Below are positions 1 to 64,000 of a stretch of 64,000 nt of DNA, piece after piece. Source of the stretch: Streptomyces sp. cg36 (lineage in GTDB: Bacteria; Actinomycetota; Actinomycetes; Streptomycetales; Streptomycetaceae); the NCBI RefSeq assembly GCF_041080675.1, contig NZ_CP163520.1:4030001-4094000 (forward strand), in the 5' to 3' direction. Position numbers and translations under genes: made by a program. Numbering within the stretch: the stretch's first letter is position 1; each line of letters starts with the position of its first letter. The notes under the pieces are model-generated. The model searched no databases. It saw only the letters and a list, made by a program, of their open reading frames with translations, and was not told the origin of the DNA.

Positions 1-165
1 ATCATCGACGCCGTGCGCGCCGCGAAGATCGCCAAGGACCGCGGCATCGGCGGCCCGATCCTCTCCGCGTCCTCGTACTTCATGAAGTCCCCGCCGGTCC
101 AGTACTTCGACGACGAGGCCCGCGCCAACGTCGAGAAGTTCATCAAGGGCGAGGTCGAGCGCTAA
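1..165 (+). CDS. ino1: Inositol-3-phosphate synthase, C-terminal 54 residues (partial)
   Basis: Frame 1 is open from the window edge to a TAA at 163-165. The tail reads [20 protein letters not shown] and then a KSPPVQ motif. This matches the end of actinobacterial myo-inositol-1-phosphate synthase, including the mycobacterial Ino1 tail as I remember it. The enzyme converts glucose-6-phosphate to inositol-3-phosphate for mycothiol and phosphatidylinositol synthesis in the cytoplasm. A strong terminator follows 26 bases after the stop. Only the tail is visible, so the assignment rests on this short match and on the neighbouring gene order. Confidence 0.78.
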
Positions 166-190
166 GTCTCGGCTTTCCGCTCGACTGTTG

Positions 191-223
191 AGGGTCCCCG
201 TGCCGTGTCGGCACGGGGACCCT
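191..223 (+). terminator. Rho-independent-type hairpin after ino1
   Basis: A perfect 14-bp stem (191-204 with 210-223, AGGGTCCCCGTGCC and its complement) encloses a 5-base loop. It has no long U tract, as is common in Streptomyces. The GTG at 205 lies in the loop, which argues against that codon as the start of the next gene. Confidence 0.85.
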
Positions 224-246
224 CTCCGTATGTGACGCTTGCACAC

Positions 247-1500
247 ATGCCTGTCGTGCGTGATCTGCGCGTACTCCTGCGCCTGAGAAATTTCCGGCAT
301 CTGCTGGCCGTACGGCTGCTCTCCCAGGCGTCGGACGGCGTCTACCAGGTCGCGCTGGCCACCCATGTCGTCTTCTCCCCCGAGAAGCAGACCTCGCCGA
401 CGGCGATCGCCTCGGCCATGGCAGTCCTGCTGCTGCCGTACTCCTTCGTCGGCCCGTTCGCGGGCGTCCTCCTGGACCGCTGGCAGCGGCGCCAGGTCTT
501 TCTCTACGGGAACCTGCTGCGCGCCCTGCTGGCCGGCTGCACCGCGCTCCTTCTCCTCGCGGCGGCCCCCGACGTGCTCTTCTACGCCTCCGCCCTCTGC
601 GTCACGGCCGTCAACCGCTTCGTCCTGGCCGGGCTCTCGGCCGCGCTGCCCCGGGTCGTCGACGAAGACCGGCTGGTGATCGCCAACGCGCTCTCCCCGA
701 CGGCCGGGACCCTGGCCGCCACCGCGGGCGGCGGCCTGGCCTTCGGCCTCCGGCTGGTGGTGCCGGCCGACGCCGCCACGGTGCTGCTCGGGTCGCTCCT
801 CTACCTCTGCGCGGCGCTGTGGTCGCTGCGCCTGCCCACCGGGCTGCTGGGCCCGGATCCCGGGACCGTCCCGCCCCGGCTCGGCGCCGCCATCGGCACC
901 ACGGCGCGCGGTCTGGCGGAGGGGCTGCGCCATCTCGCCAAGCGCCGTGCAGCGGCCCGGGCGCTGACCGCGATGACGCTGCTGCGCTTCTGCTACGGCG
1001 CGCTGACGGTCATGGTGCTGATGCTCTGCCGGTACGCCTGGGCCGACGGCACCTCGGACGGGCTGGCCCTGCTGGGGCTCGCGGTGGGCATCTCGGGGGC
1101 CGGGTTCTTCGCGGCGGCCGTCGTGACGCCGGGGGCGGTGGCCAGGATGGGCCCGTACCGGTGGATGGCGGTGTGCGCGGGGACGGCCGCCGTCCTGGAA
1201 CCGGCGCTCGGGCTGTCCTTCGCTCCCGTACCCATCCTCGTGGCCGCCTTCGTCCTGGGGCTGGTCACCCAGGGCGCCAAGATCTCCACGGACACCGTGG
1301 TGCAGTCCTCGGTGGACGACGCCTACCGCGGCCGGATCTTCTCCCTCTACGACGTGCTCTTCAACGTCGCCTTCGTCGGCGCCGCCGCGGTCGCCGCACT
1401 GATGCTGCCCTCTGACGGGAAATCGGCACCGCTGGTTGTCACGGTCTCGGCCATCTACCTGGCAGTAGCTGTGTTTATGACCCGCTTTCAGCGTGGGTGA
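247..1500 (+). CDS. MFS transporter
   Basis: A 417-residue polytopic membrane protein, with roughly ten to twelve hydrophobic segments by eye. Its pattern is that of the major facilitator superfamily. A basic DRWQRRQV loop follows the second or third helix, where MFS proteins carry their conserved motif A-like loop. Substrate cannot be read from sequence; it is probably a proton-coupled exporter in the cytoplasmic membrane. I chose the ATG at 247 because the only longer start, GTG 205, sits inside the ino1 terminator loop. The gene stands alone between ino1 and the LppU-like gene, the same order as in S. coelicolor. Confidence 0.8.
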   Translation: MPVVRDLRVLLRLRNFRHLLAVRLLSQASDGVYQVALATHVVFSPEKQTSPTAIASAMAVLLLPYSFVGPFAGVLLDRWQRRQVFLYGNLLRALLAGCTALLLLAAAPDVLFYASALCVTAVNRFVLAGLSAALPRVVDEDRLVIANALSPTAGTLAATAGGGLAFGLRLVVPADAATVLLGSLLYLCAALWSLRLPTGLLGPDPGTVPPRLGAAIGTTARGLAEGLRHLAKRRAAARALTAMTLLRFCYGALTVMVLMLCRYAWADGTSDGLALLGLAVGISGAGFFAAAVVTPGAVARMGPYRWMAVCAGTAAVLEPALGLSFAPVPILVAAFVLGLVTQGAKISTDTVVQSSVDDAYRGRIFSLYDVLFNVAFVGAAAVAALMLPSDGKSAPLVVTVSAIYLAVAVFMTRFQRG

Positions 1501-1609
1501 GTGTCACATCGGGGATACAGAGGCCCCTCCGGTATCGGTGATGTCGGTGGGGGCCGCTACCTTACGGGCGTCATACATCACCTGTTTTTCACCAAGGGGG
1601 AACCCCTAA

Positions 1610-2128
1610 GTGTCCACTCCGCCGCCCCAGGGCCAGAACCCGTACGCGCCGCAGCCCAACGCCCCTTACGGCCAGCCGCAGGGTGCAGCCCCGTACGGAC
1701 AGCCGCAGGGTGGTGCTCCCTACGGTCAGCCGGGCCAGCCCGGTGTCCCGCCGCAGCAGTCGCCCTACTTCAACCAGGGCGGCCCGATACCGCCCGCCCC
1801 CGCGCCCGCCCCGCCGCGCCGCAACGTCAAGAAGATCGTCCGGATCGTCATCGCCGTGGGTGTCGTCGTCGCGGCGGCCGTGGGCTGGTTCACCAGCCGT
1901 CATGACGCCGACACCGCCAAGGTCGGCGACTGCATGAGCATCGGCAACCCCGGCTCGGCGACCCACCCGGACCTGAAGGTCGTCGGCTGCGACGACTCCA
2001 AGGCCAAGTACAAGGTCGTGGAGAAGAAGGACGACAACAGCGGCTGCGACCGCACGAAGTACTCCGAGTACACCCAGACGGGCGGCAGCAAGGACTTCAC
2101 GCTCTGCCTGGAGGACTACAAGAAGTAG
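1610..2128 (+). CDS. LppU/SCO3897-type proline-rich membrane-anchored protein
   Basis: The 172-residue product has a Pro/Gln/Tyr/Gly-rich cytoplasmic N-terminus (about residues 1-65, with repeated PYGQPQG units). One membrane segment follows at about 75-95 (IVRIVIAVGVVVAAAVGWF). A small extracytoplasmic domain of about 70 residues has four cysteines that could form two disulfides. The start is a GTG preceded by AAGGGGGA. The family is known in Streptomyces but has no established function. The gene converges on the CCA-adding enzyme, with three ParB sites in the gap between them. Confidence 0.72.
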   Translation: MSTPPPQGQNPYAPQPNAPYGQPQGAAPYGQPQGGAPYGQPGQPGVPPQQSPYFNQGGPIPPAPAPAPPRRNVKKIVRIVIAVGVVVAAAVGWFTSRHDADTAKVGDCMSIGNPGSATHPDLKVVGCDDSKAKYKVVEKKDDNSGCDRTKYSEYTQTGGSKDFTLCLEDYKK

Positions 2129-2168
2129 TCCGGGCGGGCCGCCGGGCCCGAACAGCGGCAGGGGCGAT

Positions 2169-2182
2169 GTTTCACGTGAAAC
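2169..2182 (+). promoter_or_regulatory. parS site 1
   Basis: Perfect GTTTCACGTGAAAC, the Streptomyces ParB-binding site. Here it sits in a longer perfect palindrome (2160-2191, 32 bp) in the gap between two convergent genes, so it may also fold as a terminator hairpin. Confidence 0.95.
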
Positions 2183-2213
2183 ATCGCCCCTCGCCGTATG
2201 GCCGTGCCGTCAT

Positions 2214-2227
2214 GTTTCACGTGAAAC
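2214..2227 (+). promoter_or_regulatory. parS site 2
   Basis: Perfect GTTTCACGTGAAAC flanked by CAT/ATC. It lies 45 bp from parS site 1, in the same intergenic region. Confidence 0.95.
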
Positions 2228-2253
2228 ATCGCGCCCGAGGGCCCTCATGCCAT

Positions 2254-2267
2254 GTTTCACGTGAAAC
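2254..2267 (+). promoter_or_regulatory. parS site 3
   Basis: Perfect GTTTCACGTGAAAC, 40 bp from site 2 and just beyond the stop of the CCA-adding enzyme gene. The three sites form the densest ParB cluster in the window. Confidence 0.95.
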
Positions 2268-2273
2268 ATGGCC

Positions 2274-3716
2274 TCAGCCCTGCTCGGCCCACCACTCCTT
2301 GAGGGCCGCGACGGCCGCGTCGCGGTCCATCGGGCCGTTCTCCAGCCGCAGCTCCAGCAGGTGCTTGTACGCCTGGCCGATCGCCGGGCCGGGGCCGATC
2401 CCCAGGATCTCCTGGATCTCGTTGCCGTTGAGGTCCGGGCGAATCGAGTCGAGCTCCTCCTGCTCCTTGAGCTCGGCGATCCGGTCCTCCAGCCCGTCGT
2501 ACGCCTTGGACAGGGCACCGGCCTTGCGCTTGTTGCGCGTGGTGCAATCCGAGCGGGTCAGCTTGTGCAGTCGCTCAAGCAGGGGACCCGCGTCCCGTAC
2601 GTACCGGCGCACCGCCGAGTCGGTCCACTCGCCGGTTCCATAGCCGTGGAAGCGCAGATGCAGCTCCACCAGCCGCGAGACGTCCTTGACCATGTCGTTG
2701 GAGTACTTCAGCGCGGTCATGCGCTTCTTGGTCATCTTCGCGCCGACCACCTCGTGGTGATGGAAGGAGACCCGCCCGTCCTGCTCGAAGCGGCGTGTCC
2801 GCGGCTTGCCGATGTCGTGCAGCAGCGCGGCCAGCCGCAGGATCAGGTCCGGTCCGTCCTTCTCCAGGTCGATGGCCTGGTCCAGGACCGTCAGCGAGTG
2901 CTCGTAGACGTCCTTGTGCCGGTGGTGCTCGTCGCTCTCCAGGCGCAGCGCGGGAAGCTCGGGCAGGACGTGGTCCGCGAGGCCGGTCTCGACGAGCAGC
3001 CGCAGGCCCTTGCGGGGGTACGCGGAGAGCAGCAGCTTGTTCAGCTCGTCCCGGACGCGCTCGGCGGAGACGATCTCGATCCGGTCGGCCATCTCCGTCA
3101 TCGCGGTGACGACCTCGGGAGCCACTTCGAAGTCGAGCTGCGCCGCGAAGCGCGCGGCCCGCATCATGCGCAGCGGGTCGTCCGAGAAGGACTCCTCCGG
3201 GGTGCCGGGGGTGCGCAGCACGCGCTCCGCCAGGTCCTCCAGGCCGCCGTGCGGGTCGACGAACTCCTTCTCGGGGAGCGCGACGGCCATCGCGTTGACG
3301 GTGAAGTCACGGCGGACCAGATCCTGCTCGATGGAGTCGCCGTAGGAGACCTCGGGCTTGCGGGAGGTCCGGTCGTACGCCTCGGAGCGGTAGGTGGTCA
3401 CCTCGATGAGGTAGCCGTCCTTCTGGCAGCCGACGGTGCCGAAGGCGATCCCGACCTCCCAGACCGCGTCCGACCACGGGCGCACGATCTTCAGCACGTC
3501 CTCGGGGCGGGCGTCGGTCGTGAAGTCCAGGTCGTTCCCGAGCCTGCCGAGCAGCGCGTCCCGTACCGAGCCGCCGACCAGGGCAAGCGAGAACCCGGCC
3601 TCCTGGAAGCGGCGGGCGAGGTCGTCGGCGACCGGGGACACCCGCAGCAGTTCGCTGACCGCGCGGCGCTGCACCTGGCTCAGGGCACTGGGATTGTCTT
3701 CGTTGGCGTTCGGCAC
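2274..3716 (-). CDS. cca: CCA-adding tRNA nucleotidyltransferase
   Basis: A 480-residue class II nucleotidyltransferase with a C-terminal HD domain. Visible motifs are LVGGSVRD (about 46-53), the metal-binding DLD (62-64), RRDFTVNAMA (about 135-144) and an HD-type LLHDIGKP (about 298-305) followed by HHHE (319-322). It adds or repairs the 3' CCA of tRNA. That matters here because the tRNA genes in this window do not encode CCA. From memory, the S. coelicolor orthologue was shown biochemically to be CCA-adding rather than a poly(A) polymerase. The start is GTG 3716 without an obvious Shine-Dalgarno. It is transcribed divergently from the DUF6049 gene. Confidence 0.9.
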   Translation of the reverse strand: MPNANEDNPSALSQVQRRAVSELLRVSPVADDLARRFQEAGFSLALVGGSVRDALLGRLGNDLDFTTDARPEDVLKIVRPWSDAVWEVGIAFGTVGCQKDGYLIEVTTYRSEAYDRTSRKPEVSYGDSIEQDLVRRDFTVNAMAVALPEKEFVDPHGGLEDLAERVLRTPGTPEESFSDDPLRMMRAARFAAQLDFEVAPEVVTAMTEMADRIEIVSAERVRDELNKLLLSAYPRKGLRLLVETGLADHVLPELPALRLESDEHHRHKDVYEHSLTVLDQAIDLEKDGPDLILRLAALLHDIGKPRTRRFEQDGRVSFHHHEVVGAKMTKKRMTALKYSNDMVKDVSRLVELHLRFHGYGTGEWTDSAVRRYVRDAGPLLERLHKLTRSDCTTRNKRKAGALSKAYDGLEDRIAELKEQEELDSIRPDLNGNEIQEILGIGPGPAIGQAYKHLLELRLENGPMDRDAAVAALKEWWAEQG

Positions 3717-3955
3717 AACAGAAAAGGGTACGTGCCCCGGCCGACCGGAGCGTCATCGTTTCCGGGCGCCCGGGCGGGCTCGTCCCGCGAGGCACTTCGA
3801 AGGCCCCGTACGGCGCCCCACCAGCGGCCTGACAGACTCTTCCGATCATGTGGAGCAGTCCACGGCACTTCGCCACAGTCCACCTCGTTACCATGCGTGG
3901 ACGCATCAATCGACAACCACCGACACAGCTGACGACGACGAGGGACGGGCGACGC

Positions 3956-6292
3956 GTGGCCGAGGCGGCAGACTCTCAGGGGATGGGCCCCTCTCCTGCC
4001 CGCCGGTGGCTGCGCCGCACAGCGGCGCTGCTGGTCGGCACACCTTTGATCGCCGGTCTGCTCTCGGGCACCGGCGCCGCACCGGCGGCCGGGGCGGCCG
4101 TGCCGGCCAAGGCCGGGACCGGCTCGCGCACGGTCCAGGTGACGCTGGACTCGATGACTCCCAGCGCCCCCGTCAAGAACGACACGCTGACGATCTCCGG
4201 CACGGTCACCAACAGCGGCAAGCAGGCCATCACCAGCGCCCATGTGGGGCTGCGGGTGGGCCAGCGGCTGGCCGGGCGCACCGCCATCGACGAGGCTTCA
4301 CAGCGCACCGTCTTCACCCCGGGCCTGGACCCCGCAGAGCTCGGCGACGGGTTCACGGTGAAGTTCCGGAAGCTCGCGCCCGGCATCAGCCAGGACTTCA
4401 CGCTCTCCGTCCCGGTGAACAAGCTCGGCCTGGACGGGGACGGGGTCTATCAGCTCGGCGTCTCCCTGTCGGGCCAGACGTCGAACCAGCCCTACGAGCA
4501 GGTGCTGGGCATCCAGCGGACCTTCCTGCCGTGGCAGCCCGACGCCGTCGACGGCAAGAAGTCGCAGCTCACCTACATGTGGCCGCTGACCACCTCGATC
4601 CATCTCACCGCCCAGACGGGCTCCGACGAGCAGCAGACGCCGGTCTTCGCCGATGACGCGCTGGCCGCCGAGCTCGCGCCCGGCGGGCGGCTGGAGCGGA
4701 TGGTCTCGCTCGGCAGCCAGCTGTCGGTGACCTGGGTGGTCGATCCCGACCTGCTGGCCACCGTCGACGCGATGACCCGCAACTACCGGGTGAAGTCCGA
4801 GGACGGCGACGTGCCGGGCACCAACCAGGACGTGGCCAAGCAATGGCTGAGCCAGTTGGAGAACGCGGTGCAGGGCGACAAGGTCGTCGCCCTGCCGTTC
4901 GCCGACCCCGACCTGGCCTCGCTCGCCCACCGCGGCAAGGAGGTCTCCGGGTCGCTCAGCCATCTGCAGGGCGCCACGGACGTCGCCGAGAAGACCGTGG
5001 AGACGATCCTCCATGTGACGCCCTCGGTGGACTTCGCCTGGCCGGTGGACGGCGCGGTGGACCCCTCCATCGTGGACGTGGCCACCTCGGCCGGCGCCCA
5101 CAACGTGATCGCCCGCAGCGACAGCCTCCGCGAGACCCGTGACCTCGGGTACTCGCCGACGGCCGCCCGCCCGATCGGCGGCGGCACCACGGCCGTCGTC
5201 GCCGACGCCCGGCTCTCCACGGCCTTCGAGGGCGACATGTCGAAGGCGGGCAATTCGACGCTGGCGGTCCAGGAGTTCCTCGCCCAGTCGCTGGCCGTCA
5301 CGCTCCAGGACACGGACAAGCAGCGCAGCATCGTCGTCGCGCCCCAGCGGATGCCGTCCGCCAGCCAGGCCCAGACGATGGCGATCGCCGTGCGCGCCCT
5401 GAGCGCCCAGCGCTGGACCCAGTCGCTGAACCTCGTCGCGGCTGCCGCGGCCAAGCCCGACGCCCATGCCACCGCCCGGGTGCCCGGCTCCTCCTCGTAC
5501 CCGGGATCGCTGCGCAAGCAGGAGCTTCCGGTGCAGGCGTTCCAGGACATGAAGAGCACCCAGGGCACCCTGGACAAGTTCAAGGTCGTCCTCAGCGCCC
5601 CCGACCGGGTGGTCACGCCCTTCGGCAACGCCATCAACCGCGAGATGTCGACGTCCTGGCGCGGCGACCCCGAAGGGGGGACGGTCTACCGGGCCGGAGT
5701 GCAGAGCTATCTGGACAAGCTCACCGGTGAGGTCCGCCTCATCCAGAAGTCCACGGCCACCATGTCCGGGCGCAGCGCCACGCTGGCCGTCACGGTGCAG
5801 AACCAGCTGGTCCAGCCCGTCGGCAACCTGGTGCTGCGGCTGGAGCCGAGCAGCCCGACCCGTCTCCAGGTGACCACCAGCGAGGACGACAACGGCGGCC
5901 AGCCGGTCAAGATCGACGGAGGCCACAGCCAGTCGGTGAAGTTCACCGCCACGGCCAACGCCAACGGCCCCGTTCAGGTGACGGCGCGGCTCTATACGCA
6001 GGACGGCACACCCTACGGCGACCCCATGGAGTTCACCGTCCAGGTCTCCGAAATCACTCCGACCGTGATGCTGGTGATCGCCGGCGGTGTACTGCTGCTC
6101 GTGCTGGCGGGCATCAGGATGTACACCCAGCGCAAGCGCTCGACCGCCCGCAAGGAGGCCGAGAACGGCGACAGCGGTGACGGCGCAGACGCAGATGGCG
6201 GCGGCGATCCCGGGCAGCCGAGTGACCCGACACCGGACACCGGTCCGGAAAGCGGGGCCTCGCCCGGCACGGGTGAGAAAGTGGAGCATTGA
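3956..6292 (+). CDS. DUF6049-family exported membrane protein
   Basis: A protein of about 778 residues with an N-terminal signal or anchor (RRWLRRTAALLVGTPLIAGL) and a very large extracytoplasmic region. A single C-terminal membrane helix (TPTVMLVIAGGVLLLVLAGI) is followed by a short acidic/glycine-rich cytoplasmic tail. I prefer GTG 3956 (GAGGG upstream, signal peptide near the start); an in-frame ATG at 3848 would add 36 residues ahead of the signal. It lies directly upstream of murJ, an arrangement conserved near oriC in Streptomyces, which suggests a cell-envelope role. The biochemical function is unknown. Confidence 0.75.
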   Translation: MAEAADSQGMGPSPARRWLRRTAALLVGTPLIAGLLSGTGAAPAAGAAVPAKAGTGSRTVQVTLDSMTPSAPVKNDTLTISGTVTNSGKQAITSAHVGLRVGQRLAGRTAIDEASQRTVFTPGLDPAELGDGFTVKFRKLAPGISQDFTLSVPVNKLGLDGDGVYQLGVSLSGQTSNQPYEQVLGIQRTFLPWQPDAVDGKKSQLTYMWPLTTSIHLTAQTGSDEQQTPVFADDALAAELAPGGRLERMVSLGSQLSVTWVVDPDLLATVDAMTRNYRVKSEDGDVPGTNQDVAKQWLSQLENAVQGDKVVALPFADPDLASLAHRGKEVSGSLSHLQGATDVAEKTVETILHVTPSVDFAWPVDGAVDPSIVDVATSAGAHNVIARSDSLRETRDLGYSPTAARPIGGGTTAVVADARLSTAFEGDMSKAGNSTLAVQEFLAQSLAVTLQDTDKQRSIVVAPQRMPSASQAQTMAIAVRALSAQRWTQSLNLVAAAAAKPDAHATARVPGSSSYPGSLRKQELPVQAFQDMKSTQGTLDKFKVVLSAPDRVVTPFGNAINREMSTSWRGDPEGGTVYRAGVQSYLDKLTGEVRLIQKSTATMSGRSATLAVTVQNQLVQPVGNLVLRLEPSSPTRLQVTTSEDDNGGQPVKIDGGHSQSVKFTATANANGPVQVTARLYTQDGTPYGDPMEFTVQVSEITPTVMLVIAGGVLLLVLAGIRMYTQRKRSTARKEAENGDSGDGADADGGGDPGQPSDPTPDTGPESGASPGTGEKVEH

Positions 6293-6346
6293 GCTATCGC
6301 TATGCACCGTGGCCGGCCAGGCCGGGGACGATGAGGTGGGGTAACC

Positions 6347-8518
6347 ATGAACGCGCCGTACGACGGTGACCGCGGGCAGGGCGCGGGCGGCGGCTCCGCG
6401 TCTTCCGGGGGCACGCCCCCGGTGCCTCCCTACCCCGGGCAGGTGCCGCCCCAGCAGCCCGTACCGGAACCGTACTTCCAGGACACCTACAACTACGACC
6501 CGTACCGGGCGCAGGACCTGTCCGCGCAGGACCCGGTGACCGAAGCGCTCTACGACCGTGCCGCGCATCCGCCGCCGCCCCCGGGCACCTACGCGGAGCC
6601 GCAGCCGCTCTACCAGCAGCCGCCGCAGCAGCAGTACGCGCCGGACCCCCGCATCTGGGCCCAGACCCCGCCGCCCGAGCCGGACGGTCCGTCGCGCCAT
6701 CTGCCGTACGGAGACCACGCGGCCACCACGCAGTTCGTGGGCGTGGACGACCTGGTCACCCAGGCGGGCGAGGAGCTGCCCGAGCAGGACGCCTTCGCGT
6801 ACCTCTACCGGGACCAGCAGGCGTCCGGTCCCGCGCCGGCCGCGCCCGAGCCGGAGCCGCTGCCGCCCGCGCCCCCGCGCAAGTCCGGCGGGCGCGCCTC
6901 CGGGCTGCTCAAGTCGAGCGCGGTGATGGCGGCGGGCACGCTGGTCTCGCGGCTCACCGGCTTCATCCGCAGCCTGGTGATCACCGCCGCGCTCGGCGCC
7001 CAGCTCCTCGGCGACACGTACACCGTGGCGTACACCCTGCCGACGATGATCTACATCCTCACCGTCGGCGGCGGCCTGAACTCGGTCTTCGTGCCACAGC
7101 TCGTGCGGTCCATGAAGGACGACGAGGACGGGGGCGAGGCGTACGCCAACCGGCTGCTCACCCTCGTCATGGTGGCGCTCGGTGCGATCGTCGCCGTGGT
7201 GGTGCTCGCGGCGCCGCTGCTGATCAAGCTGATGTCGGGCACCATCTCCGACGACACGGCCGCCAACAGCGTCGCGGTCACCTTCGCCCGCTACTGCCTG
7301 CCCACGATCTTCTTCATGGGTGTGCACGTGGTGCTGGGGCAGATCCTCAACGCGCGCGGCAAGTTCGGCGCGATGATGTGGACCCCGGTCCTCAACAACA
7401 TCGTCATGATCGCCACGTTCGGCCTGTTCATCTGGGTGTACGGCACCTCCGCCGAATCCCACATGGGGGTGCAGACCATTCCGCCGGAGGGCATCCGGCT
7501 GCTCGGCATCGGCACCCTGCTCGGTCTGGTCGTGCAGGCTCTGGCGATGATCCCGTACCTGCGGGAGACGGGCTTCCGGTTCCGGCCGCGCTTCGACTGG
7601 AAGGGCCACGGCCTCGGCAAGACGGTCAAGCTCGCCAAGTGGACCGTGCTCTTCGTCCTCGCCAACCAGGCCGGCGTGCTGGTCGTCACCCAGCTCGCCA
7701 CGGCTGCCGGCAAGGCGTCGCCCACCAAGGGCACCGGCTTCCTCGCCTACTCCAACGCCCAGCTGATCTGGGGCATGCCGCAGGCGATCATCACCGTCTC
7801 CGTGATGGCGGCGCTGCTGCCGAGGATCTCGCGCGCCGCGCACGACAACGACCCGGGCGCGGTCCGCGACGACATCTCGCAGGGGCTGCGCAACTCGGCC
7901 GTGGCGATCGTGCCGATCTCCTTCGCGTTCCTGGCGCTCGGCATCCCGATGTGCACGCTGCTGTTCTCGCCGACCGGCTCCGAGGCCGCGAGGTCCATGG
8001 GCTTCATCCTGATGGCGTTCGCCTTGGGCCTGATCCCGTACTCGGTCCAGTACGTGGTGCTGCGCGGCTTCTACGCGTACGAGGACACGCGCACGCCGTT
8101 CTACAACACCGTCATCGTGGCCGCGGTCAACGCCGCCGTCTCGGCGGCCTGCTACATGGTGCTGCCCGCCAAGTGGGCGGTCGTGGGAATGGCGGGCGCC
8201 TACGGCCTCGCCTACGCCGTGGGCGTGGGTGTGGCGTGGCGCCGGCTGCGCAACCGTCTCGGCGGCGACCTGGACGGCGCGCACGTGCTGCGGACCTACG
8301 CGAGGCTGTGCCTGGCGTCGGTGCCGGGCGCCGTGGCCGGTGGCGCGGTGGCCTTCTTCGTCATGAAGGGCCTCGGCGACGGCGCGCTCGGCTCGCTGGT
8401 GGCACTCGTGGTCGGCGGTGCGGCACTGCTCGGCGTTTTCTTCGTCGCGGCGAAGAAGATGCGGATCGAGGAGCTGAACTCCATGGTCGGGATGGTGCGC
8501 GGACGCCTCGGACGCTGA
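6347..8518 (+). CDS. murJ: Lipid II flippase MurJ (MviN)
   Basis: A 723-residue protein. The first ~180 residues are a disordered Pro/Gln/Tyr-rich cytoplasmic extension, unusual for the family but typical of Streptomyces. A MOP-superfamily membrane domain starts near KSSAVMAAGTLVSRLTGFIR and runs through about fourteen hydrophobic segments. MurJ moves lipid II across the cytoplasmic membrane for peptidoglycan synthesis. The ATG start is 54 bases after the DUF6049 stop. In mycobacteria the homologous protein is fused to a pseudokinase; here the pseudokinase is the next gene, so the two products probably work together. Confidence 0.92.
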   Translation: MNAPYDGDRGQGAGGGSASSGGTPPVPPYPGQVPPQQPVPEPYFQDTYNYDPYRAQDLSAQDPVTEALYDRAAHPPPPPGTYAEPQPLYQQPPQQQYAPDPRIWAQTPPPEPDGPSRHLPYGDHAATTQFVGVDDLVTQAGEELPEQDAFAYLYRDQQASGPAPAAPEPEPLPPAPPRKSGGRASGLLKSSAVMAAGTLVSRLTGFIRSLVITAALGAQLLGDTYTVAYTLPTMIYILTVGGGLNSVFVPQLVRSMKDDEDGGEAYANRLLTLVMVALGAIVAVVVLAAPLLIKLMSGTISDDTAANSVAVTFARYCLPTIFFMGVHVVLGQILNARGKFGAMMWTPVLNNIVMIATFGLFIWVYGTSAESHMGVQTIPPEGIRLLGIGTLLGLVVQALAMIPYLRETGFRFRPRFDWKGHGLGKTVKLAKWTVLFVLANQAGVLVVTQLATAAGKASPTKGTGFLAYSNAQLIWGMPQAIITVSVMAALLPRISRAAHDNDPGAVRDDISQGLRNSAVAIVPISFAFLALGIPMCTLLFSPTGSEAARSMGFILMAFALGLIPYSVQYVVLRGFYAYEDTRTPFYNTVIVAAVNAAVSAACYMVLPAKWAVVGMAGAYGLAYAVGVGVAWRRLRNRLGGDLDGAHVLRTYARLCLASVPGAVAGGAVAFFVMKGLGDGALGSLVALVVGGAALLGVFFVAAKKMRIEELNSMVGMVRGRLGR

Positions 8519-8647
8519 GTCCGTCGCTCCGCGCACAACCATCGTCCGCCGCTGTGTGTCGTGCATAGCGCCGGACTGTGGGCACAATTGGCATGACTTT
8601 GCATGGCTGGCCGACAGCACGCAACGGATGGGGAGGCAGGAACGACG

Positions 8648-10378
8648 GTGGCGGAACGTAGCACGGCTGCCGTCGACGTGGCCGACAACAGCGGCGACAA
8701 CCCGCTGACCGCCAAGGCGGACGGGGCCACGACCGACGGGGTGGCGGAATCCATCGACACGGCAGACACGGCGGAGCAGGGCTCCGGCGACACGGGCGGT
8801 GAGCGCAAGCCCGTCGAACCCTCCATCGCCACACCGGAGCTGCACAGCGGCCACAAGCTCGCCAGACGCTATCGGCTCGAAGAGTGCGTCACCCGTCTGG
8901 ACGGTTTCAGCAGCTGGCGTGCGGTCGACGAGAAGCTCCGTCGTGCCGTGGGGGTCCATCTGCTGCCCGCGGACCATCCGCGGGCACGTTCCGTGCTGGC
9001 GGCGGCCCGCTCGTCCGCGCTGCTCGGCGACCCCCGCTTCGTCCAGGTCCTGGACGCGGTGGAGGAGAACGACCTCGTCTACGTGGTCCACGAGTGGCTG
9101 CCGGACGCCACCGAGCTGACCGCGCTGCTGGCCGCGGGGCCGCTGGAGGCGCACGACGCCTACCAGCTGGTCACCCAGATCTCCCAGGCCATGGCGGCGG
9201 CCCACCGGGAGGGTCTCGCGCACCTGCGGCTGACCCCCGGCGCCATCCTGCGGACCTCCTCCGGGCAGTACCGGATCCGGGGGCTCGCGGTGAACGCGGC
9301 CCTGCGCGGAATCACCTCGGACACCCCCCAGCGGTCCGACACGGAGGCGATCGGCGCGCTGCTGTACGCGTCGCTGTCCCAGCGCTGGCCGTACGACAGC
9401 GACGCCTACGGCCTGCACGGGCTGCCCAAGGGCGTCGGCCTGATCGCTCCCGACCAGGTACGGGCGGGTGTCCACCGCGGCCTGTCGGAGCTCGCGATGC
9501 GGGCGCTGGCCAACGACGGGGCCACCGCGTCCCGCCAGGAGCCCGCCTGCACCACCCCGGACGAACTGGTGAAGGCCGTCGCGGCGATGCCGCGCATCCG
9601 GCCGCCGGAGCCCGTGTTCACGGCGCCTCCGGAGTACCAGCGCACCACCTACCAGCAGGGCACCTACGGGCGTCCGCCGGTGGGACCGCACCCGGCGGTC
9701 ACCCAGACCGTGCAGGCCCCGCCGCCGGCGCTCCAGGGCCGTACCGGCAAGGCCCTCAAGTGGGCCGTGTCGGCGCTGCTGATCGCCGCGCTGGGCCTGG
9801 GCAGCTGGCAGCTGGCCGACACGCTCCTCGGGCACGACAAGGGTTCCGGCGAGTCGGGCACGTCCCAGCAGACGAACAAGACCGACGGCGACAAGCCGAA
9901 GGCCCTCGTGCCACTGGCGATCCAGGGCGCCCAGGAGTACGCACCGGACAACTCCCCGCAGGACGCGGCGGACGTCGACAAGACGTACGACGGCGACAGC
10001 TCGACCTACTGGCGCACCAAGAGCTACTTCGACGGCCCCGCCATGGCGCCGTCGGTGAAGAAGGGCGTCGGCATCGTCTACGACCTGGGCTCTTCCAAGA
10101 ACGTCTCGGTCGCGACGATAATGCTGCGCTACGGCGGCGATCACACCAAGATCACGCTCTATGCGACGGACTCGCTGTCGCCTTCGTCGCCGGTCGAATC
10201 GATGAAGAAGATCTCGACCGTCACGACCAGTGGCACGCAGGCCCAGCTGAAGGCGGACAAGCCGGTCAAGACCCAGTACGTTCTGGTCTGGATCACGGCC
10301 ATGCCCAAGGCCCCGGAGGACCAGTACAGCCGCGCGGGGTACAAGCAGGCCATAACGGATGTGAAGTTCACCGGCTGA
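8648..10378 (+). CDS. Membrane-anchored pseudokinase, MurJ-associated
   Basis: A 576-residue protein with four parts. These are a short variable N-terminus, a protein-kinase fold (about 60-290), a membrane helix (about 368-392) and an extracytoplasmic beta-rich domain (about 420-575). The kinase domain lacks the catalytic signature. The HRD-loop equivalent reads HLRLTPGAIL, no DFG is seen where RIRGLAVN occurs, and the VAIK lysine position reads AVGVHLL. It is therefore a pseudokinase. In Mycobacterium tuberculosis the same parts are fused to MviN, and PknB phosphorylation of the pseudokinase recruits the FHA protein FhaA. Both pknB and fhaA are in this window. Start GTG 8648 follows GGAGG; an ATG at 8603 is possible. 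Confidence 0.82.
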   Translation: MAERSTAAVDVADNSGDNPLTAKADGATTDGVAESIDTADTAEQGSGDTGGERKPVEPSIATPELHSGHKLARRYRLEECVTRLDGFSSWRAVDEKLRRAVGVHLLPADHPRARSVLAAARSSALLGDPRFVQVLDAVEENDLVYVVHEWLPDATELTALLAAGPLEAHDAYQLVTQISQAMAAAHREGLAHLRLTPGAILRTSSGQYRIRGLAVNAALRGITSDTPQRSDTEAIGALLYASLSQRWPYDSDAYGLHGLPKGVGLIAPDQVRAGVHRGLSELAMRALANDGATASRQEPACTTPDELVKAVAAMPRIRPPEPVFTAPPEYQRTTYQQGTYGRPPVGPHPAVTQTVQAPPPALQGRTGKALKWAVSALLIAALGLGSWQLADTLLGHDKGSGESGTSQQTNKTDGDKPKALVPLAIQGAQEYAPDNSPQDAADVDKTYDGDSSTYWRTKSYFDGPAMAPSVKKGVGIVYDLGSSKNVSVATIMLRYGGDHTKITLYATDSLSPSSPVESMKKISTVTTSGTQAQLKADKPVKTQYVLVWITAMPKAPEDQYSRAGYKQAITDVKFTG

Positions 10379-10415
10379 TCCGGAGGAACCGACAGCGTGG
10401 GGAGGGGGCTCACCG

Positions 10416-11129
10416 TTGGACGACGCCACACTCGGCGGCGCGAGCGACCAGGACCTTCTGGCGCGCCATGTCGACGGTGACCCCGACGCCTTCGGTGAGC
10501 TCGTCCGGCGCCACCGCGACAGACTCTGGGCGGTCGCCCTGCGCACGCTCGGCGACCGCGAGGAGGCGGCCGACGCGGTCCAGGACGCTCTGGTGTCGGC
10601 CTACCGGGCCGCACACACCTTCCGCGGCCAGTCGGCCGTCACCACGTGGCTGCACCGCATCACCGTGAACGCCTGTCTGGACCGGGCCCGCAAGGCCGCC
10701 TCCCGGCGCACCTCGCCCGTGGACGACGCGGAGCGCCTGGAGCAGCTCCTGGAGCCCCACGAGTCCGCCGAGGCGCCCGCGGAGCGCCAGGACCTCCAGC
10801 GGCAGCTGGTGAAGGCCCTGGCGACCCTCCCGGCCGATCAGCGCGCCGCACTCGTCCTCGTGGACATGCAGGGCTATCCGGTGGCGGAGGCGGCACAGAT
10901 CCTTGAGGTGCCGGTGGGCACCGTGAAGAGCCGCTGCGCCCGGGGCCGGGCCCGGCTCCAGCCGCTGCTCACTCATCTGCGCAGTGATACCGGTGAGACC
11001 AGGGATAACGACGAGCGAGGAGGGGGAAGGAACCGGACGCCGGGGACATCCGTCCCACCTGCGTCGGGACCAAGGGATGCAGGACCGAATGATCCTGCTG
11101 CTGTGAAGGGCGGAGGTGGGCGCGCGTGA
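10416..11129 (+). CDS. sigM: ECF RNA polymerase sigma factor SigM
   Basis: A 237-residue ECF sigma factor. Region 2 (DPDAFGELVRRHRDRLWAVA, then DAVQDALVSAYRA) binds the -10 element. Region 4 (LPADQRAALVLVDMQGYPVA, then VPVGTVKSRCARGRARL) contains the helix-turn-helix for the -35. I use TTG 10416 because GGAGGGGG lies seven bases upstream. The stop overlaps the rsmA start by four bases (GTGA), so sigma and anti-sigma are translationally coupled. The pairing and order next to trxBA match S. coelicolor sigM-rsmA. Confidence 0.9.
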   Translation: MDDATLGGASDQDLLARHVDGDPDAFGELVRRHRDRLWAVALRTLGDREEAADAVQDALVSAYRAAHTFRGQSAVTTWLHRITVNACLDRARKAASRRTSPVDDAERLEQLLEPHESAEAPAERQDLQRQLVKALATLPADQRAALVLVDMQGYPVAEAAQILEVPVGTVKSRCARGRARLQPLLTHLRSDTGETRDNDERGGGRNRTPGTSVPPASGPRDAGPNDPAAVKGGGGRA

Positions 11130-12082
11130 CATCCACGGCCGACATGACCCAGCACCCGGACGTCTCGGAGATCTCCGACCTCCATGAGGGCCTTCTGCCG
11201 CCCTCCCGTACCGCCGACGTACGGCAGCACCTGGACTCCTGCGAGCTCTGCGCGGACGTACACGCCTCGCTCAGCGAGATCCGCGACCTGCTCGGCACGC
11301 TGCCGGGGCCGGTCCGCATGCCCGCCGACATCGCGGGCCGTATCGATGCCGCCCTCGCCGCCGAGGCCCTGCTGGATGCCACGGCGCCCGCGGGAGCGGC
11401 TGTACCGGTCGGTGCGGGAGCGCCGGTGCGGGCCGCGGCTCCGGACGACGGCGCGCATGTTTCACGTGAAACATCGCCCGGATCTCCCTCGGCCGAGGCT
11501 CCCGCGTCCGACCGGCCGACCGGACACTCCCGGGCCGCCACCGGGCCGGGGCGCCCTCGTACGCCCCGGCGCCGCCGCCGCGTGGTGCTCGGCGCGGTCT
11601 TCGGCGCGGCGGCCATCGGTATGGGCGCCCTGCTGGTGCAGGGGATCCACTCCGGCGGCGGCAACCATGCCGTGGCCGAGAAGGGGGCACGGACCCAGCA
11701 GGGAGCGGTGTTCTCGACCTCCTCGCTGCCCCACCAGGTGCAGACCCTCCTGGCCGCCCGCCCCACCACCGAGAGTGCCAAGACCGCCCCGAGTCAGAAC
11801 GCGCCGGCGGACAAGGAGTCGGGATTCGGCGTGAAGTCCGGCCCACCGAAGCTCGAAGTCACCGTGCCGCCGTGCGTCCAGGCGGGCACCGGGCGGACCT
11901 CCGACGCTCCCCTGGCGGCGGAGACCGGTGAGTACCAGGGAACCCGCGCCTATCTCCTCGTCCTTCCGCACGCCACGGACAGCACTCAGGTGCAGGCGTA
12001 TGTGGTCGACGCTTCCTGCGAGACCCAGGCTCCCAATGCCAAGGGCAAGCTGCTGCTGACCCACGCCTACCCCCTTCGGTAG
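11126..12082 (+). CDS. rsmA: Anti-sigma factor RsmA
   Basis: A 318-residue membrane-anchored anti-sigma factor. The N-terminal domain has the zinc-finger-like anti-sigma motif H35-x3-C39-x2-C42 (HLDSCELC). A linker is followed by one membrane helix (RVVLGAVFGAAAIGMGALLV) and an extracytoplasmic tail with two cysteines. From the literature, the S. coelicolor protein binds an iron-sulfur cluster and holds SigM inactive. It is coupled to sigM by a GTGA overlap. A complete parS lies inside the coding sequence at 11459-11472 and encodes VSRET, so ParB binding must coexist with transcription of this gene. Confidence 0.88.
   Translation: MTSTADMTQHPDVSEISDLHEGLLPPSRTADVRQHLDSCELCADVHASLSEIRDLLGTLPGPVRMPADIAGRIDAALAAEALLDATAPAGAAVPVGAGAPVRAAAPDDGAHVSRETSPGSPSAEAPASDRPTGHSRAATGPGRPRTPRRRRRVVLGAVFGAAAIGMGALLVQGIHSGGGNHAVAEKGARTQQGAVFSTSSLPHQVQTLLAARPTTESAKTAPSQNAPADKESGFGVKSGPPKLEVTVPPCVQAGTGRTSDAPLAAETGEYQGTRAYLLVLPHATDSTQVQAYVVDASCETQAPNAKGKLLLTHAYPLR
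11459..11472 (+). promoter_or_regulatory. parS site 4, inside rsmA
   Basis: Perfect GTTTCACGTGAAAC inside the rsmA coding sequence, between the anti-sigma domain and the membrane helix. Confidence 0.95.
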
Positions 12083-12090
12083 ACCCCTCG

Positions 12091-12116
12091 GGAATGCTCG
12101 CCCCGTAGGATCCGTT
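12091..12116 (+). promoter_or_regulatory. SigR-type promoter for trxBA
   Basis: GGAAT at 12091-12095 and GTT at 12114-12116 are separated by exactly 18 bases. This is the Streptomyces SigR (disulfide stress) promoter consensus. It lies about 70 bases ahead of trxB, where a SigR-dependent trxB promoter is known in S. coelicolor. Confidence 0.85.
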
Positions 12117-12185
12117 GGGTGGGGTGAGAGACCTGGACCGGGCCCCGGTAGGCAGTAGACAGTCCGCAGAGACGAGGAAGAACCC

Positions 12186-13148
12186 GTGAGCGACGTCCGT
12201 AACGTGATCATCATTGGCTCCGGGCCGGCCGGCTACACGGCCGCGCTCTACACCGCGCGTGCGTCGCTTCAGCCGCTGGTGTTCGAGGGCGCCGTCACCG
12301 CCGGCGGTGCGCTCATGAACACCACCGAGGTGGAGAACTTCCCCGGCTACCGCGACGGCATCATGGGCCCCGACCTGATGGACAACATGCGGGCGCAGGC
12401 CGAGCGCTTCGGCGCCGAGCTGGTCCCCGACGATGTCGTCGCCGTCGACCTCAGCGGCGAGATCAAGACCGTCACGGACACCGCGGGCACCGTCCACCGC
12501 GCCAAGGCCGTGATCGTCACCACCGGCTCCCAGCACCGCAAGCTCGGCCTGCCGAACGAGGACAAGCTGTCCGGGCGGGGCGTCTCCTGGTGCGCCACCT
12601 GTGACGGGTTCTTCTTCAAGGACCAGGACATCGCCGTGGTCGGCGGCGGCGACACCGCGATGGAGGAGGCGACCTTCCTCTCGCGCTTCGCCAAGTCGGT
12701 CACCATCGTCCACCGCCGGGACACGCTGCGCGCCTCCAAGGCCATGCAGCAGCGCGCCTTCGACGACCCGAAGATCAGCTTCGCCTGGGACAGCGAGGTC
12801 GCCGAGATCCACGGCGACCAGAAGCTCTCCGGGCTGACCCTGCGCAACACCAAGACCGGCGAGACCTCCGAGCTGGCCGTGACCGGTCTGTTCATCGCCG
12901 TGGGCCACGACCCGCGCACCGAGCTCTTCAAGGGCCAGCTCGACCTGGACGACGAGGGCTACCTGAAGGTGGAAGCGCCCTCGACCCGTACCAACCTGAC
13001 CGGTGTCTTCGGCGCCGGTGACGTGGTCGACCACACCTACCGTCAGGCGATCACCGCAGCCGGTACCGGCTGCTCCGCCGCCCTGGACGCCGAGCGCTTC
13101 CTGGCCGCCCTCGCCGACGGCGAGAAGGCCGCCGCGGCCTCCGTCTGA
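12186..13148 (+). CDS. trxB: Thioredoxin-disulfide reductase
   Basis: A 320-residue flavoprotein with the FAD-binding [10 protein letters not shown] (about 11-20), the redox-active CATC pair C136/C139, an NADPH-binding [10 protein letters not shown] region and the C-terminal FAD motif GVFGAGDV. It reduces thioredoxin with NADPH in the cytoplasm. GTG start with GAGGAAG upstream. The preceding SigR-type promoter implies induction by thiol oxidation. trxA follows after 50 bases. Confidence 0.96.
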
Positions 13149-13198
13149 CCCCGCTGCTTTCCCCACCCCCCTCACCCACACCCCGCAAGGAGGATGCC

Positions 13199-13531
13199 GT
13201 GGCCGGCACCCTGAAGAACGTGACCGACGCCGACTTCGACGAGGTCGTCCTCAAGAGCGACAAGCCCGTGCTCGTGGACTTCTGGGCCGAGTGGTGCGGC
13301 CCCTGCCGCCAGATCGCCCCGTCGCTGGAGGCCATCGCGGCGGAGCACGGCGACAAGATCGAGATCGTCAAGCTCAACATCGACGAGAACCCGGGCACGG
13401 CTGCCAAGTACGGCGTGATGTCGATCCCGACCCTCAACGTCTACCAGGGCGGCGAGGTCGCCAAGACCATCGTCGGCGCCAAGCCGAAGGCCGCTCTCGA
13501 GCGCGACCTGGACGTCTTCATCAACGCGTAG
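13199..13531 (+). CDS. trxA: Thioredoxin
   Basis: A 110-residue classical thioredoxin with the active site WCGPC (C33, C36) and the cis-proline loop SIPTLNVY. It is reduced by TrxB, encoded just upstream, and donates electrons to ribonucleotide reductase and other targets. GTG start with a full AAGGAGG six bases before. The gene ends close to a parS site and a hairpin terminator that closes the operon. Confidence 0.96.
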   Translation: MAGTLKNVTDADFDEVVLKSDKPVLVDFWAEWCGPCRQIAPSLEAIAAEHGDKIEIVKLNIDENPGTAAKYGVMSIPTLNVYQGGEVAKTIVGAKPKAALERDLDVFINA

Positions 13532-13545
13532 CACCCAGCGTCGAT

Positions 13546-13559
13546 GTTTCACGTGAAAC
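13546..13559 (+). promoter_or_regulatory. parS site 5
   Basis: Perfect GTTTCACGTGAAAC within a 22-bp palindrome (CGAT/ATCG flanks), 15 bases after the trxA stop. Confidence 0.95.
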
Positions 13560-13565
13560 ATCGCC

Positions 13566-13600
13566 ACGGGCCCGGACCCCTCGGGGGGATCCGGGCCCGT
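13566..13600 (+). terminator. Hairpin terminator after trxA
   Basis: 11-bp perfect stem (13566-13576 with 13590-13600, ACGGGCCCGGA and its complement), lying between the convergent trxA and acetyltransferase genes. Confidence 0.75.
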
Positions 13601-13644
13601 TCGCGTTCTCCTGCAGCCGTGCGTGACGGGCTGACGTACGCGTG

Positions 13645-14262
13645 CTAGAGCGGTCGCAGGGCCGGCTCCTTCTGGACGGCTCCGAGCAGCCGGTCCAGCG
13701 CCAGCTCGACGTCCTCCTTCCAGGAGAGCGTCGTCCGCAGCTCCAGCCGCAGCCGCGGATAGCGGGGATGCGGCCGTACGGTCTTGAAGCCCACCGCGAG
13801 GAGATGGTCCGCGGGCAGCACACACGCGGGCTCGCGCCAGTTGGCGTCCCCGAACGCCTCGATGGCCTTGAAGCCCCGGCGCAGCAGGTCCTTCGCGACC
13901 GTCTGCACCATCACTCTCCCCAGCCCCTGCCCCTGATAGCCCGGCATGATCCAGGCCGTCATCAGCTGCACCGCGTCCGGAGAGACCGGGCTGGTGGGAA
14001 AAGCCGTGGAGCGCGGCACATAGGCCGGCGGGGCGTAGAGCACGAAACCCACCGGTACGTCGTCGACATAGACGACGCGGCCACATGAACCCCATTCGAG
14101 AAGGACGGCCGATATCCAGGCTTCCTTTTCGAGTTCGGGAGTACCGGCCTTTATCGCTGCCTCTCCGCTGACCGGATCAAGTTCCCAGAAGACACAGGCG
14201 CGGCAGCGCTTGGGAAGGTCCGGAAGGTTGTCCAGCGTGAGCGGTACAAGCCGACGCCCCAT
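13645..14262 (-). CDS. GNAT-family N-acetyltransferase
   Basis: A 205-residue protein with a GNAT core. It has strand/helix elements and the acetyl-CoA pyrophosphate-binding loop in TAWIMPGYQGQGLGRVMVQT (Q-x-x-G-x-G/A type). The N-terminus carries a CRACVFWELDP segment. The substrate is unknown. The start is ATG 14262; upstream in-frame sequence has no coding character. It is downstream of the parAB terminator on the same strand and converges on trxA. The same gene sits between parB and trxA in other Streptomyces origins. Confidence 0.82.
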   Translation of the reverse strand: MGRRLVPLTLDNLPDLPKRCRACVFWELDPVSGEAAIKAGTPELEKEAWISAVLLEWGSCGRVVYVDDVPVGFVLYAPPAYVPRSTAFPTSPVSPDAVQLMTAWIMPGYQGQGLGRVMVQTVAKDLLRRGFKAIEAFGDANWREPACVLPADHLLAVGFKTVRPHPRYPRLRLELRTTLSWKEDVELALDRLLGAVQKEPALRPL

Positions 14263-14408
14263 GAAGGCCGTTCCTCGCTTCCTTCGCCTGCCGCCCCCTG
14301 AACCGCTGCCAGCACACTCCGTTCCCGGAGGAGGCTGCCGACGAATCCGCCGACCGCCCCGAGGCCAAGCCCCGCTGTCACCAGTTGGGTACGGCTCACC
14401 GTTCGCAT
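14151..14408 (-). CDS. Possible small hydrophobic protein (doubtful)
   Basis: An 85-codon open frame starting at ATG 14408 with a hydrophobic N-terminal segment (TQLVTAGLGLGAVGGFVGSL). It overlaps the first 112 bases of the acetyltransferase gene in another frame. The first 30 residues look like a plausible membrane helix; the rest looks like shadow coding. Reported only as a candidate. Confidence 0.22.
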   Translation of the reverse strand: MRTVSRTQLVTAGLGLGAVGGFVGSLLRERSVLAAVQGAAGEGSEERPSWGVGLYRSRWTTFRTFPSAAAPVSSGNLIRSAERQR

Positions 14409-14593
14409 GGCTCCCCGCCCTTCTTCTGAAGTGGCCCAAGGTGGATGTGCCATACCAGAACGCATCGTATCCACCCAACGTCAGTGCGGATAGCGCACAA
14501 AAGCAAAGGGCGGGCTGTGTTCCGGTATGCATCGGAACACAGCCCGCCCGTTACGGCGACCGCCGCTGCCGGGGCGGCGGGAACGTCACCGGA
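14263..14593. other. Gap between parB and the acetyltransferase gene
   Basis: 331 bases holding the parAB terminator (14498-14549) and the doubtful small frame above. No other recognisable element seen. Confidence 0.5.
14498..14549 (-). terminator. Terminator of the parAB operon
   Basis: A perfect 16-bp stem (14508-14523 with 14534-14549, GGGCGGGCTGTGTTCC and its complement) with a 10-base loop. On the minus strand it is followed by a T-rich run (TTTGCTTTT), so it is a canonical intrinsic terminator for parB. Confidence 0.9.
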
Positions 14594-15700
14594 TCAGGCT
14601 TCGTCGCCTTCTTCGGACTCATCGGTGAGGACCTTGTTGAGGACCTTGCCCTCGCCCGGAGCGAGGGTGCCGAGGATCCGCTCCAGATCGTCCATCGACG
14701 CGAACTCGACGACGATCTTGCCCTTCTTCTGCCCCAGATCGACCTTCACCCGGGTCTCGAAGCGGTCCGAGAGGCGGGAGGCGAGGTCGGAGAGCGCGGG
14801 CGACAGCCGGGTCCCCGCACGCGGGCCCTTGGCCTTGGCCGCGCTCTTGGGCTCCGAGTTCAGCAGCGTCACGATCTCTTCGACCGCCCGCACCGACAGC
14901 CCTTCGGCCACGATGCGGTGCGCCAGCCGGTCCTGCTCGTCCGAGTCGTCGACCGAGAGCAGTGCCCGGGCGTGCCCGGCGGAGAGCACTCCGGCCGCCA
15001 CCCGGCGCTGTACCGGCGGCGAGAGCCGCAGCAGCCGCAGCGTGTTGGAGACCTGCGGGCGCGAGCGGCCGATGCGGTCCGCCAACTGGTCGTGCGTGCA
15101 GGCGAAGTCCTTCAGCAGCTGGTCGTAGGCCGCGGCCTCTTCCAGAGGGTTCAGCTGCGCGCGGTGCAGGTTCTCCAGGAGCGCGTCCAGGAGCAGCTTC
15201 TCGTCGTCGGTGTCCCGGACAATCGCGGGAATCCGCTCCAGGCCGGCCTCACGGCAGGCCCGCCAGCGCCGCTCACCCATGATGAGCTCATAGCGCTCGG
15301 GGCCGAGCTGACGGACCACGACGGGCTGCAGCAGCCCGACTTCCTTGATGGAGGTGATGAGTTCGGCGAGGGCGTCCTCGTCGAACACCTCACGCGGCTG
15401 GCGCGGGTTCGGCGTGATCGAGTCCAGCGGCACCTCGGCGAAGTACGCCCCGGCGGGCGCCTTCAGCTCCGGCACCACGGCGGGCTCGGGCGCCTGGACC
15501 GGCGCCGCTGTTTCACGTGAAACAGCGGGCGGCGCGAGCGTGGCCACCTTCGCCGCTGCCACGCCCCGTTCCGGGGTCAGCACCGGAACCGCCGTAGGGG
15601 AGGTGGAGGCCACCCCTACCGAAGGCACGCTCTTCTCCTGCGGGGCGGCGGGGATCAGCGCACCGAGCCCACGTCCCAGCCCTCTTCGTCGCTCACTCAC
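14594..15700 (-). CDS. parB: Chromosome-partitioning protein ParB (CTPase clamp)
   Basis: A 368-residue ParB. It has an N-terminal ParA-interacting [14 protein letters not shown] (residues 4-17), the ParB/Srx CTP-binding domain ([12 protein letters not shown] box), the central helix-turn-helix ([20 protein letters not shown]) that reads parS, and a C-terminal dimerisation region. It loads at parS and spreads to organise the origin region, which Streptomyces uses during sporulation. The GTG start overlaps the parA stop (GTGA). A parS lies inside its own coding sequence at 15510-15523. Confidence 0.96.
15510..15523 (+). promoter_or_regulatory. parS site 6, inside parB
   Basis: Perfect GTTTCACGTGAAAC in the parB linker between the ParA-binding N-terminus and the CTP-binding domain. 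Confidence 0.95.
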
Positions 15701-16776
15701 TGGATCCCCTCCGACATGCTGTGCTGGTTGTTCTGAATGCCCGCGGGGATGTGCGTCGTCGGGTCGTAATTGATGCCGACCCCGCGCAGGGCGATCTCAC
15801 GGGCGGCTTCGAGATACGAGAGCGAGCCGCTGGAGCCCGGGTCATAGGTGAGGACGGTCTGGCCGTAGCTCGGGGCCTCCGAGATGCGGACGGACCGCGG
15901 AATGCTCGTCCGCAGGACCTCGTGGCCGAAGTGGCTGCGTACCTCGTCGGCCACCTGGGAGGCGAGCCTGGTCCGGCCGTCGTACATGGTCAGCAGGATC
16001 GTCGACACATGCAGGGTGGGGTTGAGATGGCCCCGCACCAGATCGACGTTCCGCAGCAGCTGGCCCAGTCCCTCCAGCGCGTAGTACTCGCACTGGATGG
16101 GGATGAGGACCTCGGCTCCGGCCACGAGCGCATTGACCGTGAGGAGCCCCAGGGACGGCGGGCAGTCAATCAGGATGTAGTCCAGCGGCTGCTCGTACGC
16201 CTGGATGGCGCGCTGGAGACGGCTCTCCCGGGCGACCAGGGACACCAGCTCGATCTCCGCACCGGCCAGGTCGATCGTGGCGGGGGCGCAGAACAGGCCC
16301 TCCACATCGCGGACCGGCTGGACGACCTCGGAGAGCGGTCTGCTCTCCACCAGGACGTCGTAGATCGAGGGGACCTCGGCGTGGTGATCGATCCCCAGCG
16401 CCGTGGAGGCGTTGCCCTGCGGGTCGAGGTCGACCACCAAGACCCGGGCGCCGTGCAGCGCCAGGGAAGCGGCGAGGTTGACCGTGGTCGTGGTCTTTCC
16501 TACGCCGCCCTTCTGGTTGGCGACCACCATGATGCGCGTCTGCTCCGGCCGGGGCAGTCCCTCGCCGGCACGGCCGAGAGCTTCCACCGCCAGCTGGGCA
16601 GCGCGACCGATGGGGGTGTCGTCCATCGGGGGCGGTGTTTCACGTGAAACATCCTCCCCCGCCGACTCGGTACGGGGACCGGGGACCGGATCGGTCATCG
16701 GTCCCGCGATGTTGGCGTCGGACCGCAAGGATTCACTCTCCTCGACTTCAGGCTCGCAATGCACAGAGCCTGCCAT
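15697..16776 (-). CDS. parA: Chromosome-partitioning ATPase ParA
   Basis: A 359-residue Walker-type ATPase from ATG 16776. The deviant Walker [10 protein letters not shown] is followed by the MinD/ParA motifs [12 protein letters not shown] and [11 protein letters not shown]. About 90 residues of variable, Pro/Glu-rich sequence precede the ATPase domain and contain a parS (encoding VSRET). The start is uncertain. The frame stays open up to a GTG at 16959 inside the upstream parS, while MTDP or MDDTP further down are also possible. ParA forms filaments in aerial hyphae that position ParB-origin complexes. It is coupled to parB by a GTGA overlap. Confidence 0.92.
16637..16650 (+). promoter_or_regulatory. 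parS site 7, inside parA
   Basis: Perfect GTTTCACGTGAAAC in the N-terminal linker region of parA. Confidence 0.95.
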
Positions 16777-16943
16777 GCTTTCGGGGTCGTGAACCAGCGA
16801 GGCCGGGTCTTCTGTGGATGAATCCACCTCTGTGGACAACTCCATAGCCCCTGGGGGGGACTCCAGGGCCCCGCCGAAGGGCTTGCGGTCGCGCGGCGCG
16901 GCATTACGGCCGCGGCTGATGATTCCATGCAGCAGAGAGCGAC

Positions 16944-16957
16944 GTTTCACGTGAAAC
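16944..16957 (+). promoter_or_regulatory. parS site 8, upstream of parA
   Basis: Perfect GTTTCACGTGAAAC in the parA leader between rsmG and the chosen parA start. ParB bound here could influence parAB expression. Confidence 0.95.
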
Positions 16958-17055
16958 ACGATGCACGCGCCCTACGGTCAGATCGTCACGACACTCCGAA
17001 ATGCGTACGTATCGGACCTTCTATGGAGCATCAGCCCTTCGGCGGGCCGGAGACT

Positions 17056-17775
17056 TCAGCGGCGGCGCCGGGTACGGCCGGTCCTGGCAGCCTTGGCACG
17101 CTTGGCCGCGAACCGAACACCGCCCGGACTCTCGCCGACCTCGACCCGCACCACCGTGGACATCGGGTCGACGATGCCCTCGCCGACATGCAGTACTGAG
17201 GTATTCACCACACCCAGCTTGCTCAGTGCGGCCCGCGCCCCCAGGATCTCCTCCTCGGCGGTGTCGCCCTTGAGGGCCAGCATCTCGCCGTAGGGGCGCA
17301 GCAGGGGAACGCCCCAGCCCGCCAGCCGGTCCAGCGGCGCCACCGCACGGGCCGTGACCACGTGCACCGGCTGCACCTTGCCCAGTACCTCCTCGGCCCG
17401 GCCGCGCACCACGGTCACATGGTCCAAGCCCAGCAGCTCTACCACTTCCTGGAGGAAATTGGTGCGCCGCAGCAGCGGCTCAAGGAGCGTGATCTTCAGG
17501 TCCGGGCGGACCAGTGCCAGGGGGATGCCCGGCAGCCCCGCCCCGGAGCCGACGTCGCACACAGTGACGCCTTCCGGAACGACCTCGGAGAGCACCGCGC
17601 AATTGAGCAGATGGCGCTCCCAGAGCCGCGGCACCTCACGCGGGCCGATCAGACCGCGCTTGACTCCCGCGTCCGCGAGCAGCTCGGCGTACCGGACGGC
17701 TTCCGGGAAGTACTCGCCGAAAACCGCGCGCGCCTCTTCGGGCGCCTGGGGAAGCTCTGCTGCTGCCTCCGTCAC
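17056..17775 (-). CDS. rsmG: 16S rRNA (guanine-N7) methyltransferase RsmG
   Basis: A 239-residue class I SAM methyltransferase. It has the SAM-binding VCDVGSGAGLPGIPLAL and the family motif LLEPLLRRTNFLQEV. It methylates G527 of 16S rRNA, and loss in Streptomyces gives low-level streptomycin resistance and antibiotic overproduction. The C-terminus is a short basic tail. GTG start with GGAAGGA upstream. It is the usual neighbour between jag and parA at actinobacterial origins. Confidence 0.95.
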   Translation of the reverse strand: MTEAAAELPQAPEEARAVFGEYFPEAVRYAELLADAGVKRGLIGPREVPRLWERHLLNCAVLSEVVPEGVTVCDVGSGAGLPGIPLALVRPDLKITLLEPLLRRTNFLQEVVELLGLDHVTVVRGRAEEVLGKVQPVHVVTARAVAPLDRLAGWGVPLLRPYGEMLALKGDTAEEEILGARAALSKLGVVNTSVLHVGEGIVDPMSTVVRVEVGESPGGVRFAAKRAKAARTGRTRRRR

Positions 17776-17883
17776 GGGGACCGTCCTTCCGTACCGCGCT
17801 TCCCGCGCTGGGGTGGCTGACTATCAGGCTGACAAAGATCGGCCCCGCCTGCGAACAGACGGGGCCGAGAAAGCGATGAACGC

Positions 17884-18393
17884 TCAGACGGGGAGCACGA
17901 CGACGAAGCGCTGCGGCTCCTCGCCCTCGGACTCGCTGCGCAGACCGGCGGCGGCGACCGCGTCGTGCACGACCTTGCGCTCGAACGGGGTCATGGGCTG
18001 GAGCTTCACCGGCTGGCCGGAGTTCTTGACCTCGTCCGCGGTCTTGGCACCCAGCTCGGCGAGCTCCGTGCGCTTCTTGGCACGGAAGCCCGCGATGTCC
18101 AGCATCAGACGGCTGCGGTCCCCGGTCTCCCGGTGCACCGCGAGCCGCGTCAGCTCCTGGAGCGCCTCCAGCACCTCACCGTCACGGCCGACGAGCTTCT
18201 GCAGGTCACGGCTGCCGGCGTCGCTGATGATGGAGACCGCGGCACGGTCCGCCTCGACGTCCATGTCGATGTCGCCGTCGAGATCGGCGATGTCGAGCAG
18301 GCCCTCGAGGTAGTCGGCGGCGATCTCCCCCTCCTGCTCCAGGCGGGACAGGGTGTCGACACCCTCGGCGGCCGGGGTGGTGCCTTCCGTCAC
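17884..18393 (-). CDS. jag: Jag/KhpB R3H RNA-binding protein
   Basis: A 169-residue protein. The central KH domain (SRDLQKLVGRDGEVLEALQE) is followed by a C-terminal R3H domain (MTPFERKVVHDAVAAAGLRS, then RFVVVLPV). The acidic N-terminus is short; the long Jag-N domain of Firmicutes is absent. It is an RNA-binding partner of the YidC locus in many bacteria. GTG 18393 is preceded by AAGGAG. It is 14 bases after yidC in the same operon. Confidence 0.9.
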   Translation of the reverse strand: MTEGTTPAAEGVDTLSRLEQEGEIAADYLEGLLDIADLDGDIDMDVEADRAAVSIISDAGSRDLQKLVGRDGEVLEALQELTRLAVHRETGDRSRLMLDIAGFRAKKRTELAELGAKTADEVKNSGQPVKLQPMTPFERKVVHDAVAAAGLRSESEGEEPQRFVVVLPV

Positions 18394-18407
18394 GGATGGA
18401 CTCCTTC

Positions 18408-19694
18408 TTACTTCTTGGACGGGTGCTTGGGCCGCTGCTGACCCTTGCGCTGTCCGGACTGGGCCTTGCTGCGTGCGGTACCGGCGGCCGGCTTGGCGGC
18501 CGGCTTGGACTTGGCGTCCTGCGGCGCGTCCTGCTTCGCCTGGGAGTCCTCGTCCGACGTGCCCTTGTCCAGCGAGGTCTTCGCCACCGCCTCGGCGTCG
18601 GCCGCGCCCTGCGGGGCAGCCGTGCCGGACTGGCGCTGGGCCTTGGTCTGGCGCTTGGGCTGCTGGCGCTTGGGCGCGTTGCCCTCCGCCTCGGCCACGG
18701 CGGTGTCGCTCTTCACCACGGTGCCGTCGGCCTGGGCCGCGAAGCCCTGCTTGGCCAGGCCGGTGATGAACTTCCGCTCGTTGTCGTTGCGGTCCGGGCC
18801 CTTGGCGACGATGGCCTGGACGACGGCGCGACGGCGCTTGCCACGGACGTCGTCGTGGGCGGAGATGCTCTTGCCGAGCCGCTCCAGGTAGCTGGCCTGA
18901 GCCTTGGAGCCCGGCGTCGGGTTCTGGTTGATCACGTACATCTGCTGGCCCATGGTCCACACGTTGGTGGTCAGCCAGTAGACGAGGACACCGACGGGGA
19001 AGTTGATGCCCATCACGGCGAAGATGACCGGGAAGACGTACATCAGCATCTTCTGCTGCTGCATGAACGGGGTCTTCACCGAGAGGTCGACGTTCTTCGT
19101 CATCAGCTGGCGCTGGGTGAAGAACTGGGACGCCGACATCAGCACGATCATGATCGCGGTGATCACGCGGACGTCGGTGAGCGTGGCACCGAGGCCCTCG
19201 ACCTTGGTGGCGCTGTCCGTGAACTTGGCCGCCAGCGGGGCGCCGAAGATGTGTGCCTTCTGGGCGCTCTCCAGCAGCGGCTGGTTGATCACGCCGATGG
19301 TCTTGCCGCTCGCGATGCCCGACAGCACGTGGTAGAGCGCGAAGAAGAACGGCGACTGGGCCAGGATGGGAAGGCACGAGGAGAGCGGGTTGGTGCCCGT
19401 CTCCTTGTACAGCTTCATCATCTCTTCGGACTGGCGCTGCTTGTCGCTCTTGTAGCGCTCCTGGATCGCCTTCATCTTCGGCTGGAGCGCCTGCATGTTG
19501 CGGGTCGACTTGATCTGCTTCACGAAGAGCGGGATCAGACAGATCCGGATCAGCACCACCAGGGACACGATGGACAGTCCCCAGGCCCAGCCCGTGTCCG
19601 GCCCGAAGATCGCGCCGTACAACTTGTGGAACTGGACGATGACCCAGGAAACAGGCCAGGTGATAAAGCTGAACAGACTGGCAATCGTGTCCAC
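18408..19694 (-). CDS. yidC: Membrane protein insertase YidC
   Basis: A 428-residue Oxa1/YidC insertase. Several membrane helices form the conserved core, including [14 protein letters not shown] and the [17 protein letters not shown] segment. A basic, disordered C-terminal tail of over 100 residues is rich in Lys/Gln/Ala and probably binds ribosomes. It inserts membrane proteins with or without SecYEG. GTG start three bases after the yidD stop. Confidence 0.95.
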
Positions 19695-19697
19695 TAA

Positions 19698-20033
19698 TCA
19701 GGCTCCTTGAGCATTGGGCGAGGTCTCTGCGGCCGGGCTGGGCTCGGTCTCAGCGGCGGAGTGCCCGCCCTTGTCGCCGCGCCAGGCGTTGCGCAGCGCC
19801 TCGTGCCATCGAGGGCGCTTGCGTTCGGGGACGTGATCCACGCCGCCCGGCGACCACGGATTGCACCGCAGGATGCGCCAGGCGGTCAGTGCCGTGCCCT
19901 TCACCGCGCCATGCCGGTCAATGGCCGTGAATCCGTAGTGGGAACACGACGGGTAGTACCTGCAGACGGGCCCGAGCAGCGGGCTGATCGTCCACTGGTA
20001 CAGCTTGATCAGGGCCAGCAGCGGGTACTTCAT
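19698..20033 (-). CDS. yidD: Membrane protein insertion efficiency factor YidD
   Basis: A 111-residue YidD with the invariant core [27 protein letters not shown] and the [13 protein letters not shown] region (three conserved cysteines). It assists YidC-dependent insertion at the inner face of the membrane. The C-terminal 35 residues are a variable tail. The ATG overlaps the rnpA stop by four bases. Confidence 0.95.
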
Positions 20034-20401
20034 CGCGCACCCCCTCCCAGCAGCCGCTCCAGGGCGGCGTCCAGGTCTCGGGCCAGCTGTGCTTGATCGG
20101 CGTCGCCCGCACCGGGCAATGCCCGTACGACAACAAGGCTACCGGGGGGCAGCTGGGGGATCCGATCGCGCACCAGATGGCGAAGGCGGCGCTTCACCAG
20201 GTTGCGCACGACCGCGACACCCACGGCCTTGCTGACGACGAAACCCGCACGCGTCGGGGGAGCGCTCTCCCCAGGCGCGTGCGGGTCCGTGGCACCGCTG
20301 CGTAGATGGACGACAAGGAGCGGGCGACCGGCCCGGCGTCCTCGGCGTACCGCGGTCGCGAAGTCTTCGCGCCGCCTCAGCCGATTCTCGGTAGGCAGCA
20401 C
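20030..20401 (-). CDS. rnpA: Ribonuclease P protein component
   Basis: A 123-residue RnpA with the N-terminal [20 protein letters not shown] and the RNR motif ([14 protein letters not shown]) that contacts P RNA. It is the protein cofactor for tRNA 5' maturation. GTG start 18 bases after rpmH; its stop overlaps yidD. Confidence 0.96.
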
Positions 20402-20419
20402 GTCATGACCTGTATGCGA

Positions 20420-20557
20420 TTAGGCGGACAGGCTGGCGCGGCCCTTGCCACGACGGTTCGCGAGGATGGCGCGACCGGCACGGGTACGCATCCGCAGGCG
20501 GAAGCCGTGGGTCTTGGCGCGACGACGGTTGTTCGGCTGGAAGGTGCGCTTGCTCAC
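20420..20557 (-). CDS. rpmH: 50S ribosomal protein L34
   Basis: A 45-residue gene read directly from the sequence: [20 protein letters not shown] and then [19 protein letters not shown], ending in SLSA. This is the highly conserved L34. GTG start at 20557 and TAA at 20420-20422. It is the first gene of the minus-strand origin operon and is transcribed away from dnaA. Confidence 0.97.
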
Positions 20558-20942
20558 TCGGGGGCTCCAGAAATGATTCGGTGGTGGCGGGACATCGCCT
20601 GGCTGTCACCGTGCGCCCACGAGAAGCTCGCAATACACGAAGCTCGCATAACGCCCGAGTGCACCGCTTCACGATCACAGACCGTGATCTTTGCCCATCG
20701 GAGGCAGGCGGCAGCAGCCATCGACAACTCGACCTGGTTACGGTACGCGCGACTACGCCATCCGGTCAAACCAGCCCCTCAGCGGGCCCCGCTGTGCACA
20801 GCCTGTGGACAACAACTTGAACCACGTCAGTCGCCACGACTACCGTGGCTCGACCCCGAATCTTTTCCTTTCTGTCCTTGCCTGTCCTTCCATCCCGTCC
20901 CGAGAACCACACATTCGTGGGACCTGCGAGAGAGCGTGCCTT
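20558..20942. promoter_or_regulatory. rpmH-dnaA divergent promoter region with a DnaA box
   Basis: 385 bases between the divergent rpmH and dnaA starts. A perfect DnaA box on the minus strand (TGTGGACAA, 20804-20812) lies about 135 bases upstream of the dnaA start, consistent with DnaA autorepression. I could not assign -35/-10 elements with confidence. Confidence 0.7.
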
Positions 20943-22727
20943 GTGGCTGACGTACCTGCCGATCTTGCCGCAGTGTGGCCACGAGTGCTGGAGCAGCTCC
21001 TCGCGGAGGGCCAGCAGGGGATCGAGCCGAAGGACAAGCAGTGGATCGAGCGCTGCCAGCCGCTCGCCCTGGTGGCCGACACCGCGCTGCTCGCCGTCCC
21101 CAACGAGTGGGGCAAGCGCGTCCTGGAGGGCCGGCTGGCCCCGCTGATCAGCGACACGCTCAGCCGTGAGTGCGGGCGCCCGATCCGGATCGCGATCACG
21201 GTCGACGACTCGGTGGGCGAGCCCCCCGGCCCGCAGCCCGCGCCGCCCGCGCAGCAGCAGCCCCCGCGCTACCAGGACGACGGCTACGGCCGGCCCGCCG
21301 ACGACGGCCTGCCCAGCGTCCGCCCGGCCTACCCGGAGTACCAGCAGCAGCGCCCCGAGCCCGGCGCCTGGCCGCGCGCCCAGGAGGACCTCTCCTGGCA
21401 GCAGCCCCGGCTCGGCGGCTTCCAGGACCGCGACACGGGCCCCGAGCAGTGGCGCGAGCCGTACGCGACGGGCCGCCCGCAGCAGCCGCAGCACGACTAC
21501 CGCCAGCCGCAGATGCCCGAGCGTCCGCAGTACGAGCAGCAGCCCCCGGCGTACGAGCCGCGCCCGGAGCGGCACGAGCTGCCCGAGCCGCAGGCGCCGC
21601 AGCACTCCGGCGGCCCGCAGCCGGGCGGCGGCCCCCGTCCGATGGGCGGCCCCCCGTCGTCCTCCTCGGCGCAGCCGGGCGGTCCGGGCGAGCCGCACGC
21701 GCGGCTGAACCCCAAGTACCTCTTCGACACGTTCGTCATCGGTTCCTCGAACCGGTTCGCGCACGCGGCGGCCGTCGCGGTCGCCGAGGCGCCCGCCAAG
21801 GCGTACAACCCGCTCTTCATCTACGGGGAGTCGGGCCTGGGCAAAACGCATCTTCTGCACGCCATCGGGCACTACGCCCGCAGCCTCTATCCCGGCACGC
21901 GCGTGCGGTACGTGAGCTCCGAGGAGTTCACCAACGAGTTCATCAACTCGATCCGCGACGGCAAGGGCGACACCTTCCGCAAGCGGTACCGGGACGTGGA
22001 CATCCTGCTCGTCGACGACATCCAGTTCCTGGCGAGCAAGGAGTCGACGCAGGAGGAGTTCTTCCACACGTTCAACACGCTCCACAACGCCAACAAGCAG
22101 ATCGTGCTGTCCTCGGACCGGCCGCCCAAGCAGCTGATGACCCTGGAGGACCGGCTGCGGAACCGTTTCGAGTGGGGTCTGACCACCGATGTGCAGCCGC
22201 CGGAGCTGGAGACCCGTATCGCCATCCTTCGTAAGAAGGCGGTGCAGGAGCAGCTGAACGCCCCGCCGGAGGTGCTGGAGTTCATCGCTTCCCGGATCTC
22301 GCGGAACATCCGCGAGCTGGAGGGCGCGCTGATCCGGGTGACGGCGTTCGCCTCGCTCAACCGGCAGCCGGTGGACCTCGGGCTCACCGAGATCGTGCTC
22401 AAGGACCTGATCCCCGGCGGGGAGGACTCCGCGCCCGAGATCACGGCCGGCGCCATCATGGCGGCGACCGCGGACTACTTCGGACTGACGGTGGAGGACC
22501 TCTGCGGATCCTCGCGCAGCCGCGTCCTGGTGACGGCCCGCCAGATCGCCATGTACCTCTGCCGCGAGCTCACCGACCTCTCGCTGCCGAAGATCGGGGC
22601 GCAGTTCGGCGGGCGCGACCACACGACCGTGATGCACGCGGACCGCAAGATCCGGGCGCTGATGGCCGAGCGCCGCTCCATCTACAACCAGGTCACCGAG
22701 CTCACCAACCGCATCAAGAACGGCTGA
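20943..22727 (+). CDS. dnaA: Chromosomal replication initiator DnaA
   Basis: A 594-residue DnaA. Domain I is residues 1-90. A long Pro/Gln/Arg/Gly-rich domain II (about 90-250) is characteristic of Streptomyces. Domain III (AAA+) has Walker [10 protein letters not shown] near 295 and Walker [11 protein letters not shown]. Domain IV has the DnaA-box-reading signature [15 protein letters not shown] near 555. GTG 20943 is chosen because the product then begins [19 protein letters not shown], the conserved Streptomyces N-terminus; upstream in-frame sequence is non-coding. It initiates replication at the adjacent oriC. Confidence 0.97.
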
Positions 22728-22750
22728 GCCGACCGCTCGCAGGGCCTCGG

Positions 22751-22788
22751 AGGGCGCCCGGGACGACACACCGTCCCGGGCGCCCTTT
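22751..22788 (+). terminator. dnaA terminator
   Basis: 14-bp perfect stem (22752-22765 with 22772-22785, GGGCGCCCGGGACG and its complement) followed by TTT, 24 bases after the dnaA stop. Confidence 0.85.
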
Positions 22789-23659
22789 CGCATGCCCGGA
22801 CACGGCCTCCGGGCGGCCCTCAGCGGTCCTTCGTACGGCCCTCGACCGCTCCGCGGAGGCGCTCCTGGGGCGTGTGCGGGGCCTTCGCGGGCCCGGCGCA
22901 CGGCCGTCCTCACGCCCCACCTGTTCGAATACGCGCCGGTGACCGGGGGTTCTCCACAGAACCGGGGACTTTTCCCCGTCCACACCCTGGGGACTGCGAA
23001 GTTGTCCAGATTGCATCCACAGGCGAGCGCCCTGATACTCCATCACTCCAGGTCAGCAGCCTGTGGATTTGTGCGCGAACACGTTCCACAGCCTGTGGAC
23101 AAAATTTTCGTCCACAGGCTGTGATCAAAGTTGTCCACCGGCGGCCCACAGGCCGGGCCGCGTTGCCCACAGCTTCTCCACAGCACTGTCCACTGTTCGG
23201 CAACGAAACACCCCGGATCACCGGGTCGAGTGAAAGCCGTCACACCAAGGAGCCGGGTTGGGCTGTGGGGAACCTGGGTAAAGCTGGGGACAGCTCTGGG
23301 GAGAACTGGGCCCTGCCTGTGCATCGGGTGTGCAGAACTTTCGGGTGTCCACAGAAGCAGCGAGTTGTCCACGGGCTCCACCCACAGGACCGGTGGACAA
23401 AAAAGTGGGCCTGACCTGCGAAAACGGGGTTATCCACGGTTTCCACAGGCCCTACTACTACTCCCACTTAGAGTTAGCTCGGATTTCGCTTCGAAGTGGG
23501 ACCTGTGCACAACTCGCCGCCGTCGCTCCGGTGACCCGTCGGCACGACTTGACCCCGAGTCGCACCGAGTGTCAGCGGCGTACGTCAGACTGGTCCCCGG
23601 CGATACAGCCGACGACGAAAGCCAGCAGGGCGAGCCAGCAACAGCAGGAGGCGGTTCCG
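22789..23659 (+). other. oriC, origin of replication
   Basis: A non-coding region between dnaA and dnaN, packed with DnaA boxes (consensus TTGTCCACA) on both strands. The best matches are 23094-23102 (-, perfect), 23131-23139 (TTGTCCACC), 23392-23400 (-, TTGTCCACC), 23365-23373 (TTGTCCACG), 23108-23116 (TCGTCCACA), 23345-23353 (GTGTCCACA), 23430-23438 (TTATCCACG) and 23002-23010 (TTGTCCAGA). Weaker ones are at 22950, 23163, 23174, 23186, 23264, 23439 and 23504. They fall into two groups (about 22950-23194 and 23264-23447), as described for S. coelicolor oriC. No AT-rich unwinding element stands out, other than AAAATTTT at 23101-23108 and the lower-GC stretch near 23450-23490. Confidence 0.96.
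23087..23123. repeat. Head-to-head DnaA-box inverted repeat in oriC
   Basis: Perfect 14-bp inverted repeat (23087-23100 with 23110-23123, CACAGCCTGTGGAC and its complement) around the 9-base spacer AAAATTTTC. Each arm carries a DnaA box. Confidence 0.9.
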
Positions 23660-24790
23660 GTGAAGATCCGGGTGGAGCGCGATGTTCTCGCGGAGGCGGT
23701 GGCGTGGGTGGCCCGCAGCCTCCCGGCCCGTCCGCCCGCGCCCGTGCTCGCGGGCCTTCTTCTGAAGGCGGAGGACGGCGCCCTCAGCTTCTCCAGCTTC
23801 GACTACGAGGTCTCGGCCCGCGTCTCGGTCGACGCCGAGGTGGACGAGGACGGCACGGTGCTCGTCTCCGGCCGCCTGCTCGCCGACATCTGCCGCGCCC
23901 TCCCCAACCGCCCGGTGGAGATTTCCACAGACGGTGTACGGGCGACGGTGGTCTGCGGCTCCTCCCGCTTCACCCTCCACACCCTTCCTGTGGAGGAGTA
24001 CCCGGCGCTGCCGCAGATGCCGACCGCGACGGGCACCGTTCCCGGTGAGGTCTTCGCCTCCGCCGCCGCCCAGGTCGCCATCGCCGCCGGGCGCGACGAC
24101 ACGCTGCCGGTGCTGACCGGTGTGCGGATCGAGATCGAGGGCGACACGGTCACCCTGGCCTCCACCGACCGCTACCGCTTCGCGGTCCGCGAGTTCCTGT
24201 GGAAGCCGGAGAACCCGGACGCCTCCGCGGTCGCCCTGGTGCCCGCCAAGACGCTCCTGGACACCGCCAAGGCCCTCACCAGCGGTGACACGGTCACGCT
24301 CGCGCTGTCGGGCTCGGGCGCCGGCGAGGGCCTGATCGGCTTCGAGGGCGCGGGCCGCCGCACCACCACCCGCCTGCTCGAAGGCGACCTGCCGAAGTAC
24401 CGGACGCTGTTCCCGACCGAGTTCAACTCGGTCGCGGTGATCGAGACCGCGCCCTTCGTCGAGGCCGTCAAGCGCGTCTCCCTGGTCGCCGAGCGCAACA
24501 CGCCGGTCCGGCTCAGCTTCGAGCAGGGCGTGCTCATCCTGGAGGCCGGCTCCAGCGACGACGCACAGGCTGTGGAAAGGGTCGACGCCAACCTGGAGGG
24601 CGACGACATCTCGATCGCCTTCAACCCGACCTTCCTGCTCGACGGCCTGAGCGCCATCGACTCCCCGGTCGCCCAGCTCTCCTTCACCACCTCGACCAAG
24701 CCGGCGCTGCTGAGCGGCAAGCCCGCGCTCGACGCCGAGGCGGACGACGCGTACAAGTACCTGATCATGCCGGTCCGCCTCTCCGGCTGA
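23660..24790 (+). CDS. dnaN: DNA polymerase III beta subunit (sliding clamp)
   Basis: A 376-residue clamp made of three repeated domains, starting VKIRVERDVLAEAVAWVARS and ending in YKYLIMPVRLSG, the conserved clamp C-terminus. It forms the ring that tethers DNA polymerase III. GTG 23660 follows CAGGAGG. It lies immediately after oriC, as in most actinobacteria. Confidence 0.97.
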   Translation: MKIRVERDVLAEAVAWVARSLPARPPAPVLAGLLLKAEDGALSFSSFDYEVSARVSVDAEVDEDGTVLVSGRLLADICRALPNRPVEISTDGVRATVVCGSSRFTLHTLPVEEYPALPQMPTATGTVPGEVFASAAAQVAIAAGRDDTLPVLTGVRIEIEGDTVTLASTDRYRFAVREFLWKPENPDASAVALVPAKTLLDTAKALTSGDTVTLALSGSGAGEGLIGFEGAGRRTTTRLLEGDLPKYRTLFPTEFNSVAVIETAPFVEAVKRVSLVAERNTPVRLSFEQGVLILEAGSSDDAQAVERVDANLEGDDISIAFNPTFLLDGLSAIDSPVAQLSFTTSTKPALLSGKPALDAEADDAYKYLIMPVRLSG

Positions 24791-24912
24791 TCCGTACGGC
24801 CGAGCTGCCCGGGGCCGCGTTCGTCTGAGCGGCGGACCCCACAGGTGTGTGCCCGCGTCCGGGCGTAGGCTCGGACGCGGGTACGAACGCCACAACGTCA
24901 AAGGATCATGTG

Positions 24913-25791
24913 ATGGAGCTCGGTCTCGTCGGCCTCGGCAAGATGGGCGGCAACATGCGCGAGCGGATCCGCCGCGCAGGCCACACCGTCATCGGTTACG
25001 ACCGCAACCCGGACGTCGCCGATGTCCACAGCCTCGAAGAGCTTGTGGGCAAGCTCAAGGGCCCGCGCGTGGTCTGGGTGATGGTCCCGGCCGGTGCCGC
25101 GACCCAGTCCACCATCGACGAGCTGGCCGAGCTGCTCTCCCCCGGCGACGTGGTCGTGGACGGCGGCAACTCGCGCTGGACGGACGACGAGAAGCACGCC
25201 GTCGAGCTGGGCCTCAAGGGCATCGGTTTCGTCGACTGCGGCGTCTCCGGCGGCGTCTGGGGCCTGCAGAACGGCTACGCGCTGATGTACGGCGGCGACG
25301 CCGAGAACGTGGCGAAGGTCCAGCCGGTCTTCGACGCGCTCAAGCCCGAGGGCGAGTTCGGCGCGGTCCACGCGGGCAAGGTCGGCGCCGGCCACTTCGC
25401 CAAGATGGTCCACAACGGCATCGAGTACGCCATGATGCAGGCGTACGCCGAGGGCTGGGAGCTCCTGGAGAAGGTCGACTCCGTCACCGACGTGCGCGAG
25501 GTCTTCCGCAGCTGGCAGGAGGGCACGGTCATCCGTTCCTGGCTGCTCGACCTGGCGGTCAACGCCCTCGACGAGGACGAGCACCTGGAGCAGCTGCGCG
25601 GCTACGCGGCGGACTCCGGCGAGGGCCGCTGGACCGTCGAGGCGGCCATCGACAACGCCGTGCCGCTGCCCGCGATCACCGCGTCGCTGTTCGCGCGGTT
25701 CGCGTCCCGGCAGGACGACTCCCCGCAGATGAAGATGATCGCGGCGCTGCGCAACCAGTTCGGCGGCCACGCGGTCGAGTCCAAGAAGTAA
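24913..25791 (+). CDS. gnd: 6-phosphogluconate dehydrogenase, decarboxylating (short type)
   Basis: A 292-residue enzyme of the short, YqeC/GntZ-like class. It has the dinucleotide-binding [14 protein letters not shown] at the N-terminus, [10 protein letters not shown], the [20 protein letters not shown] loop and the catalytic [13 protein letters not shown]. It oxidises 6-phosphogluconate to ribulose-5-phosphate with CO2 release. ATG 24913 puts the Rossmann motif at the N-terminus; an upstream in-frame ATG at 24847 would add 22 non-conserved residues. Its position between dnaN and recF is conserved in Streptomyces. Confidence 0.93.
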
Positions 25792-25834
25792 TCCACAGGC
25801 TGTTGGCAGGGCCGGGGGAGGTCGGCGCACCACC

Positions 25835-26956
25835 ATGCACGTCACGCATCTCTCGCTGGCCGACTTCCGCTCGTACGCCCGGGTCGAGGTTCCGCTCGAC
25901 CCGGGCGTCACCGCGTTCGTGGGCGCCAACGGCCAGGGCAAGACCAATCTCGTCGAGGCCGTCGGCTATCTGGCGACCCTCGGCAGCCATCGCGTCTCCT
26001 CGGACGCGCCGCTGGTGCGCATGGGGGCCGAGCGGGCCGTCATCCGCGCGGCCGTCACCCAGGGGGAGCGCTCCCAGCTGATCGAGCTGGAGCTCAACCC
26101 GGGCCGGGCCAACCGGGCCCGTATCAATCGGTCCTCGCAGGTCAGACCGCGTGACGTACTGGGGATAGTGCGCACGGTGCTCTTCGCGCCGGAGGACCTG
26201 GCGCTGGTCAAGGGCGACCCCGGCGAGCGCCGCCGGTTCCTGGACGAGCTGGTCACCGCGCGCTCCCCGCGCATGGCGGCCGTGCGCTCCGACTACGACC
26301 GCGTGCTCAAGCAGCGCAACACCCTGCTGAAGTCCGCCGCCATGGCTCGGCGCCACGACGGTCGTGGCATGGACCTGTCCACCCTCGACGTGTGGGACCA
26401 GCATCTGGCGCGGGCGGGCGCCGAGCTGCTGGCCCAGCGGCTCGACCTGATCGCCACCCTCCAGCCGCTCGCCGACAAGGCGTACGAGCAGCTGGCGCCG
26501 GGCGGCGGGCCGGTGGCGCTGGAGTACCGGCCGTCGGCGCAGGGCGAGGCCGCCACCCGTGAGGATCTGTACGGGCAGCTGATGGCCGCGCTCGCCGAGG
26601 TGCGCAAGCAGGAGATCGAGCGGGGCGTGACCCTGGTCGGGCCGCACCGCGACGACCTGCTCCTCAAGCTCGGCCAGCTGCCCGCCAAGGGGTACGCGAG
26701 CCACGGCGAGTCCTGGTCGTACGCGCTGGCGCTGCGGCTCGCCTCGTACGACCTGCTGCGGGCCGAGGGCAACGAGCCGGTGCTGGTCCTGGACGACGTG
26801 TTCGCGGAGCTGGACGCCCGGCGCCGCGAACGGCTGGCGGAGCTGGTGGCCCCGGGCGAGCAGGTGCTGGTGACGGCGGCCGTGGACGACGACGTCCCCG
26901 GTGTCCTGGCAGGGGTGCGCTACCAGGTCGCCGCCGGAGAGGTGGCGCGGGTATGA
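25835..26956 (+). CDS. recF: DNA replication and repair protein RecF
   Basis: A 373-residue SMC-like ATPase with Walker [17 protein letters not shown], the ABC signature region ([20 protein letters not shown]) and Walker [15 protein letters not shown]. It loads RecA at gaps with RecOR. The start is an ATG, and the stop overlaps dciA by four bases (ATGA). Confidence 0.96.
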
Positions 26957-27504
26957 GCGGACAGTCCGACAACGAGGCGCCCCGCCCCAAGGTTCCCGAG
27001 TCCTCCGGCATCGACCTCGCGCGCGTGGCGCTGCGCGCCGCCAAGGAGCAGGCCAAGGCGCGGGGCGCCGCCGCGCAGCAGAAGAAGCAGGCCAGGAGGG
27101 GCGGCGGGCTGCGCTCGGGCGCCCGGGCCGACGGGCGCGACCCGCAGCCGCTGGGCGCCGCGATCAACCGGCTGATCACCGAGCGCGGCTGGGAGACCCC
27201 GGCGGCCGTCGGCGGGGTGATGGGCCGCTGGCCGCAGATCGTCGGCGAGGACCTGGCCAAGCACTGCGTTCCGCTGCGCTACGACGAGGACCCGGACGAG
27301 CGCGTGCTCACCGTGCAGTGCGACTCCACGGCGTGGGCGACGCAGCTGCGGCTGCTCGCGCCCCAGCTGGTGGCCCGGCTCAACGCCGACCTGGGCCACG
27401 GCACGGTCCGGATGATCAAGGTCCTGGGTCCGGGCGGGCCGCCCACCCGGTACGGGCGCCTGCGCGCCCCGGGCAGCACGGGCCCCGGCGACACCTACGG
27501 ATGA
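26953..27504 (+). CDS. dciA: DciA-type DUF721 helicase-loading protein
   Basis: A 183-residue DUF721 protein. A charged, disordered N-terminal 60 residues are followed by the DUF721 domain ([20 protein letters not shown] to [10 protein letters not shown]). The family is thought to load or assist the replicative helicase in bacteria lacking DnaC/DnaI. It is coupled to recF by a four-base overlap and sits in the origin operon, which supports that role. Confidence 0.9.
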
Positions 27505-29977
<2,473 letters not shown>

Positions 29978-30021
29978 GTCGGTCCGTCGCTGACCGCTTC
30001 GAAAGGACTTGAGAACCAGCA

Positions 30022-32634
<2,613 letters not shown>

Positions 32635-32637
32635 AGC

Positions 32638-33303
32638 GTGAGTGGAGCCACGGGCGCCGGATCGGCCGCTTCCGGAGCGAACGGTGCCCGTGGCCCTGCC
32701 GCGGACTCCCAGGGGGTAACGGTGACCGACACCCGCGGGCCGCAGGCCCGGTCCGACTACGAGGGACGCGCCGGCGCGCTCCCCGGCGAGCGCGAGAAGC
32801 CCTCGGGCCCCGCGCAGCCGTACCACCCGCCGCAGGCGTACCCGACGTCCCAGAACGGGACGCAGGGCGGCCAGCGCGGCGGTGCCACCGCCGCGGTGCG
32901 CCGCCCCCGCACGGGCGCGCGTACGACGCCGCGTACCCGCAAGGCGCGGCTGCGGGTGGCCAAGGCCGACCCGTGGTCGGTGATGAAGGTCAGCTTCCTG
33001 CTGTCCATCGCGCTCGGCGTGTGCACGGTGGTGGCATCGGCGGTGCTGTGGATGGTGATGGACGCCATGGGCGTCTTCTCGTCCGTGGGCGGGACCATCA
33101 GCGAGGCCACGGGCTCCAACGAGTCCAACGGCTTCGATCTGCAGTCCTTCCTGTCGCTGCCGCGCGTGCTGATCTTCACCTCGGTGATCGCGGTCATCGA
33201 TGTGGTCCTCGCCACCGCGCTGGCCACGCTCGGCGCGTTCATCTACAACCTCTCGGCCGGTTTCGTGGGCGGTATCGAGCTCACGCTCGCCGAGGACGAG
33301 TAA
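32638..33303 (+). CDS. DUF3566 transmembrane protein
   Basis: A 221-residue protein. The disordered basic/Pro-rich N-terminus (about 100 residues) is followed by DUF3566 with two membrane segments (VSFLLSIALGVCTVVASAVL and VLIFTSVIAVIDVVLATALA) and an amphipathic C-terminus. The family is restricted to actinobacteria and usually lies just after gyrA. Function is not established. GTG start three bases after the gyrA stop indicates coupling. Confidence 0.85.
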   Translation: MSGATGAGSAASGANGARGPAADSQGVTVTDTRGPQARSDYEGRAGALPGEREKPSGPAQPYHPPQAYPTSQNGTQGGQRGGATAAVRRPRTGARTTPRTRKARLRVAKADPWSVMKVSFLLSIALGVCTVVASAVLWMVMDAMGVFSSVGGTISEATGSNESNGFDLQSFLSLPRVLIFTSVIAVIDVVLATALATLGAFIYNLSAGFVGGIELTLAEDE

Positions 33304-33343
33304 CCGAGGTTCCCGCACTTCACAGGGGGGCCGGTCATCGATT

Positions 33344-33372
33344 TTGGGACTGGCCCCCACGTGCGCTAATCT
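33344..33372 (+). promoter_or_regulatory. Probable tRNA-Ile promoter
   Basis: TTGGGA (33344-33349), a 17-base spacer, and TAATCT (33367-33372), 41 bases before the mature tRNA 5' end. This is a housekeeping-sigma-like pattern. Confidence 0.6.
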
Positions 33373-33412
33373 TCAGAGGTCAGCGCGCGGGGGACACCCC
33401 GAAGAGCGCGGC

Positions 33413-33486
33413 GGGGCTATAGCTCAGTTGGTTAGAGCGCATCCCTGATAAGGATGAGGCCACAGGTTCAAATCCTGTTAGCCCCA
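33413..33486 (+). tRNA. tRNA-Ile (GAT)
   Basis: 74 bases fold as a complete cloverleaf. The acceptor stem is GGGGCTA/TAGCCCC, the D-arm GCTCAGTTGGTTAGAGC, the anticodon loop CTGATAA (anticodon GAT) and the T-loop TTCAAAT. The discriminator is A, and CCA is not encoded. Confidence 0.97.
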
Positions 33487-33495
33487 CAGTGCAGA

Positions 33496-33526
33496 AGGTC
33501 CCCGGACGAATCGTCCGGGGACCTTT
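33496..33526 (+). terminator. tRNA-Ile terminator
   Basis: 14-bp near-perfect hairpin (AGGTCCCCGGACGA with its complement, 33496-33524) followed by TTTT. Confidence 0.9.
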
Positions 33527-33660
33527 TCGTTGTGCGGTGCGGCTCCTCTGTGTACGGCCACCGCGGGCGTACCGCGCCGCCGCCCCCACATGGGGCCGCC
33601 AGCCACGCATCGGGTCGACGTCCACGCGTACGCGTAACAGGCCGCCGTGTATCAGGCCGC

Positions 33661-33685
33661 CGTGTACGTACTGCGTACGTACACG
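33661..33685. repeat. 11-bp inverted repeat
   Basis: CGTGTACGTAC (33661-33671) and its complement (33675-33685) separated by TGC. It lies between the tRNA-Ile terminator and the next terminator and is not associated with a start codon, so its role is unknown. Confidence 0.6.
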
Positions 33686-33689
33686 AAGA

Positions 33690-33718
33690 AGCCCGGCAAC
33701 TCGGGGAGTTGCCGGGCT
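33690..33718 (-). terminator. Terminator of the small secreted-protein gene
   Basis: 13-bp perfect stem (AGCCCGGCAACTC with its complement) and a three-base loop, 30 bases downstream of the minus-strand stop at 33749. Confidence 0.8.
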
Positions 33719-33748
33719 CGCAAGCTCGGGCAGGAGCTGGTGGGACGG

Positions 33749-34120
33749 TCAGGGCGTGGGCGCCGGGGCGCTGTCGTCCAGGGGCGGGGCCTCGGCGCCG
33801 TCGTCGGAGGAGGAGCCGTTCGCCCCGTCGCCCCCTTCGTCGGACGAGCCCGGCAGATGACGGGTCGAGGGCGAGGAGCCGTGGGCCTCGGCGCGGATGC
33901 GCTGCTTCATCGTGGGCGGCAGCGCGGATGCGCCGGGAAGGGCCCAGCGCACGGTCGGCGTCATGGCCGTCGAGTTGTCGCTGCGGTGGTGCGCGGCGGT
34001 CTGCTGCGGTACGGAGGGTGCGGCGGTGGCCTGGCCGGCGGCCAGACCGAGGAAGGCGAGGAGGGCGACGAGCGCGCCGGTGAGTGCGGTCCACCACGTC
34101 GTGAGCTTGCTGGTTGCCAT
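33749..34120 (-). CDS. Small secreted or membrane-tethered Streptomyces protein
   Basis: A 123-residue protein. A hydrophobic N-terminal segment (WWTALTGALVALLAFLGLAA) ends in AGQATAAP, a likely signal-peptidase site. The rest is a hydrophilic low-complexity domain rich in Ser, Asp, Gly and Pro. ATG 34120 follows GAGGAAG. I do not recognise a function. It is monocistronic with its own terminator and diverges from the DLW-39-type small gene. Confidence 0.68.
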   Translation of the reverse strand: MATSKLTTWWTALTGALVALLAFLGLAAGQATAAPSVPQQTAAHHRSDNSTAMTPTVRWALPGASALPPTMKQRIRAEAHGSSPSTRHLPGSSDEGGDGANGSSSDDGAEAPPLDDSAPAPTP

Positions 34121-34331
34121 GACTTCCTCGCTTCTGAGTCGTTCTTTGGTTGCCCGATTTGCGTTGGATCTCATGATGTGTACCAGCGCCGCAGAGCGAG
34201 GGGGCGACGCACCGTTATGGGCGGATCTTCCGATGAACTGCACTCGTATGGACCATCACCGATTGGTATCGATCGGTGTGTATAGTCGGGCGACAGAGGT
34301 CCCTTACGTCAAGGAAAGACGAGGTCGCGCG

Positions 34332-34466
34332 GTGAAGAAGCTCCTCCTGGTCGCACTGGCCGCCATCGGCGGGCTCCTCGTGTACCGCCAGATCCAGGCG
34401 GATCGCGCCGAGCAGGACCTGTGGACGGAGGCGACCGACTCCGTGCCCGCAGGTTCGGGTGTGTGA
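34332..34466 (+). CDS. DLW-39-type small membrane protein
   Basis: A 44-residue peptide from GTG 34332, too short for usual gene cut-offs. It has a hydrophobic N-terminal helix (KKLLLVALAAIGGLLVYRQI) and a hydrophilic tail containing the DLWTEATD motif for which the family is named. An intrinsic terminator follows at once. It is conserved in actinobacteria near gyrA; its function is unknown. Confidence 0.8.
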   Translation: MKKLLLVALAAIGGLLVYRQIQADRAEQDLWTEATDSVPAGSGV

Positions 34467-34485
34467 GACCCACAGAGTCCAGTTG

Positions 34486-34519
34486 CAGAGCCCCGGCCGC
34501 CGACGCGGCCGGGGCTCTG
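34486..34519 (+). terminator. Terminator after the DLW-39-type gene
   Basis: 15-bp perfect stem (34486-34500 with 34505-34519, CAGAGCCCCGGCCGC and its complement) with a CGAC loop. Confidence 0.88.
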
Positions 34520-34609
34520 TGCTGTCATGTGCCCGGGGCAGCCGCCCCCGAGGATTCACCTGCGCAAATCAATGGCTTGCATAAGCAAAATTGAAGGGGG
34601 CGCGGCGGC

Positions 34610-35899
34610 ATGGCGAACCAGCGGGGTAAGGGCCGGTCGGCGGTCGCCGTGGCCGCGCTGTGCACGCTGGCGTTACTCCAGGGCCCGGGGCGCGCGGGCG
34701 CCGCCAACGGGCCCCAGCCCGACGGCCCCTACCGCTACGACCGCCTGGCGCGGCCGGTCACCGGTGCGGCGAGCGCCCAGGACGGACCCCGGCTCACGGC
34801 CGGCTCGGTCTACCGGGCGGCGCTCGGGCCCCATGCGAAGACCTACTTCCAGGTCGCCCTCCCCGGCCTGGGCGAAGCCTATGTGTCGGCCGTGGCCGTG
34901 CCCGGCCGCGACGCCGAGGTCTCGGACGGCGAAGGCATCCAGCTCAGCCTCCAGGACCGCGACGGCAACACCTGCGACTCCAGCCGCGTCGCCTTCGACC
35001 CGCCCAAGTACCCCCGCCCGCTCGCCGCGTACGTCACCCGGGGCCTGTCGCGGAGCGGGACGCCCTGTCAGGCGGCGGGCACCTACTACGTGTTGGTCGA
35101 ACGGGTCGGTGACGACGCGTCCGCCAAGGGCGACTGGGGCATCGAGCTGCGGCACTCGCGCGAGCCAGGGCTCGCACCGGACGAGCCGACCGCCGCACCG
35201 ACCCGATGGCCGAGCGCCTCACCGCTCCCGCCGTCCGGGGGCGCGCACGAGCTGCGCGGCGGTACGGGCTTCGCCGACGCGCCCCGCACGCCCCAGGGCG
35301 TCTGGCGCGACACGCTGCGGCCGGGCGAGACGCGGTTCTTCCGGGTGCCGGTCGGCTGGGGCCAGCAGCTGTTCGCCACCGCCGAGCTGGGCCGCTCGGG
35401 CGGCGGCGGATACGTCCCGCAGGCCCTGGACCTCCAGCTCTACAACCCGGTGCTGGGGCCCGTCGCCGATGTGTACACGGTGTACGACGGCAAGCCCGCC
35501 ACCACCTCGTTCGCCCCCCTCCCGCCCGTCGACTACCGCAACCGCTTCTCCCCCTCGGGCATGGTCTCCGCCATGCGCCTGGGCGGTGACTACTACCTGG
35601 CCGTGAGCGTCAGCCCCGAGCTCGCCGCGAAGTTCGGCCCCGGCGCGTACGCCGTGACGCTGCGCGTGAACGTACGGGGCCAGGCCAAGGCCGGGCCCTC
35701 CTACCGGCAGGACGCGCCCGACGTCACCACGGGCGCCACCGGCTCGCCCACCACGGGTACGGGCGCCGCGTCCGCCACCGGTTCCGGCTCGGCCGGGATG
35801 AAGGCGCTCGCAGCCGCCGGGATCGGCACGGGCACGCTGCTCGTGCTCTGGCTCGGGGTGTGGACGCTGCTGGCCCGGCGGCGGGCGCTGCCGCTCTGA
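34610..35899 (+). CDS. Exported, C-terminally anchored protein with two similar domains
   Basis: A 429-residue protein. A signal peptide (VAVAALCTLALLQGPGRAGA, cleavage after AGA) is followed by two beta-rich segments, about 50-185 and 210-360. Both have a layout of G-x-x-Y/W-R-x-x-L-x-P-x-x-x-x-F/Y-F-x-V, as in pre-peptidase-type beta domains. A Thr/Gly/Ala-rich stalk and a C-terminal membrane helix (GIGTGTLLVLWLGVWTLLAR) complete it. The architecture resembles a wall-spanning surface protein. No catalytic motif is seen and the function is unknown. GAAGGGGG precedes the ATG. It is monocistronic. Confidence 0.7.
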   Translation: MANQRGKGRSAVAVAALCTLALLQGPGRAGAANGPQPDGPYRYDRLARPVTGAASAQDGPRLTAGSVYRAALGPHAKTYFQVALPGLGEAYVSAVAVPGRDAEVSDGEGIQLSLQDRDGNTCDSSRVAFDPPKYPRPLAAYVTRGLSRSGTPCQAAGTYYVLVERVGDDASAKGDWGIELRHSREPGLAPDEPTAAPTRWPSASPLPPSGGAHELRGGTGFADAPRTPQGVWRDTLRPGETRFFRVPVGWGQQLFATAELGRSGGGGYVPQALDLQLYNPVLGPVADVYTVYDGKPATTSFAPLPPVDYRNRFSPSGMVSAMRLGGDYYLAVSVSPELAAKFGPGAYAVTLRVNVRGQAKAGPSYRQDAPDVTTGATGSPTTGTGAASATGSGSAGMKALAAAGIGTGTLLVLWLGVWTLLARRRALPL

Positions 35900-36000
35900 T
35901 CCCGTCCTTGGCCGGTCCACGGTCCGGCTGGGCTCGACCGGGACCAGTTCTGCCGGCTGGGATCAGTTATGCCTGCCCGGGTCGTTTCGGCCGGCCGGGT

Positions 36001-37524
36001 TCAGAGTCGGCTGAGGGCCCAGAAACCGACGGCGAAGCAGATCAGGGCGAGCAGCAGCACCGGGACGGCGACCTTCGCGGGTGGTCCCGGGCGCCGCCGC
36101 GAGGCCCGGGGCCCGGGTGACGCGGGTGCGCCGCTCGTCCCGGAAACCGGTGGGGCCGAAGTGGGAACCTGCGTGCTTCGAGCGGTGTACCTCTTAGTGA
36201 CGGGGGTGGGTGCCGAGGAGGGGTACGGGGGTGGGGGCGTATGGAATCCGTCCGCCGTGGGCGGGGTGGGGAACTGCGGGACCAGCAGCGGGCGTTGCCC
36301 CGAGGGATCCCAGGGCTGGTGGCCCTGCTGCCATGCCTGCTGCTCCTGGGGCCAGCCGTGCTCTTCCTGGGGCCAAGGGTGCTCCTGGGGCCACGGCTGC
36401 CCCTGGGCGGCCGGTGCCGGATCCTGGCCGTACGGCTGTTCCTGGGCCGGAGCAGGAGCCTGCCCGTACGGCTGGGGCCGGCTCTGGGCCGACGACGGGT
36501 TCAGCCCGTAGGACTGCGCCTGCGCCTGCGCCGGTTGCTCTGCGGGCGACGGGTTCGGGGCGGCCGACGGATGGGGGACCGGCTGCGGATGCTGGACCGG
36601 CAGCGGGGTCCGCGCCGACGGTGTCGGTGGATGCTGGAGTACGCGGGGCAGCTCGCGCGGGGTGAACCCCTGGGGCAGCGGGCCTATCTGGTCGAAGACC
36701 TCGACCGGCTCCTCGTCGGTCCCGGTGTCGGGCAGCAGCTCCACGGCCGAGGCCAGCGCCTTGCGCGCCCCGGTGGCCGTCCGGAACCGGATGTGCGGGT
36801 CGGGTTGCAGAAGACCGGCCAGGACCTGCCACAGGGGCTCGGGCACGCCCTGGGGGGCGCCGGGGGTGCCGTGGGTGGAGAAGTACTCCACGAGGGCCCG
36901 TGCGTCCGGTTTCTGACCCTCCAGCAGATACAGGGTGACGAGCCCGACCGCGAACAGGTCGGACGGGAAGTCCGGCTCCGCGCCCATGATCTGTTCGGGT
37001 GCGAAGTAACCGGGCGTCCCCATTACGTAGTTGGTCTCGGTCAGCCGCGGTTCGCCCTTGCGCATCGCGATCCCGAAGTCGGACAGCCGCAGATGCGGCC
37101 GTCCGGTGCCGGTGGCTTCGAGGAGGATGTTGGCGGGCTTGATGTCCCGGTGGACGACCCCCTCGGCGTGCACCGCCGCCAGACCGGCGAGCAACTGGTC
37201 CAGGAGCACGCAGACGAACCTGGGCGGCAGCGGCCCGTAGTCGCCGATCAGATGGGCCAGCGAGCCGCCGGAGACCAGGTCCATCGTGAACAGGACCTTG
37301 TCGTCGTCGGCGGCCCAGCTCGCCGGGGCCAGCACATGAGGGTGGTCGATCCTCAGAGCCTGCTCGCGGACGAAGCGGAGCAGGGTGTGCGCGTCGCTCT
37401 GCTGGAGGACCTTCGCCGCCACACAGCGGCGGCGGCGGTGGTCCCAGGCGCGCCAGACGGCGCCCACTCCGCCGCGGCCGATCGGGTCGATGAGTTCGTA
37501 CCGACCGGCGAAGACCTCACCCAC
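36001..37524 (-). CDS. Transmembrane Ser/Thr protein kinase
   Basis: A 507-residue Hanks-type kinase with an intact catalytic core: P-loop GRGGVGAVW, K38 in AAKVL, HRDIKPANIL with D127 and SDFG with D149. About 170 residues of low-complexity linker rich in Gln, Pro and Trp include repeated WPQE units. A single C-terminal membrane helix (PVLLLALICFAVGFWALSRL) ends the chain with almost nothing outside the membrane, so there is no extracellular sensor domain. GTG start 24 bases after the XRE gene stop, so the two are probably co-transcribed. Confidence 0.88.
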   Translation of the reverse strand: MGEVFAGRYELIDPIGRGGVGAVWRAWDHRRRRCVAAKVLQQSDAHTLLRFVREQALRIDHPHVLAPASWAADDDKVLFTMDLVSGGSLAHLIGDYGPLPPRFVCVLLDQLLAGLAAVHAEGVVHRDIKPANILLEATGTGRPHLRLSDFGIAMRKGEPRLTETNYVMGTPGYFAPEQIMGAEPDFPSDLFAVGLVTLYLLEGQKPDARALVEYFSTHGTPGAPQGVPEPLWQVLAGLLQPDPHIRFRTATGARKALASAVELLPDTGTDEEPVEVFDQIGPLPQGFTPRELPRVLQHPPTPSARTPLPVQHPQPVPHPSAAPNPSPAEQPAQAQAQSYGLNPSSAQSRPQPYGQAPAPAQEQPYGQDPAPAAQGQPWPQEHPWPQEEHGWPQEQQAWQQGHQPWDPSGQRPLLVPQFPTPPTADGFHTPPPPYPSSAPTPVTKRYTARSTQVPTSAPPVSGTSGAPASPGPRASRRRPGPPAKVAVPVLLLALICFAVGFWALSRL

Positions 37525-37548
37525 CTGGCATCCCCGCCCCCATGGCTG

Positions 37549-38097
37549 TCAGCTCTGGTGCGCCTCGTAATGGGCGACCGCCTCGGCGGTGCGTCCGGCG
37601 CCGTACACCCGGAGGAACTCTGCCAGTTCGGGGTGGGCCGGGGCGAGGGTGTCCGCCGCGTCGATGATGTCCCCGGCGGCGGCGACCGAGCGGAGCAGCG
37701 ACTGGATCTCGCGCACCACCCGGCGCACGGTCGGAGCGCCCGAACTGGTCGTGGTCTGGCCCGTGTTGGTGAGGACGGAGCCGCCCTGGGACTTCTTGAT
37801 CTCGTCCATCCGGTCGGTGGCCTCGGCGGCGCTGACGCTGCCGTCGGCGACCTGCCCGGCCAGGTCCTGGAGGGCCTGGACGCGCTGGACGACCGCCGGG
37901 TTGCCGATCTTGGCGCGCTGGCCGCTCATCAGCTGGGACAGCATGGGCGCCGACAGACCCAGGACAGCGGCGAGCCGGGCCTGGTTCAGGCCGAGATCGT
38001 CTATCAGCCGGCGGAAGAGCGCCCCCAGCGGCTCCCCGTACCAGCTCCGCTGGAGCTCCCTGGCTCTTGCGGTCGCTTCCTGTTGCGTTGCGTCCAT
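37549..38097 (-). CDS. XRE-type DNA-binding protein adjacent to the kinase
   Basis: A 182-residue protein with an N-terminal helix-turn-helix (LNQARLAAVLGLSAPMLSQL, then MSGQRAKIGN). A central Ser/Thr-rich linker (VLTNTGQTTTSSGAPT) is followed by a helical C-terminal domain. ATG 38097 has GGGGAG seven bases upstream; ATG 38112 is possible but too close to its purine run. Placement just upstream of the kinase suggests that it is a kinase substrate or partner, but this is inference; the threonine cluster is a plausible phospho-acceptor region. Confidence 0.75.
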   Translation of the reverse strand: MDATQQEATARARELQRSWYGEPLGALFRRLIDDLGLNQARLAAVLGLSAPMLSQLMSGQRAKIGNPAVVQRVQALQDLAGQVADGSVSAAEATDRMDEIKKSQGGSVLTNTGQTTTSSGAPTVRRVVREIQSLLRSVAAAGDIIDAADTLAPAHPELAEFLRVYGAGRTAEAVAHYEAHQS

Positions 38098-38248
38098 TGC
38101 GCGTCTCCCCATCGCTTCCCCATTGAGGCGCTTCGCTGTCGCGAACCCCGACGAGCATCTTACGGAGAGTGGTCGCTCACCGGGAGTCCCAATCCTTTTG
38201 CGGGATACCCGGTTCTACCCGGTACTCTGGTCTGCGCATCACCTTCCC

Positions 38249-38321
38249 GGGGCCTTAGCTCAGTTGGTAGAGCGCTGTCTTTGCATGGCAGATGTCAGGG
38301 GTTCGACTCCCCTAGGCTCCA
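38249..38321 (+). tRNA. tRNA-Ala (TGC)
   Basis: 73 bases fold as a cloverleaf. The acceptor stem is GGGGCCT/AGGCTCC (one G-U), the anticodon loop TTTGCAT (anticodon TGC) and the T-loop TTCGACT. CCA is not encoded. Confidence 0.96.
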
Positions 38322-38328
38322 CCTCACG

Positions 38329-38370
38329 AAGACCCCCCTGACCTGCGTAAAAGCGGTCAGGGGGGTCTTT
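38329..38370 (+). terminator. tRNA-Ala terminator
   Basis: 15-bp perfect stem (38329-38343 with 38355-38369) with an 11-base loop and a TTTT tail. Confidence 0.92.
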
Positions 38371-38413
38371 TCGCGCCGATTCGCCGGGTCGGCGGAGGTT
38401 CGGGCGGTCGGGG

Positions 38414-39127
38414 TCAGCGGCCGGTGCCGCGTTCCTCGCCGTCGAGTTCGGCCTCCTCGGCCTCCTTCGCCTCGACCTCCGGGTCGAGTCCGGAGCGGCT
38501 GCCGTCGACCGAGGACAGCGGCGGGCGCTCGGCCAGGTCGCCGTCGGGGACCTCGGTGGGGGCGGGCGGCTCGACCAGCCAGTCCGGGTTGGCCTGCTTG
38601 TCCCACCACTTCCACGCGGCGACCGCGCCACCGGCCAGAACGCCGAAGACCAGCAGGCCCTTGGCGAGACGCCCGGCCCGGGCCCGGCGCTCCTGCTTCC
38701 TGGCGAGCTTCTCGATCTGGTGCGGGGAGACCTGTCCGCGCAGCGCGGCGAGGGCGGCCGTGGAGCGGGCCATCGCCTCCTCGCGCACCGGCTGGGCCGC
38801 GGCGACGGCCTGGCTGACCCGGGGAGCGGTGTAGTCGGCGGCCTGGCGGGCGGCCCGGCGGGAGCGCGCCGCGGTCTGCCGGGCGACCTCCTCGACCCTC
38901 GGCGGCACGTGCGGCGCGACCAGGGCGTCGTACTGGAGCTGGGCCTGGCAGCGGGCCTGCTGCGCGGCGCGGCTCACCTTCGGTGCGAGCCGTACGCGCG
39001 CCTCGTGCGCGTACTCCGCCGCGTGGCTCTTGGCCGAGTCGGCGTAGGGCGCCACCACATCCGCGGCGTGCCGCACGCTGTCCTTCGCCGAGCCGGTCGC
39101 GGCGCGCACGCTGTCCATGCGGGTCAC
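38414..39127 (-). CDS. DUF5324-family membrane protein
   Basis: A 237-residue protein. A long Ala/Arg/Glu-rich amphipathic helical region (about 1-150) has many AA-x-x-AR heptad-like steps and is probably coiled coil. One membrane helix (LLVFGVLAGGAVAAWKWW) follows, then an acidic Pro-rich tail. GTG 39127 is preceded by AAGGAGGAGGA; an ATG three codons later is possible. The family is conserved at this position in Streptomyces, without known function. Confidence 0.8.
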   Translation of the reverse strand: MTRMDSVRAATGSAKDSVRHAADVVAPYADSAKSHAAEYAHEARVRLAPKVSRAAQQARCQAQLQYDALVAPHVPPRVEEVARQTAARSRRAARQAADYTAPRVSQAVAAAQPVREEAMARSTAALAALRGQVSPHQIEKLARKQERRARAGRLAKGLLVFGVLAGGAVAAWKWWDKQANPDWLVEPPAPTEVPDGDLAERPPLSSVDGSRSGLDPEVEAKEAEEAELDGEERGTGR

Positions 39128-39595
39128 GTGATCCTCCTCCTTGGTGGCGGGGTTCGGGGCGGTCCGGGGGGTTGCCGCCGGAATGAGCACAGTGTTCGCC
39201 TTTCCACCCATCTCGAAATCATGCCCGTCTGACGGGTACCCGGCATGCGCGGAAAGGCATCCGGGTCATGTGGGGCGACTTCGGGTGACGCGCGGGCGGA
39301 CGGGAGCGTGGCGGTGCGCGGCCGGGGCGTGTCTTGCGGATCCCGTCCGGTTCGCGGGGTCCGGCATGGGCGCACCGCACCCCGCCCGCCCACCACGACA
39401 GCGCGGCGGAACCGAAGCCGGCACGATCCGAAAGGCATGTCCTGGCTCGCGCCCGACGATGCCACGCTTCGCCCCGTCGCGCGCCTGTTCGGCGCGGATC
39501 GGCCCGGATCGGCGGGTACGCGGCGCATTTCCTTGCCGCGGGGCACTCCGTGCGAGGATCGTGGGACATCAGTGCAGACCAAAGGAAGGCAGCCC
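39128..39595. other. Divergent promoter region, DUF5324 / cyclophilin
   Basis: 468 bases between divergent starts. I see no RNA gene, repeat or conserved small frame. It presumably holds both promoters. Confidence 0.4.
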
Positions 39596-40129
39596 GTGGC
39601 CGAGCAGCTTTACGCGACCCTGAAGACCAACCAGGGGGACATCGAGATCCGGCTTCTGCCGAACCACGCCCCGAAGACGGTCCGGAACTTCGTCGAGCTG
39701 GCCCAGGGCGAGCGGGAGTGGACGCACCCGGCGACCGGCCAGAAGTCCACGGGCCGCCTCTACGACGGCACGGTCTTCCACCGCGTGATCAGCGGCTTCA
39801 TGATCCAGGGCGGCGACCCGCTGGGCAACGGCACGGGCGGCCCCGGCTACGAGTTCGCCGACGAGTTCCACCCCGACCTCGCCTTCGACAAGCCGTACCT
39901 GCTGGCCATGGCGAACGCCGGGCCGGGCACCAACGGCTCGCAGTTCTTCATCACGGTGTCCCCCACCGCCTGGCTGACCCGCAAGCACACGATCTTCGGC
40001 GAGGTGACCGGCGACGCCGGCAAGAAGGTCGTGGACGCCATCGCGGCCACCGCCACCAACCCGCGCACCGACCGCCCCGTCCAGGACGTGGTCATCGAGT
40101 CGGTGGTCGTGGAGACCCGCGAGGGCTGA
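39596..40129 (+). CDS. Cyclophilin-type peptidyl-prolyl isomerase
   Basis: A 177-residue cytoplasmic cyclophilin with no signal peptide. The catalytic arginine motif is FHRVISGFMIQGGDP, followed by ANAGPGTNGSQFFIT and FGEV. It isomerises X-Pro bonds during folding. GTG start after AAAGGAAGG. It corresponds to the S. coelicolor PpiA-type gene next to the rhomboid gene. Confidence 0.93.
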   Translation: MAEQLYATLKTNQGDIEIRLLPNHAPKTVRNFVELAQGEREWTHPATGQKSTGRLYDGTVFHRVISGFMIQGGDPLGNGTGGPGYEFADEFHPDLAFDKPYLLAMANAGPGTNGSQFFITVSPTAWLTRKHTIFGEVTGDAGKKVVDAIAATATNPRTDRPVQDVVIESVVVETREG

Positions 40130-40210
40130 GCCCCGCGGGGGCCGCGTCCGCAAGGCCGGGCCCCCGCCCGGGGCGGGCACAGGCCCGATCACCCGTTCGA
40201 GGGGAACCAA

Positions 40211-40250
40211 ACCGCCCCGCTCGTCCGTATGACGTGACGAGCGGGGCGGT
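40211..40250 (+). terminator. Terminator after the cyclophilin gene
   Basis: 14-bp perfect stem (40211-40224 with 40237-40250, ACCGCCCCGCTCGT and its complement) with a 12-base loop. Confidence 0.85.
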
Positions 40251-40329
40251 GCGATTGCCGCCCGCGCGACCGGGTCGGCGCCGCGCCCGCCGCGCCTCCC
40301 CGCCGCGTACACCCACGACAAGGAGCACG

Positions 40330-41199
40330 ATGGACCAGGCCAGCCTGCCGAGCTGCTACCGGCACCCGGGCGTGCAGACGGGGATCACCTGCACCCGCTG
40401 CGAGCGCCCGATCTGCCCGGACTGCATGGTCAGCGCCTCGGTCGGATTCCAGTGCCCCGAGTGCGTGCGGGGCGGCTCGGGCACGGGGCACGCGCCCACG
40501 GCCAACCAGCCGCGGACCATGGCGGGCGCCGCGCTCGCCCCCGGTGACCCGCAGCTGCTCACCAAGGTGCTGATCGGGCTGAACCTGGTGGGCTATCTGC
40601 TCCAGCAGGCGGTCGGGGACAAGTTCACCGAGAGGTACGAGCTGATCGGCCGGGCCTTCGTGCCCGGGTTCGACGCGCTCCAGGGCGTCGCCGAGGGGCA
40701 GTGGTACCGGCTGGCGACGTCGATGTTCCTGCACGCCAGTGTCATGCACATCGCGTTCAACATGCTCAGCCTGTGGTGGATCGGCGGCCCGCTGGAGGCG
40801 GCCCTGGGCCGGGTCCGCTATCTCGCGCTGTACGTGGTCTCCGGCCTGGCGGGCAGCGCGCTGACGTACTGGCTGGCCGCGGCGAACCAGCCCTCGCTGG
40901 GGGCCTCCGGGGCGATCTTCGGACTGTTCGGTGCCACGGCCGTGCTGATGCGCAAGCTGAAGTACGACATGCGCCCGCTGATCGCGCTCCTGGTGATCAA
41001 CCTGGTGATCACCTTCAACCCCTGGGGCGGCATCGCCTGGCAGGCGCACATCGGCGGTCTGGTCGGCGGCACGGTGATCGCGTACGCCATGGTCCACGCG
41101 CCCCGCGAGCGGCGCGCGCTCGTCCAGTGGGGGGCCTGTGGACTGGTGCTCGCGGCCGTCCTGTTCACGGTCGTGGCCCGCACCGCGGCGCTCACCTGA
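40330..41199 (+). CDS. Rhomboid-family intramembrane serine protease with N-terminal zinc finger
   Basis: A 289-residue protein. The N-terminal B-box-like zinc-binding segment (CYRHPGVQTGITCTRC, CPDC, CPEC) is followed by a six-helix rhomboid domain. The catalytic serine is in GASGAIFG and the histidine in WQAHIGG; the HASVMHIAFNM motif marks helix 2. It cleaves membrane proteins within the bilayer; the substrate is unknown. ATG with AAGGAG. It converges on crgA. Confidence 0.92.
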   Translation: MDQASLPSCYRHPGVQTGITCTRCERPICPDCMVSASVGFQCPECVRGGSGTGHAPTANQPRTMAGAALAPGDPQLLTKVLIGLNLVGYLLQQAVGDKFTERYELIGRAFVPGFDALQGVAEGQWYRLATSMFLHASVMHIAFNMLSLWWIGGPLEAALGRVRYLALYVVSGLAGSALTYWLAAANQPSLGASGAIFGLFGATAVLMRKLKYDMRPLIALLVINLVITFNPWGGIAWQAHIGGLVGGTVIAYAMVHAPRERRALVQWGACGLVLAAVLFTVVARTAALT

Positions 41200-41204
41200 G
41201 CCCG

Positions 41205-41224
41205 GGCCGCCCACCCGGGCGGCC
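41205..41224 (+). terminator. Short hairpin after the rhomboid gene
   Basis: 8-bp GC-only stem (GGCCGCCC with GGGCGGCC) and a four-base loop, six bases after the stop. Confidence 0.5.
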
Positions 41225-41250
41225 ACATGGAGTCGCGCTTTCCCCCAAGG

Positions 41251-41451
41251 TTGTCCACAGTGTGTGCCGGATCTTGTGCACCGGGTGGGGAACAGATGTG
41301 CCCCTTGTCGCTGACCTGGGTTTTCCCAGCAGGGACAAGGGGCGTGCCATGGGCCGTTGTGGGACAGTGGCAGTCACACCGGCGTCAACACGGCAGAGGT
41401 TATCCACAGATCGTCTGACCTTTTCCCCAGTGTGGATAGCGCTGTGGATAA
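41251..41451. promoter_or_regulatory. DnaA-box cluster outside oriC
   Basis: Four strong DnaA boxes lie in a 289-base gap between two convergent genes. They are TTGTCCACA 41251-41259 (+), TTATCCACA 41400-41408 (+), TGTGGATAG 41431-41439 (-) and TGTGGATAA 41443-41451 (-). Two are perfect TTATCCACA and one perfect TTGTCCACA. There is no promoter context on either side, so DnaA titration or replication control is more likely than gene regulation. Confidence 0.85.
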
Positions 41452-41488
41452 CCACTGGGCAAGGCTTGACGAGGAGGTTGTGGAGCAG

Positions 41489-41746
41489 CTACTTCCACTG
41501 CGTGGAGACACCGAAGCCGCCGGCGATGAAGCCGAAGCCGACGACGATGTTCCAGTTCCCGAAGGACTTCAGCGGCAGGTCGCCCTCGGTCACGTAGAAG
41601 AGGACGATCCAGGCGAGCCCGATCAGGAAGAACGCCAGCATCACCGGAGCCACCCAGCCCCGGCTGCCCAGCTTGATGGCGGTGGCCTGCTTCGCCGCCG
41701 GCGGCGGCGTGAAGTCGGCCTTCTTGCGGATACGTGACTTCGGCAC
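41489..41746 (-). CDS. crgA: Cell division protein CrgA
   Basis: An 85-residue protein with two membrane helices ([20 protein letters not shown] and [17 protein letters not shown]) and a basic N-terminus [15 protein letters not shown]. It matches Streptomyces CrgA, which restrains FtsZ ring formation and helps coordinate septation in aerial hyphae. GTG 41746 is chosen because it has AGGAG eight bases upstream and gives the conserved N-terminus; the frame is also open three codons earlier. Confidence 0.95.
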
Positions 41747-41883
41747 GAGGAACACTCCTGTCGATGCGCTGCGTGACCGCGCAGGGAACTGTGGCTGGGC
41801 GGCGGAGGGGCAACGGGGATCACTGCTGCCCCCGGGCGTCCGTTAGCGTAGTGCTTCCGTGGCGCCGAAGGAGTAAGGGTACG

Positions 41884-42675
41884 TTGAGCAATTACGCCGA
41901 CTCCCCACAAGGGCTCCCCGACGAGCAGCCCCCCGGACCTGGCCGTCGCTTCCGCGCCCGCCCCGTCCGGCTGCTCTCCGCCGCCGTCTTCGCCCTCGCC
42001 GGACTCATCTTCGTCACCAGCTTCAACACCGCCAAGGGCACCAACATCCGCACGGACGCCTCCCTGCTGAAGCTCTCCGACCTCATCCAGCAGCGCAGCC
42101 ACAAGAACGCGGAGCTCGACCAGTCCACCGCCGCCGTCCGCGACGACGTCGACTCCCTGGCCCAGCGCGACAACGGCTCCACCAAGGCGCAGGACCAGCA
42201 GCTGGCCGCGCTCAAGGACGCGGCGGGCACCGAGAAGGTCACCGGCAAGGCCGTCACCGTCACCCTCAACGACGCCCCGCCCAACGCCACCGCCGCCCCC
42301 GGCTACCCCGCCCCCCAGGCCAACGACCTGGTCATCCACCAGCAGGACCTCCAGGCCGTCGTCAACGCCCTGTGGCAGGGCGGCGCCGAGGGCATCCAGG
42401 TCATGGACCAGCGCCTCATCTCCACCAGCGCGGTCCGCTGCGTCGGCAACACCCTGATCCTCCAGGGCCGGGTCTACTCGCCCCCGTACAAGATCACCGC
42501 GGTGGGCGACACCGGGAAGCTGCGCGGGGCGCTCGCCGCCTCCCCGGCGATCCAGAACTACCAGCTGTATGTGAAGGCGTACGGGCTCGGCTGGAAAGTC
42601 GACGAGCACAGGGCGATGACTCTGCCCGGCTACTCGGGCACAGTGGATCTCCACTACGCGAAGCCGGTGGGATAG
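41884..42675 (+). CDS. DUF881-family membrane-anchored protein
   Basis: A 263-residue protein with one N-terminal membrane helix (LLSAAVFALAGLIFVTSFNT). An extracytoplasmic coiled-coil segment is followed by the DUF881 domain (VTVTLNDAPP, DLVIHQQDLQAVVNALWQGG, RLISTSAVRCVGNTL). The domain is common in actinobacteria and firmicutes, often near division genes. Its function is unresolved. Start TTG 41884, with AAGGAG about 11 bases upstream. It is divergent from crgA. Confidence 0.82.
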   Translation: MSNYADSPQGLPDEQPPGPGRRFRARPVRLLSAAVFALAGLIFVTSFNTAKGTNIRTDASLLKLSDLIQQRSHKNAELDQSTAAVRDDVDSLAQRDNGSTKAQDQQLAALKDAAGTEKVTGKAVTVTLNDAPPNATAAPGYPAPQANDLVIHQQDLQAVVNALWQGGAEGIQVMDQRLISTSAVRCVGNTLILQGRVYSPPYKITAVGDTGKLRGALAASPAIQNYQLYVKAYGLGWKVDEHRAMTLPGYSGTVDLHYAKPVG

Positions 42676-42693
42676 CGCGGGAGGGGGCGGCCG

Positions 42694-43389
42694 GTGTCCG
42701 TTGTTCCGGTGGTCTCGGTGCGGCTGGTCGTCAGGGCGCTCAGCGAGCTGTGCATCACGGCCGGGACCCTGATCGTCCTCTTCGTCGTCTACGTCCTGTA
42801 CTGGACCGGGGTGAAGGCGGACAGCGCCGCCGACCACCAGATCTCGGCCCTGCGCGACCGGTGGGCCAGGGCCCCCGCGGCAGCCGCGCCGCCGCACGGC
42901 GGACCGCCCGCCCCCTACACCGACGGCAGGTCCTTCGCCGTCATGTACATCCCCCGCCTGGGCGGCGACTGGCACAAGCCGGTCCTCGAAGGGACGGGCG
43001 TGAAGAACCTCCAGAAGGGCCTCGGGCACTACGCGAGCACCGCGCCCCTGGGCCAGGTCGGCAACTTCTCGGTGGCCGGGCACCGGCGCACCTACGGCGA
43101 CCCGTTCAAGGACTTCCCCGAGCTGCGGCCCGGTGACGCGGTGGTCCTCTCCGACGGCACGACCTGGTTCACCTACCGCATCGACAACAAGCCCTTCCGG
43201 ACGCTGCCCAGCGACGTCGGGGTCATCGATCCGGTGCCCGCCGAGTCCCCGTTCCGCTCCCCGGGCCGCTATCTGACCCTCACCACCTGCGATCCGGAGT
43301 GGGGCAGCAGCCACCGGCTGATCGCCTGGGGACATCTGGACTCCACCGCTCCGGTGGCCCGCGGCAAGCCCCCGGCTTTGGCCGGCTGA
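42694..43389 (+). CDS. Class E sortase (first of three)
   Basis: A 231-residue sortase with one N-terminal membrane helix (ALSELCITAGTLIVLFVVYV). The sortase barrel has the catalytic histidine in VAGHRRTYG, cysteine in LTLTTCDPEW and arginine in SSHRLIAWG. Class E enzymes cleave LAXTG-type signals and anchor surface proteins, including the long chaplins, to peptidoglycan. GTG start 18 bases after DUF881, in the same operon. It is the most divergent of the three copies. Confidence 0.85.
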   Translation: MSVVPVVSVRLVVRALSELCITAGTLIVLFVVYVLYWTGVKADSAADHQISALRDRWARAPAAAAPPHGGPPAPYTDGRSFAVMYIPRLGGDWHKPVLEGTGVKNLQKGLGHYASTAPLGQVGNFSVAGHRRTYGDPFKDFPELRPGDAVVLSDGTTWFTYRIDNKPFRTLPSDVGVIDPVPAESPFRSPGRYLTLTTCDPEWGSSHRLIAWGHLDSTAPVARGKPPALAG

Positions 43390-43456
43390 CCCCCCGACCA
43401 CAGCGCCGCCCCTTAGTCTGGTGCGGTAACGATCGTCGGAAGGGACAGCGGACAGC

Positions 43457-43633
43457 ATGTACGGCTGGATCTGGCGGCATCTGCCGGGCAACGCATGGGT
43501 AAGGGCGTTCACTTCGCTCGTGCTCGTACTGGCGATTGTCTATGTGCTCTTCCAGTACGTCTTCCCGTGGGCGGAGCCGCTGCTGCCGTTCAACGACGTC
43601 ACCGTCGATCAGGGGATGGGAGCGGCCCGATGA
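43457..43633 (+). CDS. Small membrane protein between sortase and pabA
   Basis: A 58-residue peptide (ATG 43457). It begins MYGWIWRHLPGNAWVRAFTS, then has one membrane helix (LVLVLAIVYVLFQYVFPW) and a short acidic tail ending in GMGAAR. GGAAGGGA lies upstream. Its stop overlaps the pabA start by four bases (ATGA). Translation coupling on both sides and coding-like composition support a real gene. No function is known. Confidence 0.72.
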   Translation: MYGWIWRHLPGNAWVRAFTSLVLVLAIVYVLFQYVFPWAEPLLPFNDVTVDQGMGAAR

Positions 43634-44268
43634 GCGCACGCGTTCTCGTCGTGGACAACTACGACAGCTTTGTCTTCAACCTCGTGCAGTACCTGTACCA
43701 GCTGGGTGCGGAGTGCGAGGTGGTACGGAACGACGAGGTGTCCCTGGAGCACGCCCAGGACGGCTTCGACGGCGTACTGCTCTCGCCCGGCCCCGGCACC
43801 CCCGAGCAGGCCGGGATCTGCGTCGACATGGTGCGCCACTGCGCCGGCACCGGGGTGCCGGTCTTCGGCGTCTGCCTCGGCATGCAGTCGATGATGGTGG
43901 CGTACGGGGGTGTGGTCGGCCGGGCGCCCGAGCTGCTGCACGGCAAGACCTCGCCGGTCCTGCACGAGGGCGCGGGCGTCTTCGCGGGCCTGCCGTCGCC
44001 GTTCACCGCGACCCGCTACCACTCGCTGGCCGCCGAGCCCGGCACGCTGCCCGCGGAGCTCGAAGTGACCGCGCGGACGGCGGACGGCATCGTGATGGGG
44101 CTGCGCCACCGCGAACTGCCGGTGGAGGGCGTCCAGTTCCATCCCGAGTCCGTGCTGACCGAGCACGGCCATCTGATGCTGGCCAACTGGCTGGTGCGGT
44201 GCGGGGACGCGGGAGCCGTCGAGCGGTCGGCAGGTCTGGCACCGGTGGTGGGCAAGGCCGCGGCGTGA
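43630..44268 (+). CDS. pabA: Aminodeoxychorismate/anthranilate synthase glutamine amidotransferase subunit
   Basis: A 212-residue class I glutamine amidotransferase. It has VVDNYDSFVFNL at the N-terminus, SPGPGTPEQAG, the nucleophile C in GVCLGMQ, and HPES at the C-terminal triad. It supplies ammonia for p-aminobenzoate (folate) or anthranilate synthesis with a PabB/TrpE partner that is not in this window. It overlaps its upstream small gene and its downstream sortase gene by four bases each. Confidence 0.92.
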   Translation: MSARVLVVDNYDSFVFNLVQYLYQLGAECEVVRNDEVSLEHAQDGFDGVLLSPGPGTPEQAGICVDMVRHCAGTGVPVFGVCLGMQSMMVAYGGVVGRAPELLHGKTSPVLHEGAGVFAGLPSPFTATRYHSLAAEPGTLPAELEVTARTADGIVMGLRHRELPVEGVQFHPESVLTEHGHLMLANWLVRCGDAGAVERSAGLAPVVGKAAA

Positions 44269-45482
44269 CGGCCGTCCGGCCCGAGCACGAATTCGACCCG
44301 CTGACGGACCCTCTCCCGGCGGGCGGTCACGGGTCACCGTGGTTCAGGGCGGACACCCTCGCACAGGCCCCGCAGGGCGGCCACGCGCGCGTGGCGGAGC
44401 CCGGGGCGGACTCCGCGCCCGAGCCCCCGGCGCCCTTCCAGGAGAGGCCGCGGCCGGGACGGCACGCGGCGGGCCCGGCCCGGCAGGGCGCCCGCGCGGC
44501 GCAGCAGCAACCCCAGGACTGGTACGCGGACCCCGGGCCGGAACCGGACCCGGCGTCCATACCCGGCGCGGCGGACCCGGTCGCGTACCCCGCCCCCTTC
44601 GACGACGCGACCGTCGCCCTCGCCCCGATATCCGGGGAGCCGGCGCCGCCCACCGGGGGCCGGGCCGAGCGCCGCCGGGCCGCCAGGGCCAAGGGGCACC
44701 GGGGCGCCGCCGCACCCGCCTCCTCCTCGGCTTCCACCGCCGCCGGGGACGCGCCCGGCCGGCCGCTCACCCGCGTCGAGGCGCGCCGCGCGGCCAAGGC
44801 GCGCAAGGACAGCCCGGCCGTCATCGCCAGCCGGCTGATCGGCGAACTGTTCATCACGCTCGGCGTGGTGATGCTGCTGTTCGTCACCTACCAGCTGTGG
44901 TGGACCAACGTCCGCGCCCACCAGCAGGCGGGCAACGAGGCGAAGAAGATCACGCACGGCTGGGAGAGCGGCAAGACGACCGCCCCCGGCGCCTTCGAGC
45001 CCGGCCAGGGCTTCGCCATCATGCACATCCCCAAGCTCGACGTGGTCGTCCCCGTCGCCGAGGGCACCAGCAAGCACAAGGTCCTCGACAAGGGCATGGT
45101 CGGCCACTACGGCCAGGGCAGCCTCAAGACCGCCATGCCCGGGGACAGGACGGGCAACTTCGCGGTCGCCGGGCACCGCAACACGCACGGCGAGCCCTTC
45201 CGCTACATCAACCGGCTCAAGCCCGGCGACCTGGTGATCGTCGAGACCCAGCAGGCGTACTACACGTACGCGATCACCAGTACGCTCCCGTCGACCAGCC
45301 CCAAGAACGTGTCGGTGCTCAAGCCGATCCCGGTCGGTTCGGGGTTCACCCGGCCCGGTCGCTACCTGACGCTGACGACCTGCACCCCCGAGTTCACGAG
45401 TACGTACCGAATGATCGTGTGGGGCAAGATGGTCGACGAGCGACCGCGCAGCAAGGGATTGCCCGACGCGCTCGCCGGCTGA
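44265..45482 (+). CDS. srtE1: Class E sortase with long N-terminal cytoplasmic extension
   Basis: A 405-residue sortase. About 190 disordered, Pro/Ala/Arg-rich residues precede the single membrane helix (LIGELFITLGVVMLLFVTYQ). The catalytic domain has H in VAGHRNTHG, C in LTTCTPEF and R in STYRMIVWG. The position next to pabA matches the S. coelicolor SrtE1 gene as I recall it. GTG start overlaps the pabA stop (GTGA). Confidence 0.88.
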   Translation: MTAVRPEHEFDPLTDPLPAGGHGSPWFRADTLAQAPQGGHARVAEPGADSAPEPPAPFQERPRPGRHAAGPARQGARAAQQQPQDWYADPGPEPDPASIPGAADPVAYPAPFDDATVALAPISGEPAPPTGGRAERRRAARAKGHRGAAAPASSSASTAAGDAPGRPLTRVEARRAAKARKDSPAVIASRLIGELFITLGVVMLLFVTYQLWWTNVRAHQQAGNEAKKITHGWESGKTTAPGAFEPGQGFAIMHIPKLDVVVPVAEGTSKHKVLDKGMVGHYGQGSLKTAMPGDRTGNFAVAGHRNTHGEPFRYINRLKPGDLVIVETQQAYYTYAITSTLPSTSPKNVSVLKPIPVGSGFTRPGRYLTLTTCTPEFTSTYRMIVWGKMVDERPRSKGLPDALAG

Positions 45483-45502
45483 CGGAACGACAGACAGGTG
45501 CG

Positions 45503-46234
45503 GTGGCAGTGAGGACCGAGCACGACGAGCAGCACACCGAAGCCCCCGCCCCGACGCGGGCCCGCCGCGGCGCGGTCGCCGGGGTCGTCAGCGTCATCGG
45601 AGAGCTGCTGATCACGGCCGGGCTGGTGCTCGGCCTCTTCGTCGTCTACTCGCTCTGGTGGACCAACGTCATAGCGGACCGCGAGGCCGCCCGGCAGGGC
45701 AAGGACGTGCGCCGCGACTGGGCGAACAGCGGCCCCGGCGCCCTCGACACCAAGGGCGGCATCGGCTTCCTGCACGTACCGGCCATGCGCAACGGCGAGG
45801 TGCTGGTCAAGAAGGGCACCGGTACCAAGGTCCTCAACGGCGGGGTGGCGGGCTACTACACCGACCCGCTGAAGGCGGTCCTGCCGTCCAGCGGCTCCGC
45901 CGGCAACTTCACGCTGGCCGCGCACCGCGACGGCCACGGCGCCAAGTTCCACAACATCGACAAGGTGCACACCGGCGATCCCATCGTCTTCGAGACGAAG
46001 GACACCTGGTACATCTACAAGACGTTCGCCGAGCTCAAGGAGACGTCGAAGTACAACGTGGACGTGCTGCAGCCGGTCCCGAAGGAGTCCGGGGCGAGGA
46101 AGCCGGGCCACTACATCACCCTGACGACCTGCACGCCCGTCTACACCTCCGACTACCGCTACATCGTCTGGGGCGAGCTGGTGCGCACCCAGAAGGTCGA
46201 CGAGAAGCGCACCAAGCCCGCCGAGCTGCGCTGA
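45503..46234 (+). CDS. srtE2: Class E sortase
   Basis: A 243-residue sortase with a membrane helix (VSVIGELLITAGLVLGLFVV). The active-site residues are H in LAAHRDGHG, C in TLTTCTPVY and R in SDYRYIVWGE. The GTG at 45503 or 45509 could be the start. It is directly downstream of srtE1 with 20 bases between. In S. coelicolor the two neighbouring class E enzymes together anchor chaplins needed for aerial growth. Confidence 0.87.
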   Translation: MAVRTEHDEQHTEAPAPTRARRGAVAGVVSVIGELLITAGLVLGLFVVYSLWWTNVIADREAARQGKDVRRDWANSGPGALDTKGGIGFLHVPAMRNGEVLVKKGTGTKVLNGGVAGYYTDPLKAVLPSSGSAGNFTLAAHRDGHGAKFHNIDKVHTGDPIVFETKDTWYIYKTFAELKETSKYNVDVLQPVPKESGARKPGHYITLTTCTPVYTSDYRYIVWGELVRTQKVDEKRTKPAELR

Positions 46235-46354
46235 CCTGCGTGCAGCCCCTCCCCGGCCTCCGGGGGCCTTCCTGGGGGCCGCCCCGAGCCGTGGAGGGTC
46301 CGCGGTGCCGGGCGGCGCCCGCGCGGACGAGCCCCGGCTCCCCTTGTGAAACGG

Positions 46355-46390
46355 AAAAGCCCCGGCCCCCTGTGAGGGGGACCGGGGCTT
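46355..46390. terminator. Bidirectional terminator between srtE2 and pknB
   Basis: Imperfect 15-bp stem (AAGCCCCGG then CCCCC, paired across a TGTGA loop with one mismatch), with an A run on one side and a C/T-rich flank on the other. It lies between convergent genes. Confidence 0.8.
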
Positions 46391-46429
46391 CGCACTGTTC
46401 CGGGGGTCAGTCGCCGCCCCGGCCGGGCA

Positions 46430-48421
46430 TCAGCCGAACGGGAAGCCGCCGTCCTGCCCCTGGGGGTTGCCGCCGCCCCCGCCGATCGTGGTCAGCACGA
46501 TCCCCGTGGTGGCCGGGTCGGCCGGGGTGTTGGGCCCGGGGGTCTGCGACAGGACCCGCGCCTTGTCGTCGTTGGAGCTGCCGGGCGCGAACTGGATGTT
46601 GCTGAAGCCGGCCGCGTTGAGCTTCTCGGTGGCCTGCTTCACGGTCATCCCGAGCACACCGGGCACCGGTACGGGCTGCGGGCTCTGCGGGCCCTTGGAG
46701 ACCTTCAGGGTGATCTGGACGTCCGCGGCCTGGGGGCTGTACGCCTTCGGGTTCTGGTCGATGACCTGGCCCGCGGGCTGGTTCGAGTCGATGTCCTGGC
46801 GGGCCACATTGGTGAACCCGAGGTCGTTGAGCCGGGAGACCGCGTCGTCGTAGAGCGTGCCCTTGACGTCGGGCATGTTCGTCTTCTTCTTCGTCGCGAT
46901 CGACAGCGTGACGTCGGAGCCCTTCTCGGCGGGGGTGCCGCCCTTGGGGTCCTGGGAGACGACGGTGCCCGGGTCCTGGTCGGCCTCCACGAGCGTCGTC
47001 TTCACGACGAAGCCCTTGTCCTTCAGGATCTCGGTCGCGTTGTCCTTCTTCTTCTCCGTGACGTCCGGGACCTCGACCTTGGGAGCACCGGTGGAGACGA
47101 CGACCGAGACGCTCTCGCCCTTCTTCAGCTTGCCGCTGTTCGGGGTCTGGCTGCAGATGCTGTCCTTGGGCTGGTCGGCGCAGGGCTCCGACTTGGAGAC
47201 GACCAGCTTGAGCCCGATGTTGGCCGTCAGGCCCTCGGCGGACTTCTTGGTCTCACCGACCAGCTGCGGCACCGGCACCTGGCCGTCGTCGCCCTTGCCG
47301 CCGAAGACCGCCTTGCCGATCAGGATCGCGCCGACCAGGACCAGCACACCGGCCAGGACCAGCAGGATCGTCGAGGTGCGCGACTTCTTCTGGCGGCGCC
47401 GGGCGGGGCGGTCGTCGTAGCCGTAGCCGCCGTCGTCCGGGTTGACCGGGGGCAGCATGGACGTCTGGCCGGCCGCGTCCGCCGGGCGCAGCGCGGTCGT
47501 CGGCTGGTCCTGGGGGCCCGAGGTGTAGGCGTCGTAGCCGCCGTAGCCGACCGCGCCCATGGCGGCGGTCGCGGCGACCGGCTGGCCGTCCAGGCACGCC
47601 TCGATGTCGGCACGCATCTCGTCGGCCGACTGATACCGGTAGTCCGGGTCCTTGACCAGCGCCTTCAGGACGATGGCGTCCATTTCCGGCGTGATCTCGG
47701 GGTCGAAGTTGCTCGGCGGCTGGGGCTCTTCCCGTACGTGCTGGTAGGCGACCGCGACCGGCGAGTCACCGACGAACGGCGGCCGGACCGTCAGCAGCTC
47801 GTAGAGCAGGCAGCCGGTCGAATACAGGTCGGAGCGGGCGTCGACCTGCTCGCCCTTGGCCTGCTCCGGGGAGAGGTACTGGGCGGTGCCGATGACGGCC
47901 GCGGTCTGCGTCATCGTCATGCCGGAGTCGCCCATGGCCCGGGCGATGCCGAAGTCCATGACCTTGACCTGGCCGGTGCGCGTCAGCATGACGTTCGCGG
48001 GCTTGATGTCGCGGTGGACGATCCCGGCGCGGTGGGAGTACTCCAGCGCCTGGAGGATGCCGATCGTCATCTCCAGCGTGCGCTCGGGCAGCAGCTTGCG
48101 CCCCGAGTGCAGCAGCTCACGCAGGGTGGAGCCGTCGACGTACTCCATCACGATGTACGGGATGGAGATGTTGTCGACGTAGTCCTCGCCGGTGTCGTAG
48201 ACAGCGACGATCGCCGGGTGGTTGAGGGAGGCGGCAGACTGGGCCTCACGGCGGAACCGGGCCTGGAAGGACGGATCGCGGGCGAGGTCGGCCCGCAGCG
48301 TCTTTACGGCGACAGTGCGGCCGAGCCGGGTGTCGTGCGCGAGGTAGACCTCCGCCATGCCACCACGGCCGAGCACCTGGCCCAGCTCGTACCGGCCGCC
48401 GAGGCGACGCGGCTCTTCCAT
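46430..48421 (-). CDS. pknB: Ser/Thr protein kinase PknB with PASTA domains
   Basis: A 663-residue kinase: glycine loop GRGGMAEVY, K40 (VAVK), HRDIKPANV with D138, DFG at 156-158 and an activation loop with TMTQTAAV. One membrane helix lies near 350-372 (TILLVLAGVLVLVGAILIGK). Four extracytoplasmic PASTA repeats bind muropeptides or lipid II. A Gly/Gln-rich tail ends the chain. It is the last gene of the fhaA-fhaB-PP2C-SEDS-pbpA cluster and is the central regulator of wall growth. Confidence 0.96.
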   Translation of the reverse strand: MEEPRRLGGRYELGQVLGRGGMAEVYLAHDTRLGRTVAVKTLRADLARDPSFQARFRREAQSAASLNHPAIVAVYDTGEDYVDNISIPYIVMEYVDGSTLRELLHSGRKLLPERTLEMTIGILQALEYSHRAGIVHRDIKPANVMLTRTGQVKVMDFGIARAMGDSGMTMTQTAAVIGTAQYLSPEQAKGEQVDARSDLYSTGCLLYELLTVRPPFVGDSPVAVAYQHVREEPQPPSNFDPEITPEMDAIVLKALVKDPDYRYQSADEMRADIEACLDGQPVAATAAMGAVGYGGYDAYTSGPQDQPTTALRPADAAGQTSMLPPVNPDDGGYGYDDRPARRRQKKSRTSTILLVLAGVLVLVGAILIGKAVFGGKGDDGQVPVPQLVGETKKSAEGLTANIGLKLVVSKSEPCADQPKDSICSQTPNSGKLKKGESVSVVVSTGAPKVEVPDVTEKKKDNATEILKDKGFVVKTTLVEADQDPGTVVSQDPKGGTPAEKGSDVTLSIATKKKTNMPDVKGTLYDDAVSRLNDLGFTNVARQDIDSNQPAGQVIDQNPKAYSPQAADVQITLKVSKGPQSPQPVPVPGVLGMTVKQATEKLNAAGFSNIQFAPGSSNDDKARVLSQTPGPNTPADPATTGIVLTTIGGGGGNPQGQDGGFPFG

Positions 48422-48566
48422 AACGTTCCAGCCCTCTCCGTCAGTCCCGACCGCACCCGTGTGTGTGGTCCGGCGGTGTGCTGTTCGCGCATACGCTACC
48501 GGGCACCGGTGGCGGATCCGTCCGCGACCGTCAGCTGATACCGGACCGGTACAGGGCGCGAGAGAC

Positions 48567-48580
48567 GTTTCACGTGAAAC
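48567..48580 (+). promoter_or_regulatory. parS site 9
   Basis: Perfect GTTTCACGTGAAAC in the pknB-pbpA intergenic region. Confidence 0.95.
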
Positions 48581-48587
48581 GAGGACT

Positions 48588-48601
48588 GTTTCACGTGAAA
48601 C
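48588..48601 (+). promoter_or_regulatory. parS site 10
   Basis: Perfect GTTTCACGTGAAAC, 21 bp centre-to-centre from site 9 (two helical turns), just after the pbpA stop. Confidence 0.95.
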
Positions 48602-48610
48602 GTCCCGGGG

Positions 48611-50065
48611 TCACTTCTTGAGCACCGCCTTCATCACGGCCTTGGCGATCGGGGCGGCCAGACCGCCACCGGAGATGTCGTCGCGGTTGGCGTCGCCGTC
48701 CTCGACGACCACGGCCACCGCGACCGGGGAGCCCTGGTCGGTCTTGGCGTAGGAGATGAACCAGGCGTACGGCTTCTCGCTGTTGTTCTGGCCGTGCTGG
48801 GCGGTACCGGTCTTGCCGCCGACGACCACGCCGTCGATGGCGCCCCTCTTGCCGGTGCCGTCGGTGACGACGTTCTCCATCATCGCCTGGATCTTCTGGG
48901 CGTTGGCCGCCGACAGCGGCTGGCTCATCTTCTCCGGCTGGGTCTTGGAGAGCACGTCCAGGCTGGGCGCCTGGAGCTGGTCGACCATGTACGGCTTCAT
49001 CAGCTTGCCGTCGTTGGCGACCGCGGCGGCGACCATGGCCATCTGGAGCGGGGTGGCGCGGTTGGACGCCTGGCCGATGCCGGCCATCGCGTTCTGCGGC
49101 CGGTTGTCCTTGGGGTAGATGCTGGCGTCGGCCCGAACAGGCGTGAAGACCTCGTCGTTGAAGCCGAACTTGTCGGCCTCCTCGATCATCTTCTTGTTGC
49201 CCAGGTCATCGCTGATCTTGCCGAAGACGGTGTTGCAGGACCACTGGAGCGCCACCTTCAGCGTGGCGTTCTCGCAGGGGATGTTGCCCTCGTTCTTCAG
49301 CGGCGTCGTCGACTGCGGCAGCTGGTAGGGCACCGGCGAGCGGGTCGGCTGGTCGATGCTGGTGTACAGCCCGTTCTCCAGCGCCGCCGAGGCGGTGACC
49401 ACCTTGAACGTGGAGCCCGGCGGATAGGTCTCGCGCAGGGCCCGGTTCAGCATGGGCTTGTCCTTGTCCTCAAGCAGCTTCTGGCGGGCCTTGGAGTCCG
49501 CCGTGGAGTTGCCCGCGAAGACCGAGGGGTCGTACGAGGGGGTCGAGGCCAGCGCCAGGATCGCGCCGGTGCGCGGGTCGATCGCGGCGACCGCGCCCTT
49601 CTTGTCGCCCAGCCCCTCGAAGGCGGCCTTCTGGGCGGCGCTGTTGAGGGTGGTGACGACGTTGCCGCCCTGCTTCTTCTCACCGGTGAACATCGACAGG
49701 GTGCGGTCGAAGAAGAGCCGGTCGTCGTTGCCGGAGAGGATCTTGTCCTCGATGTTCTCCAGCTGCGAGGAGTCGAACGCCTGCGAGTTGTAGCCGGTCA
49801 CCGGCGACCACAGCGTGCCGTTGTTCCAGGCGCGCTTGTACTTGAAGTCGCTGCCCGAGGTCTCCTTGGAGGAGGTCATGGGCTGGCCGTCGGCGGTGAT
49901 GATGTTGCCGCGCTCGTGGGCGAACCGCTCGATCTGGACCCGGCGGTTGTACTTGTGCGTGTTCAGCTCGTCGGCCCGCACGTACTGGAGCCAGTTGTCG
50001 CGGATCATCAGGGCCATGATCAGCAGCCCGCAGAAGATCGCGATCCGTCGCAGGGGCTTGTTCAC
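48611..50065 (-). CDS. pbpA: Class B penicillin-binding protein (PbpA)
   Basis: A 484-residue transpeptidase. The N-terminal membrane anchor (IAIFCGLLIMALMIRDNWLQ) is followed by a dimerisation/linker domain and the transpeptidase domain. The latter has the active serine in PPGSTFK, an SxN-type WSCN and KTGT (GGKTGTAQHG). It cross-links peptidoglycan together with the SEDS glycosyltransferase encoded upstream. The GTG start overlaps the SEDS gene stop by four bases. Confidence 0.94.
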   Translation of the reverse strand: MNKPLRRIAIFCGLLIMALMIRDNWLQYVRADELNTHKYNRRVQIERFAHERGNIITADGQPMTSSKETSGSDFKYKRAWNNGTLWSPVTGYNSQAFDSSQLENIEDKILSGNDDRLFFDRTLSMFTGEKKQGGNVVTTLNSAAQKAAFEGLGDKKGAVAAIDPRTGAILALASTPSYDPSVFAGNSTADSKARQKLLEDKDKPMLNRALRETYPPGSTFKVVTASAALENGLYTSIDQPTRSPVPYQLPQSTTPLKNEGNIPCENATLKVALQWSCNTVFGKISDDLGNKKMIEEADKFGFNDEVFTPVRADASIYPKDNRPQNAMAGIGQASNRATPLQMAMVAAAVANDGKLMKPYMVDQLQAPSLDVLSKTQPEKMSQPLSAANAQKIQAMMENVVTDGTGKRGAIDGVVVGGKTGTAQHGQNNSEKPYAWFISYAKTDQGSPVAVAVVVEDGDANRDDISGGGLAAPIAKAVMKAVLKK

Positions 50066-51477
50066 GGTCGGACCACCTGGGTCATCTCGGCGTCGGGGGA
50101 CGGGGCGGGGGCGGGCGCCGGGCGCCGGGCGGTGTCACTGATCCGGATGAGGATGCCGATCAGCGCCCAGTTGGCGATCACGGACGAACCGCCCTGCGCG
50201 AGGAACGGCATGGTCATACCGGTCAGCGGAATGAGACCCATGACACCGCCGGCGACCACGAAGACCTGCAGCGCGAACGCGCCCGAGAGGCCGATGGCCA
50301 TCAGCTTGCCGAACGGGTCGCGGGCGGCGAGCGCCGTGCGCACACCCCGCTCCACGATGAGGCCGTAGATCAGCAGGATCGCCATCATCCCGGCCAGACC
50401 CAGCTCCTCGCCGACCGTGGAGAGGATGAAGTCGGCGTTCGCGGCGAAGCCGATGAGGTCGGAGTTGCCCTGGCCCAGCCCCGTACCGAGGGTGCCGCCG
50501 GAGCCGAACGACATGATCGCCTGGCCGATCTGCTCACAGGCGCCGGTGGTCTTGTAGCAGCCGAAGGGGTCGAGCCAGGCGTCCACGCGCAGCTTCACGT
50601 GCGGCTCGAAGGAGGCCACCGCGACCGCGCCGGCCGCCGACATCAGCAGACCGAACACGATCCAGCTGGTGCGCTCGGTCGCCACGTACAGCATGATCAC
50701 GAACAGGCCGAAGAAGAGCAGCGAGGTGCCGAGGTCCGTCTCGAAGACCAGGATGAGGATCGAGACGCCCCACACCACGAGGATCGGGCCCAGGTCACGG
50801 CCGCGCGGCAGGTACAGGCCCATGAAACGGCGGCTGGCGAGCGCCAGCGCGTCCCGCTTGACCATGAGGTAGCCGGAGAAGAACACCGCGATGATGATCT
50901 TTGCGAACTCGCCGGGCTGGATGGTGCCCAGACCGGGGATCGAGATCCAGATCTTCGCGCCGTTCACTGCCGGGAAGAACATCGGCAGGATCAGCAGGAA
51001 CAGCGCGAACGCCATCGAGATGTACGTGTAGCGCTGCAGGATCCGGTGGTCCTTCAGCAGCATCAGCACGGCGATGAACAGCGCCATGCCGAGCGCCGTG
51101 TACAGCAGCTGCTTGGGGGCGTCCGGGTGGAAGGCGCCGAAGGCGCTCTTGGCCCGCTGGATCAGCCGCGGCGACTGGTCCAGGCGCCAGATCAGCACCA
51201 GCCCCAGACCGTTCAGCAGCGTCGCCAGCGGCAGCAGCAGCGGGTCCGCGTAGCGGGCGAACTTGCGCACCACCAGGTGCCCGACGCCCGCGAGCAGCCC
51301 GAGGCCCAGCCCGTATCCGAGCATGCCGGAGGGCAGCTTGCCGGTCATGGCCAGCCCCACGTTGGCGTACGCGAACACCGGGATGGCGACGGCGAAGACG
51401 AGCAGCGCGAGCTCGGTGTTGCGGCGGCTCGGTGCGTCGATCGCGCCGATGGTGGTCGTGTTGGTGACAACGCTCAT
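50062..51477 (-). CDS. SEDS-family peptidoglycan polymerase (FtsW/RodA)
   Basis: A 471-residue polytopic protein with about ten membrane helices. Signatures are NGAKIWISIPGLGTIQPGEF, FETDLGTSLLFFGLF and PLTGMTMPFLAQGGSS. It polymerises glycan strands from lipid II as the partner of PbpA. Which of the RodA, FtsW or SpoVE subtypes it represents cannot be decided by eye. It lies in the PknB cluster, 26 bases after the PP2C gene. Confidence 0.93.
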   Translation of the reverse strand: MSVVTNTTTIGAIDAPSRRNTELALLVFAVAIPVFAYANVGLAMTGKLPSGMLGYGLGLGLLAGVGHLVVRKFARYADPLLLPLATLLNGLGLVLIWRLDQSPRLIQRAKSAFGAFHPDAPKQLLYTALGMALFIAVLMLLKDHRILQRYTYISMAFALFLLILPMFFPAVNGAKIWISIPGLGTIQPGEFAKIIIAVFFSGYLMVKRDALALASRRFMGLYLPRGRDLGPILVVWGVSILILVFETDLGTSLLFFGLFVIMLYVATERTSWIVFGLLMSAAGAVAVASFEPHVKLRVDAWLDPFGCYKTTGACEQIGQAIMSFGSGGTLGTGLGQGNSDLIGFAANADFILSTVGEELGLAGMMAILLIYGLIVERGVRTALAARDPFGKLMAIGLSGAFALQVFVVAGGVMGLIPLTGMTMPFLAQGGSSVIANWALIGILIRISDTARRPAPAPAPSPDAEMTQVVRP

Positions 51478-51503
51478 GGTGTGGAAAGGCCCCCTACGGC
51501 TGC

Positions 51504-52970
51504 CTACTGCTTACCGCACTGCGGGACCAGCTTCTTCTCTTCCTCCGAGAGGCTGGGGCCGGGCGTGGGAGTGGCGGTGGTCTTGGTGGAACCGGTCTTG
51601 CCGGTCGGCGACGGCGACGACGCCGTACCGGTCTTCGGCGGGTTCTTGGTCTCGGCGGCGCGCTGCTGCTCGTCCTTCTTGCACGCGGACGCCTGGACGG
51701 AAAGCTCGGTGATCTTGGCCTGGGCCTTGGCGAGACTGCTCTCCGCGATCGTCGCCTCGACCTGCTTGCGCTGGTACGGCGGCAGGTACTTGAGTTCGAT
51801 CTCGGGGTGGTCGGTCTCCACCTTCGACAGCTTCACCCAGGCGAGGTCCTGGCTGATGCCCTGGTAGAGCGCCACGTGCTCGTCGTTGGAGCCGACGTAG
51901 TACTGGGTCTGCGTCCAGCGGTAGCCGCCGTACAGACCGCCGCCGACCACCGCCAGCGCCAGCACGACGTAGGCGGATCTCTTCAGCCACTTGCCGCGCC
52001 GCGGCTTGACGAAGTCCTCGTCCGCGTAGGCGCCGAAGGCGCCCTCGGGCGGGGCGCCGTAGCCGGATTCGTCACCGCTGCCGGGCGGGCCGAAGCCCCC
52101 CTGCGGCGGCGCGCTGCGGCCCAGGCCCGAGGCCCGGCCCGCCGGGGTCTGCATCGCCCCGTCGTCGTTCAGCTGAAGCTGGTTCTCGGCGACCGCGCCC
52201 ACGATCACCGGGGTGTCGCTGAGCCGGCCCGCCAGCGTGTCACCGGAGTCGACGTCCAGGACGTCGGCCACGATCACCGTGATGTTGTCCGGGCCGCCGC
52301 CGCGCAGCGCGAGCTGGATCAGCTCCTGCACCGTCTCCTGCGGGCCCTGGTAGCTGGCGAGGGTGTCCTCCATCGTCTGGTGGGACACCACCCCCGACAG
52401 GCCGTCGGAGCAGATCAGATAGCGGTCCCCGGCCCGCACCTCGCGGATCGACAGGTCCGGCTCGACGTGGTCGCCGCTGCCCAGCGCCCGCATCAGCAGC
52501 GAACGCTGCGGATGCGTGGTCGCCTCCTCCTCGGTGATGCGGCCCTCGTCCACCAGCCGCTGCACCCAGGTGTGGTCCTGCGTGATCTGCGTGAGCACCC
52601 CGTCGCGCAGCAGGTACGCCCGCGAGTCGCCCACGTGCACCAGGCCCAGGCGCTGGCCCGTCCACAGCAGGGCGGTGAGCGTGGTGCCCATCCCCTCCAG
52701 CTGCGGGTCCTCCTCGACCATCATGCGCAGCTGGTCGTTGGCGCGCTGCACCGCCGTACCGAGCGAAGTCAGGATGTCGGAGCCCGGCACGTCGTCGTCG
52801 AGCGTGACCAGCGTGGAGATCACCTCGGAGGAGGCGACCTCACCGGCCGCCTGGCCGCCCATGCCGTCGGCGATCGCCAGCAGCCGCGGACCCGCGTAAC
52901 CGGAGTCCTCGTTGCCCTCGCGGATCATGCCCTTGTGGGATCCGGCGGCGAAGCGCAGGGAGAGACTCAT
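51504..52970 (-). CDS. PP2C-type Ser/Thr phosphatase with transmembrane domain
   Basis: A 488-residue protein. The N-terminal PP2C domain has the metal-binding acids in REGNEDSGY, ADGMGGQAAGE, SDGLSG and GGPDNITVIV. A Gly/Pro linker precedes one membrane helix (SAYVVLALAVVGGGLYGGYR) and an external domain with a Thr/Pro tail. It reverses PknB phosphorylation (PstP-like). ATG 52970 with GAGGTGG upstream is preferred; a start at 53027 is open. Confidence 0.93.
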   Translation of the reverse strand: MSLSLRFAAGSHKGMIREGNEDSGYAGPRLLAIADGMGGQAAGEVASSEVISTLVTLDDDVPGSDILTSLGTAVQRANDQLRMMVEEDPQLEGMGTTLTALLWTGQRLGLVHVGDSRAYLLRDGVLTQITQDHTWVQRLVDEGRITEEEATTHPQRSLLMRALGSGDHVEPDLSIREVRAGDRYLICSDGLSGVVSHQTMEDTLASYQGPQETVQELIQLALRGGGPDNITVIVADVLDVDSGDTLAGRLSDTPVIVGAVAENQLQLNDDGAMQTPAGRASGLGRSAPPQGGFGPPGSGDESGYGAPPEGAFGAYADEDFVKPRRGKWLKRSAYVVLALAVVGGGLYGGYRWTQTQYYVGSNDEHVALYQGISQDLAWVKLSKVETDHPEIELKYLPPYQRKQVEATIAESSLAKAQAKITELSVQASACKKDEQQRAAETKNPPKTGTASSPSPTGKTGSTKTTATPTPGPSLSEEEKKLVPQCGKQ

Positions 52971-53102
52971 ACCCACCTCGCCCGTCGGCTCGGGGTACAG
53001 CCGGTCTTGTCGAGCCACACTGCCCACCCTCCGCTCGGGAGCCCCGCCCGGTCCGTCGTCCGGACCGCCGCGGCTCGCTCGCTCCGCTCGCTCATTGTCG
53101 TA

Positions 53103-53636
53103 CTACTTCCGCAGCTCGATGACGGTCTTGCCGATGCGGATCGGCGCGCCCAGCGGAATCGGGGTCGGGGTGGTGAGCCGGGTCCGGTCCAGGTAGGTGC
53201 CGTTGGTGGACCCGAGATCCTCGACGATCCAATTGCCGTCCCGGTCCGGGTAGATCCTGGCATGCCGGCTCGACGCGTAGTCGTCGTCGAGGACGATCGT
53301 CGAGTCATGGGCCCGGCCCAGCGTGATGGTCTGGCCCTGCAGCGCGACCGTGGTGCCGGTGAGGGTGCCCTCGGACACCACCAGCTTCGTCGGCGCGCCC
53401 CGGCGCTGACGGCCGCCGGACGGCGCCTGCTGCTGGCCGCGCTGCTGCGGCGGGGCGGCGGCAGCGGCCTGCCGCCCGGTCTGCTGGCGGCCCGTGTCGC
53501 CGCCGCGGCGCGAACCGCGCTGGGTGACCCGGGTGCCGAACAGGTCGCTGCGGATGACCTGGACGGCCACGATGACGAACAGCCACAGTACGGCGAGGAA
53601 ACCCAACCGCATGACCGTGAGGGTCAGCTCTGACAT
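53103..53636 (-). CDS. fhaB: FHA-domain protein FhaB
   Basis: A 177-residue protein. One N-terminal membrane helix (LGFLAVLWLFVIVAVQVI) and a Gln/Arg-rich linker precede a C-terminal FHA domain (GRAHDSTIVLDDDYASSRHA, DLGSTNGTYLD). It binds phosphothreonine peptides and is a PknB-linked division adaptor. It is 10 bases downstream of fhaA. Confidence 0.93.
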   Translation of the reverse strand: MSELTLTVMRLGFLAVLWLFVIVAVQVIRSDLFGTRVTQRGSRRGGDTGRQQTGRQAAAAAPPQQRGQQQAPSGGRQRRGAPTKLVVSEGTLTGTTVALQGQTITLGRAHDSTIVLDDDYASSRHARIYPDRDGNWIVEDLGSTNGTYLDRTRLTTPTPIPLGAPIRIGKTVIELRK

Positions 53637-53646
53637 TGCCCCCGCT

Positions 53647-54537
53647 TCACCCTTCGGCTTGCCGGTAAACGATGGTGGTGCTGCCCACGACGATCCGCGA
53701 GCCGTCGCGGAGCGTAGCGCGGGTGGTGTGCTGCCCGTCCACCACGATGCCGTTGGTGGACCCGAGATCCTGGATCGTCGAGGGCGTTCCGGTCCGGATC
53801 TCACAGTGCCGGCGCGAGACGCCGGGGTCGTCGATCCGCACATCGGCGTCGGTGCTGCGACCCAGCACCAGCGTCGGGCGGGAGATCTGGTGGCGGGTGC
53901 CGTTGATCTCGATCCAGCGCCGCACCGGGGCGCCCGGCATCGGGCCGGGAGCCGTCGGACGGCGCTCCGCGCCCGCCCGCGCGCCCGCCCCGTTCCCGCC
54001 GGGCGGCGGGGCTGCGGGCATCGGCGGCGCGGCGGCGGGCGGATGGCCGTAGCCGCCGCGCCCCTGGGGGGACTGCGGCGGCGCGGCGGGAGCGGGACGC
54101 GCGGAGCCCTGGGGCCGGCCGCCGTACTGCTCCTGCTGGCTGTGCAGGTCCTGCTGGTCGGTGCTGGAGGCGAGCGTACGGCTGCGCACCCGGTACAGAC
54201 CGGTGTCCAGGTCGTCGGCCTTCTCCAGATGGACCTTGATCGGGCCCATGAACGTGTAGCGCTGCTGCTTGGCGTAGTCGCGGACCAGGCCGGACAGCTC
54301 GTCGCCCAGCTGGCCCGAGTACGGGCTCAGCCGCTCGAAGTCGGGCGCGCTCAGCTCGACGATGAAGTCGTTGGGGACGACGGTCCGCTCGCGGTTCCAG
54401 ATCGTCGCGTTGTTGTCGCACTCGCGCTGGAGGGCGCCGGCGATCTCGACGGGCTGGACCTCGGACTTGAAGACCTTCGCGAAGGTGCCGTTGACCAGAC
54501 CTTCGAGACGCTGCTCGAAACGCTTCAGGACTCCCAT
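53647..54537 (-). CDS. fhaA: DUF3662/FHA-domain protein FhaA
   Basis: A 296-residue protein. The N-terminal DUF3662 domain (MGVLKRFEQRLEGLVNGTFA to about 115) and a Pro/Gln/Gly-rich linker precede a C-terminal FHA domain (GRSTDADVRIDDPGVSRRHC, DLGSTNGIVVDG). In mycobacteria FhaA docks on the phosphorylated MurJ-linked pseudokinase and restrains wall synthesis; the pseudokinase gene is at 8648 here. ATG with GGAGGAGGTG. It is the first gene of the cluster. Confidence 0.94.
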   Translation of the reverse strand: MGVLKRFEQRLEGLVNGTFAKVFKSEVQPVEIAGALQRECDNNATIWNRERTVVPNDFIVELSAPDFERLSPYSGQLGDELSGLVRDYAKQQRYTFMGPIKVHLEKADDLDTGLYRVRSRTLASSTDQQDLHSQQEQYGGRPQGSARPAPAAPPQSPQGRGGYGHPPAAAPPMPAAPPPGGNGAGARAGAERRPTAPGPMPGAPVRRWIEINGTRHQISRPTLVLGRSTDADVRIDDPGVSRRHCEIRTGTPSTIQDLGSTNGIVVDGQHTTRATLRDGSRIVVGSTTIVYRQAEG

Positions 54538-54941
54538 GGGGCACCTCCTCCGTCGATGTCGTCCTGGTACTGCTTACTGATCGTATCCACGCGTCGGGAA
54601 ATCGGCTGGTTCCCCTTCTGTGACCGGTGGACGAGTGTCACCTCTCACACGGATCGTAGAGGTGGCCTCCTGACAGTGTCCCGCACCCGGGGTGCACCGT
54701 GGAGGAGTGGGTGGCGCCCCTCCGCGTTCCCCCCGGCACCCTGTGAGGTTCCTGTGGGCCCGCGGACCGCGGCCGGGCGCCGTCCCTTCCTCTCCCGCTG
54801 CCCACCCCTCCTTATGCCCTTCCTTCTGCCCTTCAGGGCCGCCGGAAACAACGGATGTGAATCCACCCTGCGCAGCGTGCTAATCTTCTCGACGTCGCCA
54901 GGGAAACGGACCGGAACGGGCCGAAGAACTGGACACCACTC
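54538..54941. promoter_or_regulatory. fhaA / tRNA-Leu promoter region
   Basis: 404 bases between divergent fhaA and tRNA-Leu. TAATCT at 54881-54886 is a likely -10 for the tRNA, and the same hexamer precedes tRNA-Ile; its -35 is not clear. No further element was recognised. Confidence 0.5.
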
Positions 54942-55024
54942 GGGCGAGTGGCGGAACGGCAGACGCGCTGGCTTCAGGTGCCAGTGTCCTTCGGGACGTG
55001 GGGGTTCAAATCCCCCCTCGCCCA
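54942..55024 (+). tRNA. tRNA-Leu (CAG)
   Basis: 83 bases. The acceptor stem is GGGCGAG/CTCGCCC, the anticodon loop TTCAGGT (anticodon CAG), with a long class II variable arm (TGTCCTTCGGGACG) and T-loop TTCAAAT. CCA is not encoded. Its 3' end faces the accessory region, so it is a candidate integration site. Confidence 0.96.
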
Positions 55025-55029
55025 CAGAG

Positions 55030-55101
55030 GAGCACCGACGAAAGTGCTCTGGTTGCACCGACGAAACGGTCGGCATCATGATCATGATGCCGACCGTTTC
55101 G
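55030..55101 (+). terminator. Tandem hairpins after tRNA-Leu, including a 40-bp perfect palindrome
   Basis: A small hairpin (GAGCAC 55030-55035 with GTGCTC 55044-55049) is followed by a perfect 40-bp palindrome (55062-55101, arm CGAAACGGTCGGCATCATGA). A 12-bp direct repeat GCACCGACGAAA occurs at 55032-55043 and 55055-55066. It is most simply the tRNA terminator, but it is unusually long. Confidence 0.7.
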
Positions 55102-55167
55102 CTATGCCCTGACGGGTCTTGGCTGTCGGGGCTGTCGGGCTGGGGTGTGAGGGTGCTCACGCACATG

Positions 55168-55196
55168 ACTGCCAGCGGCCTGGGGCCGCTGGCAGT
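55168..55196 (-). terminator. Hairpin downstream of the transposase gene
   Basis: 13-bp perfect stem (ACTGCCAGCGGCC with its complement, three-base loop), 54 bases beyond the minus-strand transposase stop. A possible terminator without a T tract. Confidence 0.5.
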
Positions 55197-55249
55197 GGTG
55201 GTTGCGGTGATCTTCGGTTGTGGGCCCGGGGCGGTGTGTGCCGGGTGGT

Positions 55250-57016
55250 TCAGGTCTCTTTGATGTGCCCTTTGGGTGCCCAGGAGCCGATGGGGAGGGT
55301 TTTGCGTCGGCGAGTGGGGCGTCGGCGGGGGCGGTTGCCGTGAAGGGCGACTGCGTCGGCCCAGCTGGCGAGTTTGCGGCGGTTGACGTGGGCGAGCTGG
55401 AAGGCGAGGAGCACGGTCTGGGCGGCGATGCCGCGAACGCGGCGGGTGCCTGCTGCTTCCATGCGTTCGTGCAGGGGGTCCTTGCCGAAGCCGTTGATGC
55501 CTTCGATGGCGTTACGGAGGCGGAAGTAGACGCGCTGCCATTCGTCGCTCCCGTATTGGAGGGCCTGCCATTGTGAGGCGCCGGCCTGGGGCGGGATGGT
55601 GACGCTGCGTTTTGTGCAGATGCGGTCTGGTTTGGTGGGGCTGGGGGCGGGGTCGACCAGGGGCAGGTGGATTCCGATGCCCATGGTGTGCGGCTTGAGG
55701 ATGCACTGGACGCGGCGGGCTTCGGCGGGGCACATCATCCGGCGGTGGCCTTCGTCGTCTGCGGCCTCTTTCGGCATGAGCAGGTAGGAGGCGCGCAGCC
55801 GGATGCGCTTGATCCAGGTGTCCTTGTCGATCCGCTTGGCGAGGAAGTCGGTGGTGGCGGTGACCAGGGGGGCGGGCATGGAGGGGCAGTACCAGGATCC
55901 TTCGACGAGCTGGGCCCCGGCGACGCTGCCCTGCACGCCGAGCTGGTCCTTGGTGTAGTCGTAGACGGGGGCGTAGCCCAGGGCGCGGATGGGCAGCTGG
56001 TAGACCTCCGCCTTCTGTCCGTTGTAGAGGCGGTCACCGGCGAGGTATCCGCGCGGGTAGCGGGGATCGACCTGGAGCAGGGCTTCGATGGCGACCTCGC
56101 CCGGGCGGCAGCTGGGCTTTTCCAGGGCGAAGGCGATGATCAGGGCGGGGACGGTGTCGGGGTCGGCGGAGCCGTCCGGGAGCGGGGCGCCGTCGGAGCT
56201 GGTGCCGCGGGCGACGATCAGGCTGGCGTCGAAGCCGTACAGCTTCTTCTTCACCTTCCGGCGCTTGGCCTTGCCCGTGTTCTTGCCACCCTCGCCTTTT
56301 TCTGGTTGCGGGGCGATTTCTTCGAGGGCCAGGGGGTCTTCGTGGCGGGCGCCTCGGACGTACCAGCCGGCGTCGGGGTCGGTGGAGGTGACCTCGCTGT
56401 CCGGGGCGAGGCCCTTGGCATAGGCGCCGACGACGGTGGCGTCCACCACGGTGTCACCTTCCCAGGTCTCTTCGAGCAGGGCATGGGCCGGCTGCAGGGA
56501 GGTACCGAGGATCTTGTTGGAGAAGTGGACGAGCAGGGAGCGCTTGTCGGCGAGGGCAGCTTCATCGGCTGCGGCCTGGAATTCGGCTGCTTCGGTGAGG
56601 GGGATGCGGTGGTTCTTGGGCAGGGGGGACGGGTCGATGGAGTCGACGATCTTGTGGAAGAGGCGTCGGACGACCGCGTAAAAGGCTTCGGAGCCTTGGT
56701 CGTTGTCGGCGTAGTGCGGGATGCCGAACCGGTCGCGCATGGCCTGGCTGATGCCGAAGGCCAGCAGGTCGGCAACGGCGGTCAGGATCACGGCTCCGGA
56801 GTGCAGGACGGAGCACAGGTACATGCCGAGCAGCAGCCCCTCGGCGCTGAGGTGGCGCGGGCGTCCGGTGCGCTGCTCGGCCAGGGCCGCAGCCTTGTCG
56901 ACCAGCCCCTCGGCACCCAGGGTCGACAGCAGGTCGATGACGTCCTGGTCGGGGACGGTGACGCGGCGGGCACGGAGCCTGGCGATGCGGTCGTGTCGTT
57001 CGGGACGGCTCCTCAT
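55250..57016 (-). CDS. DDE transposase, IS1182-like organisation
   Basis: A 588-residue transposase. The N-terminal helical DNA-binding region is followed by an RNase H-fold core with plausible catalytic residues D192 (TVVDATVVGAY), D328 (YLAGDRLYNGQ) and E505 (RNAIEGINGFGKD). The triad spacing is wide because of an insertion. A basic tail ends the protein. The ATG shares one base with the stop of the recombinase-like gene upstream (TGATG), so the pair is coupled. No obvious terminal inverted repeats flank it. The overall layout recalls IS1182/DDE_Tnp_1-type enzymes, but exact family placement needs a profile search. Confidence 0.72.
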   Translation of the reverse strand: MRSRPERHDRIARLRARRVTVPDQDVIDLLSTLGAEGLVDKAAALAEQRTGRPRHLSAEGLLLGMYLCSVLHSGAVILTAVADLLAFGISQAMRDRFGIPHYADNDQGSEAFYAVVRRLFHKIVDSIDPSPLPKNHRIPLTEAAEFQAAADEAALADKRSLLVHFSNKILGTSLQPAHALLEETWEGDTVVDATVVGAYAKGLAPDSEVTSTDPDAGWYVRGARHEDPLALEEIAPQPEKGEGGKNTGKAKRRKVKKKLYGFDASLIVARGTSSDGAPLPDGSADPDTVPALIIAFALEKPSCRPGEVAIEALLQVDPRYPRGYLAGDRLYNGQKAEVYQLPIRALGYAPVYDYTKDQLGVQGSVAGAQLVEGSWYCPSMPAPLVTATTDFLAKRIDKDTWIKRIRLRASYLLMPKEAADDEGHRRMMCPAEARRVQCILKPHTMGIGIHLPLVDPAPSPTKPDRICTKRSVTIPPQAGASQWQALQYGSDEWQRVYFRLRNAIEGINGFGKDPLHERMEAAGTRRVRGIAAQTVLLAFQLAHVNRRKLASWADAVALHGNRPRRRPTRRRKTLPIGSWAPKGHIKET

Positions 57017-57927
57017 CACAGCCCCTTCAGCGCGGCTGCGGCCTGCTCGGCGGTGAGGTTGCGGACGTACGGCATGATCCGGTCGATGGAGCGCAGGGTG
57101 GTCAGCCCGGCGGCGGCCATCAGGGTCGGCAGGTGCATGCGGGCTTCGATCGCATCCACGAGCCAGGTGGCCCGGGCCCGCCCCATCACCAGGGGCGGAG
57201 TGCCGGGCGACGTCCTGGTACGGGCGATGAAGTTGGTGACGGTGTTGGGATTGCGGGCGTAGCCGTTGGGGCGGAAGAGATAGCGGACCTGCCCGGGTTC
57301 GCCGGCCTGGGCCGCGGCTTCGGCGAGGGCCGGCGCCCAGGAGGTGCGGCACAGCACGAGACGGGCACGACGGCCGCGGACCGCGACGGCCGCTTCCCCG
57401 TTGGGCGCGACCCGTACGTCGTGGGCACGCAGCGGGATGATCTCCGGTGAATCCAGTGCGCAGCCGAGGCCGAGAGCGAGCAGGGTCAGACTGCCGTGGC
57501 GCAGTTCGGCGGTGGGCTGGAAGCGGGCGGATGCGAAGAGGCTGGACTGCTCGGCCGTGCTGTACGGCTTGGAGGAGTCCGAGCCGGCGTAGGCGGCCGG
57601 TTTTCCGGTGGCCAGGTCGGGGCCGAACAGAGCCCGGCGCAGGTGGCCCAGACGGCCCCGGTAGTTGCCGCGGGTGCCGTCGCTCAGGTGCAGGCAGCCG
57701 GTGGCCAGGAACCATTCGACCGCCTCCCGCGCCAGGACCTGTTCGGCTGCGGCCGGGCGTCCGCAGAGATCGGCGTGGGCGGTGGCGTAGGCGAGTGCGC
57801 CCATCCAGTCCCGTGCCTGCTTGGGGGTGTTGGGCTTGGCCCGGGTGACCGCGCGCCGGCAGCCGGGCCCGATGCGCTCCCATACGGGGGCGGGCAGTTC
57901 GGGCCGGTACTGCTCGATCGCATCCAT
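57016..57927 (-). CDS. Degenerate tyrosine-recombinase-like protein
   Basis: A 303-residue protein. The N-terminal helical part has a core-binding layout (about 55-105). The C-terminal part follows the tyrosine recombinase fold: LTLLALGLGCALDSPEIIPL in place of the usual TGLRxxEL, and MGRARATWLVDAI in place of HxLRH. The usual LGH reads AAAG, and a tyrosine (Y287, MPYV) lies near the expected nucleophile. The first catalytic arginine and both histidines appear missing, so strand exchange is doubtful. ATG with GGAG about ten bases upstream. It is divergent from the XRE gene and coupled to the transposase gene. It could instead be a DNA-binding accessory factor. Confidence 0.55.
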   Translation of the reverse strand: MDAIEQYRPELPAPVWERIGPGCRRAVTRAKPNTPKQARDWMGALAYATAHADLCGRPAAAEQVLAREAVEWFLATGCLHLSDGTRGNYRGRLGHLRRALFGPDLATGKPAAYAGSDSSKPYSTAEQSSLFASARFQPTAELRHGSLTLLALGLGCALDSPEIIPLRAHDVRVAPNGEAAVAVRGRRARLVLCRTSWAPALAEAAAQAGEPGQVRYLFRPNGYARNPNTVTNFIARTRTSPGTPPLVMGRARATWLVDAIEARMHLPTLMAAAGLTTLRSIDRIMPYVRNLTAEQAAAALKGL

Positions 57928-57963
57928 GACGACTCTCCACCAGGAATAGACCCCAGGAGGGGT

Positions 57964-57981
57964 GTTATTCCAATAACATTC
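57964..57981 (+). repeat. 18-bp inverted repeat, left copy (operator candidate)
   Basis: GTTATTCCAATAACATTC. It contains the imperfect palindrome GTTATT-CC-AATAAC and lies between the divergent recombinase-like and XRE genes. An identical copy in opposite orientation is at 62700-62717. Such an AT-rich word is striking in this GC-rich sequence. Confidence 0.9.
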
Positions 57982-58038
57982 AGTGGAGGTGGCGGCCGCT
58001 GTCATGCCGGGAGGTCCGTATGGGCGACACTCTTCGCT

Positions 58039-58350
58039 GTGCCACAAGGAGACAAGCGCCGTCGCAAGCCCGCCGAGTACCTGCTCGAGGGCGCTTGGCC
58101 GCACGCCGTGCTTGACGACCACCACGGGGCGCAGGTTGCCCAGGAAGTGGCCGCGCGCCTGCGGCGCGTCATCGAGGAGCACGGCTGGACGATCGTGGAG
58201 GTCTCCCGCTGGACGGGAGTGGACCGGATCACCATCACCCGGGTGCTGGCCGGCCAGGTCTGGTGCGACCTGCTGACGATCGCGACCCTGGAGAAGGAAC
58301 TCAATGTGGACCTGTGGCCCGGGCGGAACCCGGGCAATCCACCGGAGTGA
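58039..58350 (+). CDS. XRE-family helix-turn-helix regulator
   Basis: A 103-residue protein. The C-terminal helix-turn-helix reads VIEEHGWTIVEVSRWTGVDR, then ITITRVLAGQVWCDLLTIATLEKELNVDLW in overlapping helices, the layout of XRE/Cro regulators. The basic N-terminus is short (PQGDKRRRKPAEYLLEG). GTG 58039 is the only sensible in-frame start, although its ribosome site is weak (GGGAGG 20 bases upstream). It diverges from the recombinase-like gene and is the likely regulator of the locus through the palindrome at 57964. Confidence 0.72.
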   Translation: MPQGDKRRRKPAEYLLEGAWPHAVLDDHHGAQVAQEVAARLRRVIEEHGWTIVEVSRWTGVDRITITRVLAGQVWCDLLTIATLEKELNVDLWPGRNPGNPPE

Positions 58351-58559
58351 ATTCGCATGGGCATTCGGCTTCCTGGAGCGGGAGCAGGTGAAGATGGCCG
58401 AATGCCCGACACGGATAGGCATACACCGGTAGTGTCGGGAACGGCCTAGTGGCCCCGTCGCCGCAGACCCTGGCTGCAATCCAGGGCGTAAAGAACCTGC
58501 GGCGACGGTTCATATGTGTGGTGAAGTGCTGTGTCAGCGGGTGCTGTTGCAGTCCTTGG

Positions 58560-59243
58560 TCAGATGAACCTCCAGGTGCCGCGCGGCCGGTAGTAGGCAT
58601 GAATGTCGCCCTCGATGGTGATGCGCTCCAGGGCGCCGAGAATGGCAAGTTTGCGCAGCACCTCGCGCACGGAATGCAAGCCGGCCTCGTCCTCTTTCTC
58701 GATTCCCAGCAGCGCCCCGACGTCTACCACGCTCCACGTGGTGTGCGGCTTGGAACCGATGAGGTTCAGGACCTCGTGGCGCCGCGCTCCCCTCACCAGC
58801 ACCGGGTCCGGCTGCGCCGGTGCCGTGGCCACGGACGGGTTTTCTGGGGCGAAGCCGGCTGCGGACATGAGGGCTCCGTCCTGCCCTGGGGTCCCTTCCG
58901 GCTGGAGCATCGGCGTGGAAGCAGGCGTCCCGTCCCCATCCCGTGAGGGCGGCGGCTCCTCGTCGGGAACCACCCACAGGCGCGTCGGTTCTGTTGAGGA
59001 CTCCAGAAGACCGAGTTGCTCGGCGCCCTCGCGGACGGCGAGCCAGTCGGTGTGCGCGGCAGTGTTCCGGGTCATCAAGGCCAGGACTTCTTCACGCTTC
59101 TTCCGCATCTCCCCGAGCCGCTGCTCCAACTCGGGGATGGCCTGGTCATATCGCAGCAGAGAGGCTTTGCACCGGCGGTTCAGCAGGTCCATCTGGTCCG
59201 CAGGGTCCGCGAGGAGGCCCTCGGCCATCGACTCGTAGGCCAT
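58560..59243 (-). CDS. Coiled-coil and winged-helix protein
   Basis: A 227-residue protein. An N-terminal coiled coil (about 15-60, including RYDQAIPELEQRLGEMRKKR) and a disordered Pro/Gly/Ser-rich middle (about 90-150) precede a C-terminal winged-helix domain. That domain reads RRHEVLNLIGSKPHTTWSVV, then VREVLRKLAILGALERI and a beta-hairpin wing. It is a probable DNA-binding protein. It lies 271 bases downstream of the TniA-TniB fusion on the same strand, where a target-selection protein (TniQ-like) would sit in a Tn5053-type array, but it shows no TniQ similarity. The start could also be 59228. Confidence 0.6.
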   Translation of the reverse strand: MAYESMAEGLLADPADQMDLLNRRCKASLLRYDQAIPELEQRLGEMRKKREEVLALMTRNTAAHTDWLAVREGAEQLGLLESSTEPTRLWVVPDEEPPPSRDGDGTPASTPMLQPEGTPGQDGALMSAAGFAPENPSVATAPAQPDPVLVRGARRHEVLNLIGSKPHTTWSVVDVGALLGIEKEDEAGLHSVREVLRKLAILGALERITIEGDIHAYYRPRGTWRFI

Positions 59244-59514
59244 GCAAACACGGTAGGGCGAACGGCAGTTGATTGTCAGCACGATGTGTGAGCGCTCGGG
59301 TGCAGATGCGGAATTCGCTTCCCGGGGCCGCATTTTCTGGGATCACCCATTCCATCGCCAGATACCAGTGCGATATCTACCCTTGCTTACTAGCCTGTCA
59401 CGCCTATCAACATCCCGTAGCAGTTGGCCGATTGGCGCCCTGTCCCACAGCTGTCCCACTCTTACTGGCCTTAGCGTGGCGCAGACGCGTGAGGGCGTTG
59501 TGGTGGATGTCAGC

Positions 59515-62118
59515 TCAGCAGGCCTGCGAGCCCCACAGGCCGGACAGGGCGTCGAACTCCTCACGGGTGAGGGACTCGGTGCCGTCGTGGATGGCGCGGA
59601 TCGCTCCGCTGCGCACCAGGTAGGCCAGCCGCGCGATACTGCCACCGGTGATCTTGTAGAGGTGGTCGGCCAGGTCCGGCAAAGTGCCGGCGGCATGGTG
59701 ACGCAGCCGCAACGCTGCCTCCGCCTCGGCGATCGTTGTATGCCAGGCCTGCTTGCTGGACCTGCCTGTGAGTCTCACCAGCATCAGGCGCCGCTGCTCC
59801 CACACGGAGAGGGCATCCGCCGCTCCGAGATCCATCCCGGCGAACACGAAGGTGACCGGCAGCCAGTCGTACAGCTCCCGCAGCACCCGGGCCGTGGAGG
59901 TGTCGGCGCCCGCCCGCAGGTGGCGGCCGTCGATCTCGTCCACCAGGATGAGGCCGGTGCCGCTGGCGACCAGGGCAGCACGCGCCTGCCACATGAGATC
60001 GGCGATAGTGACGCGCGAGGGGGCGGCGACGGATACCCCAGCGGTTCGGATGAGTTCGGTGAGCAGCATCCGCGGCGTGGCGCTTCGCGGAACAGAGACC
60101 TGGATCACGGGCCGGTGAGGTGATTCCCCCTGGCCGGTAGGGTGCAGGCAGTTGTACCAGCGGGCGGATTCGACCAGCACGGTCGTCTTGCCGGTGGCAG
60201 CGGCCCCGTGCACTAGAAGCCCGTGCCGGGCACCCGTGGAATGCTTGTTCATCAAGACCAGCTCCTGCACCCGAGCGGCCGCGGCGACAACTTCCCCGCT
60301 ATGGATGGGCAGTTGGGCGTGATAGGCCAGACGGGGCGCGTCCAGGGCGGCCGACGACGGCGCCTGCAGGGGTAGCCACGTGCGCGTGGTGGCGGCCTGC
60401 CGTGATGCCCGTACGGGTGTGGGCAACCGCCGTGTACTGGACGACGGGGAGGCGGAAGCCGTCTCCCCTCGCTGGAACCGGGCAAATTGCCTGTCGTAAA
60501 AGGACGGCGGGAGCGACGAGGGCCGCCTGCCGGTACACAACGGCACGGTCAGCCACCGCCCGTCCGGGGTGCCCAGCCATACCCGCTGGAAGTCGTAGGG
60601 GTCCCACCGGACCTCGGCCACGGCCCTGATGCCAGACGGAGGTGATGCCCAACTCTGCTGTAGCTCCGAGCTGTTGTAGATACAGCCGTGCAGGGTAATG
60701 CCCATCGGTGAAATCGCCCGGGTGGCTCGCGGGAGCAGATCTGCGAAGGCATCGGGGGACCAGGGAGTGGCTAGCCAGCCGGCCTGAGCGACGAGAGCGG
60801 TGTAGCGCTGGGCGGGCGTTTCTGCGCCTGGCACGGCGACCTCCTTGGCACGCGCGCCGAGCCGGGTGTGAGGCCAGACGCGAAGAACCCACTCGTCCAC
60901 CCGCGCCTGGACATCTTCCAACGCCATCCCCTCCCCGCTGCCCAGGAGGTCGGCGAGCTGGTCGGCCATGCACGCGATGAGCAGGTCGACGTGCTGCTCG
61001 CGGCCGGTGACGCGCGGCATGTGCTGCCGGATGCGCACCCCCAGTCGGGTACACGCCTGAGAGAAGCCCCGCAGACTGGCCGGCATACCGGCCACCCCAA
61101 TGGTCTGCGGGCGGATCAGCGGCGCCTCTCCCGGAGCCAGGGTGGCGTCCGGTAAACGGTGACCGCCAACCCACTGTGCCCGTACATCGGCGGGGACCGC
61201 CATACGGGCCAGCAGGGCCGCCCCGTCAAGGGTCCGCCTGTCCCTGTGGACCGCGGCGGTCAGAACGCAGGCGGAGTCGGCGTCCACGGCGATGACGATC
61301 TCGGGAAGGTCCTGGTGACCAAAAGCGCCCAAGGGCGAAGGAAGCCGCACCATGTCCAGCACGACGTATCGTCCCGGCCAGTGCGAGGACCGCTGGCCGG
61401 GATAGGTGAAGACCCTGCCCTCCAGCAACCCCGCGCCGACGGCCTCGGCATACAGCCGGTGGAACGCGGAACGAGACGGCAGCGCTACCCCTTCCACGCT
61501 GTGGCGCTGCTCCACCAGGGCAGCCACTCTGCGGCGCAGCCCCTCCACCGTGAATCGTCGGCGGTCCGGCAGTTCGGACACGGCCACCTGCAGGGCCTCC
61601 CGTACCCGGTAGTCCCAGCGCGCACCCACCTCTTCGCGTCGCCCAGCCCGCCCGTCCACCAGCCCGAAGATCCCCTCGGCCTGGTAACGCTGGCGCCGTC
61701 GGCGCAGCGAGCGCACCGACGCCCCATGGACCCCCTGGGCCAGCAGTTCCACGGCCTTGGCCGCCTCTCGCTCCCCCAAGGTGCACAGAGCGGGGTCGTA
61801 CTCCGGGCGCGGGCGAGTGTCAGACGGTGCACCAGGCGGCAGGCCGGTCATCACTTCGACGATGTGCCGCTGCCACCAGAGGGCCTGCTCCCTGGCCGCG
61901 GGCGACGGCCAGTCCTGTTCCACCGGAACCCGCGGATCTCCTTGATCCAGCACCTTGAAATCGGTACTGACCAGCACCGCGCCGACATCGGCTTGGACCT
62001 CGGCACCGAACGCGTCCACCAGCGTGAGCTGCCGCCCTGCCAGACCCGTAATCGTGAAGGCCCGCCCGTCGAGACGCACCCGGTCGCCGATGCCCAGCCG
62101 TTCAGGCCATGCCGTCAT
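59515..62118 (-). CDS. TniA/TnsB-like DDE protein fused to a TniB/TnsC-like AAA+ ATPase
   Basis: An 867-residue single polypeptide. Residues 1-240 are DNA-binding helical domains. About 245-395 is an RNase H-like integrase core with D255 in YVVLDMVRL. The usual second Asp motif (DNG/DHG) reads GVAGM (A343), and the usual KG-x-V-E-R reads REQHVDLL (D378), so the triad appears lost. About 465-525 is a Mu-transposase C-terminal barrel (GCIYNSSELQQ, VRWDPYDFQRVWLG). About 600-867 is a TniB-type AAA+ domain with Walker A HGAAATGKTT and Walker B LILVDEIDG, an arginine-rich EQRRLMLVRL and the C-terminal GGSIARLAYL. ATG 62118 has GAAGG upstream; the frame is open to 62196. TniA and TniB are normally separate proteins. 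Confidence 0.72.
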   Translation of the reverse strand: MTAWPERLGIGDRVRLDGRAFTITGLAGRQLTLVDAFGAEVQADVGAVLVSTDFKVLDQGDPRVPVEQDWPSPAAREQALWWQRHIVEVMTGLPPGAPSDTRPRPEYDPALCTLGEREAAKAVELLAQGVHGASVRSLRRRRQRYQAEGIFGLVDGRAGRREEVGARWDYRVREALQVAVSELPDRRRFTVEGLRRRVAALVEQRHSVEGVALPSRSAFHRLYAEAVGAGLLEGRVFTYPGQRSSHWPGRYVVLDMVRLPSPLGAFGHQDLPEIVIAVDADSACVLTAAVHRDRRTLDGAALLARMAVPADVRAQWVGGHRLPDATLAPGEAPLIRPQTIGVAGMPASLRGFSQACTRLGVRIRQHMPRVTGREQHVDLLIACMADQLADLLGSGEGMALEDVQARVDEWVLRVWPHTRLGARAKEVAVPGAETPAQRYTALVAQAGWLATPWSPDAFADLLPRATRAISPMGITLHGCIYNSSELQQSWASPPSGIRAVAEVRWDPYDFQRVWLGTPDGRWLTVPLCTGRRPSSLPPSFYDRQFARFQRGETASASPSSSTRRLPTPVRASRQAATTRTWLPLQAPSSAALDAPRLAYHAQLPIHSGEVVAAAARVQELVLMNKHSTGARHGLLVHGAAATGKTTVLVESARWYNCLHPTGQGESPHRPVIQVSVPRSATPRMLLTELIRTAGVSVAAPSRVTIADLMWQARAALVASGTGLILVDEIDGRHLRAGADTSTARVLRELYDWLPVTFVFAGMDLGAADALSVWEQRRLMLVRLTGRSSKQAWHTTIAEAEAALRLRHHAAGTLPDLADHLYKITGGSIARLAYLVRSGAIRAIHDGTESLTREEFDALSGLWGSQAC

Positions 62119-62227
62119 CCGCCTTCGTCCCCTCGCAACAGGGCCGTGCACCACCTTGGGACGTGTGCACAGTGTAGGCCGACCTTGTAAATCCAATTAA
62201 GCAATTGGAAGGTTCGGTCGGCCGGAT

Positions 62228-62695
62228 TCAGGGTGGAAACTCCTCCCAGTCGACCGAGAGAGGGCCGTCGGGCAGCCAGCCCTCCCAGTACCCCTGGATC
62301 ACCAGGGCCAGATCGGCTGGCCGGGTCGTCACTGCGGCGAGCTCGGCAAGACTCCACCACCGTGCGCCCTCCAAGAGGACTACCCGGTCAGCCGGACCCG
62401 GCAGGCTCCGGAACACCACCAAGATCATCCGAAGCTCGGCCCCGGCCAGGACGCATGATGACGACGGCGTCCAGATATGCCCGGTGAGCGACCCGAATTC
62501 CCACGCCGGCGGCCGTCGCCACCATGTCGCCACCGCCCGGGCAGCGGCATCCTCGTAGCTCTCGCCGCGTCGTACCCGGGTTTCCGGTGGGCGGCAGCCA
62601 CCTGCGGTGGAGCAGAGGAGCACAGTACGCAGGCTGCGGTCGAGAGGTAGTACCAGCGCGATCCGGCGCGGGGAGCGGCGGGGAGCAGGATTCAC
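62228..62695 (-). CDS. NUDIX-fold protein with degenerate Nudix box
   Basis: A 155-residue protein. The N-terminal strands (RIALVLPLDRSLRTVLLCST) and layout are those of NUDIX hydrolases. The Nudix box region reads RRGESYEDAAARAVATWW, where the catalytic REUxEExGU would be expected, so the metal-binding glutamates are mostly absent. It may bind a nucleotide or serve as a structural module rather than hydrolyse. The GTG start is five bases from the 18-bp palindrome on the minus strand. Its stop is 109 bases ahead of the TniA-TniB start on the same strand, so they probably form an operon. Confidence 0.6.
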   Translation of the reverse strand: MNPAPRRSPRRIALVLPLDRSLRTVLLCSTAGGCRPPETRVRRGESYEDAAARAVATWWRRPPAWEFGSLTGHIWTPSSSCVLAGAELRMILVVFRSLPGPADRVVLLEGARWWSLAELAAVTTRPADLALVIQGYWEGWLPDGPLSVDWEEFPP

Positions 62696-63022
62696 TCCCG
62701 AATGTTATTGGAATAACTGATCAGGGAAGGGTCGCCGCACCGAGAACGCTTTGCGTATAGACCTAGGACTACCCAACCGGGCCGGGAATTCGGACTCCCG
62801 CCTCACTGGCAGCAGGATGCGGATGGCGAAAGTGTGCCTGAGGCCGTGAAGCCGGGGTGCGTTGATGTCGACGCGCGCTGTGGTGACCAGCTGCCTCGTC
62901 CTCGTCCTTCACCACGCATCAACCTGAGGATGGAAAACCCGCCGTGCCGTCCCGGTCGACGCTTCCGTCTCTCTGCTTCGCTTCACCCTCTGGCGAGTCC
63001 GAAACCCCTGAATATGGTCGGT
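62696..63022. other. Gap between NUDIX-fold gene and receiver-domain gene
   Basis: 327 bases. It contains the right 18-bp repeat and presumably the promoter for the NUDIX/TniAB genes. I see no gene or further repeat. Confidence 0.5.
62700..62717 (-). repeat. 18-bp inverted repeat, right copy (operator candidate)
   Basis: On the minus strand it reads GTTATTCCAATAACATTC, identical to the left copy at 57964-57981. It lies directly upstream of the NUDIX-fold gene start. Confidence 0.9.
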
Positions 63023-64000
63023 TCAGTCGGCGACCGCTGTGTGCTCCGTACCTCGCGCGGCCGGTACGGTCGGCTGCCTGACTTGCCGCTTGTTGCCCTT
63101 GAGGCCGAGTTCCTCCTTCTGCCGTTCGAAGTCGATGTCCGGAGTTCCGATGCGTCCCACGGCCCGGCTGTGTCCCGTCAACATCGCCTCTGCGAAGGGG
63201 CTGTCGAGCGTGGCGACGCGCCGCCACCCCCGTACCTCGTCTAGCGGGAGGGAGGAGACGTCCTCGAAGTCCACCAATAGATCCGGCACGTCGAGATACT
63301 TCGGCAGCACGCGGTAGCGGTTGTGGTCGGTTCGGAAGAGGTCGGAGACACGTTGCTTGCTGCCCCCATTGGCCTGCCATTCGGCGACGGGCGGCGACGT
63401 GTGGAGGATGTGGGCGCGCGCCATACGTACGAACTCGGCCTTGGCCCGGCGCTTCTTGCTCCCCTCCGCCGTGGACGGGTCCTCGTAGAGGTCGCAGGCG
63501 GGAGTGAGAACGAGTCCCCAGTCCCCGGTCGGCGAAACCAGGATGTCGGCGGCGGTGACGTGATGCGTGACAGGCGGCTTGAGGTAGACCCTCGCTGCGG
63601 AGGAGTGCCCCACGGTGTTCCCACCGTTCGTTGAGATCACGGAGTCGAGTTCACGAACCGCGTTCTCCTTCAGCCACGCGGCCAGCTGGTTGATCAGCAC
63701 GAGGGGGATCTCCTGCTGGTCCGACTCGGCCATCTCTTCCCAGTTCGGAGCGACGGTGTCCCGAAGGAAGGACCGCATGAAGCGGTCGGTGACCGCTCCG
63801 AGCTGACGCGTGAGTGAGGGAACGCCGGACTGGAGAGCTGCTCGCACAGCCTCGACAAGGTCGTCCAGGTGATTCTTCGTCACTACGTTCACGAGCGGCG
63901 GGCGCTTCAGACTCTCGACGCGCTGTGGGAAGCCAGTGCAGAAGATCACCGGGATCCAGCACTTCTGGGCGACACGTTCGTACATGTCCCGTCCACGCTC
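63023..64000 (-). CDS. Receiver-domain protein (N-terminus beyond window)
   Basis: 325 residues are visible; the frame stays open to the window edge with no start required. The first ~55 residues are the C-terminal half of a response-regulator receiver fold. They include the conserved Thr region (WIPVIFCTGFPQ) and Lys (VNVVTKNHLDDLVEAVRAAL). The phospho-acceptor Asp would lie outside the window. A helical segment and a domain containing ADILVSPTGDWGLVLTPACD follow, with a charged linker and a basic tail. There is no DNA-binding output domain. It resembles the receiver proteins paired with kinase-like ATPases in predicted bacterial conflict systems, but this is from memory only. Confidence 0.6.
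   Translation of the reverse strand, partial: ERGRDMYERVAQKCWIPVIFCTGFPQRVESLKRPPLVNVVTKNHLDDLVEAVRAALQSGVPSLTRQLGAVTDRFMRSFLRDTVAPNWEEMAESDQQEIPLVLINQLAAWLKENAVRELDSVISTNGGNTVGHSSAARVYLKPPVTHHVTAADILVSPTGDWGLVLTPACDLYEDPSTAEGSKKRRAKAEFVRMARAHILHTSPPVAEWQANGGSKQRVSDLFRTDHNRYRVLPKYLDVPDLLVDFEDVSSLPLDEVRGWRRVATLDSPFAEAMLTGHSRAVGRIGTPDIDFERQKEELGLKGNKRQVRQPTVPAARGTEHTAVAD

Follow-up and report, generated by a model that had tools for sequence, protein, structure and literature searches.

A TnsB-TnsC fusion protein with a degraded DDE triad in a tRNA-Leu-associated Streptomyces transposon, a probable accessory to an IS4/IS1182-like transposase

The window, a 64,000-nucleotide stretch of Streptomyces sp. 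cg36 (NCBI RefSeq assembly GCF_041080675.1, contig NZ_CP163520.1, positions 4,030,001 to 4,094,000 of the forward strand), codes on its minus strand for a fusion of TnsB (TniA) and TnsC (TniB) homologs (59515..62118). The gene lies inside a 22,923-bp transposon, which runs from window position 55029 to 13,951 bp beyond the window end; its ends are 15-bp inverted repeats (GGWGCACCGACGAAA), and the target sequence ACAGA (5 bp) is duplicated on either side. The tRNA-side repeat (GGAGCACCGACGAAA) occupies 55029..55043 and the far-end repeat (GGTGCACCGACGAAA, minus strand) L003:13937-13951; the two copies of the duplication are at 55024..55028 and L003:13952-13956 (G000:C1:4107952-4107956). The duplication can also be read as up to 7 bp, with CCACAGA repeating as well; inverted-repeat symmetry and the further copies of the element favour 5 bp. 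The target gene is a plus-strand tRNA-Leu(CAG) (54942..55025), past whose 3' end the element begins at a distance of 3 bp, and the same tRNA gene adjoins the transposition cassette in 11 further loci. A second copy of GCACCGACGAAA is found within the tRNA-side end (55055..55066); counted within 300 bp, there are two repeat copies at one element end and one at the other. A perfect 40-bp palindrome lies at 55062..55101; of 10 other loci tested, 9 (all but L009) likewise have a perfect palindrome, 34-40 bp long, whose arms vary in sequence from locus to locus.

The cassette comprises, in order, the fusion, a 227-aa protein (58560..59243, minus strand) with an N-terminus that appears by eye coiled-coil-like and a C-terminus that appears winged-helix-like, a small Xre-type helix-turn-helix regulator (58006..58350, plus strand, start uncertain; HTH_31, E = 5.7e-5, below the Pfam cut-off) divergent from the next gene, a 329-aa recombinase-like protein (57016..58005, minus strand) and a 588-aa DDE transposase, hereafter the partner (55250..57016, minus strand). 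Besides the window, 11 of 41 loci compared show this order, with L023 partly deleted, and the cassette or its remains accompany the fusion in all 18 fusion loci read. A Nudix-like gene (62228..62695, minus strand; match below the curated cut-off) might be a further cassette member, as all 11 other tRNA-Leu-type loci encode a relative upstream of the fusion, in those cases on the opposite strand. Beyond it lies the cargo, which begins with a receiver-like protein (63023..64000, minus strand, continuing past the window; weak match) and proceeds through an HATPase protein to an Mza defence system that extends to L003:13439. The relative in G061 carries a different cargo, namely a prolyl oligopeptidase and an ABC transporter.

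The fusion protein has 867 residues when read from an ATG preceded by a GAGGGG stretch, or 893 from an upstream TTG start. An earlier note, made from the letters of the DNA alone, had described one uninterrupted frame joining an integrase core, a Mu-C barrel and a complete AAA+ domain, and this architecture is borne out by Pfam matches to Mu-transpos_C (E = 5.3e-6; residues 461-523 of 867, 60550..60738), TniB (E = 1.7e-10) and AAA_22 (E = 1.4e-8), the TniB/AAA+ domain spanning residues 620-763 of 867 (59830..60261). The rve domain, also expected there, returned no match in the Pfam search, which additionally detected weak HTH-type matches at 157-187 (893-aa numbering). The integrase core is nevertheless real, because a profile of 26 fused proteins, the window's included, recovers the solved TnsAB structure over profile positions 329-579 (E = 1.8e-11), besides TnsC (E = 5.4e-18). 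Both ATPase motifs are intact, with GAAATGKT as Walker A and LILVDE as Walker B. Alignment with unfused TniA proteins places the integrase-like core at about residues 249-420 (60859..61374) and its acidic triad at D255 (61354-61356), A343 in the motif GVAGM (61090-61092) and D378 in QHVDLL (60985-60987), all on the minus strand. The triad is thus D-A-D, as had been suspected by eye, and in the sequence alignment no other acidic residue is seen by eye in register that could restore it. These substitutions suggest that the window fusion has lost strand transfer; they could reflect decay since the element landed.

The fusion is common to at least 27 proteins among the matches listed, those named being from Streptomyces; the homologs are 33-45% identical, far beyond chance, and mostly cover 94-100% of the query (P0030, at 29% identity, was excluded from this count). 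With at least 26 other fused proteins among these matches and an open frame in the window, a one-off frameshifted pseudogene is ruled out. Among 40 fused rows, 14 carry a broken triad, versus 1 of 32 unfused rows (L035, with D-H-E), in a count from which P0012, P0028 and L005 were left out; four of the 40 are loci whose protein duplicates, or almost duplicates, one already listed, and setting these aside gives 13 of 36. The two Asp positions hold Asp in 30 and 33 of the 40 rows, whereas the Glu is retained in 39, the window protein being the sole change. As a correction to the earlier note, variation across the family falls on the two Asp positions. On a tree (from which P0012, P0028, L018, L035, L005, L036 and L032 were left out) the intact or broken state of the triad changes at least eight times, six of these changes being forced by supported branches. 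In the ATPase, the Walker A lysine is kept in 39 of 40 fused rows and the Walker B Asp in 39 of 39. The Walker B Glu is replaced by Asp in the tRNA-Arg clade, P0010 and P0019, so ATPase activity may differ between copies. Selection on a broken-triad pair (L014/L017, G-D-E; dN/dS 0.315) is no weaker than on two D-D-E pairs (0.385 and 0.422). At four loci, L010, L015, L016 and L023, the fusion gene is in pieces; L016 is among the 40 rows and the other three lie outside them.

In the partner the catalytic residues are preserved: D194, D330, R503, E507 and K514 (A3 numbering) are invariant in 45 rows, and the D-D-E is kept in 95 of 96 full-length homologs among the 120 matches listed. Its layout, D(135)D(176)E with a Tyr/Phe ahead of an R(3)E(6)K block, is IS4/IS1182-like, although no family match is significant (NCBIfam IS1182, E = 0.13; best E = 0.066, far below cut-off), no Pfam DDE family was detected, a profile search against solved structures gave nothing useful, and hhalign found no significant match between the two DDE families of these elements. 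Across 121 genomes of the genus, the partner is found at E<=1e-30 in no more than 12, counting that of the window.

The 329-aa protein is a probable inactive tyrosine recombinase and a proposed target selector. Relatives bear source names such as "Tyr recombinase domain-containing", "Site-specific integrase" and "Integrase", and there are weak matches to Phage_int_SAM_1 in 4 of 6 tRNA-Arg-type rows (best E = 0.0097) and to Phage_integrase in 1 of 13 rows (E = 0.2). Profiles of these families gave no match to solved structures, and hhalign of the two families against each other and against a true integrase yielded nothing significant. By eye, none of the rows inspected shows the catalytic Arg, His and Tyr motifs, although the alignment to true recombinases is uncertain; a regular expression for active recombinases found none, and a relaxed pattern found one. 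In L008 a fusion of the tRNA-Leu clade is coupled to tRNA-Arg-type partners and located at a tRNA-Arg, which indicates that the insertion site tracks the partner pair rather than the fusion, and is consistent with a putative role of the recombinase-like protein in binding the target site.

Elements of this type are mobile, and are present or absent between relatives. Five further duplications were recovered (ACATC, ACTTG, ACAGG, ACCAC and TGAGT). A relative shared by two strains (ISL-94 and ISL-43) shows 7 differences in 7,984 bases (99.9% identity), versus 478 in 5,435 aligned bases (91%) of its flanks, and the duplications of its two copies differ, which together point to recent movement; the fusion in this element retains D-D-E. 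Another relative, 6.8 kb long and bounded by near-identical ends with TGAGT on both sides, contains the partner and recombinase-like genes and no match to the fusion or TniB. A search of 11 genomes with the exact end pattern recovered left ends in three (on the tRNA contig in G061 and G062, on a different one in G070), a left end in G071 was read by eye away from the tRNA contig, next to a stacked second right end (L129), and no left end was seen in the other seven; pattern matches on G061:C74 and G067:C15 (two) do not resemble element ends. Left ends of tRNA-Arg-type elements, and of a second tRNA-Leu subtype in G107, G108 and G134, were looked for and not found.

Taken together, these observations make it probable, in our judgment, that the fusion plays an accessory part in a transposon targeted to tRNA-Leu, in which the partner cuts, the recombinase-like protein targets and the fusion serves as an ATP-dependent adaptor. 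The IS4/IS1182-like partner would act on the GCACCGACGAAA ends, cutting and joining, while the recombinase-like protein, its catalytic residues apparently lost, would bind the tRNA-Leu end and set the insertion point, perhaps in the manner of TnsF. The fusion would combine a DNA-binding scaffold of TnsB descent with a TnsC-type ATPase, bridging element ends and target in an ATP-dependent manner and thereby licensing or directing insertion, or imposing immunity; in the window copy it would itself perform no chemistry. As the ATPase is tethered rather than recruited, TnsB-TnsC docking, and perhaps TniQ, might be dispensable. The earlier suggestion that the fusion depends in trans on the adjacent DDE transposase thus gains support from the shared cassette, the partner's near-invariant triad and the fusion-less bounded element.

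A less likely account, to which we still give some weight, is that the fusion is, or was until recently, the true transposase, as in Tn7 and Tn5053, with the broken-triad copies, including the window's, dying and the partner performing a side job such as second-strand cutting like that of TnsA. The D-D-E in 26 of 40 fused rows, the Glu in 39 of 40 and the D-D-E of the recent mover indeed suggest that some fusions may still be catalytic, 5-bp duplications are also made by TnsB-type elements, and the gene has been broken into pieces at four loci. Against this, the invariant triad is that of the partner, and the 6.8-kb element is bounded by near-identical repeats and a duplication with no fusion match. 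Moreover, the element ends read GGAGCACC/GGTGCACC, unlike the 5'-TG..CA-3' ends, with several TnsB sites, of TnsB-type elements. Of the five fusion-bearing elements whose duplications match, two no longer have an intact triad (the window, D-A-D, and L009, Y-D-E), though the mutations could postdate insertion.

The earlier note had also proposed a domesticated targeting or DNA-sensing machine; such a host ATPase serving the cell, for example as part of the neighbouring Mza system, is very improbable. The frame has stayed open despite its broken triad, the L014/L017 pair is under purifying selection and the Mza genes are adjacent; but the fusion lies within element ends and a duplication and is variably present between relatives, on which grounds we reject domestication. 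The scarcity of the partner in the genus, the different cargo of G061, the cassette or its remains at all 18 loci read and the absence of any PADLOC model matching the fusion at E<=0.01 also speak against it. Least credible is an island moved by the recombinase-like protein as an active integrase with both DDE proteins as passengers: tRNA 3' ends are classical tyrosine-integrase sites and some relatives bear integrase names, but the active-site motifs are absent by eye in the rows inspected, the inverted repeats are short, no att core is shared, and the two different duplications of the near-identical ISL-94/ISL-43 copies contradict it.

Among known systems, the closest sequence relatives of both halves of the fusion are Tn5053/Tn402-type TniA-TniB, which differ in being two genes with the triad kept in 31 of 32 rows; the unfused actinobacterial relatives (L019-L021, L025-L034, P0029 onward) are presumably such pairs. 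By the usual marks of Tn7-like elements, the window element has TnsB- and TnsC-type proteins, in one chain, and a 5-bp duplication; it lacks the TnsB D-D-E and 5'-TG..CA-3' ends, and TniQ/TnsD was not detected. Like CRISPR-associated transposons, of which type V-K sits beside tRNA-Leu, it is inserted next to this tRNA with TnsB and TnsC; unlike them it has a fused core, an extra DDE enzyme, no TniQ and no Cas gene among the proteins scanned. Faure et al. (2023, PMC10293859) mention a type I-D CyCAST tested on a tRNA-Leu target, call TniQ/TnsD ubiquitous in the Tn7 branch, and describe in Tn6022 an inactive tyrosine-recombinase-type selector, TnsF, that directs insertion to comM via TniQ. As described there, Tn6022 shares with the window element TnsB and TnsC homologs, a single chromosomal site and target duplications, together with such a selector, tested in Tn6022 and proposed here; the window element differs in that TnsB and TnsC are one protein, with the triad often lost in the family, in the unrelated DDE transposase of its cassette, and in that neither a TnsA domain in the element proteins scanned nor, genome-wide, a TniQ homolog was detected. 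The partner shares with the IS4 superfamily the D-D-E and the R(3)E(6)K block with its leading Tyr/Phe, but has spacers longer than the D(60-110)D(100-150)E given in the IS4 review (PMC2266710), which also lists 4-6 bp duplications in the related IS701, ISH3 and IS1634 families. Unlike IS4/IS1182 insertion sequences, it is embedded in a large targeted element.

Whether these features mark out targeted transposons of Actinomycetota as a lineage of their own, derived when an IS4-type DDE enzyme with an inactive-recombinase selector captured a Tn7 core whose TnsB and TnsC were then joined and became a non-catalytic adaptor driven by ATP, seems to us evenly balanced. If so, two transposase lineages would operate in one machine, with labour split between a dead and a live DDE site, and the Tn7 ATPase module would seemingly be uncoupled from its own chemistry. 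If the partner cuts, the TnsC-type control layer would be transferable onto unrelated transposases. The fusion also represents a natural covalent form of the TnsB-TnsC contact that is central to Tn7-type and CRISPR-associated transposition; our literature searches turned up no published example. The element is further an example, in Streptomyces, of large cargo being inserted next to a tRNA gene by a system that apparently has neither TniQ nor Cas proteins, and it illustrates how the Mza defence system travels. Across the whole window genome no TniQ match reached E<=0.001, and the element proteins scanned show none. Matches were found in 8 of 13 element-bearing genomes searched; in the genome of L008 two lie on contig C30, at coordinates that would fit L008's own contig.

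The frame at 59515-62118 on the minus strand is uninterrupted and codes for 867 aa; its ATG start has a plausible ribosome site ahead of it. This upholds the earlier note's proposal of a single real frame fusing TniA (TnsB) to TniB (TnsC). The Pfam models AAA_22, TniB and Mu-transpos_C all match it above their cut-offs, and a profile built from 26 fused proteins hits the solved TnsC (E 5.4e-18) and, over positions 329-579, the solved TnsAB (E 1.8e-11). The protein-search matches listed include 27 fused proteins, counting that of the window (P0001-P0027, with 79% of the query covered by P0012), and every one with a named source comes from Streptomyces. The window protein shares 33-45% identity with its fused relatives in a 26-row alignment. 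To judge from these sequences, the fusion is a family and not an accident. A genome scan yielded 41 loci, which we read as 11 of the tRNA-Leu type, 7 of the tRNA-Arg type and 23 unfused pairs or fragments. In the tree, midpoint-rooted for drawing only, the fused rows group together with support 100 in one clade, whose long branch lies next to unfused TniA. One Mycolicibacterium austroafricanum locus carries a second, distant unfused TniA-TniB pair (L031:19876-22941) beside the first.

Replacement of acidic residues in the integrase core, previously noticed by eye, is confirmed by alignment with unfused TniA, which places D255, A343 and D378 at the three positions. An intact D-D-E is found in 26 of 40 fused rows (23 of 36 once four repeated rows are removed), and the remaining 14 show YDE and GDE (three rows each) or DAD, SDE, EGE, DNE, TAE, DGE, DEE and EEE (one each). 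Unfused rows have D-D-E in 31 of 32 cases and D-H-E in the other. Triad losses correspond to at least eight label changes on the tree, six of them forced by supported branches. The triad Glu is present in 39/40 fused rows, with Asp in its place only in the window protein. As for the ATPase motifs, 39/40 fused rows keep the Walker A Lys, and all 39 with a residue at the position of the first Walker B Asp have Asp there; the Glu that follows is Asp in the tRNA-Arg clade, P0010 and P0019. For a pair of loci sharing G-D-E (L014 and L017), our own Nei-Gojobori script gives a dN/dS of 0.315 across the fusion gene and 0.435 in its integrase region, against 0.385 and 0.422 for two D-D-E control pairs. 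Hence purifying selection still acts on a fusion that has lost the first Asp, which argues that some parts of the family can do without catalysis by the fusion, without implying its absence in all members.

The window shares with 11 other loci a cassette in the order fusion, 227-aa-type protein, recombinase-like protein, DDE partner, 3' end of tRNA-Leu(CAG) and FHA-domain gene, part of it being deleted in L023. A Nudix-like gene (window 62228-62695) accompanies the fusion in 11/11 other tRNA-Leu-type loci, there upstream on the opposite strand. The window-side end, GGAGCACCGACGAAA at 55029, is preceded by ACAGA, and the far end, GGTGCACCGACGAAA, whose last base is position 13951 of the stretch directly past the window (L003), is followed by ACAGA, giving an element of 22,923 bp; the exact end pattern recovered left ends in 3/11 genomes. 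On the tRNA side, 11 of the 12 tRNA-Leu loci align with two occurrences of GCACCGACGAAA or a close variant, plus a palindrome, which shows perfect symmetry across 34-40 bp in the window and in 9/10 other loci tested and whose arms differ between loci. The arms of the window copy (55062-55101) and its counterparts at the equivalent place co-vary from locus to locus. This palindrome may be a binding site, or it may substitute for the terminator-like hairpin that belongs to the tRNA gene and that the element displaces by 23 kb, to about L003:13959-13997. Past the window, the cargo comprises an HATPase protein, a cytosine methyltransferase, a Vsr-type nuclease and genes matching MzaB/C/D/E. These Mza-type defence genes (L003:2752-13439; G000:C1:4096752-4107439) belong to the same element, the methyltransferase gene being antiparallel to the others.

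The element moves. A 22.4-kb copy is present in strains ISL-94 and ISL-43, with 7 differences over 7,984 aligned element bases and 478 over 5,435 aligned flank bases, and the target duplications differ (ACATC versus ACTTG), indicating separate insertions. The ISL-94 copy (L136/L137, G061:C72) has a different cargo, with a prolyl oligopeptidase, an ABC-2 transporter and further, unassigned genes, perhaps a peptide biosynthesis cluster. Further duplications are ACAGG in SM11 and ACCAC in S. cahuitamycinicus, each with the two ends on different contigs. Among 12 tRNA-Leu flanks from relatives, L093 is clearly unoccupied, its tRNA, terminator and histidine-kinase gene being together, and L099 resembles it by eye. 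L086 and L088 carry end-like palindrome remnants by tRNA-Leu, with element genes absent from the stretch examined; these are possible excision scars. Elements seem to stack next to the same tRNA, with nothing but the 5-bp duplication between the ends of adjoining elements (TGAGT twice in L138:10320-17230; ACCAC in L129).

In the mechanism that we infer, the DDE partner would do the cutting. The main ground for this assignment is the occurrence of the partner in an element and further loci lacking a fusion match. A 6.8-kb element from another genus of the order (L138:10363-17171, G035) has GGTGCACCGACGGAA as perfect repeats and is flanked on either side by TGAGT; besides the DDE partner it encodes a recombinase-like protein and a resolvase N-terminal domain, with no fusion, TniA or TniB match below E 0.9. 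Six further loci with the partner by tRNA-Leu (L139, L140, L158, L159, L160 and L161) yield no fusion, TniA or TniB match below E 0.05 within the fetched stretch, and L160 also has no recombinase-like match. The partner's D194, D330 and E507 are present in 13/13 rows, in 45/45 rows of a wider alignment, and in 95/96 full-length homologues among the 120 of 264 matches listed, the exception being a gap at one position. With R503 and K514, E507 makes up the kind of R(3)E(6)K block seen in IS4 transposases (PMC2266710); the partner's spacers are longer than those given there for IS4, and it has no significant match to family models. P0243 is 97% identical to the window's DDE partner and P0143 95% identical to its recombinase-like protein, possibly from an element without the window's fusion; no close relative of that fusion is among the matches listed (P0001 has one member, the next being at 44%).

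Like Tn7-like transposons, the element has a TnsB part, a TnsC part and a 5-bp duplication, but it shows neither TniQ nor TG..CA ends, and its TnsB triad is broken. At E<=0.001 the window's whole genome (3 contigs, completeness 100) yields no TniQ match. Matches occur in 8/13 element-bearing genomes and, as far as they could be placed, lie outside the contig that bears the element; the exceptions are two on contig C30 of the genome containing L008, with coordinates that would fit L008's own contig. Given these mixed criteria, we class the element as working with Tn7-type parts without being, strictly speaking, a Tn7-like transposon. The literature searched, which includes few subscription papers, yielded no natural TnsB-TnsC or TniA-TniB fusion, and nothing of this kind on Tn7-like elements with tyrosine recombinases or Streptomyces tRNA-Leu transposons. 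A new arrangement within a known class of mobile element is well supported.

As regards site choice, the tRNA-Arg-type loci carry recombinase-like and DDE proteins of their own, the latter with D199, D307 and E456 invariant in 6 rows. Six of the seven lie at the 5' side of tRNA-Arg(CCT), and no tRNA was found at L016. The L008 fusion falls within the tRNA-Leu clade (26 rows, support 99), in a four-member group that includes L024 and L044 (support 93), while its partners are of the tRNA-Arg type (50% and 47% identity), as is its insertion site; the site thus follows the partner pair. The recombinase-like protein would be a candidate target selector by analogy with TnsF, an inactive selector of tyrosine-recombinase type (PMC10293859). 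Its Pfam matches are weak and profile comparison gave nothing significant, while some of its relatives are named 'Tyr recombinase domain' or 'integrase' by their sources.
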